A stretch of 64,000 bases of DNA, from the NCBI RefSeq assembly GCF_005780165.1, contig NZ_VAUV01000005.1:186001-250000 (forward strand), given 5' to 3'. Positions 1 to 64,000 of the stretch are shown here, one piece after another. The DNA comes from Phragmitibacter flavus (GTDB lineage Bacteria > Verrucomicrobiota > Verrucomicrobiia > Verrucomicrobiales > Verrucomicrobiaceae). The first letter of the stretch is position 1, and every line of letters starts with the position of its first letter. A program made the translations under genes and the position numbers. The notes beneath the pieces were generated by a model that worked only from the letters and a program-made list of their open reading frames with translations, did no database searches and was not told where the DNA came from.

Positions 1-8
1 GGCTGGTT

Positions 9-269
9 TCAGTTACCGTTCCACGATGACGACGCAGCCAGTTTATCAAGCGCCGCGTGATCCGTCAGATCAAGCCGTAAAGGGGTGATGGAAACATACC
101 CATCATCGACGGCACGCCGGTCGGTTCCCTCTTCGGCAGGTTCCAGTGGAATGACAGAGCACGAGTAAATGGGACGATGAAAAGGATCCTCGCTCGGAAT
201 GACGGTGCCATCGTAATGTCGAACCGATTGACGAGTCCAGCGGATGCCGTGCGGAGATGATGGGAAGTC
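9..269 (-). pseudogene. C-terminal remnant of 5'/3'-nucleotidase SurE
   Basis: About 86 codons encode a recognisable SurE C-terminus: [12 protein letters not shown], then VIPSEDP, then [19 protein letters not shown] followed by DLTDHAAL, collinear with the last third of SurE. SurE proteins are about 250 residues and carry the catalytic Asp and metal site in the N-terminal half, which is absent. Upstream on the same strand the DUF1080 gene ends at 296, only about 25 bases away, so there is no room for the missing 5' part. I read this as a truncated surE left by a rearrangement or deletion. It is unlikely to be functional. A complete surE may exist elsewhere in the genome. Confidence 0.7.
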
Positions 270-295
270 GCGGGAAATTCTAGGACGGTCGCCGG

Positions 296-1642
296 CTACG
301 GTTTTTCGATGGTGATCTGGCGGAAGGCTACGGGGTCGTTGTGGCCGGCGAAGCCGAAGTAGCCGGAGGAGCGGTTGAGGCCGGGATGGGGTTTGTTGTC
401 CATGAAGGTGGACGGGTCGATTTTGGAAAGGTCGGTGTTGAGGATGGGGACGCCGTTGAGTTCGACGTTGATGGTGCTGCCTTTGACGGTGGTTGTTTGA
501 TGGTTCCATTCGCCGATGGGAAATTGATAACCGCGTTGGGCGACGGCGAGACCATAGGCGGAGCCGTGGACCTGCTGGGGTTTGATGGGGCCTTTGATTT
601 TGTCGTAATTGTCGTCGAGGATTTGGATCTCGGTCATGCCCTCATAAGCGGGACCGCCTTTGCCGGGATAACGAATGGCGAGTCCGTTGTTGCCGGCGGG
701 AGGGAGGAGGAATTCGAGGCGGGCGGTGAAGTCGGAGAGCTCGGTGTTCCAATAAAGGTTGCCGCCTTTGCCGGCTTTGCAGCGGATGGACTGGTCGATG
801 ATTTCGTAGTTTTCGGCATCGCCTGCCCAACCGGTGAGGTCTTTGCCGTTGAAGATGGATTGGGCGGATTGAGGGGTTTTGCTGCGCAGGTATTCGACGG
901 CTTCGGCGTTGGGGATTTCGCGGACGAAGACGTTGCGCCAGCGAATTTCGCCGCCGTGGGTTTGCAGCTGGATGGGACCTTTGGCGGGGACGGGGCGTTG
1001 CTGGTCGGCGGGCAGTTTTTTGTCGTAGTAGTTTTCGAGGATGGCGTGATCGACGACGAGCTGGTCGTTGAGCCAGATGCTGACGCGGCTGCCGATCATG
1101 TGAATCCGGAACTGGTTCCATTCGCCGAAGGGTTTGTCGGCTTTGACGAGGGGATCTTTGCCGGAGGTGCCGGGTGAGTTGTTCCAGAGGCCGCCGGAGC
1201 CTTTGGGTTTGCCGAGGGAGACGGCTTTTTCGTCGGATTCGGTGCTGTCCCAGATTTGGACCTGGGGGACACCGCGGAGGTAGATGCCGCTGTCGGCTAG
1301 GGGAACGGTTTTGTATTCGAGGTGCAGTTCGAAGTTGCCGTAGTCTTTTTCGGTGGTGGCGTAGTCGCCGAAGCCGTCGTTGATGAGTTCTTCGTTTTCG
1401 ACGCGCCAGTGGGGGATGCCGGTTTTTTCGTTGGTGGCGGTCATGCTGGCTGTCCATTTCTGGATCTGCGCGTCGCGTTCGGCTTCGGGGAGTTCGAGAA
1501 GTTTGCGATGGTCGTAGGTGCTGCCGCCGCGCCATCCGCTGAGGTCTTTGCCGTTGAAAAGTGGAGTGAAGCCTTCGGGTGGGGTGGCTGCGTGGGCGGA
1601 GAGGCTGGTGAGGCCGAGAAGGAGGAGTGGAAGAAGCTTCAT
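296..1642 (-). CDS. secreted tandem DUF1080 (3-keto-disaccharide hydrolase-type) protein
   Basis: 448 residues. A Sec signal peptide ([18 protein letters not shown]) is followed by two copies of the DUF1080/PF06439 concanavalin-like fold at about residues 24-243 and 259-447. Both begin with the family hallmark, '[13 protein letters not shown]' and '[14 protein letters not shown]', and both hold the conserved IYLRG/LAIRYP and VQIWD/IQILDDN strands. Members are abundant in Verrucomicrobiota and Planctomycetota; some hydrolyse 3-keto-glycosides and others are carbohydrate-binding. The product is probably exported to the periplasm or cell surface and acts on plant- or algal-type glycans; the substrate cannot be told. 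No Shine-Dalgarno sequence precedes the ATG at 1642. It may share a transcript with trpF, 41 bases upstream. Confidence 0.88.
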
Positions 1643-1683
1643 GGGTAAACAAAATGGATTGAAGCTTTTTGGTAACTGGCGGG

Positions 1684-2337
1684 CTAGGGGTTTCTTGCGG
1701 ATTGCAGGAAAAGCATCACTTTTTGCAGGTTTTTGATGCCTGGCTGGTCGTCTTCAACCCCACTTGCGACATCGACAACGGCGGGTCTTACACCGCGCAC
1801 GGCATTGTTGACGTTTTCATGGGTGAGGCCACCGGCAAGCCAGAGGGCATGATCGGGCTGGCGGGTGCGGAAGTTTTGGGCGAGTTCCCAAGGGAAAGTG
1901 TGACCGAGACCGCCGCGTTCGCTGGGGTGGTAGGCATCGAGGAGGATGTCGTGAACTTGAAACGTGGAGACGAGATCGAGAGTGCTGGGATTGCGGACTT
2001 GAAAGGCTTTGATGATGGTCAGCCCTCGACGCTGGAGTTCGTGGCAGAAGGGGGCGGATTCATCGCCGTGGAGCTGAAAGGCGTGAAGGAGGCCAGTATC
2101 GGCGATTTCCAACAAGAGATCGACATCGGGGTTCACGAAGACCCCGACGGGTTTGATGGTCGGGGGCAGGTCGGGCAACCAGGTGGCGGCGGTTTTCCAG
2201 GGGAGATAACGTTTGGAATGGGGCCAGAAGTTGATGCCCAGGTAGTCGGCACCGAGTTCGGCGATGGCCTGCGCCTGGCCCGGCTGGGTGACGCCGCAGA
2301 TTTTGACCTGGGTGATGGGCGGATTGGGCGGGGTCAT
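1684..2337 (-). CDS. trpF: phosphoribosylanthranilate isomerase
   Basis: 217 residues, normal length for the TIM-barrel enzyme that converts N-(5'-phosphoribosyl)anthranilate to CdRP in tryptophan biosynthesis. The catalytic Cys lies in the N-terminal VKICGVTQ motif. GADYLGINFWPHSKRY, the phosphate-binding LAGGLTHENV and the C-terminal VVDVASGVED are all present. The catalytic Asp is in LLDAYHPSERGGLG. It starts 9 bases after the receiver-like gene on the same strand, so the two are probably co-transcribed. No other trp genes are nearby. Confidence 0.95.
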   Translation of the reverse strand: MTPPNPPITQVKICGVTQPGQAQAIAELGADYLGINFWPHSKRYLPWKTAATWLPDLPPTIKPVGVFVNPDVDLLLEIADTGLLHAFQLHGDESAPFCHELQRRGLTIIKAFQVRNPSTLDLVSTFQVHDILLDAYHPSERGGLGHTFPWELAQNFRTRQPDHALWLAGGLTHENVNNAVRGVRPAVVDVASGVEDDQPGIKNLQKVMLFLQSARNP

Positions 2338-2346
2338 TGACCGAAA

Positions 2347-2817
2347 TTACATTTTTGAAGGGAGGAGAGGGCCGACGAGGGTCATGAGGACATCGAGGCT
2401 GAGGGGAAGCGGCACGGAGCCACGGGTGCGGGCGTCGCGTTGGGTTTCTTTGTAGGCGGCGGTTTCGTTGGTGGGGACAAGGAAGATGACGGAGGGGGCG
2501 GTCGCTTTGGAGGTGTGGATGAGGGTGTGGACACGGGCGGCGAGGCGATCAAGAAGCAGGCCGCTCATGTCGGGAAGGGTAAACGCGAAGATGAAGAGAT
2601 CGTAGGGATGTTGAAGGATACGTTCGAAAGCGTGTTCAGCGCTGGAGGCGGCGTCGACCTCGCACTTGTGGAAAGAAGTGAGGATCTCGGTAATGAGACG
2701 TCGGTTGGGCAGGCTTTGGTCCGCGATCAACACACGGGGAAGGGCCGGCCCGGCGGGTGCCGGAGCAGGCGTGATTTCAGGTTCAGTTGGATTGGGGACG
2801 GGTTCTTTGTCCGGCAT
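2347..2817 (-). CDS. degenerate response-regulator receiver protein lacking the phospho-acceptor Asp
   Basis: 156 residues. A Pro/Ala-rich N-terminus (1-25) leads into a CheY-like receiver fold: RVLIADQSLPNRRL (acidic pocket reduced to one Asp), then DLFIFAFTLPDMSG where a normal receiver has DLVLLDxxMPxMDG. The phospho-acceptor position is therefore Ala. The usual K-P pair near beta5 reads VPLPLSLD, so the conserved Lys is also missing. There is no output domain. I infer a phosphorylation-independent pseudo-receiver, probably used for protein-protein interaction. It precedes trpF by 9 bases, which looks like operon organisation but not shared function. Confidence 0.7.
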   Translation of the reverse strand: MPDKEPVPNPTEPEITPAPAPAGPALPRVLIADQSLPNRRLITEILTSFHKCEVDAASSAEHAFERILQHPYDLFIFAFTLPDMSGLLLDRLAARVHTLIHTSKATAPSVIFLVPTNETAAYKETQRDARTRGSVPLPLSLDVLMTLVGPLLPSKM

Positions 2818-2959
2818 GGGAGCATATTGAACGGCATGTGCGAAATTCCAAGACAGGATTCACTGGATTGTTTGAGATGGGGGTTTTTTAGTTGGAAGCG
2901 AAGTTGTGTGCAGGGCACCGATTCCAGCGAACAGAGATGCCGGACTCGCGCAGGTTGTT

Positions 2960-4243
2960 CTAGAATTTGATGCCCATCTGAACGCCGAGGACGAGGGCGT
3001 CGCCGATGCGACCCGTGCCGCCGGGACGGATGACGTATTGGAGGCCGGGTTGGACATAGGCGAACTTGGTGAACTCGTAACGGTAGGCGGCTTCAAGAAT
3101 GATTTCGTGTTTAGGGCGACCATCGCCACGGGATTCAACCACATCGGCGTAGTCGTCGCCGAATTTGCCATAAGCGAGGCCGAGGATGGTGGCGTCGGTG
3201 TCGCGTCCGGAGATGAGGCCGCGATAGACGGCTCCAACGTTGAGCTGCCAGGGCATGATGGCGATGTTTTCGTTGGGGTCATGGGTGAAGGCGGTCCAGA
3301 GGGTGAGGCCCTGGTCGGAACCGGATTGTTCGCGGTAAACCATTTGATCGCCGTGGACGTAGAAGCCGTAGGAGCCGTCGGTGGTTTCGGTGCTTTTGAA
3401 CTGGCTGAAGCCGTCCCAAGGGGAGTAGTAGGCACCGAACCAGTAGTGGCCGGGAAGGCCGGTATTTTCGTCGCCGCCGAAGATGGGGGTCCAACCGAGC
3501 TGGGCGATGAGCCAGACGCCGTCGTCGGACTCAACGCCGAAGTCGAGACCGTGATTGTTGCGGTCGAAGACGTCGTCCTGGGCCTGGAAGACGCCGATTT
3601 GGAAGTTGGTTTCGGGCGTGGGGTCGAGGCGCAAGCGCGCGGCCCAGGTGGCGAAGGGATAGGCGGAGAACTGGGTGTTGAAGAGCACGGCGCGCAGGTT
3701 GCCGTCGAAGGCGTTGCTCATGTAGTAGCCGTAGAGGGGGCTGGTGTTGAAGTCATCGGAGGCTCCGAATCGGCCGATGCGCAGGGAGGCGCGGTCATCG
3801 GCGAATTTTTGTTCGTAGACGACTTGGTAGAGGAAAATGGTTTGGCCACCGACGACTTGCATGGAGTCGAACTGGCTGCCAACGTATTCGGAGGTGATGC
3901 TGCGTCCTGCGCGGTTGATGGTGCTGATGAGGAAGGAGGCACCGTCCCATGAGAACATTTTTTCGAGGTCGAAGTGGAAGCCGAGATAGAAGTTGTCGGC
4001 GTATTCGGTGCCTTGATCGAAACCGCCGGAGACGTTGCCGGCGAGGTTGTTGACGTAGTAGGAGTCGATGCTGAGGCCGTTGGCTTCGAGGTCATCGCGG
4101 AATCCGCCCCAGTTGCCGGTGAAGTATTTGCCGTCGGCCCAGGAGGTGGGTGGGGGTGGTTGAGTTTGGATTGGGGCTTTGGGATCGCCGGCTTGGAGGG
4201 AGATTGTGGTGGTGAGGATGAGGAGGATGGTTGGTATTTTCAT
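2960..4243 (-). CDS. carbohydrate-selective porin, OprB family
   Basis: 427 residues with a signal peptide (MKIPTILLILTTTISLQAG) followed by the OprB opening: YFTGNWGGFRDDLEANGLSI and the N-terminal strand YYVNNLAGNVSGGF. Alternating aromatic beta-strands run to the C-terminal VLGVQMGIKF, which ends in Phe as outer-membrane barrels usually do. OprB porins admit mono- and oligosaccharides across the outer membrane. It is the last gene downstream of fruA-fruB-fruK on the same strand, so I infer that it feeds sugar to the fructose PTS. The 184-base gap to fruK contains an inverted repeat (4296-4407) that may attenuate or process the transcript. Confidence 0.88.
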   Translation of the reverse strand: MKIPTILLILTTTISLQAGDPKAPIQTQPPPPTSWADGKYFTGNWGGFRDDLEANGLSIDSYYVNNLAGNVSGGFDQGTEYADNFYLGFHFDLEKMFSWDGASFLISTINRAGRSITSEYVGSQFDSMQVVGGQTIFLYQVVYEQKFADDRASLRIGRFGASDDFNTSPLYGYYMSNAFDGNLRAVLFNTQFSAYPFATWAARLRLDPTPETNFQIGVFQAQDDVFDRNNHGLDFGVESDDGVWLIAQLGWTPIFGGDENTGLPGHYWFGAYYSPWDGFSQFKSTETTDGSYGFYVHGDQMVYREQSGSDQGLTLWTAFTHDPNENIAIMPWQLNVGAVYRGLISGRDTDATILGLAYGKFGDDYADVVESRGDGRPKHEIILEAAYRYEFTKFAYVQPGLQYVIRPGGTGRIGDALVLGVQMGIKF

Positions 4244-4295
4244 GGTGATGATGGTTTGGATTTGGGCGAAGCGGTGGCTAGGCAGGTGAAACTGC

Positions 4296-4407
4296 GGAGT
4301 GCGGCAGCCTGCTGCCGCTGGGGTTCGAAGCAGCTTGCTGCGAGGTGGTGGCCCTAGTTGCCGCAGCAGGCTGCGGGACTTACAGCGGCAGCAGGCTGCC
4401 GCAGTCC
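4296..4407. repeat. REP-like inverted repeat (GGAGTGCGG family, copy 1)
   Basis: The 25-bp arms 4296-4320 and 4383-4407 are reverse complements with one mismatch. Each arm is itself a small palindrome (gcggcag-cctg-ctgccgc). Between them lie further short palindromes (cagcttgctg near 4332 and ccgcagcaggctgcggg near 4361). The outer end GGAGTGCGG is shared with the elements at 31701 and 56629. It sits between fruK and oprB. Confidence 0.75.
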
Positions 4408-4427
4408 ACGGTTAATGATGAGGGTGG

Positions 4428-5360
4428 TTAGTGGTGGTGGATTATGGTGACTTGATCGCGGTATTGATCGACGGATTGCCGGGAATTGAGGCCGGGTCCG
4501 AGTTGTTGGATGGCGTCGAGGGAACAGGCGGTGGCGAGTCGCGCGGTGGTTTCGAGGTCGAGGTTTTGAAGTTGAGCGGAGATGATTCCGGCGACCATGG
4601 CATCACCGGCGCCGACGGTGCTGCGGACATTGACTTGAGGTGGGGTGGCTTTGAGGGTTTGGGTTTTGGTGATGAACAGGGCTCCTTCGGCACCGAGGGA
4701 AACGATGATGAGTTCGATGCCGAGGTCGAGGAGGGGGTGGGTGGCTTCGAGAATTTCGGCGTCAGTTTTTAAGGGTTTGCCGACGAAGGTGGAGAGTTCG
4801 TGGAGGTTGGGTTTGATGATGTGGGGGACGGCTTCGAGGGCGAGGGCGAAAGGTTCGCCGCTGGTATCGAGGAGGATTTTTTTATTGCGGGCGCGGAGGG
4901 TGCGGATGAGGTGCTGGTAGATGTCGGCGCTGACGCCTTCAGGGATGCTGCCGGAGAGGACAAACCATTGGGCGTCGAGGGCACCCACCATGGCTTGAAA
5001 GAATTCGATGTCGTTGGGACTCGGGGTAAGGCCGGGGAAGTTGACCTCGGTGATTTCGGACTGTTCGGAGTGGGAGATCTTGATGCACTGGCGGGTGCTG
5101 CCCGGGATGCGGACGAAACGGTCTTCGAGTTTTTTGGCGATGAAGAGTCGTTCGAAGATGGCGGTGTTGTCGTGTCCGAGGAAGCCGCTGACAGCGACAC
5201 GATGGCCGAGGTCGGAGAGCGCGGAGGCAACGTTGATGCCTTTGCCACCGGCGTGGCTGTGCATGGATTCAACGCGGTTGGTGGCTCCGGCGGTGAAGCC
5301 GGGGATGAGGACCGTGCGGTCGATGGCGGGATTTAGGGTGATGGTGACAGAGGCAAGCAT
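4428..5360 (-). CDS. fruK: 1-phosphofructokinase (PfkB family)
   Basis: 310 residues, typical length. The PfkB signature 1 region, HAGGKGINVASALSDLG, is at about residues 36-52, and the catalytic C-terminal signature is VRSTVGAGDAMVAGIISAQL with the base Asp in GAGD. The N-terminal TITLNPAIDRTV is characteristic of 1-phosphofructokinase and tagatose-6-phosphate kinase types. With fruA and fruB upstream, the role is ATP phosphorylation of fructose-1-phosphate to fructose-1,6-bisphosphate. A heptamer array ends 2 bases before the ATG, where a Shine-Dalgarno sequence would normally be. Confidence 0.93.
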   Translation of the reverse strand: MLASVTITLNPAIDRTVLIPGFTAGATNRVESMHSHAGGKGINVASALSDLGHRVAVSGFLGHDNTAIFERLFIAKKLEDRFVRIPGSTRQCIKISHSEQSEITEVNFPGLTPSPNDIEFFQAMVGALDAQWFVLSGSIPEGVSADIYQHLIRTLRARNKKILLDTSGEPFALALEAVPHIIKPNLHELSTFVGKPLKTDAEILEATHPLLDLGIELIIVSLGAEGALFITKTQTLKATPPQVNVRSTVGAGDAMVAGIISAQLQNLDLETTARLATACSLDAIQQLGPGLNSRQSVDQYRDQVTIIHHH

Positions 5361-5362
5361 AG

Positions 5363-5397
5363 AAAGGATAAAGGATAAGGGATAAAGGCTAAAATGG
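5363..5397. repeat. heptamer tandem array upstream of fruK
   Basis: Plus-strand units are AAAGGAT, AAAGGAT, AAGGGAT, AAAGGCT and AAAATGG, an exact 7-base period. On the fruK sense strand this reads as pyrimidine-rich AGCCTTT/ATCCTTT units ending 2 bases before the start codon. The same word occurs at 14654 and 62012. Confidence 0.85.
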
Positions 5398-5566
5398 GGG
5401 AGGCTGAATGTGGCTGCATCGTCCTCGTCCTCGGATGGAGATTGGAGTGGGGAGTAGGAGTAGGAGGAGGAGTAAGAGTAGAGTGCGTTGGGTTAGTTGG
5501 GGATGGTGAGTGTTTGTTTGGCGAGGGGTGTCGAGGACGAGTTCGAGTAGGAGGACGAGGACGATT
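5398..5566. repeat. fruB-fruK spacer with hexamer repeats and a 14-bp inverted repeat
   Basis: Units GGAGTA, GGAGTA, GGAGGA, GGAGTA and AGAGTA run from 5451 to 5480 with period 6. GAGGAC/GAGTTC/GAGTAG units run from about 5533 to 5562, also with period 6. The 14-mer atcgtcctcgtcct at 5418-5431 is the exact reverse complement of 5552-5565, so the spacer could fold into one long stem. No gene is seen here. Confidence 0.7.
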
Positions 5567-8026
5567 TTAAGCTAGCGCGCGAACCTCGGAAGCGGTGGAG
5601 AGAGTGAGGGCCTTTTGGGCAAGGGATTGGGTTTTGGCTTTGGAAGTGGTGCGGAGGCGGGCTTTGACGGCGGCGATGCTGGGGAGGGACATGCTGAGTT
5701 CAGTGACGCCCAGGCCGGTGAGGATGAGGGCTCCGAGGGGATCACCGGCGACACCGCCGCAGACGCCGACCCATTTGTTTTCTTTGGTGGCGGCACGGAC
5801 GGTTTGGTCGATGAGACGCAGGACGGCGGGATGGAGGCCGTCGACGTTTTTGGCGAGGGCGGGATGCATGCGGTCCATGGCCAGGGTGTATTGGGTGAGG
5901 TCGTTGGTGCCGATGGAAAAGAAGTCGACTTCTTTGGCAAATTCAGCCGCCATGAGCACGGCGGAGGGGACTTCAATCATGATGCCCATGTCGACGGGAT
6001 CGGCACCGATCTCCAGACGGACTTTTTCGGCGACTTCGCAGGCGGCATGCCAGTCTTCGAGGGTGGCAATCATGGGGAACATGATCTTGACGGGTCCGTT
6101 TTGGCTGGCGCGATAGATGGCGCGGAGTTGGGGGAGGAAGAGGTCGGGTTCGCGCAAACAAAGACGGATGCCGCGGACGCCGAGGAAGGGGTTGTCTTCT
6201 TTGGCGAGGGGATGATAGGGTAGGACTTTGTCGCCGCCGATGTCGAGAGTGCGGATGATGAGGGGAAGGCCGTTGAGGGCGCGGATCATCTCGGTGTAGG
6301 CGGCGTATTGCTCGTCTTCGGTGGGGGCGGATTCGCGATCGAGGAAGAGGAATTCGGTGCGCAGGAGGCCGATGCCTTCGGCTCCGGCTTCGACGGCGGC
6401 GGCTGCTTCGGCGGCTTTGCCGATGTTGGCGACGATTTCGACGCGGTGGCCGTCGGTGAGGATGGCGGGCTGGTAGCGGGTTTGATTTTCGGTTTCGCGC
6501 TGGGAGTGGAGGTCGTGGCGGAAGGCTTCGGCGGATTCGAGGTCGGCGGTGGTGGGGTGGAGATGCAGTTGGCCGGCGCTGCCGTCGATGATGCAGACCG
6601 CTTGATTTTTGAGTTCGAGGATGGCGGGTCCGGTTCCGACGATGGCGGGGATGTCGAGGGAACGGGCGATGATGGCGGTGTGGGAGGTGGGGCCGCCCAG
6701 GGCGGTGCAGAGGCCGAGCACGCGGGTGGGGTCGAGTCGGGCGGTGTCGGAGGGCGTGAGGTCGTCGGCGACGAGAATGACGGGGTGATCGGGAAGGATG
6801 AGTTCGGCGTGGGTGGCTCCGGCGAGGGCGCGGAGGACACGTTGGCCGACATCGTGGAGGTCGACGGCGCGGGCGGCGATTCGTTCGTCGGCGAGCGATT
6901 TCATTTCGTCGACGCGTTGTTGGATGATCAGCTGCCAGGACCAGGCGGCGCTGTTGCCGGTGTGGATGTGTTGTTCGACGGCATCGAGTAGTTCCTCGTC
7001 TTTGAGAAGGGCTTGATGGGCGCGGAAGATGGCTGCCTGGTTTTTGCCGCTGCGGGTGTTGACGGATTCGTGAATGTCTTCGAGCTGGGCGTCGGCTTCG
7101 TGCAGGGCATTGATGAGGAACTGGATCTCGGCTTTGGGGGTGTCGCCTTTTTGGATGACGCGCAGGGTGGTGGGCTGGAACAGATGGAGGGGGCCGATGG
7201 CGAGGCCGGGGGAGGCGGAAACGCCGGTGAAGGATTGAAGTTCGGTGGCGGGCTTCCAGTGGGGGATGGTGAGGGGGGCGAGGTCTTCGGTTTGATGGGG
7301 TTCGTCGTCGAGACCGGCGGCAATGGCGCTGCGTAGAGCCTGCAGGGCGGCGTCGGCGTCGCTGCCTTCAGCCTGGATGGTGATGCTGCCGTTGCCGGGA
7401 ACGCCGAGTTTGAGGAGCGAGGCCATGGCTTTGCCGTTGGCGACTTTGCCATTGTAGACGACGCGCACGGCGCAGTGGTATTGCTGGGCGACTTCGGCAA
7501 AAGCGAGGGCGGGGCGGGCGTGGAGTCCGGCACCTTCGAGGAGGTTGAGGGTGATTTCGCGGGCGTTGACAAGGCCCTGGGTGATGGCGCCTTTGGGGGC
7601 CTGTCGGGTGAGGGCGGCAACGATGTCTTCGGGGTTGTCGGTGTTGGCGAGCCGGCCGGCGGCAGCGGGGTCGTCGAGGACATCGGTGAGAGCGGCGAGG
7701 ATGCCGAGGTGTTCGTCGGATTTGGCGGCAATGCCGACGATGAGGTGAACCGTTTCGCCGTTTTGCCAGGAGACGCCGGCGGGAATCTGAATGACGCAGA
7801 CGCCGGTTTTTTGGATGAGGTCGCGATGCTGGGGCATGCCGTGGGGGATGGCGATGCCGTGGCTGAGGTAGGTGTTGGCCTGTTGCTCGCGGCCGAGCAT
7901 GCTGTCGATGTAGCCGGGGGCGATGTGGCCGCATTCGACGAGGAGTTGTCCGGCAGCGCGGATGGCGTCTTCTTTGGTTTTCGCGGTGGCGTTGAGCCGG
8001 ACGTTTTGTGAAGCGAGGGAGATCAT
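5567..8026 (-). CDS. fruB: fused fructose PTS phosphoryl-transfer protein EIIA(Fru)-HPr-EI
   Basis: 819 residues holding the whole soluble PTS relay. EIIA(Fru) spans about 1-145 with the phosphorylatable His62 in GIAIPHG. HPr spans about 157-240 with His169 in GLHARP and the regulatory-site-like MASLLKLG. Enzyme I spans about 262-815 with the active His449 in GGPTSHTAI, the PEP-binding LLRTEFLFL, MIEVPSAVLMA, and the C-terminal Cys region VGVCGGVAGDP. It takes phosphate from PEP and hands it to FruA EIIB. Such FPr-EI fusions make the system independent of separate ptsH and ptsI. It follows fruA by 26 bases. The start is an ATG preceded by a pyrimidine-rich stretch rather than a Shine-Dalgarno sequence. 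Confidence 0.94.
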   Translation of the reverse strand: MISLASQNVRLNATAKTKEDAIRAAGQLLVECGHIAPGYIDSMLGREQQANTYLSHGIAIPHGMPQHRDLIQKTGVCVIQIPAGVSWQNGETVHLIVGIAAKSDEHLGILAALTDVLDDPAAAGRLANTDNPEDIVAALTRQAPKGAITQGLVNAREITLNLLEGAGLHARPALAFAEVAQQYHCAVRVVYNGKVANGKAMASLLKLGVPGNGSITIQAEGSDADAALQALRSAIAAGLDDEPHQTEDLAPLTIPHWKPATELQSFTGVSASPGLAIGPLHLFQPTTLRVIQKGDTPKAEIQFLINALHEADAQLEDIHESVNTRSGKNQAAIFRAHQALLKDEELLDAVEQHIHTGNSAAWSWQLIIQQRVDEMKSLADERIAARAVDLHDVGQRVLRALAGATHAELILPDHPVILVADDLTPSDTARLDPTRVLGLCTALGGPTSHTAIIARSLDIPAIVGTGPAILELKNQAVCIIDGSAGQLHLHPTTADLESAEAFRHDLHSQRETENQTRYQPAILTDGHRVEIVANIGKAAEAAAAVEAGAEGIGLLRTEFLFLDRESAPTEDEQYAAYTEMIRALNGLPLIIRTLDIGGDKVLPYHPLAKEDNPFLGVRGIRLCLREPDLFLPQLRAIYRASQNGPVKIMFPMIATLEDWHAACEVAEKVRLEIGADPVDMGIMIEVPSAVLMAAEFAKEVDFFSIGTNDLTQYTLAMDRMHPALAKNVDGLHPAVLRLIDQTVRAATKENKWVGVCGGVAGDPLGALILTGLGVTELSMSLPSIAAVKARLRTTSKAKTQSLAQKALTLSTASEVRALA

Positions 8027-8052
8027 GGAAGGAAAGAGGAAGGCGGTTGGGA

Positions 8053-9804
8053 TTAGGCGGCGGTCGCGGGGGCCGTGGTGATCGGGCGTTTGAGGAAATA
8101 CATGGTGCCGGCGGTGACGACGGTGCCAATGACGATGGCGGCGAGGTAGTTGAGGAGATGGGTGACGGCACCGGGAATGAGGGAGGCGAAGATGCCGCCG
8201 TGGGGAACGAGAAGCTGCACACCGCCGACCATGGTGATGGCTCCGGCGACGGCGGAACCGAGGACGAGGGCGGGGATGACGCGCAGGGGATCTTTGGCGG
8301 CAAAAGGGATGGCACCTTCGGTGATGAAGGACATGCCGAGCACCAGAGCGGGGGCAGCGGCTCCGCGTTCTTCGGCGTCGAAACGGCTCTTGAACAGGAA
8401 GGCGGCGAGGGCGAGTCCGAGGGGTGGGGTCATTCCAGCGGCCATGACGGCGGCCATGGGAGTGTAGACTTTGCTGGCGAGGAGTCCGACGGCAAAAGTG
8501 TAGGCGGCTTTGTTGATGGGTCCGCCCATGTCAAACGCCATCATGGAACCGAGGATGATGCCCAGGAGGGCAGCGTTGGTGCCGCGCATGCCGTTGAGCC
8601 AGGTGGTCATGGCGTCGAGCACGATCTGCACGGGTGGGGCGACGATGTAGATCATCAACAGGCCGATGATGACGGTGGAGAGGAAGGGGAGGATGAGGAC
8701 GGGTTTGAGGCCCTCGAGGGTGTTGGGGAGTTTGATTTTCTCGGCGAGAAATTTGGTGAGATAGCCGGCCATGAATCCAGAGATGATGCCGCCGAGGAAT
8801 CCGGCACCGAGATTTTGAGCGAGGAGTCCACCGACCATGCCGGGGGCAATGCCGGGTCGGTCCGCGATGGAAAAGGCGATGAAGCCGGAGAAAACGGCGA
8901 CGAAGAGGTGGAAGGCGGTGCCTCCGCCAATTTGACTCAGGGCGGCGGCGAGGGTGCCTTCCTGGTCACCGGCGTAGATGCCTCCGAAAGCAAACGCAAG
9001 GGCGATCGCAAGTCCGCCAGCGATGACCAGGGGCAGCATGTAAGAGACGCCGGTCATGAGGTGTTTGTAGGGTCCGGTGCGTTGGGCGGATCGGGAGGCT
9101 TTGGCCTGGTCGACGGCGGAGGTGAGGTCGGTGCCGGAAGCTAGGGGCTGGGCGAGCGCGGTTTGGAGGACTTCGCGACCGTTGTGCATGGCGTGTTTGG
9201 TGCTTGTCATAAACAGGCGTTTGCCAGCAAAGGGGGCGGTGTCGACCTTAGTTTCGGCGGCGATGACCACGGCGTCGGCGTTGGCGATGTCTTCGGTGGT
9301 CAGGGTGTTTTTGGAGCCGACGGAGCCCTGGGTTTCGACCTTGATGTCGTGTCCGAGGGCTTTGGCGGCTTTTTGGAGGGCTTCAGCGGCCATGAAGGTG
9401 TGGGCGATGCCGGTGGGGCAGGCGGTGATGGCGACGAAGCGTTTTTTCTCGAAGGCGACGGGTTCGGGGGCGGGGACGGGCACCGCAACAGGGGCGGGAG
9501 TCGGAACTAAAGCGATGGCTTTCTCAAGAAGATTGCGGGTGTCGCGGATGGCTTCGCTGATGGGGACTTCGATTTGGGGTTTGCCGGTGAATCGGGCGAG
9601 GTCGACTTTGATGTCGGTGGCGAGAATGACGACATCGGCTTCGGCGATTTGCGTTTCGGTGAGGAGGTGATCAGCACCGATGGAACCCTGGGTTTCGACG
9701 GCGATGCTGTGACCCATGACTTGGGCGGTTTTCTTGAGGGCTTCAGCCGCCAGGTAGGTGTGGGCGATGCCAGTGGGGCAGGAGGTAAGGGCGACGATTT
9801 TCAT
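8053..9804 (-). CDS. fruA: fructose-specific PTS enzyme EIIB'BC
   Basis: 583 residues. EIIB' (about 1-98) carries Cys9 in TSCPTGIAHT. A Pro/Ala/Val linker follows (about 99-118). A second EIIB (about 121-220) has Cys129 in TACPTGIAHT. EIIC (about 240-583) is a multi-span membrane domain with GPINKAAYTFAVGLL, typical of fructose and mannitol porters. It imports fructose, delivering fructose-1-phosphate for FruK. It is the first gene of the fru operon and is divergent from the DeoR-type regulator. A 126-base spacer holding three operator-like repeats separates them. Confidence 0.94.
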   Translation of the reverse strand: MKIVALTSCPTGIAHTYLAAEALKKTAQVMGHSIAVETQGSIGADHLLTETQIAEADVVILATDIKVDLARFTGKPQIEVPISEAIRDTRNLLEKAIALVPTPAPVAVPVPAPEPVAFEKKRFVAITACPTGIAHTFMAAEALQKAAKALGHDIKVETQGSVGSKNTLTTEDIANADAVVIAAETKVDTAPFAGKRLFMTSTKHAMHNGREVLQTALAQPLASGTDLTSAVDQAKASRSAQRTGPYKHLMTGVSYMLPLVIAGGLAIALAFAFGGIYAGDQEGTLAAALSQIGGGTAFHLFVAVFSGFIAFSIADRPGIAPGMVGGLLAQNLGAGFLGGIISGFMAGYLTKFLAEKIKLPNTLEGLKPVLILPFLSTVIIGLLMIYIVAPPVQIVLDAMTTWLNGMRGTNAALLGIILGSMMAFDMGGPINKAAYTFAVGLLASKVYTPMAAVMAAGMTPPLGLALAAFLFKSRFDAEERGAAAPALVLGMSFITEGAIPFAAKDPLRVIPALVLGSAVAGAITMVGGVQLLVPHGGIFASLIPGAVTHLLNYLAAIVIGTVVTAGTMYFLKRPITTAPATAA

Positions 9805-9823
9805 GGGTAATTTCGTGGATTAA

Positions 9824-9912
9824 TGAAAGTTTGCGAAAATTTACGAAAAATGTCGAGCTTATATTTCGAAAACTTTCAAAAATAATGCGATTAAGCCTTG
9901 CGAATACTTTCA
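9824..9912. promoter_or_regulatory. three-copy operator in the fruA/fruR divergent promoter region
   Basis: The 15-mer TGAAAGTWTKCGMAA occurs three times: TGAAAGTTTGCGAAA at 9824-9838 on the plus strand, and on the minus strand TGAAAGTTTTCGAAA (9864-9878) and TGAAAGTATTCGCAA (9898-9912). A related half-site, ttacgaaaaa, lies at 9841. GAAA-rich direct repeats are typical of DeoR-family sugar repressors, and the region sits between fruA and a DeoR-family gene. I infer that these are FruR-binding sites controlling both promoters. No clear -35/-10 pair was assigned. Confidence 0.7.
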
Positions 9913-9930
9913 TTACGGCTTCGTTAACTT

Positions 9931-10755
9931 ATGAAATCTGGGCGACCGAAATCTTCAAAAGCGGGTGAGGGCAATGATTTGGCTCCGATGACGGCGCAGC
10001 GGCGTGGTCAGATTGTGGAGCTGGTGCATGGGCGTGGATCGATGCGGGTGGTGGATCTGGCGGCGCGGTTTGGGGTGTCTGAGGTGACGATTCGCAGCGA
10101 TCTGGATCAGTTGGAAGGCGAGGGGCGACTGATGCGTGATCGTGGCGGTGCGTTGCCATCCGGTCAGACGCGGACGGTAACGACGTTGCCGGGGATGGAA
10201 CTGCGGGCGGGGTTGAATGTGGATTCAAAAAGGCGCATTGCGGCGGCGGCGGCGAGTCGGGTGGCGTCGGGGAGTTCGTTGTTGCTGGATGCGGGAACGA
10301 CGGTGGTGGAGATGGTCCGTCATTTGTCCCGGGTGAACGGGCTGACCATCGTGACGAATGCCTTGAATGTGGCCTTGGCGGCGACGGCGTCGACAGATGC
10401 GCGGGTGATGATGTTGGGCGGTGTGGTGGGTGGGGATTCGGGCAGCACGCTGGGTTCGATGGCGGAAGGGATGCTGAAGGATTTGTTGGTGGATCAGTTG
10501 TTTCTTGGCGCGCAGGCGGCGGATTTGGAGAACGGGCTGACGGATACCAATGTGGAGATTGCGCAAATTAAGAGGGCGATGATGAAGAGTGCGCGGCGGG
10601 TGACGTTACTGATGGATTCGAGCAAGTGGGAGACGTCGGGGTTTATCCGTGTGGCACCGATGACGTCGGTGCAGACGGTGATCACGGATGAAGGTTTGGC
10701 GACAGAGGCGCGGCAGGCGCTGGAGAATTTGGGGATTGAGGTGGTGGTCGTGTGA
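9931..10755 (+). CDS. fruR: DeoR-family transcriptional regulator, probable fructose operon repressor
   Basis: 274 residues. The N-terminal winged helix is DeoR-type: RGQIVELVHGRGSMRVVDLA, then RFGVSEVTIRSDLDQLEGEG at about residues 48-67. The C-terminal DeoRC sugar-phosphate sensor follows, with LLLDAGTTVVEM, the NALNVA segment, LGGVV and FLGA, then the terminal TDEG. These domains respond to phosphorylated sugars, commonly fructose-1-phosphate in PTS-linked members. Divergence from fruA and three GAAA-rich repeats in the shared spacer support regulation of the fru operon. An internal ATG 19 codons in (MTAQRRGQ) is a possible alternative start. The symbol is by context. Confidence 0.88.
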   Translation: MKSGRPKSSKAGEGNDLAPMTAQRRGQIVELVHGRGSMRVVDLAARFGVSEVTIRSDLDQLEGEGRLMRDRGGALPSGQTRTVTTLPGMELRAGLNVDSKRRIAAAAASRVASGSSLLLDAGTTVVEMVRHLSRVNGLTIVTNALNVALAATASTDARVMMLGGVVGGDSGSTLGSMAEGMLKDLLVDQLFLGAQAADLENGLTDTNVEIAQIKRAMMKSARRVTLLMDSSKWETSGFIRVAPMTSVQTVITDEGLATEARQALENLGIEVVVV

Positions 10756-10983
10756 GGGGGGGGCGCGTAGACGGCACCTCAACGCGATGCGCGATGCAAC
10801 TCACTCTGAGCTTCCTCAATCTACTCGGAAAAGAGAGTCAGCCACTTATGCCCAGTCTTGCAGATGATTCCGATCTCATCGCCAAGTTGGCTGAGAGGCA
10901 GCAACGAAGCCACGTTCCTTGCAGCTTGATAGACAACTATCAAGAAGGTGAGCGTGACGGTTGCTAAACGCGTCACACCGATT

Positions 10984-11442
10984 CTATATCATATTAAGAA
11001 ATTCCACCCAGGATGAAGCTTCTATCTGTGATGTTTTCAGCACGAAGTCTCTGGTAATTGGTTCTTTTCCGGCTGCACCCAGGCCAGTCGGAATTCCGTT
11101 GTCGTAGAAGAGCATTCCTGTATCAACCAGCAATACGTCTCCTTTTTCTGTGTCAACGACGAATGCGTCTCCACCAAAAGTGGTTGCGATCGTCCAGAAA
11201 CCCAATGGGCGAATAAATATCGCGGGCGAATACTTGGTGTTGTGTTCGACAAAACGAGTGCTGCCAAGAAGCTCCAATCCGTCAGAGTCGACGCTACAAC
11301 TGGGGAGTCCTGTTTTCACATAATCACGGACTAACCCGGGAATATTTTCCTCCAAACCTTTAATCTTTTCCCACACCGAGAGATCACCAAAATTGATTCC
11401 CGGTGACAAGTTTGTCAGATTCTTAAATTGGTGACCTTTCAT
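10984..11442 (-). CDS. SMI1/KNR4 (SUKH)-like protein, possible immunity protein
   Basis: 152 residues from the ATG at 11442 (MKGHQFKNLTNLSPG). The reading frame stays open further upstream to 11913 but loses protein-like composition. The pattern 'WEKIKGLEENIPGLVRDYV', then ATTFGGDAFVVDTEKGDVLL, then a closing SSWVEFL resembles SUKH-superfamily proteins, which often neutralise polymorphic or contact-dependent toxins. The match is from pattern recognition only, and no toxin gene is seen next to it. The surrounding DNA is visibly AT-richer than the rest of the window, which suggests horizontal gain. Otherwise it is an unknown protein. Confidence 0.5.
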   Translation of the reverse strand: MKGHQFKNLTNLSPGINFGDLSVWEKIKGLEENIPGLVRDYVKTGLPSCSVDSDGLELLGSTRFVEHNTKYSPAIFIRPLGFWTIATTFGGDAFVVDTEKGDVLLVDTGMLFYDNGIPTGLGAAGKEPITRDFVLKTSQIEASSWVEFLNMI

Positions 11443-11778
11443 ATCGCTGAAATAGCATTGTCGACGCAAAAACTGCTGACGAATCGAACTGATGATCGAG
11501 TTTGTTGTGCATTCATGTGTTGTGGTCGTTTCAAAGTCCTCTGAATGAGATCGGCCCGAGGTTTGCAGAATTTGATCATGTTTTCCATGCGTTTGATCGC
11601 TTTTTCTGCCTTGGAAAGGTCGATAAACCCCATGCCGTGCGCCAACTTGACCTCCGCTTTCTTCCGTTCGTGAAATCGAACCGAGCAGAACGCGTTGGAA
11701 TTTACGCTTGGCAAGGGGGGGAGGGTCCGCTAGGACTTGAGAGGACATTTTTTTACCAACCAAACCACACAGCACAGC
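11443..11778. other. AT-richer gap beside the SUKH-like gene, probable decayed coding DNA
   Basis: There is no intact gene here. On the minus strand two overlapping frames each look partly protein-like. One starts MSSQVLADPPPLAKRKFQ near 11749. The other contains a helical stretch, IDLSKAEKAIKRMENMIKFC, near 11570-11630. A frame-shifted remnant of one small gene would explain both. A run of seven G lies at 11715-11721. The stretch 10756-10983 on the other side of the SUKH-like gene is also without a convincing gene. Confidence 0.4.
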
Positions 11779-12582
11779 ATGCCACACATCAAGACTAACG
11801 GGATCAACATGTATTATGACGAACGCGGTGAAGGGGAGCCGCTCATTTGCATCATGGGGGTGACGGCACCGGGTGGGGTTTGGGAGGCGCATGCGGCGGA
11901 GTGGTCGAAGCATTTTCGGTGCATTTTGGGCGACAACCGTGGCGTGGGTTTGACGGACAAACCGGAAGGGCCGTATACGACGGCGATGATGGCGGATGAT
12001 TATGCGGGATTAATGGATGAGCTGGGGATTGAGTCGGCGCGGGTGGTGGGGTGTTCGTTGGGGAGCGTGATTGCGCAACAACTGGCGCTGCGGCATCCGG
12101 GCAAGGTGAAGAGCGCGATTTTGATGTGCACCTGGGCACGGCAGGACCGATTTGGGATTTACACCTGGCAGCACATGATGAAGTGCAAGGCGACGATGCG
12201 TCCGGAGGATTTTATGCATTACGTGCAGATGCTGATCTTCACGAAGCCTTGGTTTGATAATGATGATTGCTGGGACAATATGAAGCAGGGGTTGGCGGAT
12301 GCGGCGATTGGTGCAGCACCCCAGCCGGTGCATGCGATGGAGGCCCAGGCGGCGGCGGCGATGAATCACAACACATTGAATGATCTGGCGGGTTTTGATT
12401 GTCCGGTGTTGGTGATTGGCGGGAAAAACGATGTGTTCACGCCGCGGTGGATGAGTGAAGAGGTGGCGGCGGCAATTCCGGGGGCTGAGCTGCATCTTTA
12501 TGACGATGCAGGGCATGCGTTCCACTGGGAGTGTTTGAGCGATTTCAATCCGCGCACGACGGATTGGTTGTTGAAGCATTGA
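11779..12582 (+). CDS. alpha/beta-hydrolase fold protein
   Basis: 267 residues from the ATG at 11779 (MPHIKTNGINMYYDERGEGE). The oxyanion strand GEGEPLICIMG is followed by the nucleophile elbow VVGCSLGS (Ser in GxSxG). The acid is probably the Asp of KNDVFTPRW and the catalytic His lies in DDAGHAFHWE. This is the layout of small serine esterases and 3-oxoadipate enol-lactonase-type hydrolases; the substrate is not evident. The gene stands alone, and its leader (accaaccaaaccacacagcac) is G-poor with no Shine-Dalgarno sequence. Confidence 0.82.
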   Translation: MPHIKTNGINMYYDERGEGEPLICIMGVTAPGGVWEAHAAEWSKHFRCILGDNRGVGLTDKPEGPYTTAMMADDYAGLMDELGIESARVVGCSLGSVIAQQLALRHPGKVKSAILMCTWARQDRFGIYTWQHMMKCKATMRPEDFMHYVQMLIFTKPWFDNDDCWDNMKQGLADAAIGAAPQPVHAMEAQAAAAMNHNTLNDLAGFDCPVLVIGGKNDVFTPRWMSEEVAAAIPGAELHLYDDAGHAFHWECLSDFNPRTTDWLLKH

Positions 12583-12599
12583 GTCGACAACGCGTGATG

Positions 12600-12683
12600 G
12601 CGGACGAGATGAAGAGTCTCGTTCGCTGGCGAGGGATTGGCCGGGGGGGCAGCAGGAAGTGAGGGCCTCCTCACTTCGGCTGC
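12600..12683. terminator. two hairpins between convergent genes
   Basis: The first hairpin, 12600-12626, has about 10 paired bases (gcggacgaga / tctcgttcgc) around a tgaagag loop. The second, 12649-12683, pairs gcagc and gaagtgagg with cctcacttc and gctgc. They lie between the hydrolase gene end and the convergent gene ending at 12695, so termination in both directions is likely. There is no long T-run, so this is weaker than a canonical intrinsic terminator. Confidence 0.5.
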
Positions 12684-12694
12684 TACTTTCAAAG

Positions 12695-13642
12695 TTAGGG
12701 GACGACTTCGCCGGAGTCGCGGTAGAGCCATTTTTCGACTTTGCCGTTGTAGATGTGGGCTTTGGCGTAGGTCGTGAAGTCACCAAACATGGTTTTGGTG
12801 GTATAGGTGACAACGATGGTCCAATACTTTTTGCCGTCGAGCTCCTCCTGCATGGGTTCGTCCCATTTGGTGATGCTGGCGGGGGTGACTTCGGTAACGT
12901 CACCTGCGGAGATGCTGTCGAGAAGAACTTTGTAGGTGCCGTCGGCTGCCATGGTGGGTTTGGCGGTGTCGAGCGGGGCGCCTGGTTTGGCGGCGGCGGC
13001 GGCAATCGCGGGGGCGTTTTTCTGACGCATGAAAGCGCGTTTCATGAGGACGATCTTGTTGGCGTTGCCGGCTTCGTAGAGGGCGGTCAGAACGTCCTTG
13101 AGGTTGGTGTCGTCGATGCCAATCTGGGCGCGGGCTTTGGATTCGGGGTTGGGCGCAACGGAAATGGTGGTGGCGTTGACTTGTGAAACGGCATAGGCGG
13201 TGCCGCCGGCGGCGACTTGTGATCCGACGCGGTTGTTGCCGATGACGAGTTCAAAGGTGACGTTCTTCTTGAGTTTGATTTCCTTCGGAGTTCTGAAGGC
13301 ACTGGGGGGGATGACGGTCCAGTTTTTGGTCAGTTCCTCCAAGGACGGGAAGATGGGAATCTCGAAGCCGTCGGCGTCCACTTTGGGTTTCATTTCGCCG
13401 AGGCCAGTGTCGGCGACCATGGGCGGTGGGGTGGGAGCGGGTGGCGGGGTGGGTTTCGGAGGCTCGGGCATGGGCTCGGGCTCGGGCTCGGGCGGTGGTG
13501 GAGGGGCTTCAACCACGACCGGTGCTTCAACCACGGGTGCTTTTTTGACGATGCCGAGTTCGGAGATGACCCATGGATAGGCTTTGAAGTAGGCGAGAAG
13601 GCCGACGCCAATGGCTAAAAGCAGAATGCCGAGAGATTTCAT
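12695..13642 (-). CDS. membrane-anchored proline-rich protein of unknown function
   Basis: 315 residues from the ATG at 13642. A single N-terminal membrane segment (MKSLGILLLAIGVGLLAYF) is followed by a Pro/Glu/Val-rich linker at about residues 33-72 (PEPEPEPMPEPPKPTPPPAP type). A globular periplasmic part of about 230 residues follows, with FELVIGNNRVGSQVAAGGTA and a closing KVEKWLYRDSGEVVP. The family is not recognised. The linker suggests a domain projected through the periplasm, as in TonB- or BatD-like proteins, but no diagnostic motif is present. It is the last gene of the phospholipid operon, 56 bases after cdsA. Confidence 0.75.
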   Translation of the reverse strand: MKSLGILLLAIGVGLLAYFKAYPWVISELGIVKKAPVVEAPVVVEAPPPPPEPEPEPMPEPPKPTPPPAPTPPPMVADTGLGEMKPKVDADGFEIPIFPSLEELTKNWTVIPPSAFRTPKEIKLKKNVTFELVIGNNRVGSQVAAGGTAYAVSQVNATTISVAPNPESKARAQIGIDDTNLKDVLTALYEAGNANKIVLMKRAFMRQKNAPAIAAAAAKPGAPLDTAKPTMAADGTYKVLLDSISAGDVTEVTPASITKWDEPMQEELDGKKYWTIVVTYTTKTMFGDFTTYAKAHIYNGKVEKWLYRDSGEVVP

Positions 13643-13698
13643 GAATAAGTTAATTAGTTTTTTTAAGGAACGGGCCGGGCGTGAGATCTTATGCGAAG

Positions 13699-14652
13699 TC
13701 AGGTAAAATAGTAGCGCAGAATATGAAAATACACGGGCGCGGAAAAACACAAGGAATCGATTCGATCCATCATGCCGCCGTGACCTTCGATGAGGGTGCC
13801 CCAGTCCTTGATGCCGCGTTCGCGTTTGATGGCGGACATGACGAGGCCGCCGAAGAAGGCGATGAAGCAGAGCAGCAGGGAAACGAAGAATGCCTGAAGG
13901 GGGCTGAAGGGGGTGAGGCGGTGCATGGCGGCACCGAGCAGGCTGGCGGTGAGGACTCCGCCGAGGAGGCCTTCGAGGGGTTTTTTCGGACTGAGGACGC
14001 GGGCGACGGGGCGTTTGCCGCAGAGTTTGCCCCAGACATACTGGAGGACGTCGCTGCCCTGGATCAGGCAGACGAGGAAAAGCACGAGGCCGGCGCTGCC
14101 CATGCGCAGGGAGTCGGCGGGGATGGGAAGGGTGAGCAGCATGGGGATGTGGCTGATGCAGTAAACGCAGACCATGAGTCCCCATTGGGTGCGGGCGGTG
14201 CGGGCGAGGTAGTCGGTGGAGTCGCCGCCGATGACACTGAGGATGGGCAGCAGGGCGAATGCATACACCGGGATCATGATGCTGAACATGCCATACCACT
14301 GGGTGTGGACGAGCCAGTATTGGTAGGGCAGGATGATGAAGAAGGCGAAGCAGAGAGCGTAGTAGTCGGCGCGTTTGGTGGGGGTGGCGGTGAGAAATTC
14401 GCGCAGGGCGAAAAAGGAGATGAAGGCGAAGATGATGGTGGTGCCGCGATGGCCGAGGGCAAGGGCTCCGAGAAGCACGAGAACCATGACCCACCAACTT
14501 TTGGTGCGGGCGTTGAGGTTGCTGACGGTGGCTTTGGCGCTGTCGGTTTTGGCTTTGCGGGCAAGGAGGTAACCGATGACGCTGGCGATGATGAGCACGC
14601 CAAAGATGGCACTGAGGAGGTTGCGGGTGACGGGTGAGGCGTAGTCAATCAT
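13699..14652 (-). CDS. cdsA: phosphatidate cytidylyltransferase
   Basis: 317 residues, polytopic. The C-terminal family signature is clear: MSAIKRERGIKDWGTLIEGH followed by GGMMDRIDS, carrying the KR, KD, GHGG and DR-D elements that bind CTP and metal. The reaction makes CDP-diacylglycerol from phosphatidic acid and CTP. A CDP-alcohol phosphatidyltransferase and plsC lie just upstream on the same strand, so the operon covers consecutive steps of phospholipid synthesis. A heptamer array fills the spacer right up to the start codon. Confidence 0.93.
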   Translation of the reverse strand: MIDYASPVTRNLLSAIFGVLIIASVIGYLLARKAKTDSAKATVSNLNARTKSWWVMVLVLLGALALGHRGTTIIFAFISFFALREFLTATPTKRADYYALCFAFFIILPYQYWLVHTQWYGMFSIMIPVYAFALLPILSVIGGDSTDYLARTARTQWGLMVCVYCISHIPMLLTLPIPADSLRMGSAGLVLFLVCLIQGSDVLQYVWGKLCGKRPVARVLSPKKPLEGLLGGVLTASLLGAAMHRLTPFSPLQAFFVSLLLCFIAFFGGLVMSAIKRERGIKDWGTLIEGHGGMMDRIDSLCFSAPVYFHILRYYFT

Positions 14653-14653
14653 G

Positions 14654-14688
14654 AAAGGCTAAAGGATAAAGGCGAAGGGATAAAGGAA
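14654..14688. repeat. heptamer tandem array between plsC and cdsA
   Basis: Units AAAGGCT, AAAGGAT, AAAGGCG, AAGGGAT and AAAGGAA have an exact 7-base period and start 1 base upstream of the cdsA ATG. They fill nearly all of the plsC-cdsA gap. On the sense strand the units are TTTATCC and TTTAGCC. Confidence 0.85.
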
Positions 14689-14694
14689 TGCAGG

Positions 14695-15303
14695 CTAGGT
14701 TGGGGAGGCTAGGGACTCCAGGGCGTGGCGGCAGCGCAGGAGGAAGTCGGTTTTGCGTTCGCCCTCTTGAAGTCGCATGGGTTCGCCGAAGACGACGCGA
14801 CTCAGGAGGGGAATGGGAAGGAGGTGGCCTTTGGGGAGGATGCGGTTGAGATTTTCGAGATAGACGGGGACGACTTCGGCTTCGGGGACTTTGTTGGCGA
14901 GATGGTAGAGGCCTGCTTTGAATTCGGCCATCTGGCCATCCATGCTGCGGGTGCCTTCGGGGAAGATGATGAGGGAGTTGCCTTCGCGCATGGCGGCGGC
15001 CATTTGTTCGATGGGGTTGTCTTTGCGGGTGATGGTTTCGCGATTGATGAGCAGGGAGTTGAACATGCCGATGGCGATGGTGCGGGTGAAGGCATTTTTG
15101 CCCCAGTAGTCGCGTGCGGCGACGGGTCGGGTTTTATCGCGGGCAAAGGCGGGCAGGGCGGCCCAGAGGGTGGCGAAATCGAGATGGCTGCCGTGGTTGG
15201 CGAAGTAGATGCGCAGGCAGTCGCGGTCTTTGGGGCAGTTCACCCATTGCGCATTGGCGCCGGTGATCAGCTTGGTGAGGAAGACGGCGGTGGGACGGAG
15301 CAT
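14695..15303 (-). CDS. plsC: 1-acyl-sn-glycerol-3-phosphate acyltransferase
   Basis: 202 residues, a short PlsC-type acyltransferase. Catalytic block I is NHGSHLDF (HxxxxD in the form HGSHLD). Block III is FPEGTRSMDGQMAEFKAG. Block IV is VPVYLENL. The role is acylation of lysophosphatidate to phosphatidate at the inner membrane, the substrate of the next gene, cdsA. The start is an ATG at 15303. Five perfect 7-bp repeats lie directly upstream of it. Confidence 0.9.
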   Translation of the reverse strand: MLRPTAVFLTKLITGANAQWVNCPKDRDCLRIYFANHGSHLDFATLWAALPAFARDKTRPVAARDYWGKNAFTRTIAIGMFNSLLINRETITRKDNPIEQMAAAMREGNSLIIFPEGTRSMDGQMAEFKAGLYHLANKVPEAEVVPVYLENLNRILPKGHLLPIPLLSRVVFGEPMRLQEGERKTDFLLRCRHALESLASPT

Positions 15304-15304
15304 G

Positions 15305-15339
15305 GAAGTCGGAAGTCGGAAGTCGGAAGTCGGAAGTCG
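15305..15339. repeat. perfect 5x GAAGTCG tandem repeat upstream of plsC
   Basis: Five identical 7-base units, GAAGTCG, sit between the end of the CDP-alcohol phosphatidyltransferase gene (15343) and the plsC ATG (15303), beginning 1 base from the start codon. On the plsC sense strand the unit reads CGACTTC. Perfect identity suggests recent expansion and possible slippage. Confidence 0.9.
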
Positions 15340-15342
15340 GAA

Positions 15343-16113
15343 TTATGCCGAGGGATTTTGGTTGAGCTGTCTGGCGATGAGGTTGAGGCGGCGAATGCAG
15401 GTCCAGAGGGTGCCGATGGCCATGAAGAGAAGGGTGAACCACATGACGGAGTGGCCGTGGTTGCCGGGGTTCCAGAGCCAGAGTTCGGCGATGGACAGGA
15501 AGCAGGCGACCGTGAGGAGGAACATGCGATGTTGTTTGGCCATGGGACCAATGAAGCTCTGGGTGCCGGTGAGGGTGCCGCCGAGGACGCGAATGTAGGG
15601 GGCGGTGACGGCAAGGGCGACGACCAGCCAGCCGAGCGGGATGCCGTAGAGGACATGCTGGCTAAGGGTGCCGATGAGCGCGAAGTTGCAGCAGCCTCCT
15701 TCGGCGATGGGTTTTGCGATGTCGAAATGTAACAGGTGGTTGCTGGCGGTGTAGCCGGCGGCGGCGAGGAAGAGGATGTCGGCGATGCGGTCAGGGACTT
15801 CGTTGTAGAGGCCGCCGGTCGGGCTTTTTTTGCCGCCTTCGATGGCAACCATGCCGTCGAGGAGGTTGCAGAGAAGGCGAAGCTGGATGCAGGTGGCGGC
15901 TCCGAACCAGAGGAGGGTGCCTCCCCATTGGCAGGGGGCGGTGGGGATCATGATGAAGCAGATGGCACCCAGCACGGCGAAAAGGATGCTGATGACGGAG
16001 ATGATGTTGGGGGTGATGGGCGTCTTGACGAGGAACGCGGCGAGTTTTTTTGCCCATCCTGCCTGACGGGTTTTGAGTTCGCGACGTGCGCCTTCGACGG
16101 GATCGGATGCCAT
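15343..16113 (-). CDS. CDP-alcohol phosphatidyltransferase family protein with altered active-site motif
   Basis: 256 residues from the ATG at 16113 (MASDPVEGARREL). Several membrane spans are evident. The family motif D-x2-DG-x2-AR-x8-G-x3-D-x3-D appears as CNLLDGMVAIEGGKKSP followed by TGGLYNEVPDRIADI. The first Asp is replaced by Asn and the Arg of 'AR' by Ile, while DG and the last D-x3-D are kept. The enzyme probably transfers a CDP-linked head group onto an alcohol acceptor in lipid synthesis. It is the first gene of the plsC-cdsA operon. The altered motif makes the exact reaction uncertain. Confidence 0.8.
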   Translation of the reverse strand: MASDPVEGARRELKTRQAGWAKKLAAFLVKTPITPNIISVISILFAVLGAICFIMIPTAPCQWGGTLLWFGAATCIQLRLLCNLLDGMVAIEGGKKSPTGGLYNEVPDRIADILFLAAAGYTASNHLLHFDIAKPIAEGGCCNFALIGTLSQHVLYGIPLGWLVVALAVTAPYIRVLGGTLTGTQSFIGPMAKQHRMFLLTVACFLSIAELWLWNPGNHGHSVMWFTLLFMAIGTLWTCIRRLNLIARQLNQNPSA

Positions 16114-16190
16114 GGGGGCTTCATAACACGGAGCGGTGTTTTTACCAGCGGGGAGTGAAGGGAGGCTAAATTTAGGGCTTGTCAGCAAGG

Positions 16191-17000
16191 ATGGATTTTT
16201 ATAGTTTTTCGGACATGGCATTGAAGACAACGGCAACGGCAAGTTCTGCGGATGCGGTATTGTTAAAGCAGCGTTTTGCGAGGCGTATGGCGGATGATGC
16301 GATGTTTTATCCGCTGTTTGATCACATGCCGGGAGTGTCGTTTTTTGCCAAGGATGAGAAATTCCGCATCGTGGCGGCGAACCGGCATTTTTATGAGCGT
16401 TTCGGATTTGAGAAGGAATCGGACATCATCGGGCAGGATGATTTCACCTTGTTCCCGACCGGGCTTGCGGAGCATTTTCGTCGCGATGACGCGGAGGTGC
16501 TGGCGACCGGGGTGGCGAAGTTGAATATTGTGGAGCTGTTCTTCAACCGGCAGAGAATTCCGGACTGGTTCATTACCAACAAGCTGCCGGTGCTGGATCG
16601 GAAAGGCAAGGTGATGGGGTTGATGGGAACGACGCAGAGTTATGAGAGCAAAAAGCAGATTTTGCAGCCGTTCATGCAGATCGACAAGGCGGTGAATTAC
16701 ATTCGGGAACATTTCAGGAAGAAAGTGTCGGTGGAGGAGCTGGCGGCGATGGTGCATTTGTCGCCGCGGCAGTTGCAGCGCAAGTTTGTGGAGGCGTTTG
16801 GGAGCAGTCCGCAGGCGTTCATCATGAAGTTGCGGATCCAGGCGGCGTGCCTGGCGTTGAAAGAGGAGTCGGCGCAGATCAGCGAGGTGGCGAGGGCGAT
16901 GGGGTTTGCGGATCAGAGCAGCTTTACGCAGCATTTTCAGCGTCATTTGGGGATGACGCCGTTGCGGTATTTGAGGCAGTTTCGGTTGAGGAGGATTTGA
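16191..17000 (+). CDS. PAS-domain AraC-family transcriptional regulator
   Basis: 269 residues from the ATG at 16191; another ATG lies 8 codons later at 16215. A PAS/PAC sensor at about residues 40-155 (MPGVSFFAKDEKFRIVAANR, then IIGQDDFTLFP) is followed by a C-terminal AraC double helix-turn-helix. HTH1 contains VSVEELAAMVHLSPRQLQRK. HTH2 contains SEVARAMGFADQSSFTQHF, then the TPLRYLRQFR end. It is divergent from the phospholipid operon (77-base spacer), so control of that operon is possible. A second gene of the same architecture lies at 39068-39826. Confidence 0.87.
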   Translation: MDFYSFSDMALKTTATASSADAVLLKQRFARRMADDAMFYPLFDHMPGVSFFAKDEKFRIVAANRHFYERFGFEKESDIIGQDDFTLFPTGLAEHFRRDDAEVLATGVAKLNIVELFFNRQRIPDWFITNKLPVLDRKGKVMGLMGTTQSYESKKQILQPFMQIDKAVNYIREHFRKKVSVEELAAMVHLSPRQLQRKFVEAFGSSPQAFIMKLRIQAACLALKEESAQISEVARAMGFADQSSFTQHFQRHLGMTPLRYLRQFRLRRI

Positions 17001-17086
17001 TTTTTTACTTTCGCACATTCCTGCTCCTCATTGATTGATGAGCTTTGAAAGTCTGCGGTTCCTCGGACGGGGAGCGCGAAAAAAGA

Positions 17087-18100
17087 TCACTGGTAGGGGG
17101 CGGGTTGGAGGGTGTTGAGTCGGTCGGGGTGAATTTGGATCGCGGCGTTTTGGCGTTGCTGGGTGAGCCAAGTTTGGAGGGCGGTTCGGCGGAATTGGGT
17201 ATGAAGGTGGGCGAGGATTTCGGGTTTAACCTCGTCGAAGGTGGCGGGTCGGGCGGGGCGTTTTTCATGGAGCTTGACGATATGCCAGCCGAGGTCGGTG
17301 ATAAAAGGGGGGCTGAGCTGACCGGGGGTGAGGGCGAAGACGTTGGAGGCGAAGTCGGGAGGGACGCGGTCGCGACTGAACCAGTCAAGTTCGCCGCGGG
17401 TTTTTTTGGTGCGGGGGTCGTCGCTATATCGGGTGGCAAGGTTGGGGAGGGTTGCCAGGTTGGTGATGAGTTGCTGGTGATAAGCGCGGATGTTGGACTC
17501 GGCATTGGGGCGCTCTTTGTCGTGGATGGTGAGGAATAGGTGGCTGGCGCGGGCGCTTTCGGGAACGGTGAAGTGGCCGCTGTGCTCGGCGAAGTAGGCG
17601 CGGGCTTCGGCTTCGGTGGGTTGGTCGGGATGGTTGGCGAGGTGGTTTTCGATGGAGATGGAGAGGCGGGCTTCGTGAAGGAGTTGCTGGCGAAGCAGGA
17701 TTTCATCGAGATTTTGGGTGGCGGCGCGGGTTTGCCAGGTGTTGGCGCCTTCGAATTGTTTGGTGAATTGCTGGAAGCGCTGGTCGGCTTCGGTCTGGGC
17801 GCGGGTTTCTTCAGCGGAGGGAAGCTGGGCGAGGAGGTGTGAGTGGATGAGCTGGTCGAGGACGATTTGGCGTTCGGCATCCTGACGGGGAGAGGCGAGG
17901 GTTTGCCAGTGGAGGTTGTGACGCCAGACGTGGTTGCGGAGGGCGAGCGCGAGCTGGCTGCGGGCGATGGGGGTGGTCCCGACCTGGGCGATGGTGGCTT
18001 GCCGATTGAGGTGGTTTTGCCACCAGATGAGAACGCCGCCTGCAGTGAGAAGGAGCAGCAGCACGGTCAGAATGAGGGAATGTCCGCGAGGGTGGGGCAT
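17087..18100 (-). CDS. membrane-anchored parvulin-type peptidyl-prolyl cis-trans isomerase
   Basis: 337 residues. The N-terminal membrane anchor is SLILTVLLLLLTAGGVLIWW at about 8-27. A SurA/PrsA-like helical chaperone region follows (about 38-180). A rotamase (PpiC) domain spans about 185-285, with ASHLFLTI, RYSDDPRTKKTRGELDWFSR, the VFALTPGQLSPPF core and GWHIVKLHEK. The protein should assist folding of periplasmic or outer-membrane proteins. A (GTTCYTN)n heptamer array starts 11 bases upstream of the start codon, in the spacer shared with the divergent histidine kinase gene. Confidence 0.88.
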   Translation of the reverse strand: MPHPRGHSLILTVLLLLLTAGGVLIWWQNHLNRQATIAQVGTTPIARSQLALALRNHVWRHNLHWQTLASPRQDAERQIVLDQLIHSHLLAQLPSAEETRAQTEADQRFQQFTKQFEGANTWQTRAATQNLDEILLRQQLLHEARLSISIENHLANHPDQPTEAEARAYFAEHSGHFTVPESARASHLFLTIHDKERPNAESNIRAYHQQLITNLATLPNLATRYSDDPRTKKTRGELDWFSRDRVPPDFASNVFALTPGQLSPPFITDLGWHIVKLHEKRPARPATFDEVKPEILAHLHTQFRRTALQTWLTQQRQNAAIQIHPDRLNTLQPAPYQ

Positions 18101-18111
18101 GGGGAGGATTT

Positions 18112-18139
18112 GTTCCTAGTTCTTCGTTCCTTGTTCTTG
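18112..18139. repeat. heptamer tandem array between divergent genes
   Basis: Units GTTCCTA, GTTCTTC, GTTCCTT and GTTCTTG have an exact 7-base period. It is the same word family as the array upstream of pheS (27863). The pyrimidine-rich strand is the sense strand of the downstream histidine kinase gene. Confidence 0.8.
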
Positions 18140-18225
18140 CTATTTATTTACGGGGGGCGGGTGGGGGTGTGGCAACTGGTTTTCGCTGGCTTTGCGGGGG
18201 GATTGGTTGGAGGATGGGGGACGTG

Positions 18226-19977
18226 ATGAGTGAGAGGACGCAGATTTCTTTGGCGGAGGCAGATTCTTCAGAAGAGCTGGAGAGGTTGCGGAGCCGGGTG
18301 GCGGAGCTGGAGCAGAGTGAGGAGAGGCTGAGGCTGGCGATTGAGATGGGGCGGATTGGATTGTGGGTGTGGGATTCGACGGATACTTCGAATGAGGGGG
18401 ACTGGTCGGAGCGGTTGAAGGAGATTTTTGGGCTGCCGCTGGATGCGGAGGTGACGCACGACATGTTTTTGAAGTGTGTGCATGGGGAGGATCGGGAGTT
18501 GATCCATGGGAAGGTGATGGGTGCGCTGGCGGGGGTGGATGAGGGGAGGTATACGGCGGAGTATCGGACGATCCGGGCGGATGATGGTCGTGAGGGGTGG
18601 GTGATGGCGAGGGGACAGGCGTTTTTTGATGGGTCGGGAAAGGCGGTGCGGTTTATTGGGACGGTGACCGACATCACGGAACGCAAGAGGGCGGAGGAGG
18701 CGCTGGCGAAGTTGAACGGGGAGCTGGAGGGGCTGGCTTATGGTCAGGCGGAGGCGCTGAAGCATGCGTTGACGATGCTTTCGAGGGAGTCGGAACCGGA
18801 CAGGTTTTTGGATCATGTTTTGCGAATGATTGGCCGGCAGTTTGCGGCGCATAGTTTGGGGGTTTGGGAGCTGAATGAGGTGACGGAGCGGGTGGAGTTG
18901 CTGGCGAGTTGTGAGGGTGAGGTGGTGCGGCTGGTGAAAGAGGATAAAGAGCAAGGGGCTCCGAGGTTTGCGCCGCCGGTGAGGGAGAACGGGGTGTGGA
19001 CGACGTTTTTCGCGACGGCGGAGCATTGCATTTTGGGGGATTTGGAGTCGGAGATGCCGAGGGTGAGGTTGGCTGGGGTGGCGGATGGGGAGTGGCAGGA
19101 GTGGCTGGGGGACATGGTGAACACGGAGGAGGTGCGGACGATGCTGCGGGTATTGACGGGGAAGGGGGTGAAGCTGACGTTGGGTGTGCCGATGCTGGTG
19201 GGGGGCAGGGTGGTGGGGTTCATCAATATCAGGTTCAAGGAGTGGAGGGTGTTTCGTGATGAGGAGCTGGGATTGGCGCGGGCGTTGGGGCATCAGGCGA
19301 TGCTGGCGATTCAGTTGATGCGGTTGTCGATGCAGAGTCGGAAGTCGGCGGTGATGGCGGAGCGGAACCGGTTGGCGAGGGATATTCATGACACGCTGGC
19401 GCAGGGGTTTACGGGGGTGATTGTGCAGTTGGAGGCGTCGGAGGATGCGCGTGTGGGGGGCTTGACGGAGGCGGCGGATGCGCATGTGACGAGGGCGAGG
19501 GAGCTGGCGCGGAACAGTTTGCAGGAGGCGCGGCGGTCGGTGCAGGCGCTGCGGCCGCAGGCGCTGGAAACGCAGGATTTGTGTGTGGCGTTGTCGAAGT
19601 TGTTCAAGAGCATGACGGAGGGGACGGGGTTGACGGCGAAGTTTGAGTTGCGTGGAAAGCCGAGGAAGCTGGTGGCAGAGGTGGAGTGCAATCTGTTGCG
19701 GATTGTGCAGGAGGTTTTGACCAATGTGTTGAGGCATGCGCAGGCAACGCGGTTTGAGGCGATTTTGTTTTTTGAGGAAGAGGAACTGCGACTGGAGTTG
19801 GAAGATGATGGACTGGGTTTTGACGTATTGGCGGTGCATGAGGGGTTTGGGTTGACGGGGATGCGGGAGCGCGTGGAGGCAATGGGGGGTGAGATGACCC
19901 TCGCCAGTTCGAGTGAAGCGGGGACTTCGATTTGCATCCGGCTGCCTCTGGTGGACGGTGGAGGGATTGTTGGATGA
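18226..19977 (+). CDS. soluble PAS-GAF sensor histidine kinase, NarL-partner type
   Basis: 583 residues. The ATG at 18226 was chosen because GGAGG lies about 13 bases upstream. An N-terminal coiled coil (about 7-35) is followed by a PAS domain (about 40-160, ending GTVTDITERKRAEEAL), a GAF domain (about 185-360) and a HisKA_3 domain with phospho-acceptor His388 in RLARDIHDTLAQG. HATPase_c follows, with EVLTNVLRHA, LEDDGLGFD and GFGLTGMRER. No membrane segment is seen, so the signal is probably cytoplasmic. The stop overlaps the start of the response regulator gene (ATGA), indicating translational coupling. Confidence 0.9.
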   Translation: MSERTQISLAEADSSEELERLRSRVAELEQSEERLRLAIEMGRIGLWVWDSTDTSNEGDWSERLKEIFGLPLDAEVTHDMFLKCVHGEDRELIHGKVMGALAGVDEGRYTAEYRTIRADDGREGWVMARGQAFFDGSGKAVRFIGTVTDITERKRAEEALAKLNGELEGLAYGQAEALKHALTMLSRESEPDRFLDHVLRMIGRQFAAHSLGVWELNEVTERVELLASCEGEVVRLVKEDKEQGAPRFAPPVRENGVWTTFFATAEHCILGDLESEMPRVRLAGVADGEWQEWLGDMVNTEEVRTMLRVLTGKGVKLTLGVPMLVGGRVVGFINIRFKEWRVFRDEELGLARALGHQAMLAIQLMRLSMQSRKSAVMAERNRLARDIHDTLAQGFTGVIVQLEASEDARVGGLTEAADAHVTRARELARNSLQEARRSVQALRPQALETQDLCVALSKLFKSMTEGTGLTAKFELRGKPRKLVAEVECNLLRIVQEVLTNVLRHAQATRFEAILFFEEEELRLELEDDGLGFDVLAVHEGFGLTGMRERVEAMGGEMTLASSSEAGTSICIRLPLVDGGGIVG

Positions 19978-20621
19978 TGAAAGGAAACTCGAAAAAGGCT
20001 GATGGATGGATTCGTGTCTTGATTGCGGATGATCATGTGACGGTGCTGGAGGGACTGGCGGCGATGATTGGCCGGCAGCCGGACATGGAGGTGGTGGCGG
20101 AGGCTTGTGATGGGGATGAGGCGGTGGCGAGGTGGCTGGAGTTACGACCAGACGTGGCGCTGGTGGACCTGCGAATGCCGGGTCGTGATGGGATGGAGGT
20201 GATTGAGGAAGTGCGCCGACATGACGGGACGGCGAAGGTGATTGTGCTGACGACTTATGATAATGACCAGGATGTGATGCGCGTGGTGAAAGCGGGGGCG
20301 AGGGGGTATTTGTTGAAGGATGCGCGGCGCGAGGAGTTGTTGGAGTGCATTCGCAAGGTGCATGCGGGGGAGACGTGCATTCCGCAGGGTTTGATTGAAA
20401 AGCTGGCGGCGGGGATCAGCGGGGAGACATTGACGGGACGGGAGTTGAATGTGCTGGAGCTTTTGGCGGAGGGGTTGAGCAACAAGGAGATTGCGGCGCG
20501 GTTGAGCATCAGCGAGACGACGGTGAAGACGCATTTGCGCGGGATTTTCGGGAAGCTGAATGTGTTGAGCCGGACGGAGGCGGTGACGGTGGCGGGTCGG
20601 CGCGGGTTTGTGCGGATTTGA
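19974..20621 (+). CDS. NarL/LuxR-family response regulator
   Basis: 215 residues from the ATG at 19974, which overlaps the kinase stop codon; GGAGGG lies 8 bases upstream. The receiver (about 18-135) has the acidic pair in VLIADDH, phospho-acceptor Asp65 in ALVDLRMPG, conserved Thr in VLTTYDN and Lys in YLLKDA. The LuxR-type HTH (about 150-212) has LTGRELNVLELLAEGLSNKE and TVKTHLRGIFGKL. It pairs with the upstream kinase. The next cluster downstream (20800-26851) is a plausible target but this is untested. Confidence 0.92.
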   Translation: MMKGNSKKADGWIRVLIADDHVTVLEGLAAMIGRQPDMEVVAEACDGDEAVARWLELRPDVALVDLRMPGRDGMEVIEEVRRHDGTAKVIVLTTYDNDQDVMRVVKAGARGYLLKDARREELLECIRKVHAGETCIPQGLIEKLAAGISGETLTGRELNVLELLAEGLSNKEIAARLSISETTVKTHLRGIFGKLNVLSRTEAVTVAGRRGFVRI

Positions 20622-20799
20622 TTCAGGGTCGCCTCGTTCAAAAGGATGAGGCGGAACTCATCCTTGGGCAGGGCGAAAAATCCAGCCGCATGATCCATGG
20701 TTTTTTGGGGGCGCAGCTGGCATGATGATGGGCGTTTCCAGTGTGCCTGGGCATAAGTTGGAAAACGAACTTAGTGACTAACTGACCACCATCATCATC

Positions 20800-21477
20800 A
20801 TGAATCCTTACTACAAGCTTTTTACGCCGGAAGATAGTGCCGTTGTATTTATTGATCACCAGCCGCAGATGACTTTTGGGGTGGCGAACATTGATCGGGC
20901 GACATTGATCAGCAATGTGACGCTGCTGGCCAAAGTTGCGAAAGAATTTAATGTGCCGACAGTGCTGACGGCGGTCGAGACGGAATCGTTTAGTGGTTAT
21001 ATCTGGCCACAATTGCTGGATGTGTTTCCTGGTCAGGAAGTGGTGGAGCGGACCTCGATGAATTCGTGGGATGATGCGGGTTTTCGCAAGGCGGTGGAAG
21101 CGACGGGACGGAAGAATATTCTGATGACGGGGTTGTGGACGGAGGTGTGTGTGACTTGGCCGACGATTGAGATGCTGGGGGCGGGCTATAACATCTATGT
21201 GGTGGAGGATTGTTGTGGAGCGACGTCACAGGCGGCGCATGATGCGGCGTTGTCGAGAATGGTGCAGGCGGGTGCGGTGCGGTTGACGGCGCTTCCGGCA
21301 TTGCTGGAGTGGCAACGGGATTGGGCGAAACGCGAGCATTACAACAACTTGATGGGGCTCATCAAGGAACAGGGTGGGGCTTATGGAGTCGGCGTTGAGT
21401 ATGCTTATACGATGGTGCATAAAGCGCCGCAGTCGGCGATCAAACCACAGGTGGTTCCGCACAAGGAAGGGCACTAA
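20800..21477 (+). CDS. isochorismatase-superfamily cysteine hydrolase (YcaC-like)
   Basis: 225 residues. The catalytic Asp is in VVFIDHQPQMTFG, the non-proline cis-peptide region follows, and the nucleophilic Cys is in MTGLWTEVCVTWPT at about residue 116. The order and the 'ERTSMNSWDD' segment match the YcaC group of uncertain substrate rather than true isochorismatases or nicotinamidases. It is the first gene of a five-gene same-strand cluster. The leader is G-poor (ctgaccaccatcatcatc) without a Shine-Dalgarno sequence. Confidence 0.87.
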   Translation: MNPYYKLFTPEDSAVVFIDHQPQMTFGVANIDRATLISNVTLLAKVAKEFNVPTVLTAVETESFSGYIWPQLLDVFPGQEVVERTSMNSWDDAGFRKAVEATGRKNILMTGLWTEVCVTWPTIEMLGAGYNIYVVEDCCGATSQAAHDAALSRMVQAGAVRLTALPALLEWQRDWAKREHYNNLMGLIKEQGGAYGVGVEYAYTMVHKAPQSAIKPQVVPHKEGH

Positions 21478-21494
21478 CTCAACATCGCAACGTC

Positions 21495-22079
21495 ATGGAC
21501 GATGAATCGGTTCACATTGCCGTTGTCCGGCGCGTTCGTCCTGAACGCGTGAAGGATTTCGAGGCGGCGCTGGGGGATTTTGCCCGCGTGTCGTTGGCGG
21601 AGCCGGGGGCGCGTGGAATTCAATGTTTGTATCCTGCGCCGGGGGCGAAGGTTCAGGAGTATGGGATCATGCGAACGTTTGCGAATGCGGCGGCGCGTGA
21701 TGCGTTTTATGCTTCCGAGGCTTATCACCGGTGGGAGAAGACGATTGAGCCGATGGTCGAAGGGACGTTGCAGATTCGTGAGTTGCATGGGCTGGAGGCG
21801 TGGTTTCGTCATGCTTCGGATGGTAGTCCGCCGCCGCGGTGGAAGATGGCGTTGTTGACCTGGCTGGCGGTCTGGCCGGTGAGCATGGGGATTGCGGCAT
21901 TGGTGTTGCCGCTTCTGGGAGGGTTGATGCACAAGGTGTTGGTGTCAGGGGTGATCGCGGCTGGGATTACCGCAACGCTGACCTGGGTGGCGATGCCCGT
22001 TTTGGTGAAAGCGGCACACGGATGGTTGCATCCGAATTCGGAAGACAAGGTGCTTCAGGTGCCCGAAAAAAATAACTAA
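21495..22079 (+). CDS. ABM-domain (antibiotic biosynthesis monooxygenase-like) membrane protein
   Basis: 194 residues. An N-terminal dimeric alpha-beta barrel/ABM domain (about 6-100) has HIAVVRRVRPERVKDFEAAL, FANAAARDAFYASEAY and FRHAS. Two membrane helices follow (about 115-137 and 143-165, LLTWLAVWPVSMGIAALVLP type). ABM proteins are small cofactor-light oxygenases or heme/quinone-binding proteins; the tethered two-TM form is common in hydrolase clusters. It starts 17 bases after the cysteine hydrolase. Confidence 0.82.
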   Translation: MDDESVHIAVVRRVRPERVKDFEAALGDFARVSLAEPGARGIQCLYPAPGAKVQEYGIMRTFANAAARDAFYASEAYHRWEKTIEPMVEGTLQIRELHGLEAWFRHASDGSPPPRWKMALLTWLAVWPVSMGIAALVLPLLGGLMHKVLVSGVIAAGITATLTWVAMPVLVKAAHGWLHPNSEDKVLQVPEKNN

Positions 22080-22106
22080 AGAAGAAACACAGAGAACTTA
22101 CAACTT

Positions 22107-23984
22107 ATGAAAGTGGAGCCTGATTTGATTTTGGTAAATGGACGGATTACGACGCTGGATGATGGTTATCCTGAAGCGCGGGAAGCGGTGATCAAGGATG
22201 GGAAGGTGCTGAGTCTGGATGATGCGCATGAGTATCCACGTGGGCCAGAAACGAAGGTGATTGACTTGAAAGGTAGAAGGGTGATTCCGGGGTTGAATGA
22301 TTCGCATCTGCATGTGATTCGCGGCGGGTTGAATTATAACATGGAGTTGCGCTGGGATGGGGTTCCTTCACTGGCGGATGGGTTGCGGATGTTGAAGGCG
22401 CAGGCGGCGCGGACGCCGGTGGGGCAGTGGGTGAGGATTGTGGGGGGATGGAGCGAGTTTCAGTTTGCGGAGCGTCGCATGCCGACGTTGGCGGAGATCA
22501 ATGAAGCGGCACCGGAGACGCCGGTGTTTATTTTGCATTTGTATTGCCGGGCCTTGCTGAATGGGGCGGCGTTGCGGGCTTGTGGTTATACCCGGGATAC
22601 GCCGAATCCACCGGGTGGGGAGATTCAGAGGGATTCGGAAGGGAATCCGACGGGGCTGCTGATTGCGCGTCCGAATGCGACGATTTTGTATGCGACTCTG
22701 GCGAAGGGTCCGAAGTTGCCGCCGGAGCATCAGTTGAATTCGACGCGACATTTTATGCGTGAGCTGAACCGCTTGGGATTGACGAGCATCATTGATGCAG
22801 GTGGTGGGTTTCAGAATTATCCGGATGACTATGTGATCATTGACGAGTTACACAAACGCGGGGAGATGACGCTGCGGATTGCTTATAACTTGTTTACTCA
22901 AAAACCGAAGGAGGAGAAGGAGGATTTTGCGCGTTGGATCAAGATGACGGGGCCGGGCAAGGGCGATGATTTTTTCCGCTGCAATGGGGCGGGTGAGATG
23001 TTGGTTTTTTCAGCGGCGGACTTTGAGGATTTTCTGGAGCCAAGGCCGGATCTGGCGGCTTCTGTGGAGGAGGAGTTGAAGGGGGTGGTGACGTTGCTGG
23101 CGGCGAACAAGTGGCCGTTCCGATTGCATGCGACTTATGATGAGAGCATCACAAGATTTTTGAATGTGTTTGAGGAGGTGAACCAAGAAGTGCCGTTTGG
23201 TGGGGTGCATTGGTTCTTTGATCATTGTGAGACGATTTCGGATCGGAATCTAGAGCGGGTGAAGGCGTTGGGAGGCGGGGTGGCGATCCAGCATCGGATG
23301 GCGTTTCAAGGCGAGTATTTTATGGATCGGTATGGCAAGGAAGCGGCGGAGCGGACACCTCCGGTGAGGCGGATGCTGGAGATGGGATTGCCGGTGGGGG
23401 CGGGATCGGATGCGACGCGGGTGGCGAGTTATAATCCGTGGGTGTCGTTGTGTTGGCTGACGACGGGCAAGACGGTAGGGGGAACTTCGATGTATCCGGA
23501 CAAGAATTGTTTGAGTCGGGAGGAGGCGTTGCGGCTTTACACGTTGGGAATCACATGGTTTTCGACGGAGGAGGGCAAGAAGGGATCGCTGGGGGTTGGG
23601 AAGCTGGCCGATCTGGCGGTGTTGTCGGATGATTATTTTGACGTGGATGATGAGGCGATCAAAAGCATTGAAGCGGTGATGACGGTGGTGGATGGCAGGG
23701 TGGTGTATGCGGTGGAGGAGTTTGGATCATTTGCGCCGCCGTCGATTCCGGTGTTGCCGGAGTGGTCGCCGGTCTCGGTGTTTGGCGGGTATGGGGCGCC
23801 GCTGGATGTGAAGAAGATGGCGAGGGCGGGAGTGCCGATGCCGTTGGTGAGTCATGAGCATTCGGCGGAGTGTCGGTCGCATGGTTGTGATCATGCAGGG
23901 TTGCAGTTGATGGCGGGAGTAGAGGCGGCGCGGAACCGGTTTGCGTCGTTCTGGGGTTCGGGATGTGACTGTTTTGCGTTTTGA
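22107..23984 (+). CDS. YtcJ-like metal-dependent amidohydrolase (amidohydrolase 3 family)
   Basis: 625 residues. The N-terminal beta-sandwich strand is LILVNGRITTLDDG, and the metal-binding HxH is in PGLNDSHLHV at about residue 72. Further ligands probably lie in LHATYDES, FFDHCETI and GAGSDATRV. The C-terminal KLADLAVLSDDYFDV closes the sandwich. Family members include N-substituted formamide deformylases and other amide hydrolases. An unusual Cys/His-rich tail (HEHSAECRSHGCDH, and SGCDCFAF at the end) extends past the fold and might bind a metal. It is 27 bases after the ABM gene. Confidence 0.88.
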   Translation: MKVEPDLILVNGRITTLDDGYPEAREAVIKDGKVLSLDDAHEYPRGPETKVIDLKGRRVIPGLNDSHLHVIRGGLNYNMELRWDGVPSLADGLRMLKAQAARTPVGQWVRIVGGWSEFQFAERRMPTLAEINEAAPETPVFILHLYCRALLNGAALRACGYTRDTPNPPGGEIQRDSEGNPTGLLIARPNATILYATLAKGPKLPPEHQLNSTRHFMRELNRLGLTSIIDAGGGFQNYPDDYVIIDELHKRGEMTLRIAYNLFTQKPKEEKEDFARWIKMTGPGKGDDFFRCNGAGEMLVFSAADFEDFLEPRPDLAASVEEELKGVVTLLAANKWPFRLHATYDESITRFLNVFEEVNQEVPFGGVHWFFDHCETISDRNLERVKALGGGVAIQHRMAFQGEYFMDRYGKEAAERTPPVRRMLEMGLPVGAGSDATRVASYNPWVSLCWLTTGKTVGGTSMYPDKNCLSREEALRLYTLGITWFSTEEGKKGSLGVGKLADLAVLSDDYFDVDDEAIKSIEAVMTVVDGRVVYAVEEFGSFAPPSIPVLPEWSPVSVFGGYGAPLDVKKMARAGVPMPLVSHEHSAECRSHGCDHAGLQLMAGVEAARNRFASFWGSGCDCFAF

Positions 23985-23993
23985 TTTGATGTT

Positions 23994-25598
23994 ATGAGTG
24001 AGGGGAAGAAGGGCGCATGGTCGGTGTTGGGGAATTCGGTGTTCCGGTCGCTGTGGCTGGCGAATGTGGCGTCGGGCATTGGGTCGACGTTGCATGACAC
24101 GGCGGCGGTGTGGACGATGACGTCGTTGACGACTTCGGCGACGCTGGTGACCTTGATGCAGACGATGTCGAGTTTGCCGCTGTTTTTCCTGGCGCTGCCG
24201 GCGGGGGCGTTGGCGGATTTGGTGGATCGGCGGAGGGTGATCATTGCGGCGCAGGTGGGGTCGTTGCTGGTGACGATGGGGTTGGTGGTGATGTCGGCGA
24301 TGGGGATGCTGACGCCGGGAGTGCTGCTGGCGGTGACGTTCTTGCTGGGGGTCGGGGTGGCGTTTACGATGCCGACCTGGCAGGCGTTGTTGGCGGAGTT
24401 GGTGGACAAGAAGGATCTGACCGGGGCGCTGACGCTGGGGAGCATTGGGGTGAATAATTCGCGGGCGCTGGGGCCGTTGGTGGCGGGGGTGTTGCTGGCA
24501 GCATCGGGTCCGACGGCGGCGTTTGCGTTGAATGCGTTGTCGTTTGTGGGAATCATTGCGGTGTTGTGGAGGTCGAAGTCACCGGTGGTGATGAAGGGGG
24601 CGCATGCGGAGCGGATGATGGGGGCGATGGTGACCTCGCTGCGTTTTACGAGGCATTCGCCAGTGATTCAGCGGGTGTTGTTGCGCAATGCGGGATTTGC
24701 GTTTTTTGGGATTGCGCCGGTGGCGTTGTTGCCGTTGATCGTGCGGGGACGTGGATTGTCGGCGGGGGATTTCGGGCTGTTGATGGGGGTGTATGGGGTT
24801 GGGGGGATCTTGGCGGCGTTTTTGGTGTTGCCGAAGTTGCGGGCGAAGGTTTCGGCGGACGGGATTTTAACGGCTGGGACGGTGTTGTTTGCGTTGCTGG
24901 CGGCGGGCCTGAGTCTGGTGGGGAATCGCTGGGGGATGATGGCGATTTTATTGGTGGCGGGTGGGGCCTGGTTGACTTGCATGTCAACGCTGGCGGTGGC
25001 GGCGCAGAGTGCGTTTCCGAATTGGGTGCGGGCGAGGAGTTCGGCGATTTTTCTGATTGTGGTGCAGGTATCGCTGGCGGTTGGGGCGGTGGTCTGGGGT
25101 CAGGTGACGGCGGGGACGGATGCTGGTTGGGCGCTGCGGGTGGCGGCTTTGGGTTTGTTGCTGACGGGAGGGTTGGGTTGGTGGTTCAAGGTTCGGGTGA
25201 GTGGCGCGATGGGATTGAATTTAACGCCTTCTTCGCATTGGGCGGGTCATGAGCTGGCGATGGAGCCATCGGATGGAGAGGGGCCGGTGATGGTGGAGTT
25301 GGAGTATGTGGTGAAGGCGGAGGAGGTGGTGAAGTTCCAACGGGCGATGTCGGCGCTGCGGGTGGTGAGGTTGAGGGATGGGGCGTTTCGCTGGTCGCTG
25401 TTTCAGGATTTGGATGAGCCAGGTCGATTCAAAGAAGTGTTTTTGGTGGGGACCTGGGGAGAGCATTTGCGTCAGCATGAGCGGGCGACGGCGGATGATC
25501 GGGTGATTGAAGAGGCGGTGCTGGCGTTTCATGTGGGGGATGGGGCACCCAAAGCGAGGCATCATTTGATGAAGGAGGTGAGGGCAGTGGTGTTGTGA
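23994..25598 (+). CDS. MFS transporter (EntS/MFS_3 family) with C-terminal ABM-like domain
   Basis: 534 residues. A 12-span MFS_3 transporter occupies about 10-410, with FRSLWLANVASGIGSTLHDT at the first helix and the loop 2-3 motif ALADLVDRRRV. About 110 cytoplasmic residues follow, resembling a degenerate ABM/dimeric barrel domain (VMVELEYVVKAEEVVKFQRA, then FLVGTWGEHLRQHE). This fused architecture is known for PF05977 members. Export of a small molecule or its breakdown product is the likely job. The stop overlaps the start of the next gene by 4 bases (GTGA). Confidence 0.9.
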   Translation: MSEGKKGAWSVLGNSVFRSLWLANVASGIGSTLHDTAAVWTMTSLTTSATLVTLMQTMSSLPLFFLALPAGALADLVDRRRVIIAAQVGSLLVTMGLVVMSAMGMLTPGVLLAVTFLLGVGVAFTMPTWQALLAELVDKKDLTGALTLGSIGVNNSRALGPLVAGVLLAASGPTAAFALNALSFVGIIAVLWRSKSPVVMKGAHAERMMGAMVTSLRFTRHSPVIQRVLLRNAGFAFFGIAPVALLPLIVRGRGLSAGDFGLLMGVYGVGGILAAFLVLPKLRAKVSADGILTAGTVLFALLAAGLSLVGNRWGMMAILLVAGGAWLTCMSTLAVAAQSAFPNWVRARSSAIFLIVVQVSLAVGAVVWGQVTAGTDAGWALRVAALGLLLTGGLGWWFKVRVSGAMGLNLTPSSHWAGHELAMEPSDGEGPVMVELEYVVKAEEVVKFQRAMSALRVVRLRDGAFRWSLFQDLDEPGRFKEVFLVGTWGEHLRQHERATADDRVIEEAVLAFHVGDGAPKARHHLMKEVRAVVL

Positions 25599-26851
25599 GA
25601 TGGGCGGGATTTATTTTATTGATGGGATGCTCGGTGGTGAGTGGGCAGGGATGGGAGTGGTCGTTTTCGGGTCATGCGAGAACGATGGGAGAGAGTTATC
25701 GGGGACTGGATTTGGGTTTGGGGGAGATTGAGGATGATGCGTGGGTGCATCAGCGGGTGCAGTTGATGGCGACGGGCGAGTGGGAGGAGCGTTGGCTGAT
25801 TGCAGCGGAGTTGACCTGGGGAGACATGTGGGGTCGGGAATCGCCGTTGGGCCCGCCGGATCAGGATGAAGGGGATTGGTTGCAGGTTTATGGTCAGAGG
25901 ACCTGGGAGTTGGGGGGAGAAGACGAGGTGGAGATGCGCGTGGGAAGGCAAACGCTTTATTATGGGTCGGGTCGGTTGCTGGCGTCGAGGGAAGGGGCGA
26001 ACCAGAGGTTGTCGCATGATGGGGTCAGGGTTTCCTGGCAGCGGGGAGAGGAGATGAGGGTGGATGGTTTTGTCGCGTCGCCGGTGGAGACGGGGCCGGG
26101 AGTTTTCGATAATGAATCGCATCAGAAGGAGGTGATGTTTTGGGGTGTTTATGCGGTGATGCCTTCGCCGCTGGATAAGCAAGGTTTCGTGGATGGGTAT
26201 TACATTGGGTTGCGTGATGAAGGATCGATTTTTGTGGAGGACGGGGGGCGTGAATTGAGGCACACGGTGGGGACGCGCTGGTGGAACGAGGGAGTTCCGT
26301 GGGTTTACAACACGGAGCTGATTTTTCAGTTCGGTGAGGCGGGGGGGCGCGAGATTCTGGCTGGCGCGGCAAGTCTCGGCGTGGGATATGTGTTGGAGGA
26401 TGTGAGGTGGCGGCCAACGCTGATGCTGCGGGCGGATGCGATTTCCGGGGGGGATGACGAGGGAACGTTGCACACGTTTCATCCGCTGTTTCAGGCGAAC
26501 AATTATTTCAATGAAGGTGGGTTCATTTCGCCGTCGAATCTTTATAATGTGAATCCGGTGCTGACGTTAAAACCGCATGAGAGGGTGACGGTGAGTTTTG
26601 GGGTGAATTTTCAGTGGAGGTTCAGTGCGGAAGACGATGTTTATGGGCCGCCGTTGCAGAGGTTGGGAGGTCCGGCACCGGATGGTGAGAGGTATTTGGG
26701 GACGGCACTGAACGCGGCGGTGATCTGGCAGGTGCGGGAGAGCGTGGAGCTGGCGCTCGGCTATACCCATCACGAAGCCGGGCGTTCGCTGGTGGCGGTT
26801 GGTGGCGATGACGTGGAGTATTTTCAGGCGAGTTTTCGCGTGGCGTTCTGA
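25595..26851 (+). CDS. alginate-export-type outer-membrane porin
   Basis: 418 residues from the GTG at 25595, overlapping the MFS stop. The N-terminal signal sequence ends near LLMGCSVVSGQG; the Cys makes a lipoprotein signal conceivable, though a Sec signal is more usual. The mature part is a beta-barrel of the alginate_exp/AlgE-like family: VEMRVGRQTLYYGSGRLLAS, HDGVRVSW, and FHPLFQANNYFNEGGFISPS near residue 300. It ends in YFQASFRVAF with a terminal Phe. It supplies outer-membrane passage for the cluster. Confidence 0.85.
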   Translation: MRWAGFILLMGCSVVSGQGWEWSFSGHARTMGESYRGLDLGLGEIEDDAWVHQRVQLMATGEWEERWLIAAELTWGDMWGRESPLGPPDQDEGDWLQVYGQRTWELGGEDEVEMRVGRQTLYYGSGRLLASREGANQRLSHDGVRVSWQRGEEMRVDGFVASPVETGPGVFDNESHQKEVMFWGVYAVMPSPLDKQGFVDGYYIGLRDEGSIFVEDGGRELRHTVGTRWWNEGVPWVYNTELIFQFGEAGGREILAGAASLGVGYVLEDVRWRPTLMLRADAISGGDDEGTLHTFHPLFQANNYFNEGGFISPSNLYNVNPVLTLKPHERVTVSFGVNFQWRFSAEDDVYGPPLQRLGGPAPDGERYLGTALNAAVIWQVRESVELALGYTHHEAGRSLVAVGGDDVEYFQASFRVAF

Positions 26852-26982
26852 GGTGAAAAAGCCGCAACTGGCGGTGGTGGCCCGGTGCGATCGGGATTTG
26901 GTGCACGAATTGCGGGGATTTTCAGTCCGAGAGGGAGAATTCCCTTGCACTTTTGCCCAAGCTCTTTAACTTCGCGACCCCT

Positions 26983-27192
26983 ATGTCCAAAAACGCAGGC
27001 ATCGCCAAAACCAGAAAATCCGTTAGCAAACGGTTCAAAATCACGGGCAGTGGTAAAGTCCTCCGTCGTCGGCAGGGCAAGCGCCACTTGCTTCAAAATA
27101 AGAACCGCAAACGCAAACGCTCACTGGGCAAAGCCGTTCTCGTGCACGAGACCGACGCTGCAGCAGTCAAGGCCAACATGCCTTGGTCCTGA
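26983..27192 (+). CDS. rpmI: 50S ribosomal protein L35
   Basis: 69 residues from the ATG at 26983. L35 features are KTRKSVSKRFKITGSGKVLR, the basic RRRQGKRHLLQNKNRKRKR core and the end DAAAVKANMPWS. An in-frame TTG 30 bases earlier is rejected because it adds residues foreign to the family. It is the first gene of rpmI-rplT-pheS-pheT. infC, often upstream of rpmI, is not present here. Confidence 0.95.
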   Translation: MSKNAGIAKTRKSVSKRFKITGSGKVLRRRQGKRHLLQNKNRKRKRSLGKAVLVHETDAAAVKANMPWS

Positions 27193-27193
27193 G

Positions 27194-27236
27194 TCGTCGT
27201 TTGAATTGCACCCGGCCGCAGTCGCGGCCACGACGA
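27194..27236 (+). promoter_or_regulatory. stem-loop in the rpmI-rplT spacer, possible L20 autoregulatory site
   Basis: The outer stem tcgtcgt (27194-27200) pairs with acgacga (27230-27236). The inner stem ggccgc (27214-27219) pairs with gcggcc (27224-27229). A 13-base bulge lies on the 5' side. In other bacteria L20 binds its own mRNA in this operon. The structure is visible; the function is inferred from position only. Confidence 0.45.
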
Positions 27237-27323
27237 TCCGGTCTGGCTCTGTAATAGGAGCCTTCGATCAAGTGAGGCCCTTCGTCGAATTTTTAACAAC
27301 AGCTTGATCTTGAGAGAAAATAC

Positions 27324-27707
27324 ATGTCAAGAGCTACCAACGCACCAGCCAGCCGCAAGCGCCGTAAGCGCACGCTCGCCAAAGCCAAAGGATTCCGCGG
27401 CTTCCGTTCCAAATTGTTCCGTTACGCCAAGGACGCTGTCCGCAAGGCGATGTCATATGCCTATCGTGACCGCAAGGTTCGCAAGCGTGACTTCCGCAAG
27501 TTGTGGATCCAGCGCATCAACTCCGCTGCCCGTGCTGAAGGCTTGAGCTACAGCCGATTTACCGAAGGCCTGAAGGCTGCCGGTATCCAGCTTGACCGCA
27601 AAGTCCTTGCCGACCTCGCCGTCACCGATGGAGCAGCCATCAAGGCCCTTATCCAGCAAGCCAAAAACGCTTTGGAAAACAAAGCGAAGTCCAAGGCGGC
27701 TGCTTAA
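27324..27707 (+). CDS. rplT: 50S ribosomal protein L20
   Basis: 127 residues; family length is about 115-120. Hallmarks are SRKRRKRTLAKAKGFRGFRS, then FRYAKDAVRKAMSYAYRDRK, WIQRINSAAR and LSYSRFTEGLKAAGIQLDRK. It binds 23S rRNA early in 50S assembly. It follows rpmI by 131 bases containing a stem-loop and is followed by a strong terminator. The C-terminal tail is slightly extended and Ala/Lys-rich. Confidence 0.96.
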   Translation: MSRATNAPASRKRRKRTLAKAKGFRGFRSKLFRYAKDAVRKAMSYAYRDRKVRKRDFRKLWIQRINSAARAEGLSYSRFTEGLKAAGIQLDRKVLADLAVTDGAAIKALIQQAKNALENKAKSKAAA

Positions 27708-27750
27708 TCATTTGATCTGCCCGATTCGACCTCGAACCCATTTACCAATT

Positions 27751-27783
27751 AAGCCGGGGTCTGCACAGGCACCGGCTTTTTTG
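27751..27783 (+). terminator. intrinsic terminator after rplT
   Basis: The stem aagccgg / ccggctt closes a loop of about 14 bases and runs into cttttttg. It separates the ribosomal protein genes from pheS. Confidence 0.85.
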
Positions 27784-27862
27784 TGGATCAGCATCAACGC
27801 GGCGGAGCGGGCTTGCAAGGCCTGTGATGTTATCGTTGCTCGCGGTTTAGGTGTTTTTGTTT

Positions 27863-27897
27863 GTTCTTGGTTCCTGGTTCTTTGTTCTTCGTTATTC
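27863..27897. repeat. heptamer tandem array upstream of pheS
   Basis: Units GTTCTTG, GTTCCTG, GTTCTTT, GTTCTTC and GTTATTC have an exact 7-base period and end 19 bases before the pheS ATG. Same word family as 18112-18139. Confidence 0.85.
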
Positions 27898-27916
27898 AGC
27901 TTTAGTTTTCTTCCTC

Positions 27917-28933
27917 ATGCTCGACCAACTTTCCGCTCTCCAAATTGAAGCCCTTGCGGCGCTCGCTGACATCCAGGACGAAAGCGCACTGGAGAATTTT
28001 CGTGTCGGATACCTTGGCAAAAAAGGCAGTCTGACGGCGCTGAGTGCCGGCATGCGTGAGGTGCCTGCTGATCAAAAAGGCGCGGTGGGGCAGAAGCTCA
28101 ATGAGGTGCGCACGGCATTGACGGCCGGGATTGAAGAGAAGGTGGCGGCCATGGCGGCGGCGAAGGATGCGGCTTCGGTGGCGGGGATTGATGTGACGCT
28201 GCCCGGACTGCCGACACCGAACGGGGCTTTGCATCCGCTGACGCGCATCCGCGATCGGGCGATTCAGACACTGCGTCGCATGGGATTTGCTTTGGCAGAT
28301 GGACCGGAGATTGAAACGGAGTGGCATTGTTTTGATGCGCTGAACACACCGGCGGATCATCCAGCGCGGAACGAGAAGGACACATTTTATTTGCCGGATG
28401 GGCGGTTGATGCGCACGCATACATCGAGTGTGCAGATTCGCACGATGGAATCGATCAAGGCATTGCCGGTGCGCATCATTGCACCGGGGGCGGCGTATCG
28501 TCGGGACGAGATTGATGCGACCCATTTAAGCGTGTTCAATCAGTTGGAAGGTTTGTATGTGGGCCGGGACGTGAGTCTGGCAGATCTGAAAGGGACGCTG
28601 GAGTATTTCTTCCAGGAGATTTTTGGGCCGCAGACACAGGTGCGTTTTCGTCCGCATTTCTTCCCGTTCACGGAACCGAGTTTTGAGATTGATGTGAAGC
28701 TCGAGGTCAAAGGTCAGGCACCGAAATGGATTGAGATCGCCGGTTGCGGGATGGTGGATCCGGCGGTGTTCGAGGCGGTGAGCAAGAGCCGTGGAGACAA
28801 TCTGTTTGATCCGGATTTGGTCACGGGTTTTGCTTTTGGCATGGGGCTGGACCGGCTGGCGATGATCCTGCATGGGATCACGGACATTCGTCATTTGATT
28901 GAGAATGACGTGCGGTTCCTCGGGCAGTTTTAG
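27917..28933 (+). CDS. pheS: phenylalanine--tRNA ligase alpha subunit
   Basis: 338 residues from the ATG at 27917 (MLDQLSALQIEALAAL). The upstream in-frame GTG at 27851 is rejected because it would translate the heptamer array. The N-terminal coiled coil is about 1-85. Class II catalytic motifs follow: HPLTRIRDRAIQTLRRMGF (motif 1 region), HTSSVQIRTM, the motif 2 region PGAAYRRDEIDATH, then FFPFTEPSFEID, and motif 3 GFAFGMGLDRLAMI. It pairs with pheT 86 bases downstream as the alpha2-beta2 synthetase. Confidence 0.95.
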   Translation: MLDQLSALQIEALAALADIQDESALENFRVGYLGKKGSLTALSAGMREVPADQKGAVGQKLNEVRTALTAGIEEKVAAMAAAKDAASVAGIDVTLPGLPTPNGALHPLTRIRDRAIQTLRRMGFALADGPEIETEWHCFDALNTPADHPARNEKDTFYLPDGRLMRTHTSSVQIRTMESIKALPVRIIAPGAAYRRDEIDATHLSVFNQLEGLYVGRDVSLADLKGTLEYFFQEIFGPQTQVRFRPHFFPFTEPSFEIDVKLEVKGQAPKWIEIAGCGMVDPAVFEAVSKSRGDNLFDPDLVTGFAFGMGLDRLAMILHGITDIRHLIENDVRFLGQF

Positions 28934-29019
28934 TCTCTATTCCTCCATCGCATCTGCCAAAACCATGGGCACCCTTGAATCAAAACTGGTGACTCGATAA
29001 TTTTAATTTTTTTATTCTG

Positions 29020-31410
29020 ATGAAGACTTCTCTTAAGTGGCTCAATGCCCATCTTGATCTTGGTTCCCACAGTATTGATGAACTGAGGGACATGCTGACG
29101 TTTGCGGGGATTGAAGTGGAGGGGATCGAGCAGAGCGGGGTGGAATCGGACAAGATTGTGGTGGCGCAGATCGTCTCTTTTGAGCAGCATCCCAATGCGG
29201 ATCGGTTGAGTGTTTGTCAGGTGGATGATGGCAGCGGCAAGGCGCGGCAGATTGTGTGTGGCGCGAAGAATTTCAAGGCAGGGGACAAGGTGCCACTGGC
29301 GTTGCCGGGTGCGGTTTTGCCGGGCGGGATTGAGATCAAGGAAGGGAAGCTGCGCGAGTTGCTTTCGCAGGGGATGTTGTGCAGTGCGAAGGAGCTTGGC
29401 GTGGGGGAAGACCAAGGGGGATTGTGGATTCTTGAGGCGGGATTGAAGGTGGGAACGCCGATGAAGGAGTTGGTGGCTTCGGATGTGATCTTTGATCTGG
29501 AGGTGACGCCGAACCGGCCGGATTTGTTGAGTCATACCGGACTGGCGCGCGAGTTGGCGGCGTTGACGGGGAAGACGCTGGTTCAGAGCGATGAGATGGT
29601 GCTGCCGGTGACGGAGAAGGCTGGCGTGGCGGAGATTCACCTCGCGGAGCCGACGCTTTGTCCGTTCTACACGTTGCGCCGGATCGAAGGCGTGAAGGTG
29701 GGGCCGAGTCCAGAGTGGTTGCAGAGCCGCTTGAAGAGCATTGGGCTGCGTCCGATTAACAACATCGTGGACATCACCAATTATGTGTTGTTCGAAGTGG
29801 GTCAGCCGCTGCATGCGTTCGATGCCGCGAAGCTGGTGGTGCCGGTGACGATTCGCAAAGCGACGGAAGGGGAGAAGCTGGTGGCTTTGGATGGCAATGA
29901 GCATGCGCTTTTGCCGGAGGATTTGGTGATTGCTGACAACGGCAAGGCGCTGGCGATTGCCGGGGTGATGGGGGGTGAGGAGAGTGGGGTGACGGAGGGC
30001 ACGACGGACATTTTGCTGGAGGCGGCTTATTTCAATCCATCTTCGGTGCGTCGCACGGCGCGCCGTCTGGTGTTGAGCACGGATTCGAGTTATCGTTTTG
30101 AGCGCGGAGTCGATGCGCAAGCGGTGATTCGTGCGAGTGCTTTGGCCACGCAGTTGATTTTGCAGACGGCGGGCGGCAAGGCTTCGGAGACGTTGCTAGT
30201 GGCGGGCGAGGCTCCGGTGTTGACGCAGCCGGTGGTGCTGGATGAGGAGCGGGCGCGGCGTTTGATTGGCATTGCGGATCTTCCGAGGGCGGAGATGCAT
30301 GCGATTTTGACTTCGTTGGGATTGGTGAAGACCTGCGAGACGGAGGTGACGTCGACCTGGACGGTGCCGAGTTATCGGAATGATTTGTTGAGGTCGGTGG
30401 ATCTGGTCGAGGAACTGGCGCGGGTGATCGGGCTGGATCGGGTGCCGTCGAAAGCATCGGGCGTGTTTGTGGCGCCGCAGAGTGCGGACAAGTCCTATGA
30501 TTTCATGATGCAGGTGCGTCAGGCTTTGACGAATCGTGGCTTTAATGAGGCGCAGACGTTGCGGCTGGTTTCGAAGGGGCAGTTGACGGATGTGCTGGCG
30601 GCGAAGGTGGATGCGGTGGCATTGAAAAATCCGTTAAGCGAGGATCATACGCATTTGCGGCCGGGGTTGATCCCTGGTTTGTTGATGACGGCGGGTCACA
30701 ATGTCCGGCAGGGGCTGGCGACGTTGCGGTTCTTTGAGTTGGGTCGGGTGTTTTTGCTGAATCCGAATGGCAGCAGTCGAGAAGAAGAGCGGCTGTCGGT
30801 GTTGATGAGCGGTCCGGAACATGCGGTGAGCTGGAATGCGAAATCGCCTGCGGTGGCGGATATTCATGCGTTGCGCGGGGTGCTGGAATCGTTGCCGGGT
30901 CTGGCCGGGCAGGGGTTGTTGCTGGTGCCGAAGGCGGTGGACGGATGGTTGTTGAGTGCGGAGATCAAGCGTGGCAGCAAGACGCTGGGCTGGATCGCGC
31001 AGGTGGCTCCGGCGCGGGCGCGGGAATTGGACGCGAGGCATCCGATTTACGTGGCGGAGCTGGCGGTGAGTGCGTTGCAGCAGGGCGTGGTGAGTGCGGT
31101 CAAGTTCAGCGATTTGCCGCGGTATCCGAGTGTGACCCGGGATGTGGCGTTGGAGGTGGCGGCGGATCTTCCGCATGCGACGGTGGCGGCATTTTTTGAA
31201 AAACAGAAGGAGCCTTTGTTGATGGGAGCGGAGCTGTTTGATGTTTTTGTGGATGCCTCAGGTGAAAGACTGGCGCATGACAAAAAATCCATCGCATGGC
31301 GCTTGACCTATCGTTCTTCTGAGCGGACGCTAGCCACGAAAGAGGTGGACGAAACCCATCAGCGAGTGCTCAAAGCATTGGTTGGCACGGTCCCGGCTAC
31401 CATCCGTTAA
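29020..31410 (+). CDS. pheT: phenylalanine--tRNA ligase beta subunit
   Basis: 796 residues, normal length. The domain order is an N-terminal tRNA-binding OB fold (about 40-155, IVSFEQHPNADRLSVCQVDD), B3/B4 editing (about 215-385, RPINNIVDITNYVLFEVGQP) and B5 (about 405-475). A catalytic-like module follows, with RYPSVTRDVALEV. The C-terminal anticodon-binding FDX-ACB domain ends KSIAWRLTYRSSERTLATKE. The leader is T-rich with no Shine-Dalgarno sequence. A strong terminator follows at 31648. Confidence 0.95.
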   Translation: MKTSLKWLNAHLDLGSHSIDELRDMLTFAGIEVEGIEQSGVESDKIVVAQIVSFEQHPNADRLSVCQVDDGSGKARQIVCGAKNFKAGDKVPLALPGAVLPGGIEIKEGKLRELLSQGMLCSAKELGVGEDQGGLWILEAGLKVGTPMKELVASDVIFDLEVTPNRPDLLSHTGLARELAALTGKTLVQSDEMVLPVTEKAGVAEIHLAEPTLCPFYTLRRIEGVKVGPSPEWLQSRLKSIGLRPINNIVDITNYVLFEVGQPLHAFDAAKLVVPVTIRKATEGEKLVALDGNEHALLPEDLVIADNGKALAIAGVMGGEESGVTEGTTDILLEAAYFNPSSVRRTARRLVLSTDSSYRFERGVDAQAVIRASALATQLILQTAGGKASETLLVAGEAPVLTQPVVLDEERARRLIGIADLPRAEMHAILTSLGLVKTCETEVTSTWTVPSYRNDLLRSVDLVEELARVIGLDRVPSKASGVFVAPQSADKSYDFMMQVRQALTNRGFNEAQTLRLVSKGQLTDVLAAKVDAVALKNPLSEDHTHLRPGLIPGLLMTAGHNVRQGLATLRFFELGRVFLLNPNGSSREEERLSVLMSGPEHAVSWNAKSPAVADIHALRGVLESLPGLAGQGLLLVPKAVDGWLLSAEIKRGSKTLGWIAQVAPARARELDARHPIYVAELAVSALQQGVVSAVKFSDLPRYPSVTRDVALEVAADLPHATVAAFFEKQKEPLLMGAELFDVFVDASGERLAHDKKSIAWRLTYRSSERTLATKEVDETHQRVLKALVGTVPATIR

Positions 31411-31647
31411 TATCTTTCGTGGCTCTTTGAAATTTTCTATTTTTCTGGTAGCAGAATCGAATTTCCTGCGGTGTTCGTTGTTGCAGTTGCACATGGCCCG
31501 AACCGATATTTGAAAGCACCGGAAGCTGCGCACCGGGAGCAGATGCCACGCCTTTATTGGACGGCAGACGCACCCGTAAGCGGGCTTCCACCCTGTCGCT
31601 CTCCTGGGAACGGCAGCCAGCTTCTGAAACGACACAGGTGGGATTCC
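31411..31647. other. noncoding stretch after pheT with direct repeats
   Basis: 237 bases with no convincing gene. 'gcaccgg' is repeated near 31518 and 31530, and 'acggcag' near 31561 and 31611. A small hairpin, cccgtaagcggg, lies near 31575. It may be part of a repetitive intergenic element or the 3' region of the pheT transcript. No tRNA fits. Confidence 0.35.
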
Positions 31648-31693
31648 AACCGCTCCGCACGTTGAGCTTGCTCCGGCGGAGCGGTTATTTTTT
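31648..31693 (+). terminator. intrinsic terminator downstream of pheT
   Basis: The perfect 10-bp stem aaccgctccg (31648-31657) / cggagcggtt (31677-31686) is followed by atttttt. Confidence 0.85.
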
Positions 31694-31700
31694 ATGCGGA

Positions 31701-31762
31701 TAGGAGTGCGGACATTCCTGTCCGTCTTTTTGTTGAAACGGACAGGAATGTCCGCACTCCTA
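31701..31762. repeat. perfect 25-bp inverted repeat (GGAGTGCGG family, copy 2)
   Basis: 31701-31725 and 31738-31762 are exact reverse complements around a 12-base loop. The outer sequence is taGGAGTGCGG and the arm contains the palindrome ggacattcctgtcc. The word ggacaggaatgtcc here differs by a single inserted A from the hairpin at 50931. It sits between the pheT terminator and the convergent gene ending at 31768. Confidence 0.9.
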
Positions 31763-31767
31763 CTGGC

Positions 31768-32136
31768 TTATCGAGTCCAGCGGGTGTCGCCGTTGATGAC
31801 GACGGCTTGATCTTCCCAAGCGATGTTTTGAAGGTGCTGGAGATCGTCGAGGCGGAGGCGGTTGAGTTCGTGGCCGTCTTTGGTTTGCAGGACGATGTGA
31901 GCTGATAAGGCCTGGCCGTTGCCGAAGACTTTGGGGGCGGTGTAGATGACGATTTTGTGTAGCTGATTGGGAGCCCAGTTGATGCCGACTTGTTGGGCGT
32001 TTTGTCTTTCGAGGATGGGTGGAAGATAAAGCGCGGTGAGCAGGACAAGGATCAGCAGGGCCCAACGTGCCATGCGACGGCGGCTGAACCAGGTGGCTTT
32101 CTCTTTTTTAGTCGGCGGTGTGGGCATGTTTTCCAA
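31768..32136 (-). CDS. small single-pass membrane protein of unknown function
   Basis: 122 residues; ATGs at 32136 and 32127 are both possible starts. A short basic cytoplasmic N-terminus (TKKEKATWFSRRRMARW) leads into one membrane helix (ALLILVLLTALYLPPIL) at about 25-42. A periplasmic domain of about 80 residues has alternating polar strands (KIVIYTAPKVFGNGQ, then HIVLQTKDG). The family is not recognised. It lies 60 bases after the E1-beta gene and may be co-transcribed with it. Confidence 0.7.
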   Translation of the reverse strand: MENMPTPPTKKEKATWFSRRRMARWALLILVLLTALYLPPILERQNAQQVGINWAPNQLHKIVIYTAPKVFGNGQALSAHIVLQTKDGHELNRLRLDDLQHLQNIAWEDQAVVINGDTRWTR

Positions 32137-32196
32137 ATCAATGCTTACGTTACGTGTGCAACGTGAGTTCGGCTGATTGATTGGAGGCTGCCTTCG

Positions 32197-33162
32197 TTAG
32201 AATTTGAGGAGCTTGCGGAGCTCGGCACCGATGCTGGCGGCGGTGGGTCGATGCGCCTTCCACAGGTTGGGGTGGTAGGGGATCGGGGTGTCTTTGGCGT
32301 TAAGGCGCTGAGGCGGAGCGTCGAGGAGATGGAAACCGTCGGCCACGACGCGGGCGATGACTTCAGCAGTGACGCCGCCCCAAGGGAAACTTTCGCCGAC
32401 GCAGAGGAGTCGACCGGTGCGGGCGACGGAGGCGAGGATGGTGTCGGTATCGATGGGTTTGACGCTGCGCAGGTCGACGACTTCGATTTGGTAGCCATCC
32501 TGTTGGAGTTCGTCGGCAGCACGGATGGATTCGTGCACCATGGCCGAGTAGGCGACGACGGTGGCGTGCCGACCCGGGCGGGCGATGCGCGCTTTGCCGA
32601 TGGGCAGCGTGGCGTCGGGAAGGCTGTCGGCTTTGAGGTGATAGTAGAGGAACTTGTGCTCGCAGAAGATGACGGGGTCATCGAGGTCGATGGCGGCGAG
32701 GAGCATGTGATAGGCGTCCTCGACGGTGGCGGGGGTGAGGATGATCAGGCCGGGGTAGTGGGCGTAGATGCTTTCCATGCTCTGGCTGTGGAAAGGACCG
32801 GAGCCGGCGGTGCCGCCACTGGGCAGGCGGATGACGATGGGGCAGGGAACGTTGGTGCGCCAGAACTGGGTGGCGGCCTGGTTGACGATCTGGTTGAAAC
32901 CGACGCTGCTGAAGTCGGCAAACTGCATCTCGATGATGGGTCGCGAGCCTTCGATGGCGGCTCCGATGGCGGTGCCGACCATGGCATCTTCGCTGATGGG
33001 CGCATCAATGACGCGACCGGGGAATTCGCTGTCGAGATGTTTGGTGGCTTTGAAGGCACCACCGAATTTGCCGATGTCCTGACCGTAGATGAAGACTCTG
33101 GGATCACGCCGCAGGGCTTCGTATTGGGCTTCGCGAATGGCTTCGAGATAAGTTAGGGACAA
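32197..33162 (-). CDS. 2-oxoacid dehydrogenase E1 component, beta subunit
   Basis: 321 residues. The start appears to be a TTG at 33162 giving MSLTYLEAIREAQYEALRRD; no ATG fits. Family features are VFIYGQDIGKFGGAFKATKH, DAPISEDAMVGTAIGAAIEG, the PCPIVIRLPSG stretch and the C-terminal transketolase half with VCVGESFPWGGVTAEV. With the alpha subunit it decarboxylates pyruvate, acetoin or a branched-chain oxoacid using ThDP. No E2/E3 genes are adjacent, so the substrate is undecided. Heptamer arrays lie between the two subunit genes. Confidence 0.9.
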   Translation of the reverse strand: MSLTYLEAIREAQYEALRRDPRVFIYGQDIGKFGGAFKATKHLDSEFPGRVIDAPISEDAMVGTAIGAAIEGSRPIIEMQFADFSSVGFNQIVNQAATQFWRTNVPCPIVIRLPSGGTAGSGPFHSQSMESIYAHYPGLIILTPATVEDAYHMLLAAIDLDDPVIFCEHKFLYYHLKADSLPDATLPIGKARIARPGRHATVVAYSAMVHESIRAADELQQDGYQIEVVDLRSVKPIDTDTILASVARTGRLLCVGESFPWGGVTAEVIARVVADGFHLLDAPPQRLNAKDTPIPYHPNLWKAHRPTAASIGAELRKLLKF

Positions 33163-33166
33163 GAGT

Positions 33167-33254
33167 GTTGGTAGTTAGTGGTTGATGGTGGATGGCCTGA
33201 GGCTGGAGAGCGTTGGAAGGGAGAAACCATCAACGACCGGCCATTGACCATCGA
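33167..33254. repeat. pair of inverted heptamer arrays between E1 alpha and E1 beta genes
   Basis: The first array, 33167-33194, is GTTGGTA, GTTAGTG, GTTGATG and GTGGATG. The second, 33227-33254, is CCATCAA, CGACCGG, CCATTGA and CCATCGA. Both keep a 7-base period, and the second is built from the reverse complement of the first array's word. The first ends 4 bases from the TTG start of the beta-subunit gene. Confidence 0.8.
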
Positions 33255-33261
33255 CCTGGCT

Positions 33262-34332
33262 TCATTCTTCCACGAGGAGAGGCGATGCAAGGGCGTTCCA
33301 AGATTCCTTGTAGGGGTCGGGCAACGGTTCGCTGCTGCTTTTGGCGATGGCCTTGTCGGCTTCGTCCTTGGCGTTGTCGTAGAGTTCCTGAACTTCCTCC
33401 TTGGTGAACCAGCCTCGTTCGATAAGCTTTTGTTCGGACAAGGGGAGGCAGTCGCGTCCTTGAGGGGAGTTTTTAACTTCTTCCGGGATGTAGGAGGCGT
33501 CGTCGTGTTCGCCGTGTCCGCTGAGGCGGAGGAAGGTGCCGACGACCATTTGGGGGCCGTGTCCGGCGCGGGCGCGGGCGACGGCGTGGCGGAAGGTCTC
33601 GACGCAGGCGGGAAGGTCGGTGCCATCGACGGCGTAGCCTTCAATGCCGTAGCCCTTGGCGCGGTCGACAAGCGAATCGCAGGCAAACGAGCGGTTGTTG
33701 GGGGTGGAGTAGGCGTAGAGGTTGTTGGCCACGGAGATGACCATGGGCAGTTTTTCGATCGCGGCCAGGTTGACGGCCTCGTGAAAGGCACCGGTGGAGG
33801 TGCCGCCGTCGCCGATGCAGGTGGCACCGACGCAGTCGCCGATGGTGCCTTGCAGACGGCGGGAAAGGAGCATGCCACCAATGACGCTGACCATGGTGCC
33901 GAGGTGGGAAATCATCGCAGGCATGCCTTCGCGAGGACGACCGCGGTGGATATTGCCGTCGCGACCACGCATGGGCCCGAGCACGGAGCCGAGGTAGGTG
34001 CGGGTGGCGTCGAGGATGGATTCGCCGAAGGCCATTTTGCCGGCTTGGTCGCGAATGAGGCCGGCGTAGAGGTCCTTGCCTTTCGTAAGGTGGACGGTGA
34101 GGGCGGCGCTGAGGGCCTCTTGGCCGCGGCCGACATAAACGCCGCCAACGATGCGTCCGCCTGCGCGGTAGAGGCTGGCGAGTTTGTCCTCCAAAACCCG
34201 GGCGCGAACCATGTGTTTGAAGGCTTGCTGACAGAGTGGTTTCAACGTTTCAGCGGACGTTGTGGGAGGGGCGACGTGAGAGGAAGTGGACACGGCGGAA
34301 TGAGAAGGTTGAGACGCTTCGGTGGGAAACAT
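33262..34332 (-). CDS. 2-oxoacid dehydrogenase E1 component, alpha subunit (ThDP-binding)
   Basis: 356 residues. The ThDP motif begins at CIGDGGTSTGAFHEAVNLAA and ends at VANNLYAYST (GDG...NN), at about residues 170-205. Also present are GGRIVGGVYVGRGQEALSAA, GSVLGPMRGRDGNIHRG and the phosphorylation-loop-like YRLSGHGEHDDASY equivalent (LRLSGHGEHDDASYIPEE). The N-terminal 40 residues are Ser/Thr/Pro-rich and variable. It is the first gene of the alpha-beta pair. The close relation to AcoA/PdhA types leaves pyruvate or acetoin as candidates. Confidence 0.92.
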   Translation of the reverse strand: MFPTEASQPSHSAVSTSSHVAPPTTSAETLKPLCQQAFKHMVRARVLEDKLASLYRAGGRIVGGVYVGRGQEALSAALTVHLTKGKDLYAGLIRDQAGKMAFGESILDATRTYLGSVLGPMRGRDGNIHRGRPREGMPAMISHLGTMVSVIGGMLLSRRLQGTIGDCVGATCIGDGGTSTGAFHEAVNLAAIEKLPMVISVANNLYAYSTPNNRSFACDSLVDRAKGYGIEGYAVDGTDLPACVETFRHAVARARAGHGPQMVVGTFLRLSGHGEHDDASYIPEEVKNSPQGRDCLPLSEQKLIERGWFTKEEVQELYDNAKDEADKAIAKSSSEPLPDPYKESWNALASPLLVEE

Positions 34333-34484
34333 GACACACGTGTGGAGAGGTGGGAAGCGATTTCTTTTGTATGAGAAGAGCTAATAACTAACCGGAGATG
34401 TTCAAATGGAGCGTGTCAGGCGGGAACATCGGGAAATTTCATGTCATGGCTTGCGGGAGGGGTTGCTTTTGACTACAGGCATGA

Positions 34485-35363
34485 ATGCAATTGATTCATG
34501 GCCCCGAAGTCGCCGCCGCGGTGCTGGCAGAGTGTGAAAAAGACATCGCTGAGCTTGCCCTGATGGGGAAGAAACCGGGTCTGGCGGTGGTGTTGGTGGG
34601 GGATGATCCGGCATCTCGGGCTTATGTGCGCAGCAAGGACAAAAAGTGTCGGGATTTGGGGCTGCATTCGGTGAAGCTGGAGCTGGCGGAGTCGACGACG
34701 CAGGAGGAGTTGCTGCAGGTGATTGCGGGGCTGAACGCTGATCCGGCGATCCATGGAATTTTGGTGCAGAGTCCGCCGCCGAAGCATATTGATGAGAGCG
34801 CGGTGGTGATGGCGATTGATCCGCGCAAGGATGTGGACGGTTTCCATCCGGTGAACGTGGCAAAACTGGCGCTGGAGGATCGCAGTGGCTTTGTGCCATG
34901 CACGCCGTTGGGGTGTCAGCGGATGTTGTTGCACGCGGGGATCGAGACGTCGGGTGCCAACGTGGTGGTGTTGGGGCGCAGCATGATTGTCGGCAAACCG
35001 ATGGCGTTGTTGTTGATGGGGAAAGGCAGGGGCGGGGATGCGACCGTGACGGTGGCACATTCGCGCACAAAAAATCTGGCGGAGGTCACACGTGGAGCGG
35101 ATATCTTGGTGGCGGCGATTGGTCGGCCGGAATTTGTGACGGCGGACATGGTGAAGGAAGGGGCGGTGGTGATTGATGTGGGGATCAACCGGGTGGAAGC
35201 ACCTGAGTTGCCAAAAGGTTACAAGCTGGTGGGTGACGTGGCGTTTGATGAGGTGGCTCCCAAGTGTCGCGCGATCACACCGGTGCCGGGAGGAGTGGGG
35301 CCGATGACGATTGCGATGTTGATGGCCAATACGGTGAAGGCATGCAAGTTGAGTGATAAGTGA
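34485..35363 (+). CDS. folD: methylenetetrahydrofolate dehydrogenase / methenyltetrahydrofolate cyclohydrolase
   Basis: 292 residues, usual length. The catalytic Lys lies in [16 protein letters not shown]. The second signature is [13 protein letters not shown], where the common QLPLP is QSPPP, followed by [13 protein letters not shown]. The NADP loop is [18 protein letters not shown] and the C-terminal signature is [17 protein letters not shown]. It interconverts methylene-, methenyl- and formyl-THF. fhs lies 950 bases downstream on the other strand, which adds formate activation to the one-carbon set. The ATG at 34485 is used. Confidence 0.95.
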
Positions 35364-35440
35364 AAAGGGGTGAGTAAAAAACTCGGCTGAATGGTCCTTT
35401 CTGACTTCAATACTAATACTGCTTACTCTACCTTCCTCCC

Positions 35441-36289
35441 ATGCCGATTGGTGTTTTTGACAGTGGTTACGGGGGATTGAGTGTGCTGCGCGAAATGCAG
35501 CGGGTGTTGCCGGACAAGGACTTTATTTATCTGGGGGATAGTGGTCGTGCGCCTTATGGAGGCAGGGATCTGGCGACGATTTTGGATTTTGCGGAGCAAT
35601 GCACGGAGCTGTTGTTCGCCGAGGGTTGCAAGGTGGTGGTGGTGGCGTGCCACACGGTGTCGTGTGTGGCGTTGCGGCATTTGCAGCATCGCTATGCGAA
35701 TGATGAACGCCGGGTGCTGGGGGTGACGGTGCCGGCGGCGGAGAATGCGGTGGCGGTGGCCAGGGGACGGATTGGATTTTTGGGGACGCGGAGGACGGTG
35801 GGGTCACACACGTTTCGCACGGAGGTGGCGAAGCTGGATGCAACCGCAGAGGTGAAGGAGGTGGCGGCTCCGTTGCTGGCACCGATTGTCGAAGAAGGCT
35901 GGGAGTGTGGGGAGATTGCGCGGCTGGCGGTGCAGCAATATGTGGAGCAACTGGGCGAGGTGGACACGCTGGTGTTGGGCTGCACGCATTACCCGTTGCT
36001 GAAGGCGGTGTTCGAAGAGGTGCTGCCTGATGGGGTCAACTTGCTGGATCCAGCACCGTTTGTGGCGGGTCGGTTTATGGACTGGCTGATGCGCCATCCG
36101 AGCTTTAGCGAATCAGCGGGTAGCGGACTTGTCAGAGTGCTGTCGTCGGGAGACACGGCACGTTTTGCCGTCAATGCGGAACGCTTTTTGGGGAAGGTTC
36201 CGTCAGTGGTGGAGTTTGTGTCGGAGCGTGGCGGTCGACTGGTTTTTTCCGCCGAGGGCAGTGAGCCGACGGGGCAGTTTTTGCGCTGA
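35441..36289 (+). CDS. murI: glutamate racemase
   Basis: 282 residues. The signature GVFDSGYGGLSVLREM and the two catalytic Cys sites, VVVACHTVSC and VLGCTHYPLL, are present. The first is normally ACNTAS; here Asn is His, in a position that helps polarise the active site. The enzyme makes D-glutamate for peptidoglycan, showing that this lineage builds a murein wall. The leader is pyrimidine-rich (ctaccttcctccc) without a Shine-Dalgarno sequence. It converges with fhs, with 21 bases between the stop codons. Confidence 0.93.
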   Translation: MPIGVFDSGYGGLSVLREMQRVLPDKDFIYLGDSGRAPYGGRDLATILDFAEQCTELLFAEGCKVVVVACHTVSCVALRHLQHRYANDERRVLGVTVPAAENAVAVARGRIGFLGTRRTVGSHTFRTEVAKLDATAEVKEVAAPLLAPIVEEGWECGEIARLAVQQYVEQLGEVDTLVLGCTHYPLLKAVFEEVLPDGVNLLDPAPFVAGRFMDWLMRHPSFSESAGSGLVRVLSSGDTARFAVNAERFLGKVPSVVEFVSERGGRLVFSAEGSEPTGQFLR

Positions 36290-36310
36290 ATTGGTGCGCG
36301 TTAAGCGCGC

Positions 36311-37924
36311 TCAAATACCGATGATGTCGCCTTCGGGGGAGACTTGAATGTGTTCGGCGGCAGGGACTTTGGGAAGGGCAGGCATGCGCATCATGGTGCC
36401 GGTGAGGACGACGATGAATCCGGCACCGTTGGCGATCTCGAAGTCGCGGACGGTGATGGTGAAACCCTTTGGGCGACCAAGTTTGGTGGCGTCGTCGGAG
36501 AGGGAGTTTTGGGTTTTCGCCATGCACAAGGGGAGGCGGTCGAATCCGTTCTTGCGGAACAGCTCGATTTTCGCTTTAGCGGCATCGGTCAAATGCACGC
36601 CATCAGCGCCATAGATGCGCGTGGCGATGGCGTGAAGTTTGTCTTCGATGGTGTCTTCCAGTTCGTAGAGTTGGGGAAGGGGGACGCTTTTTTCCGGCAG
36701 GGCGGCGAGGAGGGTTTTGGCGAGGTCGATGGCACCGTCACCTCCCTGTCCGAAGACGTCGGCGGTGGCGCAGGGGACGTTGCGTTGTTGGCAGAATTCG
36801 TGGATGAGAGCGAGTTCCTGCTCGCTGTCGTTGGTGAATCGGTTAATGGCGACGATGACCGGTCGTTGAAACTGGGCGGCGCTGTCGAGGTGGGCGGCGA
36901 GGTTCTCCAGTCCTGCGGAAAGAGCGATGTGGTCGGGGTAGGCGAGGGTGTTGAGTGGAGCGCCTCCGTGCATCTTGAGGGCGCGGACGGTGGCGACGAT
37001 GACGATGGCTTCGGGTTGCAGTCCGGATTGACGGCATTTGATGCCCATGAATTTTTCGCCGCCGAGGTCGAAGGCAAATCCGCCTTCGGTGATGGCGAAG
37101 TCGGCATGGGCAAGGGCCATGCGGGTGGCAAGGATGGAGTTGCAGCCGTGGGCGATGTTGGCAAAGGGACCGCCGTGGACGAATGCGGGCACGCCTTCGA
37201 CGGATTGCACGAGGTTGGGTTCGATGGCGTCACGGAGGATGGCAAGCAGGGCGCCGGTGACCCGGGCCTCTTTGGCGAAAACAGCGCTGCCGTCTTCGGT
37301 GAAGCCGACCACGATACGGTCGAGTCGGGCTTGCAGGTCTTGCAGGGATTCGGACAGGCAGAGAATGGCCATCACTTCCGAGGCGGCGGTGATGTCGAAT
37401 CCGGTGGTGCGTTCGGTGGGTTTGCCAGGCGAAGTGTGGATCTGGCGCAGGCTGCGGTCGTTGACATCCAAAACGCGTTTCCAAAGCACGCCCTGGGGTT
37501 TCAGGTGGGTCTGGCCATTGAAGAGCTGATTGTCGATGACGGAGGACAGCAGGTTGTGGGCGCTGGTGATGGCGTGGAAGTCGCCGGTGAAGTGGAGGTT
37601 GATGGAGTTGGACGGATGCAGGGTGCTGCGTCCACCGCCGGTGGCTCCCCCTTTGCGGCCAAATACAGGGCCCATGGAGGGCTGACGCAGGGCAAGCGCG
37701 ACGCTTTGCCCGGCTTTCTTTAGGCCTTGGGCGAGGCCGATGGACATGGTGGTTTTGCCTTCGCCGGCAGGAGTGGGCGTGATGGCGGAGACGAGGATGA
37801 GTTTGCCACGTTGAGGGCGATGTTCGAGGTCCTTCAGTGAGATCTTGGCCTTGTCATTCCCATAGCAGGTAAGGTGGCTGTCGGAGATGTGGAGCGACTG
37901 GGCTAAGGCGAAGATGTTCTGCAT
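36311..37924 (-). CDS. fhs: formate--tetrahydrofolate ligase
   Basis: 537 residues, slightly shorter than the usual 555-560. The ATP loop is TPTPAGEGKTTMSIGLAQGL at about residues 51-70. Also present are MGPVFGRKGGATGGGRSTLH, LHFTGDFHAITSAHNLL and the DVNDRSLRQ stretch. Further on are FANIAHGCNSI, EGGFAFDLGGEKFMGIKCR and the C-terminal PEGDIIGI. It loads formate onto tetrahydrofolate with ATP to give 10-formyl-THF, working with FolD. Confidence 0.95.
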   Translation of the reverse strand: MQNIFALAQSLHISDSHLTCYGNDKAKISLKDLEHRPQRGKLILVSAITPTPAGEGKTTMSIGLAQGLKKAGQSVALALRQPSMGPVFGRKGGATGGGRSTLHPSNSINLHFTGDFHAITSAHNLLSSVIDNQLFNGQTHLKPQGVLWKRVLDVNDRSLRQIHTSPGKPTERTTGFDITAASEVMAILCLSESLQDLQARLDRIVVGFTEDGSAVFAKEARVTGALLAILRDAIEPNLVQSVEGVPAFVHGGPFANIAHGCNSILATRMALAHADFAITEGGFAFDLGGEKFMGIKCRQSGLQPEAIVIVATVRALKMHGGAPLNTLAYPDHIALSAGLENLAAHLDSAAQFQRPVIVAINRFTNDSEQELALIHEFCQQRNVPCATADVFGQGGDGAIDLAKTLLAALPEKSVPLPQLYELEDTIEDKLHAIATRIYGADGVHLTDAAKAKIELFRKNGFDRLPLCMAKTQNSLSDDATKLGRPKGFTITVRDFEIANGAGFIVVLTGTMMRMPALPKVPAAEHIQVSPEGDIIGI

Positions 37925-38229
37925 GTGGGAAAGGTGGCGTGATTTGACGACTAATGGCAGACCTGAGTAAGACCTCTCAAGCTAATCTCGTGCCGAAACC
38001 GGCGGGACCGATGTTAGTGTTGGGAGGTGTTTTTGCAACCCAGTCCGGGATTTGACTAGGCTTGCGCCGGAGGGCAAATGATGATTTAACGCGACACGTT
38101 TTCTTCCATGTAAGGGGAGACATCAAGTGCTAAAGGAGGGTTTGGAGAAAATTTTCTGAGGGGTGTGGGCGGATGATTAGGGTTGGTATTGATGCGTCGG
38201 TGGGGTAGGGTTTCGCTTCTTGGATCGTG
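37925..38229. other. divergent spacer between fhs and the GIY-YIG gene
   Basis: 305 bases with no supported gene. It must hold two promoters. A ttgact at about 38053 could be a plus-strand -35 but has no convincing -10. The cggtcccgccggtttcggc stretch on the fhs sense strand is G+C-rich and could be structured, but it does not fit a ZTP riboswitch consensus well enough to call. Confidence 0.5.
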
Positions 38230-39066
38230 ATGGTTGAAGTCGCTAAAAATCTTCGCAGGGGTGCCCGGCAAATGCCTTTGTTTGCTTTGGAGAATCCGTT
38301 GAGTGCGAGGCTAGGGGTAGGTTTTTTCAAATCGGTGCCATCCAGGGCGGGGGTGTATTTTTTCCGGGATGTCGAGTCGCGGCTCTTATACATTGGCCAG
38401 TCGCACGACCTGCGTGCGCGCATTGGCAGCTACCGGCATCTGTCATTGGATCGGAATCCGCGTCGCCTGTTGAGGTTGGTGCATCGCATAACCCACGTGG
38501 AATGGGTCGAGTGCGAAGGTGCAGCGGAGGCGATTGAGCTTGAGCGAAAGCTGCTGCTGGAACATCGACCTCCGTTCAATCGTGCTGGGGTGTGGCCGGG
38601 ATATGCGTGGTGGATGACGGTGAAACTGGCGGCAAACGGTGTTCATGTGGGCCTGAGCCGACAGGCGGGTGGTGAAACGGAGTGCATGGGACCGTTTCCA
38701 GCAGGTTTGCGGTATGCCCATGCATCGTTGATGAGGTGTGTGTTTCGGTATTTGAATCCTGAATGTTCGCTGGGTGCTTATCCACTGGGATTGCTTAATC
38801 TCACGGTGCCGTTGTCGATGTTGTTGAAGTTGGAGGCAAAGGATGGGAAGCGGTTGGTGGATTTGATGGTCGGTTGGGTGTCGGGTCAGAGCGATGAATT
38901 GCTGGTGATTTTGGAGTCGGTTGTGGGTGGAAAAGACGAGCGCGAAGTGGAGTATTGGGCGGGGGAGCTGGAGTCGTTGCGCCGTTTTTTTAAGAAGCGC
39001 AGGTCCGGGACGGATGCGTTGAAAATGCCTGCAGCGCCGCCTTTGCCGATGTTTCCCGAGTGGTGA
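38230..39066 (+). CDS. GIY-YIG domain protein, UvrC-N/Cho-like
   Basis: 278 residues from the ATG at 38230; a GTG directly before it is possible. The GIY-YIG nuclease fold spans about 40-125: AGVYFFRDVESRLLYIGQSH then DLRARIGSYR, with the GVY and YIG pairs, the catalytic Arg in the LRARI helix and the metal Glu probably in EAIELERKLLLEHRPPFNR. The C-terminal 150 residues match no domain I recognise. UvrC and Cho use this fold to nick damaged DNA, but no UvrC C-terminal domain or HhH is present. A repair or stand-alone nuclease role is inferred. Confidence 0.78.
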   Translation: MVEVAKNLRRGARQMPLFALENPLSARLGVGFFKSVPSRAGVYFFRDVESRLLYIGQSHDLRARIGSYRHLSLDRNPRRLLRLVHRITHVEWVECEGAAEAIELERKLLLEHRPPFNRAGVWPGYAWWMTVKLAANGVHVGLSRQAGGETECMGPFPAGLRYAHASLMRCVFRYLNPECSLGAYPLGLLNLTVPLSMLLKLEAKDGKRLVDLMVGWVSGQSDELLVILESVVGGKDEREVEYWAGELESLRRFFKKRRSGTDALKMPAAPPLPMFPEW

Positions 39067-39067
39067 G

Positions 39068-39826
39068 TCAACGAACGGCGGCAAAACGCTGACGGTATTC
39101 CAGAGGACTGAGGCCGGTGCGGGTGCGGAAGACGCGGGTGAAGTGGCTTTGATCGTAGAACCCGCAGTCGAGTGCGATCTGGCCGACGGGATTGGTGCTT
39201 TGTTCCAACTGTCGGCTGGCCATGTGGAGTCGCACGCGGGTGACGTATTCGATGGGGCTCATACTGAAGAGCCGGGAGAATTCGCGTTGGAGCTGGCTGA
39301 CGGAGAGGTGGGCGAGGCTGGCGAGATGGTCGACGGACATGGTCTCGCCGTAGTGGGCAAGGACGTGGTCGCACACCTGGGTGAGGCGTTGATAGGAGCC
39401 GGGGGCGTCGCCGGCGCGGTCGTAGGGTCGCATGACGCCGGCGATGCCGATGACTTCGTTTTGTTTGTCGATCAAGGGCAGTTTGGTGCTGAGATGCCAG
39501 TGCGGCATGCCGTCGGAGTCCTGCACGAGCCAGATTTTGTCGATGATCGGGAGACGTTCGCTCATGACCTTGCGGTCTTCTTCAACGTATTGGGCGGCGA
39601 GAGCGGGAGGGTTGAAATCGAAGTCGCATTTGCCGATCATTTCGGCGTCGGAATCGCAGCCATGGAGACGCGCGAGGCTGCGGTTGACCTTCATGTATCG
39701 ATGCTGGTGATCCTTCACAAAGAGATATACCCCAGGAAGAAAATCGAACATGGTTGCCAGCACGGAAGGGCTGTCGAGCTGCTGGAAAAAGTCAGCGCTG
39801 ACCTGCTGAGGTGAAGGTGCCTGCAT
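39068..39826 (-). CDS. PAS-domain AraC-family transcriptional regulator
   Basis: 252 residues. A PAS domain at about 20-135 (FDFLPGVYLFVKDHQHRYMK, then MIGKCDFDFNP) precedes the AraC HTH pair: MSVDHLASLAHLSVSQLQRE and GQIALDCGFYDQSHFTRVF, closing with GLSPLEYRQRF. The architecture is the same as the protein at 16191. It is divergent, with a 69-base spacer, from the PSCyt/DUF1501 operon at 39896, which is its most likely target. The ligand sensed by PAS is unknown. Confidence 0.88.
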   Translation of the reverse strand: MQAPSPQQVSADFFQQLDSPSVLATMFDFLPGVYLFVKDHQHRYMKVNRSLARLHGCDSDAEMIGKCDFDFNPPALAAQYVEEDRKVMSERLPIIDKIWLVQDSDGMPHWHLSTKLPLIDKQNEVIGIAGVMRPYDRAGDAPGSYQRLTQVCDHVLAHYGETMSVDHLASLAHLSVSQLQREFSRLFSMSPIEYVTRVRLHMASRQLEQSTNPVGQIALDCGFYDQSHFTRVFRTRTGLSPLEYRQRFAAVR

Positions 39827-39895
39827 GCGGTGATTTTACCAACAACTGCGGCATCAATCAAAGTCTTCCATGACATTTCATGAGACAATGGGCGC

Positions 39896-42800
39896 ATGAT
39901 TTTTCGGTTGGTTATTGTCACGACACTTCCATGCATGCTTCTCGGCGGGGTTTCACCGTTGAGGGCCGGAGGCATTGAGTTTAATCGCGATGTGCGTCCG
40001 ATCTTGTCGGAAAACTGCTTTTATTGTCATGGTCAGGACCCCAAAACACGCGAGGCGGATTTGCGTCTGGATGAGCATGAGGGCGCGACGCGTGATTTGG
40101 GAGGTTATGCGGCCATTGTGCCGGGGAAACCGGAGGAGAGTGAGATACTGAAGCGGATGATGGCGCATGACAAAGCTGACCTGATGCCACCGCCGGAATC
40201 GAATCGGAAAGTTTCAACCGAACAACTGGAAGTGGTGAAGCAATGGATTGCTGAGGGGGCGCACTATGAAAAGCATTGGGCCTATCTGACTCCGAAACGG
40301 GCGGAGTTGCCTGAGGTCGGCAAGGATGATTGGTCACGGCATAATTTGGATCGTTGGGTGCTGGCGCGATTGGAGAAGGAGGGATTGGCACCGTCGAAAG
40401 AAGCTTCACCTTCGACATGGTTGCGACGGGTGAGTCTGGATCTGACGGGGCTGCCGGTGGAGCCGCGTGAGCTGGAGGCGTTTGAGGAGCAGGTGAGGCA
40501 GCATGGGGAAGGCGCTTATGAGGAGGCGGTGAACCGTTTATTGGATTCGCCGCATTTTGGCGAACGCATGGCGATCGACTGGCTGGATGCGGCGAGATAT
40601 GCGGATTCGCATGGGTTTAACAATGACGGGTTGCGGACCATGTGGCGGTGGCGGGATTGGGTGATTGATGCGTTTAATGCGAACCTGCCGTATGACCAGT
40701 TTATCACGGAACAACTGGCGGGGGATCTGTTGCCGAAGCCGACGTTGGAGCAGAGGATTGCGACAGGGTTTTCGCGCAATCACGTCATCAACAGCGAGGG
40801 CGGGATCATTGATGAGGAGTATCGGGTCGAGTATGTGGCGGATCGGGTGAGGACGACGAGCACGGCGTGGCTTGGGCTGACGATGGAGTGTTCGCGTTGT
40901 CATGATCACAAGTATGATGCGGTGACGCAGAAGGATTATTTTCAGCTGTTTGCGTTCTTCAACAGCGTGCCGGAGCATGGCGAGGACGGTCGCATTGCCA
41001 ATGCGGTGCCGCAGATTCCCGCGCCGACGAAACTGCAGCAGACGTTGATGACGAAACAGCAGGCGGAACTGGCGAAGCTGGATGCGGCCCTGGCTCCGAT
41101 GCTAGCGGATCAGATGGACGACGAGGAGAGATTGAGCAGGATTGCGGAGGAGGCAGCGAGGGTGAAGGAGACTTTGAAAATGGTGGTGCTTTTGCCGGAT
41201 GGTGTGGATGGCGTGGTGGGGAATGGGATGGTGTTGAAGGCGGAAGTGCCGGCTCCGAGGATCGCGGCGAAAGCGCTGGATTTCAAAAGCGAGTCGGGTT
41301 TGAGTTTGTCGTTTTGGCTGAAGCCAGATGCAGCGAATGGTCGGGATGTGCCGTTGCTGTCGGCGTTGGATTATAGCGGGTCACCTGCGGCGTCGGGGTA
41401 TGGTCGAGGGCAGGAGTTGCGGTTGATCGATGGCGAGCTGGAGTGGCGGGCGAGCAGTCGCCTGCCGGTGTATGCGATGGTGGTGCGAACCGAGGGGGCG
41501 TCGATCAAGCCGGGGGTGTGGCGGCAGGTGGTGGTGAGCATCGCGCATGGCATCAAGGCGGAGAAGGTGCGGATATTTGTGGATGGCTTGGAACTGCCGA
41601 TGGTGGTGCGTTATGACGGGTTGCCTGCGCCGATTGATAATCGCGAATTTCTGGTGGGGGCGGACAATGGCAAGGAAGGGGCGAGATGGGTTGGCGAGCT
41701 GGATGAGCTGGGGGTGATCGCGAAACCGCTGGGTGGCGATGAGGTGATGCAATTGTTTTTGGCAAATGCGTTGCCGCTGGCTGGAAAGTTTGCAGCGGAG
41801 GAATGGGCGAAGGGTTGGCGACATCGGGCTTTGTTGTCGGACGATGAGTTGACCAAGGCGTTGGTGGCGCGGCGCAAGGCGGTTTGGGAGGCACATCTCG
41901 CGACGCGTCGGGGCTTGCCGAATTCGATGGTGATGGTGGAGCTGCCGGAGCCGCGACCGACGTTTGTGTTGGATCGGGGCATGTATGATGCGCCAACGGA
42001 ACGGGTGGAGCCGGGGGTGCCGGAGGGTTTGATAACGCCCTGGCCGGAAGGGGCACCGCGCAATCGTCTGGGTTTGGCGAAGTGGTTCACGCAGCCGCGG
42101 CATCCGTTGACGGCGCGGGTGGTGGTGAACCGTTTCTGGGCGCAGTTGTTTGGTGTCGGAATTGTGAAGACGCTGGAGGATTTTGGTTCGCAAAGTGAGT
42201 GGCCAAGTCATCCCGAATTGTTGGACCTACTGGCGCGTGATTTTGTGGATGGTGGTTGGGATGTGAAGGGATTGTTCAAGGCGATGGTGTTGTCGTCGAC
42301 CTATCGTCAATCGAGCGAAGTGAAGGCGGAGTTGGTGGCGCGTGATCCAGAGAATCGGTTGCTGGCGAGAGGGCCGAGGGTGAGGTTGCCGGCGGAGGTG
42401 ATCCGGGATCAGGCTTTGGCGGTGTCGGGTTTGCTGGTGCCGAAAATCGGCGGTCCGAGTGTGTATCCGTATCAGCCTGACAAGCTCTACGATGGGGTGG
42501 TGGTGGGCACGGCTTATCCGGGTTCGCGATGGGAGCAGGGAACGGGTGAGGATTTGTATCGGAGAAGTCTCTACACGTTCTGGAAACGGACGGTGACCCA
42601 TCCCGCAATGCTGACGTTGGATGCGCCGGACCGGGAGTTTTGCAGTGTGCGGAGGTCGAGGACAAATACGCCGTTGCAGGCTTTGTTGTTGTGGAATGAG
42701 CCGGGCTATCTGGAGGCGGCGCGACATCTGGCGGGACGAATGATCAAGGAGGGTGGCGTGGATGATCAGGCGCGCTTGAGATTTGGGTTTCAACTGGTGA

Positions 42801-43015
42801 CGGGACGTGAGGGGGAGGATGCTGAGGTGCGGGTGGTTTATGCGACTTTGGAGAAACTACGCGAGCAGTTTGCGGGTGCGCCACAGGATGCGGAGGCGTT
42901 TTTGAAGGTGGGGAGTTCGCCGCAGGATGAGTCGATTTCGAAGCCCGAACTGGCGGCAATGATGGGGGTGGCGAGCATGCTGTTGAACTTGGACGAAACC
43001 ATTACCAATAACTGA
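39896..43015 (+). CDS. PSCyt1-DUF1549-LamG-DUF1553 cytochrome-like protein
   Basis: 1039 residues. A signal peptide (about 1-24) precedes a planctomycete cytochrome C domain with one heme motif, Cys41-x-x-Cys44-His45 (ENCFYCHGQDP). DUF1549 (PSCyt2) spans about 140-360, with FGERMAIDWLDAARYADSHG and TMECSRCHDHKYDAVTQKDY, a second CxxCH. A LamG/concanavalin-like insert lies at about 435-620. DUF1553 (PSD1) spans about 700-985, with ARVVVNRFWAQLFGVGIVKT and FCSVRRSRTNTPLQALLLWN. These large periplasmic proteins are typical of Planctomycetota and Verrucomicrobiota and are always paired with DUF1501 proteins. Polysaccharide or sulfated-glycan degradation has been proposed; the reaction is unknown. 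Confidence 0.92.
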   Translation: MIFRLVIVTTLPCMLLGGVSPLRAGGIEFNRDVRPILSENCFYCHGQDPKTREADLRLDEHEGATRDLGGYAAIVPGKPEESEILKRMMAHDKADLMPPPESNRKVSTEQLEVVKQWIAEGAHYEKHWAYLTPKRAELPEVGKDDWSRHNLDRWVLARLEKEGLAPSKEASPSTWLRRVSLDLTGLPVEPRELEAFEEQVRQHGEGAYEEAVNRLLDSPHFGERMAIDWLDAARYADSHGFNNDGLRTMWRWRDWVIDAFNANLPYDQFITEQLAGDLLPKPTLEQRIATGFSRNHVINSEGGIIDEEYRVEYVADRVRTTSTAWLGLTMECSRCHDHKYDAVTQKDYFQLFAFFNSVPEHGEDGRIANAVPQIPAPTKLQQTLMTKQQAELAKLDAALAPMLADQMDDEERLSRIAEEAARVKETLKMVVLLPDGVDGVVGNGMVLKAEVPAPRIAAKALDFKSESGLSLSFWLKPDAANGRDVPLLSALDYSGSPAASGYGRGQELRLIDGELEWRASSRLPVYAMVVRTEGASIKPGVWRQVVVSIAHGIKAEKVRIFVDGLELPMVVRYDGLPAPIDNREFLVGADNGKEGARWVGELDELGVIAKPLGGDEVMQLFLANALPLAGKFAAEEWAKGWRHRALLSDDELTKALVARRKAVWEAHLATRRGLPNSMVMVELPEPRPTFVLDRGMYDAPTERVEPGVPEGLITPWPEGAPRNRLGLAKWFTQPRHPLTARVVVNRFWAQLFGVGIVKTLEDFGSQSEWPSHPELLDLLARDFVDGGWDVKGLFKAMVLSSTYRQSSEVKAELVARDPENRLLARGPRVRLPAEVIRDQALAVSGLLVPKIGGPSVYPYQPDKLYDGVVVGTAYPGSRWEQGTGEDLYRRSLYTFWKRTVTHPAMLTLDAPDREFCSVRRSRTNTPLQALLLWNEPGYLEAARHLAGRMIKEGGVDDQARLRFGFQLVTGREGEDAEVRVVYATLEKLREQFAGAPQDAEAFLKVGSSPQDESISKPELAAMMGVASMLLNLDETITNN

Positions 43016-43026
43016 TTTTATTTTTT

Positions 43027-44469
43027 ATGTCCTGTCATCGATATCAACATGTAAGCAATCGCCGGGACTTTCTGGCGAGGTCGGGTCTTGGATTGGGATC
43101 AGCGGCGCTGGCGCATTTGTTTTCTGCGGACGCGGGGGCGGCCGAGAAGGAGGCGGCGCTGGCGCAGTTGACGCATTTTGCTCCGAAGGCGAAGCGGGTG
43201 ATTTGTTTGTTTCAATCGGGTGGGCCGTCGCACCTTGAGTTGTTTGATGACAAGCCGGTGTTAAGGCAGCGGTTTGATGAGGATTTGCCGGAGTCGATCA
43301 GTCGCGGACAGCGGATCACGGGCATGGTGGCATCGCAGAAGCGTTTTGCGGTGCAGCCGAGCCGGTGGAATTACCAACCGGGTGGGAAGTCGGGCACGAT
43401 GATCAGCGATCTGATGCCGCATACGCGCGCGATTTCGGATGAGATTTGTTTGATTCGGTCCATGCATACGGAGGCGATCAATCATGATCCGGCGATCACC
43501 TTTTTTCAGACGGGGAGTCAGTTGCCGGGGAGGCCGAGCATGGGGGCGTGGACGGATTATGGATTGGGGAGATTGAATGAGAATTTGCCGTCGTTTGTGG
43601 TGCTGATTTCGGTGAATAAACAGAACTCAGGTCAGGGTTTGCTGGCGCGGTTGTGGGGCAGTGGATTTTTGCCGAGCGGACATCAGGGCGTTCAGTTTCG
43701 CAGTGCGGGAGAGCCGGTGTTGTATTTGAATGATCCGCAGGGGATCGATCGTGGCCGGCGGCGGATGATGCTGGATGGCATTGCGGAGTTGAACCAGCAG
43801 AGTTTTGCGAGGAGAGGCGATCCGGAGATTGAGACTCGGATCACACAGGCCGAGATGGCTTATCGGATGCAGAGCAGTGTGCCGGAGTTGATGGATCTAA
43901 AGGGAGAACCGGAGCATGTGCTCAACAGTTATGGGCCTGATGTGACGGAGCCGGGAAGTTTTGCGCGGAATTGTCTGCTGGCGCGTCGCATGGCGGAGCG
44001 GGGAGTGCGGTTCATCCAGCTTTATCATCGGGACTGGGATCATCATGGAGGGATTCAGGATCGCTTGCCGCAGATGGCCTTGGATACGGATCAGCCGAGT
44101 GCGGCGCTGGTAAGGGACTTGAAGCAGCGCGGATTGTTGGAAGATACGCTGGTGATTTGGGGGGGGGAGTTTGGCCGGACGCCTTATGCGCAGGGTGGGG
44201 CGAATCTAGAAAAGTATGGTCGCGATCACCATGGCAAGGCGTTTTCGATCTGGATGGCCGGTGGTGGGATCAAGGGCGGGATGAGCTACGGGGCGACGGA
44301 TGATTTTGGTTTTAACGTGGAGCAGAACCCGGTGCATATTCATGATTTGCAGGCCACCATTTTGCATTGCCTGGGCATGGATCACACCAAGCTGACTTAT
44401 CGTTTTCAGGGCCGTCAGTTCAGGCTGACGGACGTGCATGGGCACGTGGTGAAAGGGATTTTGAGCTAG
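43027..44469 (+). CDS. DUF1501 protein with Tat-type signal
   Basis: 480 residues. The twin-arginine signal NRRDFLARSGLGLGSAALAH is at about 11-30. The sulfatase/phosphatase-like DUF1501 fold follows, with AKRVICLFQSGGPSHLELFD, HDPAITFFQTGSQ and RFIQLYHRDWDHHGGI. Further on are LVIWGGEFGRTPYAQ and DHHGKAFSIWMAGGGIKGG, the likely metal ligands. It starts 11 bases after its PSCyt partner, so the two form an operon and are presumed to act together in the periplasm. Its stop codon TAG and that of the convergent PEP-CTERM gene use the same CTAG. Confidence 0.93.
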   Translation: MSCHRYQHVSNRRDFLARSGLGLGSAALAHLFSADAGAAEKEAALAQLTHFAPKAKRVICLFQSGGPSHLELFDDKPVLRQRFDEDLPESISRGQRITGMVASQKRFAVQPSRWNYQPGGKSGTMISDLMPHTRAISDEICLIRSMHTEAINHDPAITFFQTGSQLPGRPSMGAWTDYGLGRLNENLPSFVVLISVNKQNSGQGLLARLWGSGFLPSGHQGVQFRSAGEPVLYLNDPQGIDRGRRRMMLDGIAELNQQSFARRGDPEIETRITQAEMAYRMQSSVPELMDLKGEPEHVLNSYGPDVTEPGSFARNCLLARRMAERGVRFIQLYHRDWDHHGGIQDRLPQMALDTDQPSAALVRDLKQRGLLEDTLVIWGGEFGRTPYAQGGANLEKYGRDHHGKAFSIWMAGGGIKGGMSYGATDDFGFNVEQNPVHIHDLQATILHCLGMDHTKLTYRFQGRQFRLTDVHGHVVKGILS

Positions 44470-45455
44470 GCGAGTTTGTGGTCGCGAGCCCGCTGGCGAC
44501 GCAGCAAGCATGACGTGGCCCCGATGATGAGGAGGCTGGCGGTCATGGGTTCTGGAATGGCGCGGAGAAATTGATCGGTGGTGAGAATGCTGTTGCTGAA
44601 TCGCACTTCGTCCATCCAGCCGTCGAAGGCACGACCGCCGCCCGCGTTGCCAAGGAAGAATGCTCCGCCATTGTAGACGAGGTCTTGCACTCCGACGGCG
44701 CTGATTTGCCCTGAACCAGCCAAAGCATAGTCCTTGTAGAAAGTGAAGGTGTTGGTGGAGTCGTCGAAGGTGATCGCGACATGGTGCCATTCGCCATCTC
44801 CAAACAGGCCGTTGGAGTTGCTGCCGATGTTCTGGTTGAAGCCATCGCCTGAAGTATTGGCGAGCACCTGGTGATCCACCCGGAGGCGAAGCTGTGAGTC
44901 GATGGATTCAACATTGGGGGCAGCATTGCCGACGTTGTTGGTGTCAAGCAGCCAAGTGGGTCCACCGTTGCGCTCTTTGCCGGCGAGAGAGGCGAACTGG
45001 ACATTGTCTTCAACGCGGACAAACATTTCCAAGGTGAAGCTGAAAGGGGTGGTGCTGTCCACCGGTTCGAAAAGGGGGCTGGTAACGGCGATGCGTCCGC
45101 CACGCCCTGTGTTGTAGACGGGTGTGGCATCGTTTACACCGGCGTTTTCGAATTTGACCGACGTCGTATTGTTCGAATTGATGACGGGTCCGTTCAAGCC
45201 GTCGAGAATAGTCAGTCCAGGCGTGGAACTGTTGTATTGTGGAAGAACGGCTCCAGTGCCTGAGGAACTGCCAGTCCCGGTGAGGTTGTTTCCACTAGAA
45301 TCGGTGACGGAGGTGGCATTGCTGCCTGCAGTCCCACCAAATTGATAATACAAAACCGTGGCCGCCTGGGTCGTTGGAACTAGAAGCAGGCCGATGAGAG
45401 TCGAGCAAAAAGCTGCAATTCGGCTTGTGTTAAAAGTGATTGGAAACGGTTTCAT
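44466..45455 (-). CDS. LamG-domain PEP-CTERM surface protein
   Basis: 329 residues from the ATG at 45455 (MKPFPITFN). A signal peptide (to about residue 32, VPTTQA) leads into a LamG/concanavalin domain at about 105-290, with FSFTLEMFVRVEDNVQFASL, GDGEWHHVAITFDDSTNTFT and FDGWMDEVRFSN. The C-terminal sorting signal is AIPEPMTASLLIIGATSCLL followed by RRQRAR. PEP-CTERM tags are processed by exosortase, so the protein is probably released or attached to the cell surface or matrix. It converges with the DUF1501 gene, with overlapping stops at CTAG. Confidence 0.88.
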   Translation of the reverse strand: MKPFPITFNTSRIAAFCSTLIGLLLVPTTQAATVLYYQFGGTAGSNATSVTDSSGNNLTGTGSSSGTGAVLPQYNSSTPGLTILDGLNGPVINSNNTTSVKFENAGVNDATPVYNTGRGGRIAVTSPLFEPVDSTTPFSFTLEMFVRVEDNVQFASLAGKERNGGPTWLLDTNNVGNAAPNVESIDSQLRLRVDHQVLANTSGDGFNQNIGSNSNGLFGDGEWHHVAITFDDSTNTFTFYKDYALAGSGQISAVGVQDLVYNGGAFFLGNAGGGRAFDGWMDEVRFSNSILTTDQFLRAIPEPMTASLLIIGATSCLLRRQRARDHKLA

Positions 45456-45557
45456 GGTTTGCGCGGGTTGGCGGACCAAAGTAGCCCCAAGGAGAGCATG
45501 CGGCAATACGTTGTAATGACGCAACAAAAAAATGATGAGTCGGGGGTGAAGGACTGT

Positions 45558-45595
45558 TCCGATCGATGAGGATCGGACATTTCTGCGTTACGCAG
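45558..45595. repeat. two short hairpins upstream of the PEP-CTERM gene
   Basis: tccgatc-gatgag-gatcgga at 45558-45577 and ctgcg-tta-cgcag at 45583-45595. Their size and style match the hairpin words found at 12600, 50931 and 52320. They lie between the PEP-CTERM gene start and the stop of the small gene at 45659, and could end transcription of the latter. Confidence 0.55.
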
Positions 45596-45658
45596 GCAAA
45601 CCGGGAAGAAGTGATCGCGAAATCATCAGGAGCGCTTTTTTTCTGCTCCTTTAGGGGA

Positions 45659-45919
45659 TCATTCGGTCCGCGCGGACGCAAGAAAAGTGTCCATCAACTC
45701 TTGGAGTCGTTCCTGACTGAGGCTTGTTTCTACTTCGATCTGGACAACTTGAAGGCCGTCAGGCCCGCTTTTTTCGGGTTCTTCAGGTGGGCGCCATGGG
45801 GTGACGTCGTTTTGTTTCAGATAGTCGAGAAATGCTTGAGCGACACTTTTCTCGGCATGAAAGGTCGTGACCGTCTGCTCGTGGGTGGGTGGGATAAGGA
45901 TGATGCTTTTTCGTTGCAT
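45659..45919 (-). CDS. small protein of unknown function
   Basis: 86 residues from the ATG at 45919 (MQRKSIILIPPTHEQ). The upstream in-frame region to 46126 is rejected because it overlaps the next gene with unprotein-like residues. It contains a helical VAQAFLDYLKQNDVTPW followed by an acidic PPEEPEKSGPDG turn and a second strand-helix unit. The family is not recognised. It lies 13 bases after the 138-residue gene on the same strand, so the two are probably expressed together and may interact. Confidence 0.65.
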   Translation of the reverse strand: MQRKSIILIPPTHEQTVTTFHAEKSVAQAFLDYLKQNDVTPWRPPEEPEKSGPDGLQVVQIEVETSLSQERLQELMDTFLASARTE

Positions 45920-45932
45920 GGATCTATTGGAT

Positions 45933-46349
45933 TCAGAGATTTTCGGGCAGGACTTTATACCACTCGGGATGACCGGTGATGATGAAGTAGGTGATGGGGC
46001 TTGAGACGTGGGTGACGACTTGTTCCTGAATTTGGGTGTGTGCCCAGCGGGCGCGATTTTCGGTGGTGTCTTCAGACTCAATATGGTGAGCCCAGCGCTG
46101 GAATTTTTCGGGATTAAAAAACACATAGGTCGATGTCACCTCGCGGCTGATGGCGTATTGCTGGCACTGATCGAGAATTTGAAAATAGTCGTCCAGACTG
46201 AGAGGTTCAGGGCCGCTGGATACGTCCTCGGGAAAATGCAATTCCGACTCGTAGCGGAGAAACAACATTTCCGCAGGGGATTCGTTCGAGTTGTCGAGAT
46301 AGTGATCGAATGATCGTTTGAAGTCGGCGAATAAAGCAGAATCAGACAT
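45933..46349 (-). CDS. protein of unknown function
   Basis: 138 residues, acidic, with no signal peptide or membrane segment. Visible features are FKRSFDHYLDNSNESPAEML at the N-terminus, LSLDDYFQILDQCQQYAISR in the middle and SSPITYFIITGHPEWYKVLP at the end. The family is not recognised. It precedes the 86-residue gene by 13 bases. Codon use appears less G+C-rich than the neighbours, which hints at more recent acquisition. Confidence 0.65.
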   Translation of the reverse strand: MSDSALFADFKRSFDHYLDNSNESPAEMLFLRYESELHFPEDVSSGPEPLSLDDYFQILDQCQQYAISREVTSTYVFFNPEKFQRWAHHIESEDTTENRARWAHTQIQEQVVTHVSSPITYFIITGHPEWYKVLPENL

Positions 46350-46432
46350 GGCTCAGGAAAGCGGTTGTTAATTGCTTCGAGCGTCGTTGGCCAGTTGGCC
46401 CTCCAGTTGTCGGATTTATTGGCTGGCAGCGG

Positions 46433-46747
46433 TCACGGCAAAACGACTACGTGGCCGTCTTTGAAGTCGAGACAGCGTTCGCGAAGTCCTTGGGACACGG
46501 GTTTGGGGATGTAGACGGGAACGCGGCCGATTAGATGTCGGCGATATTCGGGGGAGGCTTCGAGCGGGGTCCAGGTGAGCTGCCACCAGGCTTTGCCTTT
46601 TTGCGGTCCGGTGAGGCAGCGGACGTAGTCGAAGGTGAGGATTTGCTGGGGGTTGTCTTCGAATTGTTCGGCGTGGACGGACTCCAAATAACGCTGGAAG
46701 GCATCCGTGTAGATGATGCCGCAGGTCAGTTTGGAAAGGGGGCTCAA
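46433..46747 (-). CDS. protein of unknown function (TTG start)
   Basis: 104 residues. The only sensible start is TTG at 46747 (MSPLSKLTCGIIYTDAFQRY), directly after a heptamer array. The sequence is protein-like throughout, with QQILTFDYVRCLTGPQKGKA and WWQLTWTPLEASPEYRRHLI, then VPVYIPKPVSQGLRERC. The family is not recognised. It follows gdh by 33 bases and so is likely to be on the same transcript. Confidence 0.6.
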   Translation of the reverse strand: MSPLSKLTCGIIYTDAFQRYLESVHAEQFEDNPQQILTFDYVRCLTGPQKGKAWWQLTWTPLEASPEYRRHLIGRVPVYIPKPVSQGLRERCLDFKDGHVVVLP

Positions 46748-46782
46748 AAGGATGAAGGAGGAGGGATGAAGGATGAAGGTTT
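46748..46782. repeat. heptamer tandem array after gdh
   Basis: Units AAGGATG, AAGGAGG, AGGGATG, AAGGATG and AAGGTTT have an exact 7-base period. They span the whole gap between the gdh stop (46781) and the TTG start at 46747. The sense strand reads CTTCATC. Confidence 0.85.
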
Positions 46783-48037
46783 AAGGGAAGAGTCCACGTT
46801 GTTTTTTGGCGTCGGCGACGCGTTTGATGCCGATGCTGAGGGCGGCGGTGCGCATGGTGAGCTTTTTGTCTCGGGCGGTGTGGACCGTTTGTTTGAAGGC
46901 GGTTTCTAGGATGCGGTAAAGCTTGCCCATGACCTCGGCTTCGTCCCAGAAGAACGATTGAAGATCCTGGACCCATTCGAAATAACTGACCACGACGCCA
47001 CCGGCGTTGCAGAGAATGTCGGGAATGACGAAGATCTCAGGACGCTGGGCGATGATGGCGTCGGCTTCAGGGGTGGTGGGGCCGTTGGCGGCTTCAGCGA
47101 GGATACGGCACTGGATCCTGGCGGCGTTGTCCTTGGTGATCTGTCGTTCGAGGGCGGCAGGGACGAGGATGTCGCATGGGATGAGCAGCAGTTCTTCGTT
47201 GGTGATGGGTTCGGCTTCAGGAAATCCAACGACGGTGCGATTTTTGGTGACGTGGGCATCGAGAAGGTTGAGGTCGAGCCCTTTGGCGTTGTAGATGCCG
47301 CCGAAGGCGTCGCTGACGGCAATGATTTTGGTGCCGAAGCGGGCGATGGAACCGGCGGCGACGGAGCCGACGTTGCCAAATCCCTGGATGACGGCGGTGG
47401 TGTTTTCGGGAGCGAGCTTGATGTGCTCCATGGCGCGTCCGACGAGGAATCCGACGCCGCGTCCGGTGGATTCGCGTCGTCCCAACGAACCGCCGAGGTT
47501 GACGGGTTTGCCGGTGACGACACCGGGGACGGAGTAGCCGCTGTGGGTGGAGTAGGTGTCCATCATCCACGCCATGGTTTGTTCGTTGGTGCCCATGTCG
47601 GGGGCGGGGATGTCGATTTGCGGTCCGATAAAACCGATGATTTCCTGAGTGAAGCGTCGGGTGAGGCGTTCGAGTTCCTGGATGGACATTTTGCCGGGAT
47701 CGCAGGTGACGCCACCTTTGGCACCGCCGTAGGGGAGGCCGGTGAGGGCACATTTCCAGCTCATCCACATGGCGAGGGCGGCGACTTCGCCGAGGGCGAC
47801 GTCGGGATGGTAGCGCATGCCGCCTTTGGTGGGTCCGAGGGAGAGGTGATGCTGGACGCGGAAGCCGGTGAAGACCTGGGTGCTTCCGTCATCCATGTTG
47901 ACGGGAACGGCAACGGTGATGGCGCGTTTGGGGTATTTGACGCGTTCGCGTTCGCGTTGTCCGATTTCGAGGAGGTCGGCGACTTCGTCAAACTGGGCAC
48001 AGGCCATGTCGAAAATGGGGTGTTTGTAGATGTCCAT
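46781..48037 (-). CDS. gdhA: Glu/Leu/Phe/Val dehydrogenase family, probable glutamate dehydrogenase
   Basis: 418 residues, the length of hexameric NAD(P)-glutamate dehydrogenases. The catalytic Lys motif is LPYGGAKGGVTCDPGKMS, with the preceding GPTKGGMRYHPDV and the active-site Asp in DIPAPDMGTNEQTMAWM. The Rossmann loop is VIQGFGNVGSVAA. It interconverts glutamate and 2-oxoglutarate plus ammonia; cofactor choice is not decided here. A heptamer array lies upstream and overlaps the T-run of the sod terminator. Confidence 0.92.
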   Translation of the reverse strand: MDIYKHPIFDMACAQFDEVADLLEIGQRERERVKYPKRAITVAVPVNMDDGSTQVFTGFRVQHHLSLGPTKGGMRYHPDVALGEVAALAMWMSWKCALTGLPYGGAKGGVTCDPGKMSIQELERLTRRFTQEIIGFIGPQIDIPAPDMGTNEQTMAWMMDTYSTHSGYSVPGVVTGKPVNLGGSLGRRESTGRGVGFLVGRAMEHIKLAPENTTAVIQGFGNVGSVAAGSIARFGTKIIAVSDAFGGIYNAKGLDLNLLDAHVTKNRTVVGFPEAEPITNEELLLIPCDILVPAALERQITKDNAARIQCRILAEAANGPTTPEADAIIAQRPEIFVIPDILCNAGGVVVSYFEWVQDLQSFFWDEAEVMGKLYRILETAFKQTVHTARDKKLTMRTAALSIGIKRVADAKKQRGLFP

Positions 48038-48049
48038 GGGAGGAGGGAT

Positions 48050-48084
48050 AAGTGAAAAGGGGAAAGTGAAAAGTAAAAAGGCGC
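48050..48084. repeat. heptamer tandem array upstream of gdhA
   Basis: Units AAGTGAA, AAGGGGA, AAGTGAA, AAGTAAA and AAGGCGC keep a 7-base period. The pyrimidine-rich sense strand also supplies the T-tract of the sod terminator. Confidence 0.75.
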
Positions 48085-48106
48085 GACTCTGAGGGAGCCG
48101 CGCCTT
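48071..48106 (-). terminator. intrinsic terminator after the superoxide dismutase gene
   Basis: On the minus strand the perfect 8-bp stem AAGGCGCG / CGCGCCTT, around a 13-base loop, runs directly into TTTTACTTTTC. The T-rich part is the first unit of the gdhA heptamer array. Confidence 0.8.
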
Positions 48107-48133
48107 GGGAAGGGGTTACGCTGTTGAGGCGTT

Positions 48134-48736
48134 TTAGACGGCGAAGCGGGTGGCGACGGCGTCCCAGTCGACGACGTTCCAGAAGGCGGCGATGTAGTCG
48201 GGGCGCTTGTTCTGGTATTTGAGGTAGTAGGCGTGCTCCCAAACGTCAAGGCCAAGGAGAGGGATGCCGGTGCTGTCCATCAACGGGTTGTCCTGGTTGG
48301 GGGTGCTGGTGATGGCGAGTTTGCCGTCTTTTTTGACGAGCCATGCCCAACCGGAACCGAAGCGGGTGGTGGCGGCTTTGGCGAAAGCTTCTTTGAAGGC
48401 GTCGAAGCTACCGAAGGCTTCATCAATGGCTTTGGCGAGGTCGCCGGATGGTGCGCCGCCCTTGGAGGAAAGGCTGTTCCAGAAGAAGGTGTGGTTCCAG
48501 TGACCACCGCCGTTGTTGCGAACGGCGGTGCGGATGTCGTCAGGGACTTTGCTGAGGTTGGCGCAGAGCTCGTCGATGGTCATCGCTTCGAGATCGGCCT
48601 TGTCTTTGATGGCGTTGTTGAGGTTGGTGACGTAGGCGTTGTGATGCTTGTCATGATGGATTTCCATCGTCTGAGCGTCGATGTGGGGCTCAAGCGCGTC
48701 GTTGGCGTAGGGAAGTGGGGCTAATGTGAAGGCCAT
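48134..48736 (-). CDS. superoxide dismutase (Fe/Mn family)
   Basis: 200 residues from the ATG at 48736 ([20 protein letters not shown]). Metal ligands are a His in [13 protein letters not shown], a His in [11 protein letters not shown], and Asp and His in [20 protein letters not shown]. The C-terminus contains [10 protein letters not shown]. It dismutes superoxide in the cytoplasm; no signal peptide is seen. The metal preference cannot be settled, though TPNQDNPLM resembles Mn forms. The 11-codon in-frame extension upstream is rejected as unlike the family. Confidence 0.94.
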
Positions 48737-48955
48737 GGTATTTTGTTGGTTGGGTTCGTGATTTGGCAAGGAAGATTCGTATGCGCCCTCGGGTTTGGAT
48801 GCGCGTTAAAATCGTAGCGTCATGGGACGGCTCGGCAAGGACAACGTGAAGAATAAAATTGGTGCAAGTCGGGCTCGTCGGGAATCAGTCATCTTTTGGG
48901 CTGACAGGCGGGGTTTTGTGGGCATGTTGCTGGCCCTCCGATTCCGAAATTTTTT

Positions 48956-50914
48956 ATGTCCAACGAACGCAAGACTCTTGAAGAACGCGCCCAGATGTCC
49001 GACATCGAGCGCCTGCGCCACTCCTGCGCCCACATCATGGCGACGGCGATTCTGAGAATCTGGCCGGATGCGCAGTTTGCTTATGGTCCACCGGTGGAGA
49101 ACGGATTTTATTACGATTTCGACATGAAACACCGGATCACACCGGACGATTTTGAGAAGATCGAGGCGGAGATGAAGAAGATTTCCAAGGAGAACCAGAA
49201 GTTCGAGTGGAAAGGCGTTTCACGCGATGAAGCGATGGCGCTGGCGGAGAGTGGCCGACTTGGGGGATTGAGCGAACGACCGGGCAATCCGTCGGTCTTT
49301 AAGCTCGATTTGATCGCGAAAATTCCTGAGGGTGAACAGATTTCATGTTTCCAGAACGGGGAGTTTATCGATCTTTGTGCGGGACCGCATGTGGGGTATT
49401 CGGGCAAATGCAAAAACGTGAAGCTGATGTCGGTGGCGAGCGCGTTTTATATGGGCGACGAGACGAAACCGCAGTTGCAGCGTTTGTATGGAACGGCGTT
49501 TCCAACCAAGGAAGAGTTGGAGCAGCATTTGATGCAGCTTGAGGAAGCAAAGAAGCGTGATCATCGCAAGTTGGGCAAGGAGTTGAAGCTGTTTCACATC
49601 GATGACGAAGTGGGACAGGGTTTGATTTTGTGGACGCCGAACGGGGCGATCTTGCGTCAGGAGTTGCAGAACTTCATCTCGGAGGAGTTGCGCAAGCAGG
49701 GGTATAGTCAGGTGTTCACGCCGCACATCGGCAAGGTGGGTCTTTACAAGACGAGCGGTCACTTTCCCTATTACAAGGAGAGCCAGTTTGCGCCGGTGAT
49801 TGAAAATGATGATCTTGCCAAAGTGGTGACGGAAGGTTGTGGATGTGGCGAGATGATGGCGAGGCTCGGGGCGGTGTCGGCGAAGATGCGCGAGAAGATC
49901 AATGAGCGTGCGGGAACTGAAGTGGTGACGGATGATCGGGTATTGCCGGATGAGCAGTTGCTGGACGGGTTTTTGTTGAAGCCGATGAACTGTCCGCATC
50001 ACATCAAGATTTTTGATAGTCAGCCGAGGAGTTATCGGGAGTTACCGGTGCGACTGGCGGAGTTTGGCACGGTGTATCGCTGGGAGAAGAGTGGTGAATT
50101 GAATGGCATGACTCGCGTGCGTGGGTTTACGCAGGATGATGCGCATTTGTTCTGCACGGAAGATCAGGTGGCGGGCGAGGTGCTGGGATGTTTGAGCCTG
50201 GTGAAGATCGTGCTGAACACCTTGGGCATGCATGACTATCGTGTGCGGGTGGGATTGCGTGACCCTGACAGCAGCAAGTTCACGGGCGATGCTGACAAGT
50301 GGGACAAGGCGGAGGCCGCTTGTCGTGAGGCGGCAGCAACGCTGGGTGTTCCGTTTACAGAGGAACCAGGAGAAGCGGCGTTTTATGGTCCGAAGATCGA
50401 CTTCGTGATCAAAGACGTGATTGGACGCGAGTGGCAGTTGGGCACGGTGCAGGTGGACTATGTGTTGCCCGTGAGGTTTGATTTGAGTTATGTCGGACCG
50501 GATAACAAACCGCATCGTCCGGTGATGATTCATCGTGCGCCGTTTGGCAGTATGGAGCGTTTCTGCGGGGTGTTGATTGAGCACTTTGCAGGTCACTTCC
50601 CGGTGTGGCTGGCCCCTGAGCAGGTGCGGGTTTTGACCGTTAGTGAGAAGAGCGATGCCTTTGCGGATGAAGTGTTGAGTTTGTTGAGGGCGGGCGGTTT
50701 CAGGGCGACGTTGGACAATTGCTCCGACAAGATTGGGGCGAAGATTCGCAATGCGCAGTTGGACCGGATTCCGTATATGCTGGTGCTTGGCGAGAAGGAA
50801 GCCGCAGCGCGGAGCGTGGCGATCCGGCACAGCAAGAAGGGCGACTTTGGCGTGAAGCCGGTGGAGGAATTTGTGGCGGAGCTGAAGGCGGAGGTGGCGG
50901 AGCGGAGGTTGTGA
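48956..50914 (+). CDS. thrS: threonine--tRNA ligase without TGS domain, with a central insertion
   Basis: 652 residues. It begins directly in the tRNA-SAD editing domain (about 20-200), with the zinc-type HSCAHIMATAILR and DLCAGPHVGYSG; the usual N-terminal TGS domain is absent. The class II core follows: KTSGHFPYYKESQF, then MNCPHH with zinc ligand Cys346, RVRGFTQDDAHLFC and MIHRAPFGSMERF. The HGTP anticodon-binding domain is about 545-650. Compared with E. coli ThrRS, roughly 50 extra residues (about 281-335, including EGCGCGEMMARL) lie before MNCP. It charges tRNA-Thr and edits serine. Confidence 0.93.
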   Translation: MSNERKTLEERAQMSDIERLRHSCAHIMATAILRIWPDAQFAYGPPVENGFYYDFDMKHRITPDDFEKIEAEMKKISKENQKFEWKGVSRDEAMALAESGRLGGLSERPGNPSVFKLDLIAKIPEGEQISCFQNGEFIDLCAGPHVGYSGKCKNVKLMSVASAFYMGDETKPQLQRLYGTAFPTKEELEQHLMQLEEAKKRDHRKLGKELKLFHIDDEVGQGLILWTPNGAILRQELQNFISEELRKQGYSQVFTPHIGKVGLYKTSGHFPYYKESQFAPVIENDDLAKVVTEGCGCGEMMARLGAVSAKMREKINERAGTEVVTDDRVLPDEQLLDGFLLKPMNCPHHIKIFDSQPRSYRELPVRLAEFGTVYRWEKSGELNGMTRVRGFTQDDAHLFCTEDQVAGEVLGCLSLVKIVLNTLGMHDYRVRVGLRDPDSSKFTGDADKWDKAEAACREAAATLGVPFTEEPGEAAFYGPKIDFVIKDVIGREWQLGTVQVDYVLPVRFDLSYVGPDNKPHRPVMIHRAPFGSMERFCGVLIEHFAGHFPVWLAPEQVRVLTVSEKSDAFADEVLSLLRAGGFRATLDNCSDKIGAKIRNAQLDRIPYMLVLGEKEAAARSVAIRHSKKGDFGVKPVEEFVAELKAEVAERRL

Positions 50915-50930
50915 AGTTGGCGGGAGTCGG

Positions 50931-50974
50931 GCCGGACAGGATGTCCGGCATACGGCACCGACTGGAAGTCCGTG
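50931..50974. repeat. two short hairpin words between thrS and the NOS gene
   Basis: gccggaca-gga-tgtccggc (50931-50949) is a perfect 8-bp stem with a 3-base loop. caccgact-gga-agtccgtg (50956-50974) has one mismatch. Both loops are gga. The pair sits between convergent genes. Confidence 0.75.
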
Positions 50975-52201
50975 TTACGGTTTTTGCCAGGGGCAGTAGA
51001 AGAAGCCGGGTTTTTCGACGGTTTCAGCGTAGGAGCGGTGGAATAATGGGGATGTGCTGCCGGAGATGGGCGGGACGAGCCAGGTCCAGTCGCCGTTAAC
51101 TTCGCGGCCTTCGGCGTGCTCTTTGGAAGTGAAGGTGAGGAACTGTTTGGAGGCGCTGTGGTGATCGACCAGACGGACACCGTGTTGATCGAAGGAGTGG
51201 AGGACGGCGTGGTTGAGTTCGATCATGGCGCGGTCCTTCCACAGGTTGCGGTCGGAATGAGTCGGAAGGCCCATTTTTTCGGCAATGATCGGCAGCAAGT
51301 TGTAGCGATGAACATCGCCGAGATTTCGTGCGGCGATTTCAGTGCCCACATACCAGCCGTTGAACACATTGGCGGGATACTTTAGGCCGGCGGCATCAAG
51401 CACCATGTCGCTGATGGCAGGGACGGCGTGCCAGCGAAGATTGAGGCGCTCGAACCAGGGGTAGTCGGGATGCGAAAGGGGGACTTCGAGAACGATGGCG
51501 GGGTCTCTGGGGAGGCTGAAGTGATGAATACGGTGGTGATGATCGGCGATAAGAATGGGAAGAATGTCGAAGGCGCTGCGGGTGAAGGGAGGTTGCCAAC
51601 CGGAGGAAATGGCGAGGTCGGTGAGAGCTAAATTTTGAGGGTCGCCGAGAAGGGCTTGTCCGTTGCGGTAACAGGCGTAGCGGATGAGTTGATGATTGAT
51701 GATGCGCAGAAAGTTTCCGTTTTTTTCTTCGCGGGTGAAGATGGAAATCAGGGGTTGGATGGCCCCGTTGTTGGTGGCAACTCGGAGGTGGTCAATGAGG
51801 GCTTCGAAGATTTCATCGGGCGCGGTGAGATGACGAAGGTCGCGAACCTGCAGGGCGCGCCAGTGGAGTCGGCCAATGCAGCGGATGTTGTTGCGCCAGG
51901 CGAGTTTTGCGGCGTAGGCGAGTTCGTCGGTGGAGAGCGTGGGGATCTGTGACTGGGCAGCGGCGACGGTGAGGCGTTGGTGCCAGTCGGGAAAGTCCGC
52001 AGGTTGTTCGCTGCCGAGTCTGGTCAGAAAGGCGAGGGCTTCGACGACAGAGGTCGATGTAAGGTCAGAAGGGGCAAGGGTTAGTGTGGCACCAATTCTT
52101 GAGGCCGTGGTGGCGGGAGACTGGTGACCCGGAGTTGCCCCAGGATCGGCTGATGTAGTCCGGGTTGAGGAGGTCATGATGGAGAGGGAGTTCGCTACCA
52201 T
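50975..52201 (-). CDS. nos: bacterial nitric oxide synthase, oxygenase domain
   Basis: 408 residues; an alternative ATG lies at 52177. The heme-thiolate ligand Cys108 is in KLAWRNNIRCIGRLHW. The substrate Glu288 is in FNGWYVGTEIAARNLGD. Pterin/heme features are LWKDRAMIELNHAVLHSF, VRLVDHHSASKQF and DWTWLVPPISGSTSPLFH. The N-terminal 50 residues are Ser/Thr/Ala-rich and variable. It has only the oxygenase domain, as in Bacillus NOS, so it must borrow reductases to oxidise arginine to NO and citrulline. It stands alone between convergent thrS and same-strand serA. Confidence 0.92.
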   Translation of the reverse strand: MVANSLSIMTSSTRTTSADPGATPGHQSPATTASRIGATLTLAPSDLTSTSVVEALAFLTRLGSEQPADFPDWHQRLTVAAAQSQIPTLSTDELAYAAKLAWRNNIRCIGRLHWRALQVRDLRHLTAPDEIFEALIDHLRVATNNGAIQPLISIFTREEKNGNFLRIINHQLIRYACYRNGQALLGDPQNLALTDLAISSGWQPPFTRSAFDILPILIADHHHRIHHFSLPRDPAIVLEVPLSHPDYPWFERLNLRWHAVPAISDMVLDAAGLKYPANVFNGWYVGTEIAARNLGDVHRYNLLPIIAEKMGLPTHSDRNLWKDRAMIELNHAVLHSFDQHGVRLVDHHSASKQFLTFTSKEHAEGREVNGDWTWLVPPISGSTSPLFHRSYAETVEKPGFFYCPWQKP

Positions 52202-52319
52202 CGGATGAAAGGGGGTGCAACTTGTGGATGGTCGGGGACGGCGGGATGGATGGCGGGTTGTTGGTTGCGGCGAAGATCAGGCGACCGGGGTGAGGCGGAG
52301 GGGTGAAGGCAGGCGGATG

Positions 52320-52409
52320 CACGGGCTGAAGAACCCGTGTTGCGACTCCGCGGAGGCTCCGAGTCCGGCAGGCAAAATGCCTGCCGCACCCACAGGCTGC
52401 AAGCCTGTG
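52320..52409. repeat. tandem cluster of four different hairpin words
   Basis: Four adjacent hairpins: cacggg-ctgaagaa-cccgtg (52320-52339); gactc...gagtc with inner ggag-g-ctcc (52344-52365); cggcaggca-aaa-tgcctgccg (52366-52386, perfect); and cacaggct-gca-agcctgtg (52391-52409, perfect). The words are unrelated in sequence but uniform in size (about 20 bases). They lie between serA and nos, which are on the same strand. Confidence 0.85.
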
Positions 52410-52436
52410 TCACGCTCAGCTTATGCAGGGCTGGCT

Positions 52437-54038
52437 TTATTCGAGCACCATGCTGTAGATCTTTATGACGCCGGGAATCTGCTCCAGTTCTTTGATCACG
52501 GCTTCGGTGGGGACGGAGTCGAGAGTGAGGAGTGTGAGGGCGGTGCCGCCTTCGACGTTGCGGCTCAGGGACATGTTGGCGATGTTGACCTGATTCTTGC
52601 CAAGGATGGTGCCATAGGCGCCGATCATGCCCGGACGGTCATCGTTTTCGATAAGGAGCAGGGTGCCTTCAGGACGGGCTTCGACGTGGCGTCCGTTGAT
52701 CTTAACGATGCGAGGATCGCCACCAAAGAAGGAACCGCTGATGACGGCGGTGTCTTCGCCATTGCTGACGTGGACTTCGATGAGATCGTTGAACGCGGTG
52801 GGGCCGGGAAGGCGGCTTTCGGTGAATTTGAGACCGAGATTTTCGGCGGTGCTCATCGCGTTGATGAGGTTGACCTGGTCGGCACCGATGGGTTTCTCAA
52901 GGTAACCTTTCAAGACGCCACGCGAGATAAGCGTGGTGTCGAGTTCGCCAAGTTTGCCGCTGTAGTTGATGCGCATTTTCTCGACGCGTTGGGGAGCGAT
53001 TTGCGAGATAAGTCGGCCGAGGATTTCGCCGAAGCGGAGGAAAGGTCCGATTTCGGCGAGGGTCTTGGGATCCACATTGGGCATGTTGACCGCGTTGACG
53101 ACGGTGCCATGAAGAAGGTTGTCTTTGACCTGTTCGGCGATTTCGATGCCGACGGATTCCTGCGCTTCGCCGGTGGAGGCACCGAGGTGAGGGGTGAAGA
53201 CCACGTTGGGGGCGTGCAGAACAGGATAGTCGGCGGGTGGTGGTTCGACTTCGAAAACGTCAAGTGCGGCACCGGCGACATGACCTTCTTCGAGAAGTTT
53301 TGCCAATGCGTTGTCGTCGACAAGTCCGCCGCGGGCGCAGTTGATGATGCGCACGCCTTTTTTGATTTTGCGCATGCGGGTTTCATTGAGCATGTGCTTG
53401 GTCTCGTTGGTGAGCGGCATGTGCATGGTGATGAAATCCGCGTCTTTGACGGCGTCATCAAGGTTGTCACGCAGTTCAACTCCGAGCAATTGGGCGCGGT
53501 TGGCGCTGAGATAGGGATCGTAAGCGATCACGGTCATACCAAACGCTTTCGCACGCTTGGCAAACTCGGCTCCAATGCGACCCATGCCGAGAACGGCGAG
53601 AACTTTGTGGTTCAGTTCGGTGCCCTGGAAATGTTTGCGATCCCAGCGACCGGCAATCACCGTGGCATGCGCCTGGGGGATCTTGCGGGCAAGGGATGAC
53701 ATCAAGGCAAAGGCGTGTTCGGCGGTGGAAACGGTATTGCCACCGGGAGTATTCATGACAACGACGCCGCGTTTGGAGGCGGCAGGGATGTCGATGTTAT
53801 CGACTCCGACACCGGCACGACCAACGACCTTGAGTTTGTCGGCAGCTTCAAGAACCTTGGCGGTAACTTTAACTCCGCTGCGCACGACGATGGCGGATAC
53901 GCCTTTGGCGGCTTCACAAAATTCGGCTTCTTTGAGGCCGAGTTTAACTTCCACTTCAAAGGATGGCTCTGCCTGGAGCAGGTCGATGCCAGTTTGTGAG
54001 ATAGGATCTGCGACGAGGATACGGTGCTTGTCCGACAT
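52437..54038 (-). CDS. serA: D-3-phosphoglycerate dehydrogenase
   Basis: 533 residues, the long type with an extra domain. The NAD-binding VLGMGRIGAEFAKRAKAFGM is at about 147-166. Catalytic Arg, Glu and His are in NCARGGLVDD, DVFEVEPP and FTPHLGASTGEAQESVGI. The intervening ASB domain is about 320-450 and the C-terminal ACT domain is about 455-533, with NRPGMIG in the form DDRPGMIGAYGTILG. It is the first step of serine synthesis from 3-phosphoglycerate, probably feedback-regulated by serine through ACT. Confidence 0.95.
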   Translation of the reverse strand: MSDKHRILVADPISQTGIDLLQAEPSFEVEVKLGLKEAEFCEAAKGVSAIVVRSGVKVTAKVLEAADKLKVVGRAGVGVDNIDIPAASKRGVVVMNTPGGNTVSTAEHAFALMSSLARKIPQAHATVIAGRWDRKHFQGTELNHKVLAVLGMGRIGAEFAKRAKAFGMTVIAYDPYLSANRAQLLGVELRDNLDDAVKDADFITMHMPLTNETKHMLNETRMRKIKKGVRIINCARGGLVDDNALAKLLEEGHVAGAALDVFEVEPPPADYPVLHAPNVVFTPHLGASTGEAQESVGIEIAEQVKDNLLHGTVVNAVNMPNVDPKTLAEIGPFLRFGEILGRLISQIAPQRVEKMRINYSGKLGELDTTLISRGVLKGYLEKPIGADQVNLINAMSTAENLGLKFTESRLPGPTAFNDLIEVHVSNGEDTAVISGSFFGGDPRIVKINGRHVEARPEGTLLLIENDDRPGMIGAYGTILGKNQVNIANMSLSRNVEGGTALTLLTLDSVPTEAVIKELEQIPGVIKIYSMVLE

Positions 54039-54168
54039 AGGGAGGAGAAGGTTAGCGAGCTTCCAAATGGGTGCAAGTGCTGGCTGTAATCTTCTTGGAG
54101 TAGTTCAAGGTGGATAATTCCTTAGTCCAAATAGAGAAAAATGAACACGTGTTTGGCTTTCAAATGAT

Positions 54169-54197
54169 TTGCACTTAATTAGTTGTGGACCTAATAG
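54169..54197 (+). promoter_or_regulatory. sigma-70-type promoter for the basic protein gene
   Basis: TTGCAC (54169-54174), a 17-base spacer, then TAATAG (54192-54197), 24 bases before the ATG at 54222. The surrounding 54110-54215 is unusually AT-rich for this window. Confidence 0.7.
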
Positions 54198-54221
54198 GTA
54201 GTTCAACCGTATCGTAAAAAT

Positions 54222-54506
54222 ATGCCAGAATACAAGAAGCCATCCGTAGATCAGCTCAAGAAAGCACTTGAGATCGCCGAAAAAATCAAAGTGTTGGAAA
54301 CTCAGCTTGCTGAGATTCTCGGTTCATCCGCACCAGTCGCTAAAGTAGCATCTGCTGTGCAGGAATCCGCACCTAAGGTCAAGAAAGTCAAAGCGCCCAA
54401 GGCCGTCAAGGGAGTGAAGAAGAAGCGTGAACTTTCTCCTGAAGCTCGCGAAAAAATCGCTGCAGCACAACGCGCCCGCTGGGCCAAGACGAAGAAAACC
54501 AAGTAA
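54222..54506 (+). CDS. small lysine-rich, probably DNA-binding protein
   Basis: 94 residues. An N-terminal amphipathic helix/coiled coil (VDQLKKALEIAEKIKVLETQ, about 8-35) is followed by a Lys/Ala/Val/Pro-rich linker (KVKKVKAPKAVKGVKKKREL, about 51-70). A terminal SPEAREKIAAAQRARWAKTK motif follows. This SPEAR-KI-AAQRARWAK tail occurs in many short bacterial basic proteins with H-NS-like organisation (oligomerisation helix plus basic DNA-binding tail). A nucleoid role is inferred. It has its own promoter and a strong terminator. Confidence 0.75.
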   Translation: MPEYKKPSVDQLKKALEIAEKIKVLETQLAEILGSSAPVAKVASAVQESAPKVKKVKAPKAVKGVKKKRELSPEAREKIAAAQRARWAKTKKTK

Positions 54507-54596
54507 CATTGGTTTGCAAGGAAGCCCTTGGTCAGTGTGATCCGCGAGCCATTTGAGTTCGGGGGCTGAATTGGTTTAAGGGTTTATCAATTTAAC

Positions 54597-54638
54597 GCGC
54601 CGCTGCAAGTCCCGCTTGCTGTGGCGCATTTTTTTTGG
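54597..54638 (+). terminator. strong intrinsic terminator after the basic protein gene
   Basis: The stem gcgccgc...gtggcgc with inner gcaag/cttgc is followed by attttttttgg (eight T). Confidence 0.9.
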
Positions 54639-54891
54639 AGGGGGGCGGGTGACGGTGGCGGGTCGAAACTACGCTGGCTCAAATCCATCGGTTCATGCGG
54701 TGTCGCGTGGTGTCGCAGATCATCGCAGATAGCCCATCCTATGACGAACTGGTGCATGAATGTCGTTGTTGAGATCGCTCCGCGAGAGGCGGGGGGACCA
54801 TCGGTTAAACGATTTTTCGTGATGAGCTGATGCTGATGGTTGAACGTGCCATTAAACTGGGCATCTTGCTCTTCCTTACCCATTGCTTCCA
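54639..54891. other. ilvD leader region
   Basis: About 250 bases without a convincing gene. The duplication 'cgcagat' in gtcgcagatcatcgcagat (about 54710-54730) is visible, along with a pyrimidine-rich end (cttgctcttccttacccattgcttcc) before the ilvD ATG. No T-box features or leader peptide rich in Ile, Leu or Val were found. Confidence 0.45.
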
Positions 54892-56619
54892 ATGTCCAAA
54901 AAGATCACCGCCAAAACGAAACCCAATTTACACCGTGCGCATTCTTCCATCCTCGTTGATGGACCGGAGCGGGCAGCGAGCCGAGCGATGTTGCATGCGG
55001 TGGGATTTAAGAAGGAGGATTTTAACAAGTCGCAGATCGGTGTGGCTTCAACCTGGAGCATGGTGACCCCGTGTAACATGCACATCGACCGCCTGGCGAG
55101 AGAAAGTGCGAAGGGGATTGATGCAGCGGGCGGCAAGAGCATCATTTTTAACACGATCACCATTTCCGATGGGATCAGCATGGGAACCCAGGGGATGAAG
55201 TATTCTTTGGTGTCGCGTGAGGTGATTGCCGACTCGATTGAAACGGTGGTGGGATGCGAGTGTTTGGATGGCTTTGTGGCGATTGGTGGATGCGATAAAA
55301 ACATGCCGGGTTGTGTGATCGCGATGGCGCGGTTGAATCGTCCGAGTGTGTTTGTTTATGGGGGAACGATTTTGCCGGGCTGCATTGGTCCGGAGAAAAA
55401 AGAGGGGGACATTGTCACCGTGTTTGAGGCGGTGGGAAAACACGCCAACTGTTTGATTTCTGATGATGAGTTGCATGAGATTGAAGAGGCAGCCATTCCG
55501 GGTGAGGGATCATGTGGCGGGATGTATACCGCCAACACCATGGCGAGTGCGATTGAGGCGATGGGTTTGTCGTTACCAAATAGCGGGGCTCAATCGGCGG
55601 TGGGTGATGACAAGATGCGCGACTGCTTTGATGCGGGTGTGGCGGTGTTGAACATGATCAAGCTGGGCATTCGTCCGAGTGACATTTTATCGAAGGAGTC
55701 GTTTGAGAATGCGATCACGCTGGTGATTGCCTTGGGCGGATCGACCAATGCGGTGCTGCATTTGATTGCGATGGCGCACAGTGCGGGGATCAAGCTGACG
55801 ATTGATGACTTTACGCGGGTTGGCAAAAAGACGCCGGTGCTGGCGGACTTGAAACCGAGCGGCAAATATTTCATGAACGATCTGGTGAAGATCGGGGGCA
55901 CGGTGCCGCTGATGAAGATGTTGGTGGAGGAAGGGTTGATGCATGGCGATTGCATGACGGTGACGGGTCGCACGATGAAGGAAAACTTGAGCAAGATTAA
56001 GCTGAAGTATCCGAAGGATCAGAAGATCATTTTCCCGGTGAGCAATCCGATCAAGAAGGACAGTCATCTGGTGATCTTCCGCGGCAATCTTTGTCCCGAG
56101 GGTGCGGTGGGCAAGATCAGTGGCAAGGAGGGCTTTGAGTTCTCCGGCAAGGCGATTGTGTTTGAATCAGAAGAGACGGCCTTGCAGGCAATCCTGCACG
56201 ACAAGGTGAAGAAGGGGCACGTCATCATCATTCGCAGTGAAGGGCCGCAGGGTGGACCAGGGATGCGTGAGATGTTGTCGCCGACGAGTGCGATCATGGG
56301 CAAGGGACTTGGCAAGGACGTGGCGTTGATCACGGATGGTCGCTTCAGCGGTGGCAGCCATGGTTTTGTGATTGGTCATGTGACGCCGGAGGCATTTGTG
56401 GGGGGACCGATCGCGGTGATCAAGAATGGAGATGCGATCACGATTGATGCGGTCAAGCGGATGATCACGCTGGGGATTCCTGATAAAGAATTGAAGGCGA
56501 GATTGAAGGCGTGGAAGCAGCCGAAACCACGGGTGAAACGCGGGGTGCTGGCCAAGTATGCGGCGACCGTGCAAAGCGCGAGCCTGGGCGCGGTGACGGA
56601 TTTGGATGTGGTGGGCTGA
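54892..56619 (+). CDS. ilvD: dihydroxy-acid dehydratase
   Basis: 575 residues from the ATG at 54892 ([11 protein letters not shown]). Iron-sulfur cluster Cys residues lie in [21 protein letters not shown] and [20 protein letters not shown]. The C-terminal signature is [20 protein letters not shown], and [14 protein letters not shown] is intact. It dehydrates dihydroxy-acids in valine and isoleucine synthesis. The TTG three codons earlier is rejected as lying in the leader. No other ilv genes are adjacent. Confidence 0.95.
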
Positions 56620-56628
56620 TGCGGGTGA

Positions 56629-56730
56629 TTTGGAGTGCGGTGCTTGGCACCGCTTTCCACAGGCGCGGGGAGACGGGGGCTTCGAAACTTCTGCTGAAAT
56701 CCAAAGCGGTGCCAAGCACCGCGCTCCAAA
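56629..56730. repeat. REP-like inverted repeat (GGAGTGCGG family, copy 3)
   Basis: 30-bp arms 56629-56658 and 56701-56730 are reverse complements with about three mismatches (tttGGAGTGCGGtgcttggcaccgc type). Each arm contains the palindrome gcggtgcttggcaccgc. About 42 unrelated bases lie between them. Position: after ilvD, before the convergent terminator. Confidence 0.85.
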
Positions 56731-56739
56731 ATGAGGCAT

Positions 56740-56776
56740 AAAAAAACCTGCGCCAAGCGTGTATGCTTGGAGCAGG
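56740..56776 (-). terminator. intrinsic terminator of the YHS-like gene
   Basis: On the minus strand cctgctccaagc-atacac-gcttggcgcagg, a 12-bp stem with one mismatch, is followed by seven T. Confidence 0.9.
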
Positions 56777-56800
56777 TGAAATGAATGAGGGACTGGCGAC

Positions 56801-57016
56801 TCAGTCTTTTTTGACTTTGTCAGCGTACTTGGCGGGATCGGCTTCGAACTTGCCTTTGCAGCCGTTGCAGCAGAAGGCGACATCTTTGCCTTCATGCTTA
56901 GTGGTGACGCTGTCTTTGGCAGGTTTGCCGGCGACAGGGCAGGTGGTGTTGACCGGGGCTGCGTAGGAAATGGCGCTGGTGAGGGAGAGCGCAAGAATGG
57001 CTAGCATGGTTTTCAT
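56801..57016 (-). CDS. small periplasmic YHS/TRASH-like metal-binding protein
   Basis: 71 residues from the ATG at 57016. A signal peptide (MKTMLAILALSLTSAISYAA) precedes a compact Cys-rich module: CPVAGKPAKDS, then KHEGKDVAFCCNGCKGKFEA, then DPAKYADKV. The C-P-x-x-G, FCC-x-x-C and F-x-x-x-P-x-K-Y pattern is that of YHS/TRASH-type domains that bind copper or other soft metals. Export suggests periplasmic metal binding or delivery. It is monocistronic with its own terminator; no metal transporter is adjacent. Confidence 0.8.
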   Translation of the reverse strand: MKTMLAILALSLTSAISYAAPVNTTCPVAGKPAKDSVTTKHEGKDVAFCCNGCKGKFEADPAKYADKVKKD

Positions 57017-57185
57017 AAGCAATGGATCAGAATGAATTGGGTTGAACTGAGCTGAAAGGCTAATTCGGCTTCATGATGTTCCATTTGGAGATCAGTCGTC
57101 GGGATTTCGCCTCGAGAATGCCAACAACCGAGGTTGCAAGCCAAAGCCAAGATAGCCGGGATTTTTTTCTTGTCGAGCTTAACTC

Positions 57186-58241
57186 TTACAGCGAGCGCGT
57201 GGCGGCGGTCACCGAGTCGGCTGGATGGAGTTCCCAGCGTTTGAGGAGGAAGTCGCCCATGCGACGGGCGTCGTTCGATTCGACCTGTTTGTGCATGGCG
57301 GCTTCGGCGTCCTGGAAGTCTTGACGATGGGCGATTCGACCTGCTTTCCAAACTTCAGCTGTGGATTGGTAGGGACCAACTTTGCGGGGATCGCTCCAGG
57401 TGTGAATGCCGAGGGTGGGGATGCCGGCGGCGGCGGCGAGATGCATGGGGCCACTGTCGACGCTGAGACAGGCTTTGGCGTGGTGGATCAGCCAGAGCAG
57501 CTCGGGGAGGGTGGTCTGGTTGATGAGTGAGAGGATGTGTTTGCCGCGAAGCTCGGGTGGCTGTTCTTCCCGGCCTACGATGATGACGGGTCGGGGAGCA
57601 AGGCAGTCGCAGAGGGTTTGCAGAATGTCGTGGGAAAGAGATTTGCCTTCGCCTCGCGAGGTGGGGTGAATGAGCAGGTATTCGTCGGGGAGGTCGGCAT
57701 GTGCAGGTTTCGTTCCTGCGGGGAGATGGAAGCGAAGTTCCTGGTCGGCAGAGGGTTCGATGCCGAGATAGCGTGGGATTTCGAGATTGCGATCCACCGC
57801 GTGGGCGCCGGGATTGACCGTGACGACATGGTCGTGAAGCAGCGAGGCTCCTTCGCGGGCGTCGGACAAACCGATGATGGTGTCGGAGCCACGGGCTTTG
57901 CTGATGAGGGCGCTGCGAAGAAGGCCTTGGAAGTCGAGGGTGAGCTCGGGGAGGTCGCGCGCGGCGGCGTTGAGGGTGCGTGACCAGAGGAAAAATTTGG
58001 CAGCGCCACCAATGCCACGGAATTCTTTGCGGGGGAAGGGGACGACTTCCGTGAGATCGGGATTGCCTTCGAGGAGGGGCATCCATTCAGGATTGCTGAT
58101 CCAACGAATTTTTAGATGGGGATGAGCCTGCTTGAGAAGATTGACCGCGGGAAGGGTGTGGACGATGTCGCCGAGGGAACTCGGTTTGACGATGAACAGC
58201 GAGGCGTATCGGGAAAGGTCAGGGGGATTTTCGGAGGTCAT
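57186..58241 (-). CDS. glycosyltransferase family 9 (heptosyltransferase-like)
   Basis: 351 residues. The N-terminal GT-B half has LFIVKPSSLGDIVHTLPAVN and the C-terminal half has PVIIVGREEQPPELRG, the SVDSGPMHLAAAAGIPTLGI nucleotide-sugar site and HTWSDPRKVGPY. Family members add heptose from ADP-heptose to lipid A-Kdo during LPS core synthesis, consistent with a Gram-negative envelope. Its start overlaps the phosphoesterase stop by 4 bases, so the two are translationally coupled. Confidence 0.9.
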   Translation of the reverse strand: MTSENPPDLSRYASLFIVKPSSLGDIVHTLPAVNLLKQAHPHLKIRWISNPEWMPLLEGNPDLTEVVPFPRKEFRGIGGAAKFFLWSRTLNAAARDLPELTLDFQGLLRSALISKARGSDTIIGLSDAREGASLLHDHVVTVNPGAHAVDRNLEIPRYLGIEPSADQELRFHLPAGTKPAHADLPDEYLLIHPTSRGEGKSLSHDILQTLCDCLAPRPVIIVGREEQPPELRGKHILSLINQTTLPELLWLIHHAKACLSVDSGPMHLAAAAGIPTLGIHTWSDPRKVGPYQSTAEVWKAGRIAHRQDFQDAEAAMHKQVESNDARRMGDFLLKRWELHPADSVTAATRSL

Positions 58242-58960
58242 CGGCCGAGGGCGAGGCGTTCTGCCAGCACGGCAGGTAGTCCGGCGGCTATGATCTTTTG
58301 CTGGGTGGTCTGCAGGTCGTATTCGAGGCGGCGGACGTTGACGGTCTGGTTGTCGACGTCATAGATGGCATAGGAGGAACGCCAGTCTCCATCGCGAGGC
58401 TGGCCGACGCTGCCGACATTGATAAAATATTTCACGCCGCGTTTGAGCTGGGCTTCGGTGTCGCGGAGGCAGCGGACGGTGTCGTCTTTTTCGTAGATGC
58501 GCGGGGCGTGGGTGTGGCCGTAGAAGCAGAGCTGGGTGAACTGGTAGCTGAAGCTGGCCATCGCGTCGAAGCGATTCGAGATGTAGGCCCAGCTGCCGGG
58601 GGAGTCGAGGGTGGCGTGGACGATGGTGAAGTCGCGAACTTGGCGGACGTATTTAAGTTCGCGGAGCCACTGCTTCTGGTCTTCGCTGAGGCGTTGCCGG
58701 GTCCAGAGGAGGGCGCTTTCGGCGAGGGGGTTGAGTTCGTCGAGGGTGCGTTCTTGGGTGGATTCCTCATCATGGTTGCCTTTGACGACGGGACAGTTGA
58801 GGGCGCGGACGTAATCGAGGCACTCACAGGGGTTGGCGTTGTAGCCCACGACATCCCCCAAGCACACATAATGGGTGCATTGCTGTTGTTGGGCATCCTC
58901 CATGACAGTCATGAGGGCTTCCCAATTGGCGTGGATGTCTCCGAAGATGGCGTAACGCAT
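58238..58960 (-). CDS. calcineurin-like metallophosphoesterase
   Basis: 240 residues with the full metal-binding series: FGDIHANWEA, CLGDVVGYNANP, VVKGNHDEE, a His in IVHATLDSP and CFYGHTHAPRIYE. The layout matches the YfcE/ApaH-like group of diadenosine or phosphodiesterase enzymes. The substrate cannot be told. The coupled glycosyltransferase gene might suggest an envelope role, but coupling alone is weak evidence. Confidence 0.88.
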   Translation of the reverse strand: MRYAIFGDIHANWEALMTVMEDAQQQQCTHYVCLGDVVGYNANPCECLDYVRALNCPVVKGNHDEESTQERTLDELNPLAESALLWTRQRLSEDQKQWLRELKYVRQVRDFTIVHATLDSPGSWAYISNRFDAMASFSYQFTQLCFYGHTHAPRIYEKDDTVRCLRDTEAQLKRGVKYFINVGSVGQPRDGDWRSSYAIYDVDNQTVNVRRLEYDLQTTQQKIIAAGLPAVLAERLALGR

Positions 58961-59097
58961 GGATTGCGGATGTGGGGGGGAGCTAATCTGCCCGAGGGGT
59001 GGGGGGTGGTCAAGCTCGGTTAATGTCGGTTTGGAAGAATAGTGGTGGTGGGGCTGCTGAGGGGAACGTGGGTTTGGTGTTCAGTGTTGCGATTTTT

Positions 59098-59913
59098 TTA
59101 TCGACGCAATGTTCTGCGTCCGGGCTGGGAGAAAGGACGTTGGGGATCGATGCGCTGAATGGCGGGGATTTGAAGCTTTTCTTCAAGTTCCGGGAGAAGG
59201 CGCCGCATGGTGGGGTTGAAGGTGTCCTGGTCGTAGTAGCGCTTGAGGATGTCGTAGGCCTGCTGCTGGGAGGGGCGGTCTTCGAATTTGGCCAATTCGT
59301 AGGCGGCGATGCGTTCGTAGAAGCCTTGGGCACCATTGGCATGGGCGGCGAGATAGTATTCGGCGGCTTTGCGTCCGTCTGGGGACCTTCGGGCGGGGCT
59401 TTCGGTGTTGTAGATGTCGCCGAGTTTGATCAGCAGGCGCGGATGATTGGGGAGAAATTTGAGGCCTTCGTTGAGGATGTTGATGCCGCGCTGGACGTGG
59501 TCGCGAAAAAGTTTCTGACGCAGGGCGGCGCGGATTTTTTCGTCGTTGAGGTAATTGGAAGCGGCGTTGTAGGCCATGTGCCAGGAGGCTTCATCCCAGT
59601 AGCTCGGTTCCAGGGGTTGAAGGAGGGTGGTGAGGGTCATCAGGCTGTCGACTTTACCCCATTCAACTCTTTCGAAAGCGACGTAGGCCTGAAGGTAGGT
59701 GATGCTGGCGACGAGGGATCGAAGGCCACCAAGGGTGGCGGCGAAGCCCATCTGGCCAAGGGAATCGCGCAGGCTGAGGGCGGGGGGATTGGGGATGAGC
59801 TTTTGATCTCGCAGGGAATGGCTGAGATGGTTTTCCAGCGGGAGCTTGACGATGCCCATCATGAGGAACAGCAGGACGCCGAGCAGCCTTGGAGAGCGAA
59901 GTGCGCGATTCAT
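59098..59913 (-). CDS. membrane-anchored TPR-like protein of unknown function
   Basis: 271 residues. One N-terminal membrane segment (LLGVLLFLMMGIVKLPL) is followed by helical repeats: GLRSLVASITYLQAYVAFER, ILNEGLKFLPNHPRLLIKLG (TPR-like) and AAYELAKFEDRPSQQQAYDI. The C-terminal tail is basic (PGRRTLRR). The family is not recognised. It follows the ABC permease by 12 bases, so it probably belongs to the transporter operon and may scaffold it. Confidence 0.75.
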   Translation of the reverse strand: MNRALRSPRLLGVLLFLMMGIVKLPLENHLSHSLRDQKLIPNPPALSLRDSLGQMGFAATLGGLRSLVASITYLQAYVAFERVEWGKVDSLMTLTTLLQPLEPSYWDEASWHMAYNAASNYLNDEKIRAALRQKLFRDHVQRGINILNEGLKFLPNHPRLLIKLGDIYNTESPARRSPDGRKAAEYYLAAHANGAQGFYERIAAYELAKFEDRPSQQQAYDILKRYYDQDTFNPTMRRLLPELEEKLQIPAIQRIDPQRPFSQPGRRTLRR

Positions 59914-59925
59914 CGGTTGGTGACT

Positions 59926-60834
59926 TTAGAGTTCTTTGTCGACAAAGAACAAATGGGCGACGGCGGTATACCCAATGATGTAAAGAAGGGCGATGCCAGT
60001 GACGTTGGCGAGAACATTTAGTGGAATGATGTCTCCTCGGATGGCGGCTTCGACGAGATCGAAGAGGCCGAGGTCTGGGCAAATGAGGGTGAGGACGAGG
60101 CTGATGGATTTTTCCCAAAATCCAGACAGGCTGCTGAGGAACCAGTCGCGCATGAGTTGTTGTCCGTGACCGGCGATGGTGAAGCCGAGGGAGACAACAA
60201 TGGTGAAGAGGGTGGAGCTGGCGAAGCAGGAGATGAGCAGGGACAGGGCGGCGATGACGGCGGATTTGAGGAAGATGGAGAAAACTCCGGCGTGCAGGCT
60301 CCAGCTGAGGCCGTATTGACTGGTGATGGCGGTGATGGCGGCGATGTTTTCGGGGGTGTCGTTTTGTTCGGCGCGCAGGGCGGCGATTTGACTGGAGATG
60401 ATGAGATTTTGTTTGAGCCAGACAACGCCGCTGAAGATGATGTCCATGACGAGGAGTCCGCCGGCGAGAAGGAGGATCACGCCGAGGAGTTTGCCGATAA
60501 GGTATTCGTAACGTGGGACGGGTTTACTGAGGATGGTGTAGAGCGTGCGGTCTTCGAGGTCGCGCGGGAGCAGAAGGGCGGTGGCGGCGATGGCGATGAC
60601 GATGGAAAAAAGCTGGAGGGCACCGAGGGAGACGTCTTTAAGGAGTTTGAGCTGCTGCTCGGGGCTCATGGTTGGGAAAGCGAAGCCGGTGGCGACAACG
60701 ATGAGGCTGAAGACCGCGAGAAACACCAGGATCTTCATGCGGAGAAGCTGGGTGACGGTGCTGGTCGCAAGCGCCCAGATGCGGGCGGGCGAGAAGTTGC
60801 GATGAGGTGCAGAAGCAGAAGTGGCGGTGCTCAT
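59926..60834 (-). CDS. ABC transporter permease (ABC-2 type)
   Basis: 302 residues with about six membrane helices, including ILVFLAVFSLIVVATGFAFP, LLGVILLLAGGLLVMDIIF and the last IALLYIIGYTAVAHLFF. The cytoplasmic LPRDLEDRTLYTILSKPVPR segment is typical of NosY/GldF-like ABC-2 permeases. The partner ATPase lies 14 bases upstream. The substrate is unknown; such systems move lipids, polymers or take part in motility or envelope assembly. Confidence 0.87.
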   Translation of the reverse strand: MSTATSASAPHRNFSPARIWALATSTVTQLLRMKILVFLAVFSLIVVATGFAFPTMSPEQQLKLLKDVSLGALQLFSIVIAIAATALLLPRDLEDRTLYTILSKPVPRYEYLIGKLLGVILLLAGGLLVMDIIFSGVVWLKQNLIISSQIAALRAEQNDTPENIAAITAITSQYGLSWSLHAGVFSIFLKSAVIAALSLLISCFASSTLFTIVVSLGFTIAGHGQQLMRDWFLSSLSGFWEKSISLVLTLICPDLGLFDLVEAAIRGDIIPLNVLANVTGIALLYIIGYTAVAHLFFVDKEL

Positions 60835-60848
60835 GAGGAAGAAGGTGC

Positions 60849-61718
60849 TTATTTCTCGGCGTCGCCGGTTTGCACGGTGGATTCGATGAAGAGACGTTCG
60901 AGGGTGGTGCGGGGTTTGCCGAGGGAGACGACTTTGGAGCCAGCTTTTTCAGTCAACTGCCGGATTTCGGCGATGAGTTCGGGTGGGGCGTTTTCGATGA
61001 TGAACTCAGTCTGGTTTTCGACCGAGATGAGGTCTTCGAGCTGGCCTTCACGGACCATGCGACCGTTGGACATGATACCGACGCGGTCGCAGACTTCCTG
61101 CATCTGTTCGAGCAGGTGCGAGGTGACGACGATGGTGATGCCGTTTTGTTTGAGTTGAAGAATGAGGTCGCGAAGTTTGCGGGAACCGACGGGATCGACG
61201 CCAGCGGTGGGTTCGTCGAGGATGAGGAGGCGGGGTTCGTGGATGAGCGCCTGGGCCAGGCCGATGCGTTGGAGCATGCCTTTGGAGTAACCGCCGACGC
61301 GGCGGCTGGAGGCACTTTCGAGCCCCACGAGTTTCAGCATGGCGTTGGTGCGATCGCGCAGTTCGCTGCCTTTCATGCCACAGAGTTTGCCGTAGAAGTG
61401 GAGCGTTTCGAGGCCGCTGAGGTGTTTGTAGAAGTAGGGATTTTCGGGAAGGAAACCGACGTCTTTGCGGCTGCTGACCTCATTGGCGCTCTGGCCGAAG
61501 ATGCTTGCGGAGCCTTTGGTGGGCTTGAGGAGGCCGAGCATGACCTTCATGGTGGTGGACTTGCCGCAGCCGTTGGGTCCGATGAGGCCGTAGACTTCTC
61601 CCGGGCGGACGGAGAAGCTGAGGTCGCGCACGGCAACGAGCGGCTGTTTGCGCATGCCGCTGATGAAGATTTTGGTGAGGTCGGTGACCTCGACGGCACT
61701 GGTGGGATCGGCACTCAT
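60849..61718 (-). CDS. ABC transporter ATP-binding protein
   Basis: 289 residues. Walker A is LIGPNGCGKSTTMKVMLGLL at about 42-61, the signature is VGGYSKGMLQRIGLAQAL, and Walker B is RLLILDEPTAGVDPVG. The H-loop is VVTSHLLEQM. The extra C-terminal 70 residues (about 220-289) resemble the regulatory tail of CcmA/NatA-type subunits. It drives the permease encoded next to it. It starts 12 bases after acyP. Confidence 0.93.
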   Translation of the reverse strand: MSADPTSAVEVTDLTKIFISGMRKQPLVAVRDLSFSVRPGEVYGLIGPNGCGKSTTMKVMLGLLKPTKGSASIFGQSANEVSSRKDVGFLPENPYFYKHLSGLETLHFYGKLCGMKGSELRDRTNAMLKLVGLESASSRRVGGYSKGMLQRIGLAQALIHEPRLLILDEPTAGVDPVGSRKLRDLILQLKQNGITIVVTSHLLEQMQEVCDRVGIMSNGRMVREGQLEDLISVENQTEFIIENAPPELIAEIRQLTEKAGSKVVSLGKPRTTLERLFIESTVQTGDAEK

Positions 61719-61730
61719 GGGAAGGCTGGA

Positions 61731-62006
61731 TTATTCGATGATGCTGAAGCCTTTGACATCGGCGAGGTCGGATATGTCATGGATTTCGGCATCTTTGATG
61801 TTTCCTCCGAGGCAGGAGGTTTTGATGTCTTCGATGAAGGCATCCACTTCGGCGGGGTCGTGGGAGTGGGCCTGGACTTCAACGCGGCCATCTTCAAGGT
61901 TGCGCACGGTTCCGACGACTTCGTAACCGGAGGCGATGCGTTTGACGGTGTAGCGGAAGCCGACACCCTGGACGTGGCCGTTAAAGATGGCTTTTTTGGC
62001 AGGCAT
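61731..62006 (-). CDS. acyP: acylphosphatase
   Basis: 91 residues. The active-site Arg is in GHVQGVGFRYTVKRIAS and the Asn in VVGTVRNLEDGRVEVQA. The normal family fold is complete, with an unremarkable C-terminal extension (DAEIHDISDLADVKGFSIIE). It hydrolyses acyl phosphates in the cytoplasm. A heptamer array begins 5 bases upstream of its start codon and fills the gap to the synthase gene. Confidence 0.92.
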   Translation of the reverse strand: MPAKKAIFNGHVQGVGFRYTVKRIASGYEVVGTVRNLEDGRVEVQAHSHDPAEVDAFIEDIKTSCLGGNIKDAEIHDISDLADVKGFSIIE

Positions 62007-62011
62007 ATTGG

Positions 62012-62046
62012 AAAGGCTAAAGGCTAAAGGCTAAGGGATAAAGGGC
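62012..62046. repeat. heptamer tandem array upstream of acyP
   Basis: Units AAAGGCT (three times), AAGGGAT and AAAGGGC have an exact 7-base period. Same word as at 5363 and 14654. It fills the 43-base gap between the stop codon at 62050 and the acyP ATG. Confidence 0.88.
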
Positions 62047-62049
62047 AAG

Positions 62050-62904
62050 TTAGCCGATTTTGAGGAGGCCGCGGAGGGTATAGGTGGCGAGGATGGTGAG
62101 TTTGCGGAGTTTGCTGAGGCCGATGCGGGGTCCGAAGACGGAAAACTTCTGGGCGCGGACTTTTTCGAGGACTTCGCGATAGGTGCGGCCCATCATGCGG
62201 GCGGCGATGAGGCGGTGGCGGTCGTCGGTGGGGGGGTTTTGACAGGCGAGTTGGTAGAAGTCGATGGCACGCTGGGATTGGTGCTGCATCATTTTGGTGA
62301 GTTGGGGGCCGGGCTTGCCGTTGAGGATTTCGGCTTCGGTGACCTGGAAGGATTGCAGGTCTTCCTGGGGGAGATAGATGCGGCCGTTGAGGGCGTCTTC
62401 ACCGACGTCGCGGATGATGTTGGTCAGCTGCAAGGCGTAGCCGAGGTTGATGGCGTAGTCGCGACTGGCGGGGTTTTCACAGCCAAAGATGCGGATGCTG
62501 ATAAGGCCGACGACGGAGGCGACTTTGTAGCAGTAAGCGAGCAGTTCGGGGTATGTTTGGTAGCGGGTCTGGGTGAGGTCGGACTGCATGCCGTCGATGA
62601 TTTCAGCAAACAGGGCGGGGTCGATCTGGTGACGGGGGATAAGGGCGGCGACTTCGCGTTGGACTTCGTCGGGGTTGGTGAATCCGTGGAGGAGTCCATT
62701 GCGCCAGGTGTCGAGGTCGCGCTGGCGTTGGTCGGGTTCGATGCCGGGTTCGTCGGCAATGTCGTCGATGATGCGGCAGAACGCGTAGAAGGTGATCATG
62801 TCCCTGCGTCGGTGCGGGGGCAGGGTGAGCAGGGCGAAGGCAAGGTTGGACTTGCTGCGCTGGGTGATTTGCTCGGACGCGGAGGGGGCGCTGCTCATGC
62901 TCAT
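62050..62904 (-). CDS. squalene/phytoene synthase family protein (HpnC/HpnD-like)
   Basis: 284 residues. First Asp-rich motif: YAFCRIIDDIADEPG. Second: LQLTNIIRDVGEDALNGRIY. Both are needed for Mg2+-diphosphate binding. It condenses two prenyl diphosphates head to head, giving presqualene diphosphate/squalene or phytoene. The family is used for hopanoids or carotenoids; without neighbouring hpn or crt genes the product is undecided. Its ATG overlaps the stop of the upstream membrane-protein gene by 4 bases. Confidence 0.9.
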   Translation of the reverse strand: MSMSSAPSASEQITQRSKSNLAFALLTLPPHRRRDMITFYAFCRIIDDIADEPGIEPDQRQRDLDTWRNGLLHGFTNPDEVQREVAALIPRHQIDPALFAEIIDGMQSDLTQTRYQTYPELLAYCYKVASVVGLISIRIFGCENPASRDYAINLGYALQLTNIIRDVGEDALNGRIYLPQEDLQSFQVTEAEILNGKPGPQLTKMMQHQSQRAIDFYQLACQNPPTDDRHRLIAARMMGRTYREVLEKVRAQKFSVFGPRIGLSKLRKLTILATYTLRGLLKIG

Positions 62905-63785
62905 GCGGTTCGGGCGGGTTTCGGGGTTGAGTGGCTGAGCAGCAGGAGGGCGGCGGCGACGTAGAGCCAGAGGTGAATGGCGGAGGCCAGAAGGCTGGCG
63001 ATGACCACACGAAAAGGGGCGAGGACTCCGGTGATCCAGTGATGTGACAGGGGAAGGATGAAGTCAAAAAGGGCCAGCAGGGGAATGCCGCTGAGCGCGA
63101 TGGTGAGCAGGGGGAAGGAGTGGGTTTTTAGAAGGAGGAGTGTTTGACGACCGAGTTCACGAACGCTGTTTCTGCCTTTGGCGATGATGATCGGAATGGG
63201 GGAGAGGAAAAGCAGGTATTCGGGAAGGATCAGCAGGCGAAGGAAGTCGGATGAACCGAGGGCACCGGGGCGTTGAAGGAACCACCAGGGAAAGTGGAGG
63301 AGGGTTAGGAGGAGGACGCCGGGCCAGAGGGCGACGGTTTGTCGGAAGGAGAGCCAGTCTTCAACAAAAGGGCTTTGGGTGTTGAGGAGGTGTCGGCAAA
63401 ACCAGATCTGGCTGGTGGCGGTGACAAAGGCCTGGAGAAGGGCCCCGGCCCAGGGGTTGAAAAAGACGGGGGGCGGGGCGATGGCGTGGTGGAAAATGAC
63501 GGCGAAGTCCTGCCAGCCTTTGATGAGACTGGCGGTCCACGTTTGATGCCAGGGCTGTGGAGGGTGGAAATGGAGGGCGTCGTTGTAGAACAGTCCAGGC
63601 CAAAGTCCGAGACCGCCGAGGAGGGTGTGGCTGGCGGCGAGCAGGAGGAGGGGGGCGGGGTTTTTGCCGATCCAGGCTAAAGCTTTTCTGAAGTGACGGG
63701 CCTGAGGGTGGACGGAAACGTGGAGCATGCCGAGGAAGGCAAGGCAGGCCAGCCAAAGGATGGGCTCCAGGTTGAGGTCGGTCAT
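62901..63785 (-). CDS. polytopic membrane protein of unknown function
   Basis: 294 residues with about six predicted membrane helices (PILWLACLAFLGMLHVSV, PAPLLLLAASHTLLGGLGLW, GVLLLTLLHFPWWFL, FPLLTIALSGIPLLALFDFI and others). No catalytic motif is evident and the family is not recognised. The hydrophobic layout and overlap with the prenyl synthase gene suggest a lipid- or isoprenoid-related membrane role, but this is inference from position. Confidence 0.75.
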   Translation of the reverse strand: MTDLNLEPILWLACLAFLGMLHVSVHPQARHFRKALAWIGKNPAPLLLLAASHTLLGGLGLWPGLFYNDALHFHPPQPWHQTWTASLIKGWQDFAVIFHHAIAPPPVFFNPWAGALLQAFVTATSQIWFCRHLLNTQSPFVEDWLSFRQTVALWPGVLLLTLLHFPWWFLQRPGALGSSDFLRLLILPEYLLFLSPIPIIIAKGRNSVRELGRQTLLLLKTHSFPLLTIALSGIPLLALFDFILPLSHHWITGVLAPFRVVIASLLASAIHLWLYVAAALLLLSHSTPKPARTA

Positions 63786-63839
63786 TCGTCAGTGCCCTGG
63801 CGGGTGTGGAGAGAGATAAGGGAGACTGGCGGGGTTGGA

Positions 63840-64000
63840 TCAGCGGATGAGGCCCCAATTTTTTCCAAGGGGCCAGTAGCAGAACCAGCCGGGGCCGACG
63901 AGGTTTTGCTCGGGAATGTGACCGAAGTAGCGGCTGTCGGAGCTGGAGTAGCTGTTGTCTCCCATGGCGAAATATTCGCGGCGCGGGGTGGTGGGGAGAA
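63840..64000 (-). CDS. lepB: signal peptidase I, C-terminal part (truncated by window edge)
   Basis: About 53 codons up to the window end. The conserved box E region is complete: REYFAMGDNSYSSSDSRYFG, followed by IPEQNLVGPGWFCYWP and the end GKNWGLIR. The GDN-S-SDSR pattern is diagnostic of type I signal peptidases, which cleave Sec and Tat signal peptides at the outer face of the inner membrane. The catalytic Ser/Lys part lies beyond 64000. Confidence 0.9.
   Translation of the reverse strand, partial: LPTTPRREYFAMGDNSYSSSDSRYFGHIPEQNLVGPGWFCYWPLGKNWGLIR

Follow-up and report, generated by a model that had tools for sequence, protein, structure and literature searches.

The window, a 64,000-nucleotide stretch of the Phragmitibacter flavus genome, contains a compact set of five genes preceded by a two-component system. 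The features of the locus are as follows:

18169-19977, + strand: sensor histidine kinase (Pfam PAS, GAF, HisKA_3 and HATPase; start codon uncertain)
19932-20621, + strand: NarL-type response regulator (Pfam; listed start TTG)
20633-20650, no strand assigned: candidate operator, CTCGTTC-AAAA-GGATGAG, directly 3' of the regulator gene
20800-21477, + strand: CysH (ORF list; Pfam Isochorismatase, 100.6 bits)
21495-22079, + strand: ABM protein, ABM-TM (ORF list; Pfam ABM, 24.3 bits)
22107-23984, + strand: AmiH (ORF list; Pfam Amidohydro_3, 446.7 bits)
23841-23981, + strand: AmiH tail, residues 579-625, a Cys/His-rich, low-confidence and probably flexible linker
23994-25598, + strand: MFS exporter (ORF list; Pfam MFS_3, 499.1 bits)
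25595-26851, + strand: outer-membrane porin (ORF list; Pfam Alginate_exp, 174.8 bits, cut-off 25.2)

From CysH to the porin the intergenic spacings are 17, 27 and 9 bases, and the final pair overlaps by 4 bases. This agrees with the first-pass annotation, which had described five genes separated by 28 bases or less or overlapping, with a two-component system just upstream. The regulator gene ends 178 bases before CysH. For the regulator, translation more likely begins at an ATG near 19974-19977 than at the listed TTG, which probably lies too far upstream. Promoter-like sites numbered 4 (2.8 expected) and terminator-like sites 15 (7.9 expected), most of the latter lying within genes.

CysH is predicted to be a YcaC-like isochorismatase-fold cysteine hydrolase with Asp19, Arg84 and Cys117. 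In the alignment of 84 rows, where the window is counted twice, Asp19 occurs in 82 rows and the other two residues in all 84. The corresponding YcaC residues (Asp19, Arg84 and the nucleophilic Cys, C118 in the P. aeruginosa protein) are assigned roles in the accessible part of PMC4519933. CysH thus shares both the fold family and the Asp-Arg-Cys set with YcaC of E. coli (1yac) and P. aeruginosa (4wgf). However, it scores only 134.2 bits with the YcaC model (NCBIfam NF041461), for which the curated cut-off is 310, and it is tied to AmiH. The PDB search returned isochorismatase-family relatives, one of them a biuret hydrolase. E. coli ycaC, affected by ycaN deletion according to the accessible part of PMC9068703, belongs to a different subfamily.

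By its residues, AmiH is a predicted metal-dependent amidohydrolase forming a distinct group within PF07969 (Amidohydro_3). The metal ligands H67, H69, H341, H373 and D435 (HxH, H, H, D) are present in 47 of 47 rows. In YtcJ-like enzymes a lysine, often carboxylated, bridges the metals, as described for metallo bile salt hydrolase in the available portion of PMC13081902. This bridging lysine is absent from the AmiH rows and from two further relatives (L125 and L126), all of which share, as judged from the alignment only, a G-x-G-E motif. Its Glu is invariant in AmiH in place of Lys, and three ordinary relatives (L140-L142) retain Lys at the usual metal-bridging position. AmiH therefore has the fold and the HxH/H/H/D ligands in common with YtcJ-like PF07969 amidohydrolases, including N-substituted formamide deformylase (NfdA) and metallo bile salt hydrolase, but differs from them in the missing lysine, in a flexible tail with a terminal C-x-C and in the company of CysH. 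The nearest solved structures are two uncharacterised Pyrococcus metal-dependent hydrolases, 3igh (Z 35.9, rmsd 4.1, 456 aligned residues) and 3icj (Z 35.1, rmsd 4.6, 443 aligned), with an identity of just 20-22%.

The Cys/His-rich AmiH tail noted at the outset is real according to the alignment. The protein ends in G-C-D-C-F-A-F (C620, C622), and C-x-C plus three residues forms the end of 94 of the 95 complete AmiH genes, a count that leaves out L013 and L016, cut by contig ends. The tail is not needed for pairing with CysH, since the tail-less relatives L132-L134 keep CysH. Tail-less relatives at 49-53% AmiH identity occur within the phylum, and among the plasmid matches listed (60 of 620 records) identity declines from about 56% to 37.5%; no clean gap separates AmiH from its kin. 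Bacteria are not known to prenylate their own proteins, and we therefore regard the resemblance of the AmiH terminus (Cys at position -4) to a prenylation box as a coincidence.

The claim of two ABM-type domains held only in part. The ABM protein passes the Pfam model (PF03992), though marginally (24.3 bits against a cut-off of 23.1). Its residues ~1-98 adopt an ABM-type fold (Foldseek match 2omo, E 1.3e-7) like that of YgiN and LsrG, from which it differs in that the fold is joined to two long helices (115-141 and 147-173), probably located in the membrane. Across 43 sequences only G41, W103, M167, P168, W177 and L178 are invariant, so that the ABM part has few invariant residues (G41 and nearby). 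The second proposed domain, at the C-terminus of the MFS protein, does not appear distinctive: residues 7-527 align to positions 2-520 of the 524-position MFS_3 profile (PF05977). The C-terminal soluble part (~25266-25583) is accordingly predicted to be a regular portion of the MFS_3 family. Pfam ABM gave no match to the MFS protein of the window and 14.5 bits (cut-off 23.1) to that of locus L050; hhalign of this C-terminus against the ABM protein gave a probability of 26%, compared with 0.2% for a CysH control. By model matches the transporter is of the MFS_3/EntS-like export type, and its family, like that of the porin, suggests a role in export. Such a role would not be essential, since no adjacent MFS gene was identified for any of the five sibling clusters.

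To see how far these genes belong together we used three samples. Of 387 genomes of the phylum, 23 encode AmiH and 22 encode CysH, all 22 being among the 23, as expected if the set is the functional unit initially proposed; the paired genes are spaced within 2.5 kb, and one genome (G190) has two adjoining pairs. Among 57 relatives, AmiH and CysH are both held by an identical set of 17 genomes. The third sample was a locus set that favours close relatives, as it joins the window and 16 relatives to the best 80 of at least 585 stretches. E-value cut-offs (1e-100, 1e-60, 1e-180 and 1e-62) were our own choice. L103, identical to L004, was removed as a duplicate; the resulting 96 loci are related by descent, and thus not independent, and may include further duplicates; the co-occurrence P-values take no account of this kinship. 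Co-conservation, the absence of which had been set beforehand as grounds for rejection, was found: 84 of the 96 loci, representing 11 groups, have a CysH gene no more than 5 kb from AmiH. In the other 12 it was not found within 5 kb, some of these loci ending near a contig edge and three (L044, L069 and L083) having full flanks.

We also compared how often neighbour families occur at 0-3.5 kb and at 3.5-7 kb from AmiH, using the 160 of 192 sides whose flanks reached at least 7 kb. The counts fall off steeply for CysH (77:1), ABM (47:0) and porin (26:0), as well as for DoxX (28:1), DUF1275 (22:2), Dps (14:0) and MFS (11:1); alpha/beta hydrolases (23:11) and LysR (16:9) are weakly concentrated near AmiH. 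Distance decay and co-occurrence together establish that the CysH-AmiH cluster is more than a chance neighbourhood. The ABM membrane protein, the porin and the MFS exporter are frequent yet exchangeable partners of this pair. The exact five-gene order is present, among 97 loci, in the P. flavus window only, and locus L132 contains all five families in a different order.

A one-genome-per-species collection contains at least 585 stretches that encode AmiH relatives. Verrucomicrobiota, Proteobacteria, Bacteroidota, Acidobacteriota, Planctomycetota and others are represented among the 80 loci retained; rhizobia, Pantoea, Priestia and Streptomyces carry copies on plasmids. The module has apparently been passed on as a unit. 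A Polyangium locus (L017) has the same kinase and regulator, with identities to the window of 87% for CysH, 61% for ABM and 67% for AmiH. Viral contigs yielded no relative, and a near search of complete E. coli genomes, which excludes close DNA only, gave no match to an Enterobacter CysH-AmiH stretch. No description of the cluster was found in the searchable portion of the open-access PMC literature.

Orthologues of the kinase (43-48%) adjoin the cluster in five siblings, L010 and L017, where the regulator is conserved at 62-67%; the porin orthologues of the five siblings are 64-66% identical. In sibling genomes the palindrome is perfect; the candidate operator of the window is a degenerate copy of it. 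Taken alone this copy has 2 mismatches and is not above chance, and its case therefore depends on genome comparison. Among 57 related genomes, 8 have the regulator (10 copies), and all 11 sites of the palindrome pattern fall in these 8; the remaining 49 genomes have none, and a reversed-pattern control gave no site in the 57. Six sites precede the AmiH operon and five an alpha/beta-hydrolase gene. The pattern was widened on sites that it later recovered, and the independent evidence comprises the absence from 49 genomes, the reversed control and a second site in G011 (291647). With a slightly narrower pattern, 8 sites were found in the 387 genomes, and near 4 of them there was no homologue of the kinase, the regulator or CysH. 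On this comparative evidence the upstream two-component system is predicted to belong to the hydrolase unit, an assignment that is new here.

Two hydrolytic enzymes kept together across many kinds of bacteria, accompanied by membrane proteins, their own sensor and a matching control site, therefore very likely destroy one specific small molecule. We favour, with a probability of roughly 0.55, an inducible hydrolase module directed against an amide-type small molecule, kept as a unit and likely protective. The first-pass annotation had proposed an amide- or formamide-type compound; nothing observed here favours formamide in particular. The kinase would respond either to the compound itself or to the stress resulting from it. 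The regulator would then bind the palindrome before CysH, a site defined by comparison, and turn on CysH-ABM-AmiH-(MFS)-porin; in relatives it may also drive the alpha/beta-hydrolase operon, in which an SDR gene is usually present. The porin would let the molecule through the outer membrane; at the inner membrane, either this molecule or its products may be dealt with by ABM-TM and the MFS protein. CysH, with its Cys nucleophile, and AmiH, with metal-activated water, would work sequentially on one amide-, imide- or ureide-type molecule, their joint function being shown by co-occurrence and the chemistry suggested by their families. The module's purpose is more likely to be protection than feeding, the target being an external organic toxin; among the partners in AmiH loci, alpha/beta hydrolase, SDR, Dps and DoxX suit this. 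Strict CysH-AmiH pairing with changing membrane partners points to one common environmental molecule. Since the control site is common to both operons, a signal for the AmiH operon should also induce the alpha/beta-hydrolase operon of relatives, which would provide a direct route to finding the molecule.

An unlikely extension of this protective reading is that AmiH, with its variant metal site (Glu for Lys) and C-x-C tail, represents a class with a built-in thiol/metal switch that, together with CysH, forms a route in many phyla against an unrecognised class of natural toxins. The flexible tail might deliver, guard or withdraw metal, or sense electrophiles. If so, AmiH would be active solely during the stress to which the two-component system also responds.

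Use of the compound as a nutrient, the module opening a nitrogen-containing small molecule so that the cell gains nitrogen or carbon, seems to us somewhat improbable. Uptake and use would be well served by a porin and two hydrolases, the patchy spread (23 of 387 genomes) is common for catabolic genes, and biuret hydrolase is among the PDB relatives of CysH. However, the transporter, if present, is of an export type, no dedicated uptake system, oxygenase or downstream catabolic gene among the counted markers is enriched near AmiH, and Dps, DoxX and alpha/beta hydrolase fit stress.

These same partners raise the question of whether the module responds to quinones or to electrophiles in general. 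Bacillus MhqR and E. coli YhaJ control regulons of this type, and DoxX, alpha/beta hydrolases and reductases are likewise part of some AmiH clusters. DoxX occurs in 32 of the 96 loci, alpha/beta hydrolase in 33, Dps in 15 and pirin in 7; the Priestia plasmid copy adjoins FMN reductase, aldo/keto reductase and spxA, and rhizobial copies adjoin a VOC protein and LysR. There is also a precedent in the accessible part of PMC5557065, where P. fluorescens In5 facing Rhizoctonia upregulates an alpha/beta hydrolase, a hydrolase, pirin, azoreductase and DoxX; that hydrolase need not be CysH, because the same text calls it distantly phosphoesterase-related. Nevertheless, we find this explanation quite doubtful. 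The module core consists of CysH and AmiH under two-component control, pirin (1:5), VOC (0:4) and MhqD-like esterase (2:6) are not enriched near AmiH in the 160 flanks, FMN reductase occurs in 1 of 96 loci, and the esterase scores 25.7 against an MhqD cut-off of 325. DoxX scored 27.9 with an HvfX-type model (cut-off 80). A link to isothiocyanate (sax) genes was of no help, SaxB being called an uncharacterised protein in the accessible part of PMC12903958.

That the five genes adjoin by accident, without a common function, might be argued from the differing membrane partners and the gene order confined to the window, but it is hardly credible given the co-occurrence and distance decay of CysH, ABM-TM, AmiH and porin, and retains a small probability for the MFS gene (11:1). 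Separately, the accessible part of a Phytobacter RNA-seq table (PMC12648084) lists an isochorismatase and an amidohydrolase, which need not be CysH and AmiH.

The five ORFs described in the first-pass annotation were recovered at the same positions in an ORF map:

20800-21477, + strand: ORF for CysH, a YcaC-like cysteine hydrolase (Pfam Isochorismatase)
21495-22079, + strand: ORF for the ABM protein (Pfam ABM, marginal, 24.3 versus a cut-off of 23.1)
22107-23984, + strand: ORF for AmiH, a PF07969 amidohydrolase (Pfam Amidohydro_3)
23994-25598, + strand: ORF for an MFS protein (Pfam MFS_3)
25595-26851, + strand: ORF for a porin (Pfam Alginate_exp)

From CysH to the MFS gene the gaps are 17, 27 and 9 bases, and the MFS and porin genes overlap by 4 bases. 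By Pfam, the two genes upstream of CysH encode a kinase of PAS-GAF-HisKA_3 architecture and a regulator of the NarL type. The second ABM-like domain, previously placed at the MFS C-terminus, falls within the MFS_3 model as its normal end, and the evidence for a likeness to ABM there is weak. Downstream of the cluster (26984-31410), the ORF frames by themselves suggest genes for ribosomal proteins and for phenylalanyl-tRNA synthetase.

Scanning with AmiH, we obtained at least 585 stretches that encode a relative and retained the best 80 (61-81% identity, many phyla). Together with 16 regions of relatives and the window these made 97 loci, or 96 after one duplicate was removed. The co-conserved clusters that the annotation had proposed to look for do exist: CysH lies within 5 kb of AmiH in 84 of the 96 loci, and 22 of 387 genomes in a phylum set share both genes. 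ABM-TM, whose window protein is modeled as an ABM fold followed by two long helices, occurs within the same distance in 53 loci, followed by alpha/beta hydrolase (33), porin (32), DoxX (32), DUF1275 (26), LysR (20), MFS (16), Dps (15), AraC (15), XapX (12), pirin (7) and SDR (7). As an internal distance control, 0-3.5 kb was compared with 3.5-7 kb from AmiH in the 160 flanks that extend 7 kb or more. The near:far counts are 77:1 for CysH, 47:0 for ABM, 28:1 for DoxX, 26:0 for porin, 22:2 for DUF1275, 14:0 for Dps, 11:1 for MFS and 10:0 for XapX. In contrast, they are 23:11 for alpha/beta hydrolase, 16:9 for LysR, 10:13 for AraC, 4:5 for SDR, 1:5 for pirin and 0:4 for VOC. CysH is present in all 11 groups into which the loci were manually sorted by record title; Dps loci are chiefly from Bacteroidota (12/15). 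In 11 loci (L040, L047, L054, L058, L065, L066, L071, L075, L076, L020 and L026), nine of them from Bacteroidota, AmiH is adjoined by a protein that consists of a Peptidase_M17 N-terminal (macro-like) domain on its own.

The two hydrolases also co-occur. AmiH (E <=1e-100) and CysH (E <=1e-60) are found in the identical 17 of 57 relatives. Among the 387 genomes AmiH is present in 23 and CysH in 22, all 22 of which also have AmiH; the pairs listed each lie on a single contig, at most 2.5 kb apart, and one genome (G190) has two. In the sole AmiH genome lacking CysH (G237), AmiH is 49% identical and its reading frame is interrupted by a stop codon. In plasmid copies of AmiH (Streptomyces, Priestia, Agrobacterium, Microvirga, Rhizobium, Ruegeria, Cronobacter), an annotated hydrolase is adjoining or one short gene off. 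We are nearly certain that the CysH/AmiH cluster is a functional unit. Decayed copies of AmiH were also seen: in L117 (G015) it has four in-frame TGA codons alongside an intact CysH, and on Escherichia albertii plasmid NZ_CP030786.2 (H75) just a middle piece is left.

Gene order varies. In all five sibling clusters (L102-L106), which have the same kinase and regulator, it is kinase-regulator-CysH-ABM-AmiH-porin, and no MFS gene was found beside them. The order CysH-ABM-AmiH-MFS-porin is confined to the window among the 97 loci. The window cluster is therefore one local form of a module with a CysH and AmiH core.

Catalytic residues are kept in both enzymes. By alignment, CysH retains the Asp-Arg-Cys residues of YcaC, as given in PMC4519933; it scores 134 bits against the YcaC model, under the cut-off of 310. 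The AmiH metal ligands (HxH, H, H, D) are present in 47 of 47 sequences. AmiH lacks the Lys found in ordinary PF07969 proteins, a family portrayed as largely uncharacterised in PMC13081902, and has an invariant E297 within G-x-G-E. Its structure model (mean pLDDT 85.4; below 50 for residues 579-625) most resembles two Pyrococcus hydrolases that are themselves uncharacterised (Z 35.9 with rmsd 4.1 over 456 aligned residues; Z 35.1 with rmsd 4.6 over 443). C-x-C plus exactly three terminal residues ends 94 of 95 complete AmiH genes, 82 of them with FAF; only the second of the L014 copies departs from this. The cysteines stay at -6 and -4 (23964-23981 in the window) despite a very variable preceding linker, which suggests that the free C-terminal end is itself recognised or buried. 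Tail-less AmiH relatives of 49-53% identity exist in the phylum; the motif is absent from the more distant L125, L126 and L132-L135, and Streptomyces L118 ends in TCFVL. In L132 and L134 (G254 and G405, one class), CysH is flanked by two AmiH-like genes, neither with the C-x-C tail.

Seven clusters that carry this kinase and regulator share an operator-like palindrome upstream of CysH, CTCATCC-AAAA-GGATGAG. The five siblings match it letter for letter, and it reads CTCCTCC-AAAA-GGAGGAG in L010 and CTCCTTC-GAAA-GGAGGAG in L017; the window has a degenerate copy at 20633 (CTCGTTC-AAAA-GGATGAG), which judged alone is not above chance. 8-mers of the palindrome occur in 5 of 7 upstream regions; across 20 mononucleotide shuffles the maximum was 4. 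Among the 57 relatives, the regulator (E <=1e-62) has 10 copies in eight genomes, and the 11 sites of the pattern CTCVTYCRAAAGGAKGAG are confined to those eight, with none in the other 49 and none for the reversed control in all 57. L102, L103 and L017 lack a site in the 420 bases after the regulator because theirs are farther off, adjoining CysH. Distant regulators (L137, L005, L026, L045; 44-54% identity) have no site within 420 bases downstream. In the 387-genome draw a slightly narrower pattern gave eight sites in seven genomes, four of them without a kinase, regulator or CysH homologue nearby; thus, the palindrome is informative only jointly with the regulator. Taken together, the regulator is very probably linked to this site, its predicted binding target.

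Six of the 11 sites lie upstream of the AmiH operon and five upstream of an alpha/beta hydrolase (G001:C190, G018:C191, G020:C7, G007:C9, G011:C1:291647). Four of these five operons include an SDR gene, and in two a YcaC-like hydrolase comes first. This second operon of sibling genomes (L181-L185) combines alpha/beta hydrolase, SDR and sometimes a YcaC-like hydrolase with the same palindrome. No close regulator adjoins the second G011 site (291647; best 33% identity), as expected if one regulator serves two operons. The two operons are further tied together by alpha/beta hydrolase and SDR genes adjoining CysH-ABM-AmiH in L013, and by alpha/beta hydrolases doing so in L008, L010 and L016.

We propose that the cluster is an inducible operon of hydrolases, one of them an unusual amidohydrolase. 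The regulator would bind the palindrome, CysH and AmiH would act one after the other on a single molecule of the amide, imide or ureide type, and the porin, ABM-TM and MFS proteins may move this molecule or its products, presumably for protection. We give this whole reading, an inducible protective module in which both hydrolases act on one amide-type molecule, a probability of roughly 0.55. All cluster parts are from known families; our searches of open-access papers listed no description of the CysH-AmiH pair. At the family level, PMC2409186 reports secreted YcaC-like isochorismatases and PF07969 amidohydrolases in secretomes of plant-pathogenic fungi and not in the non-pathogens compared there.
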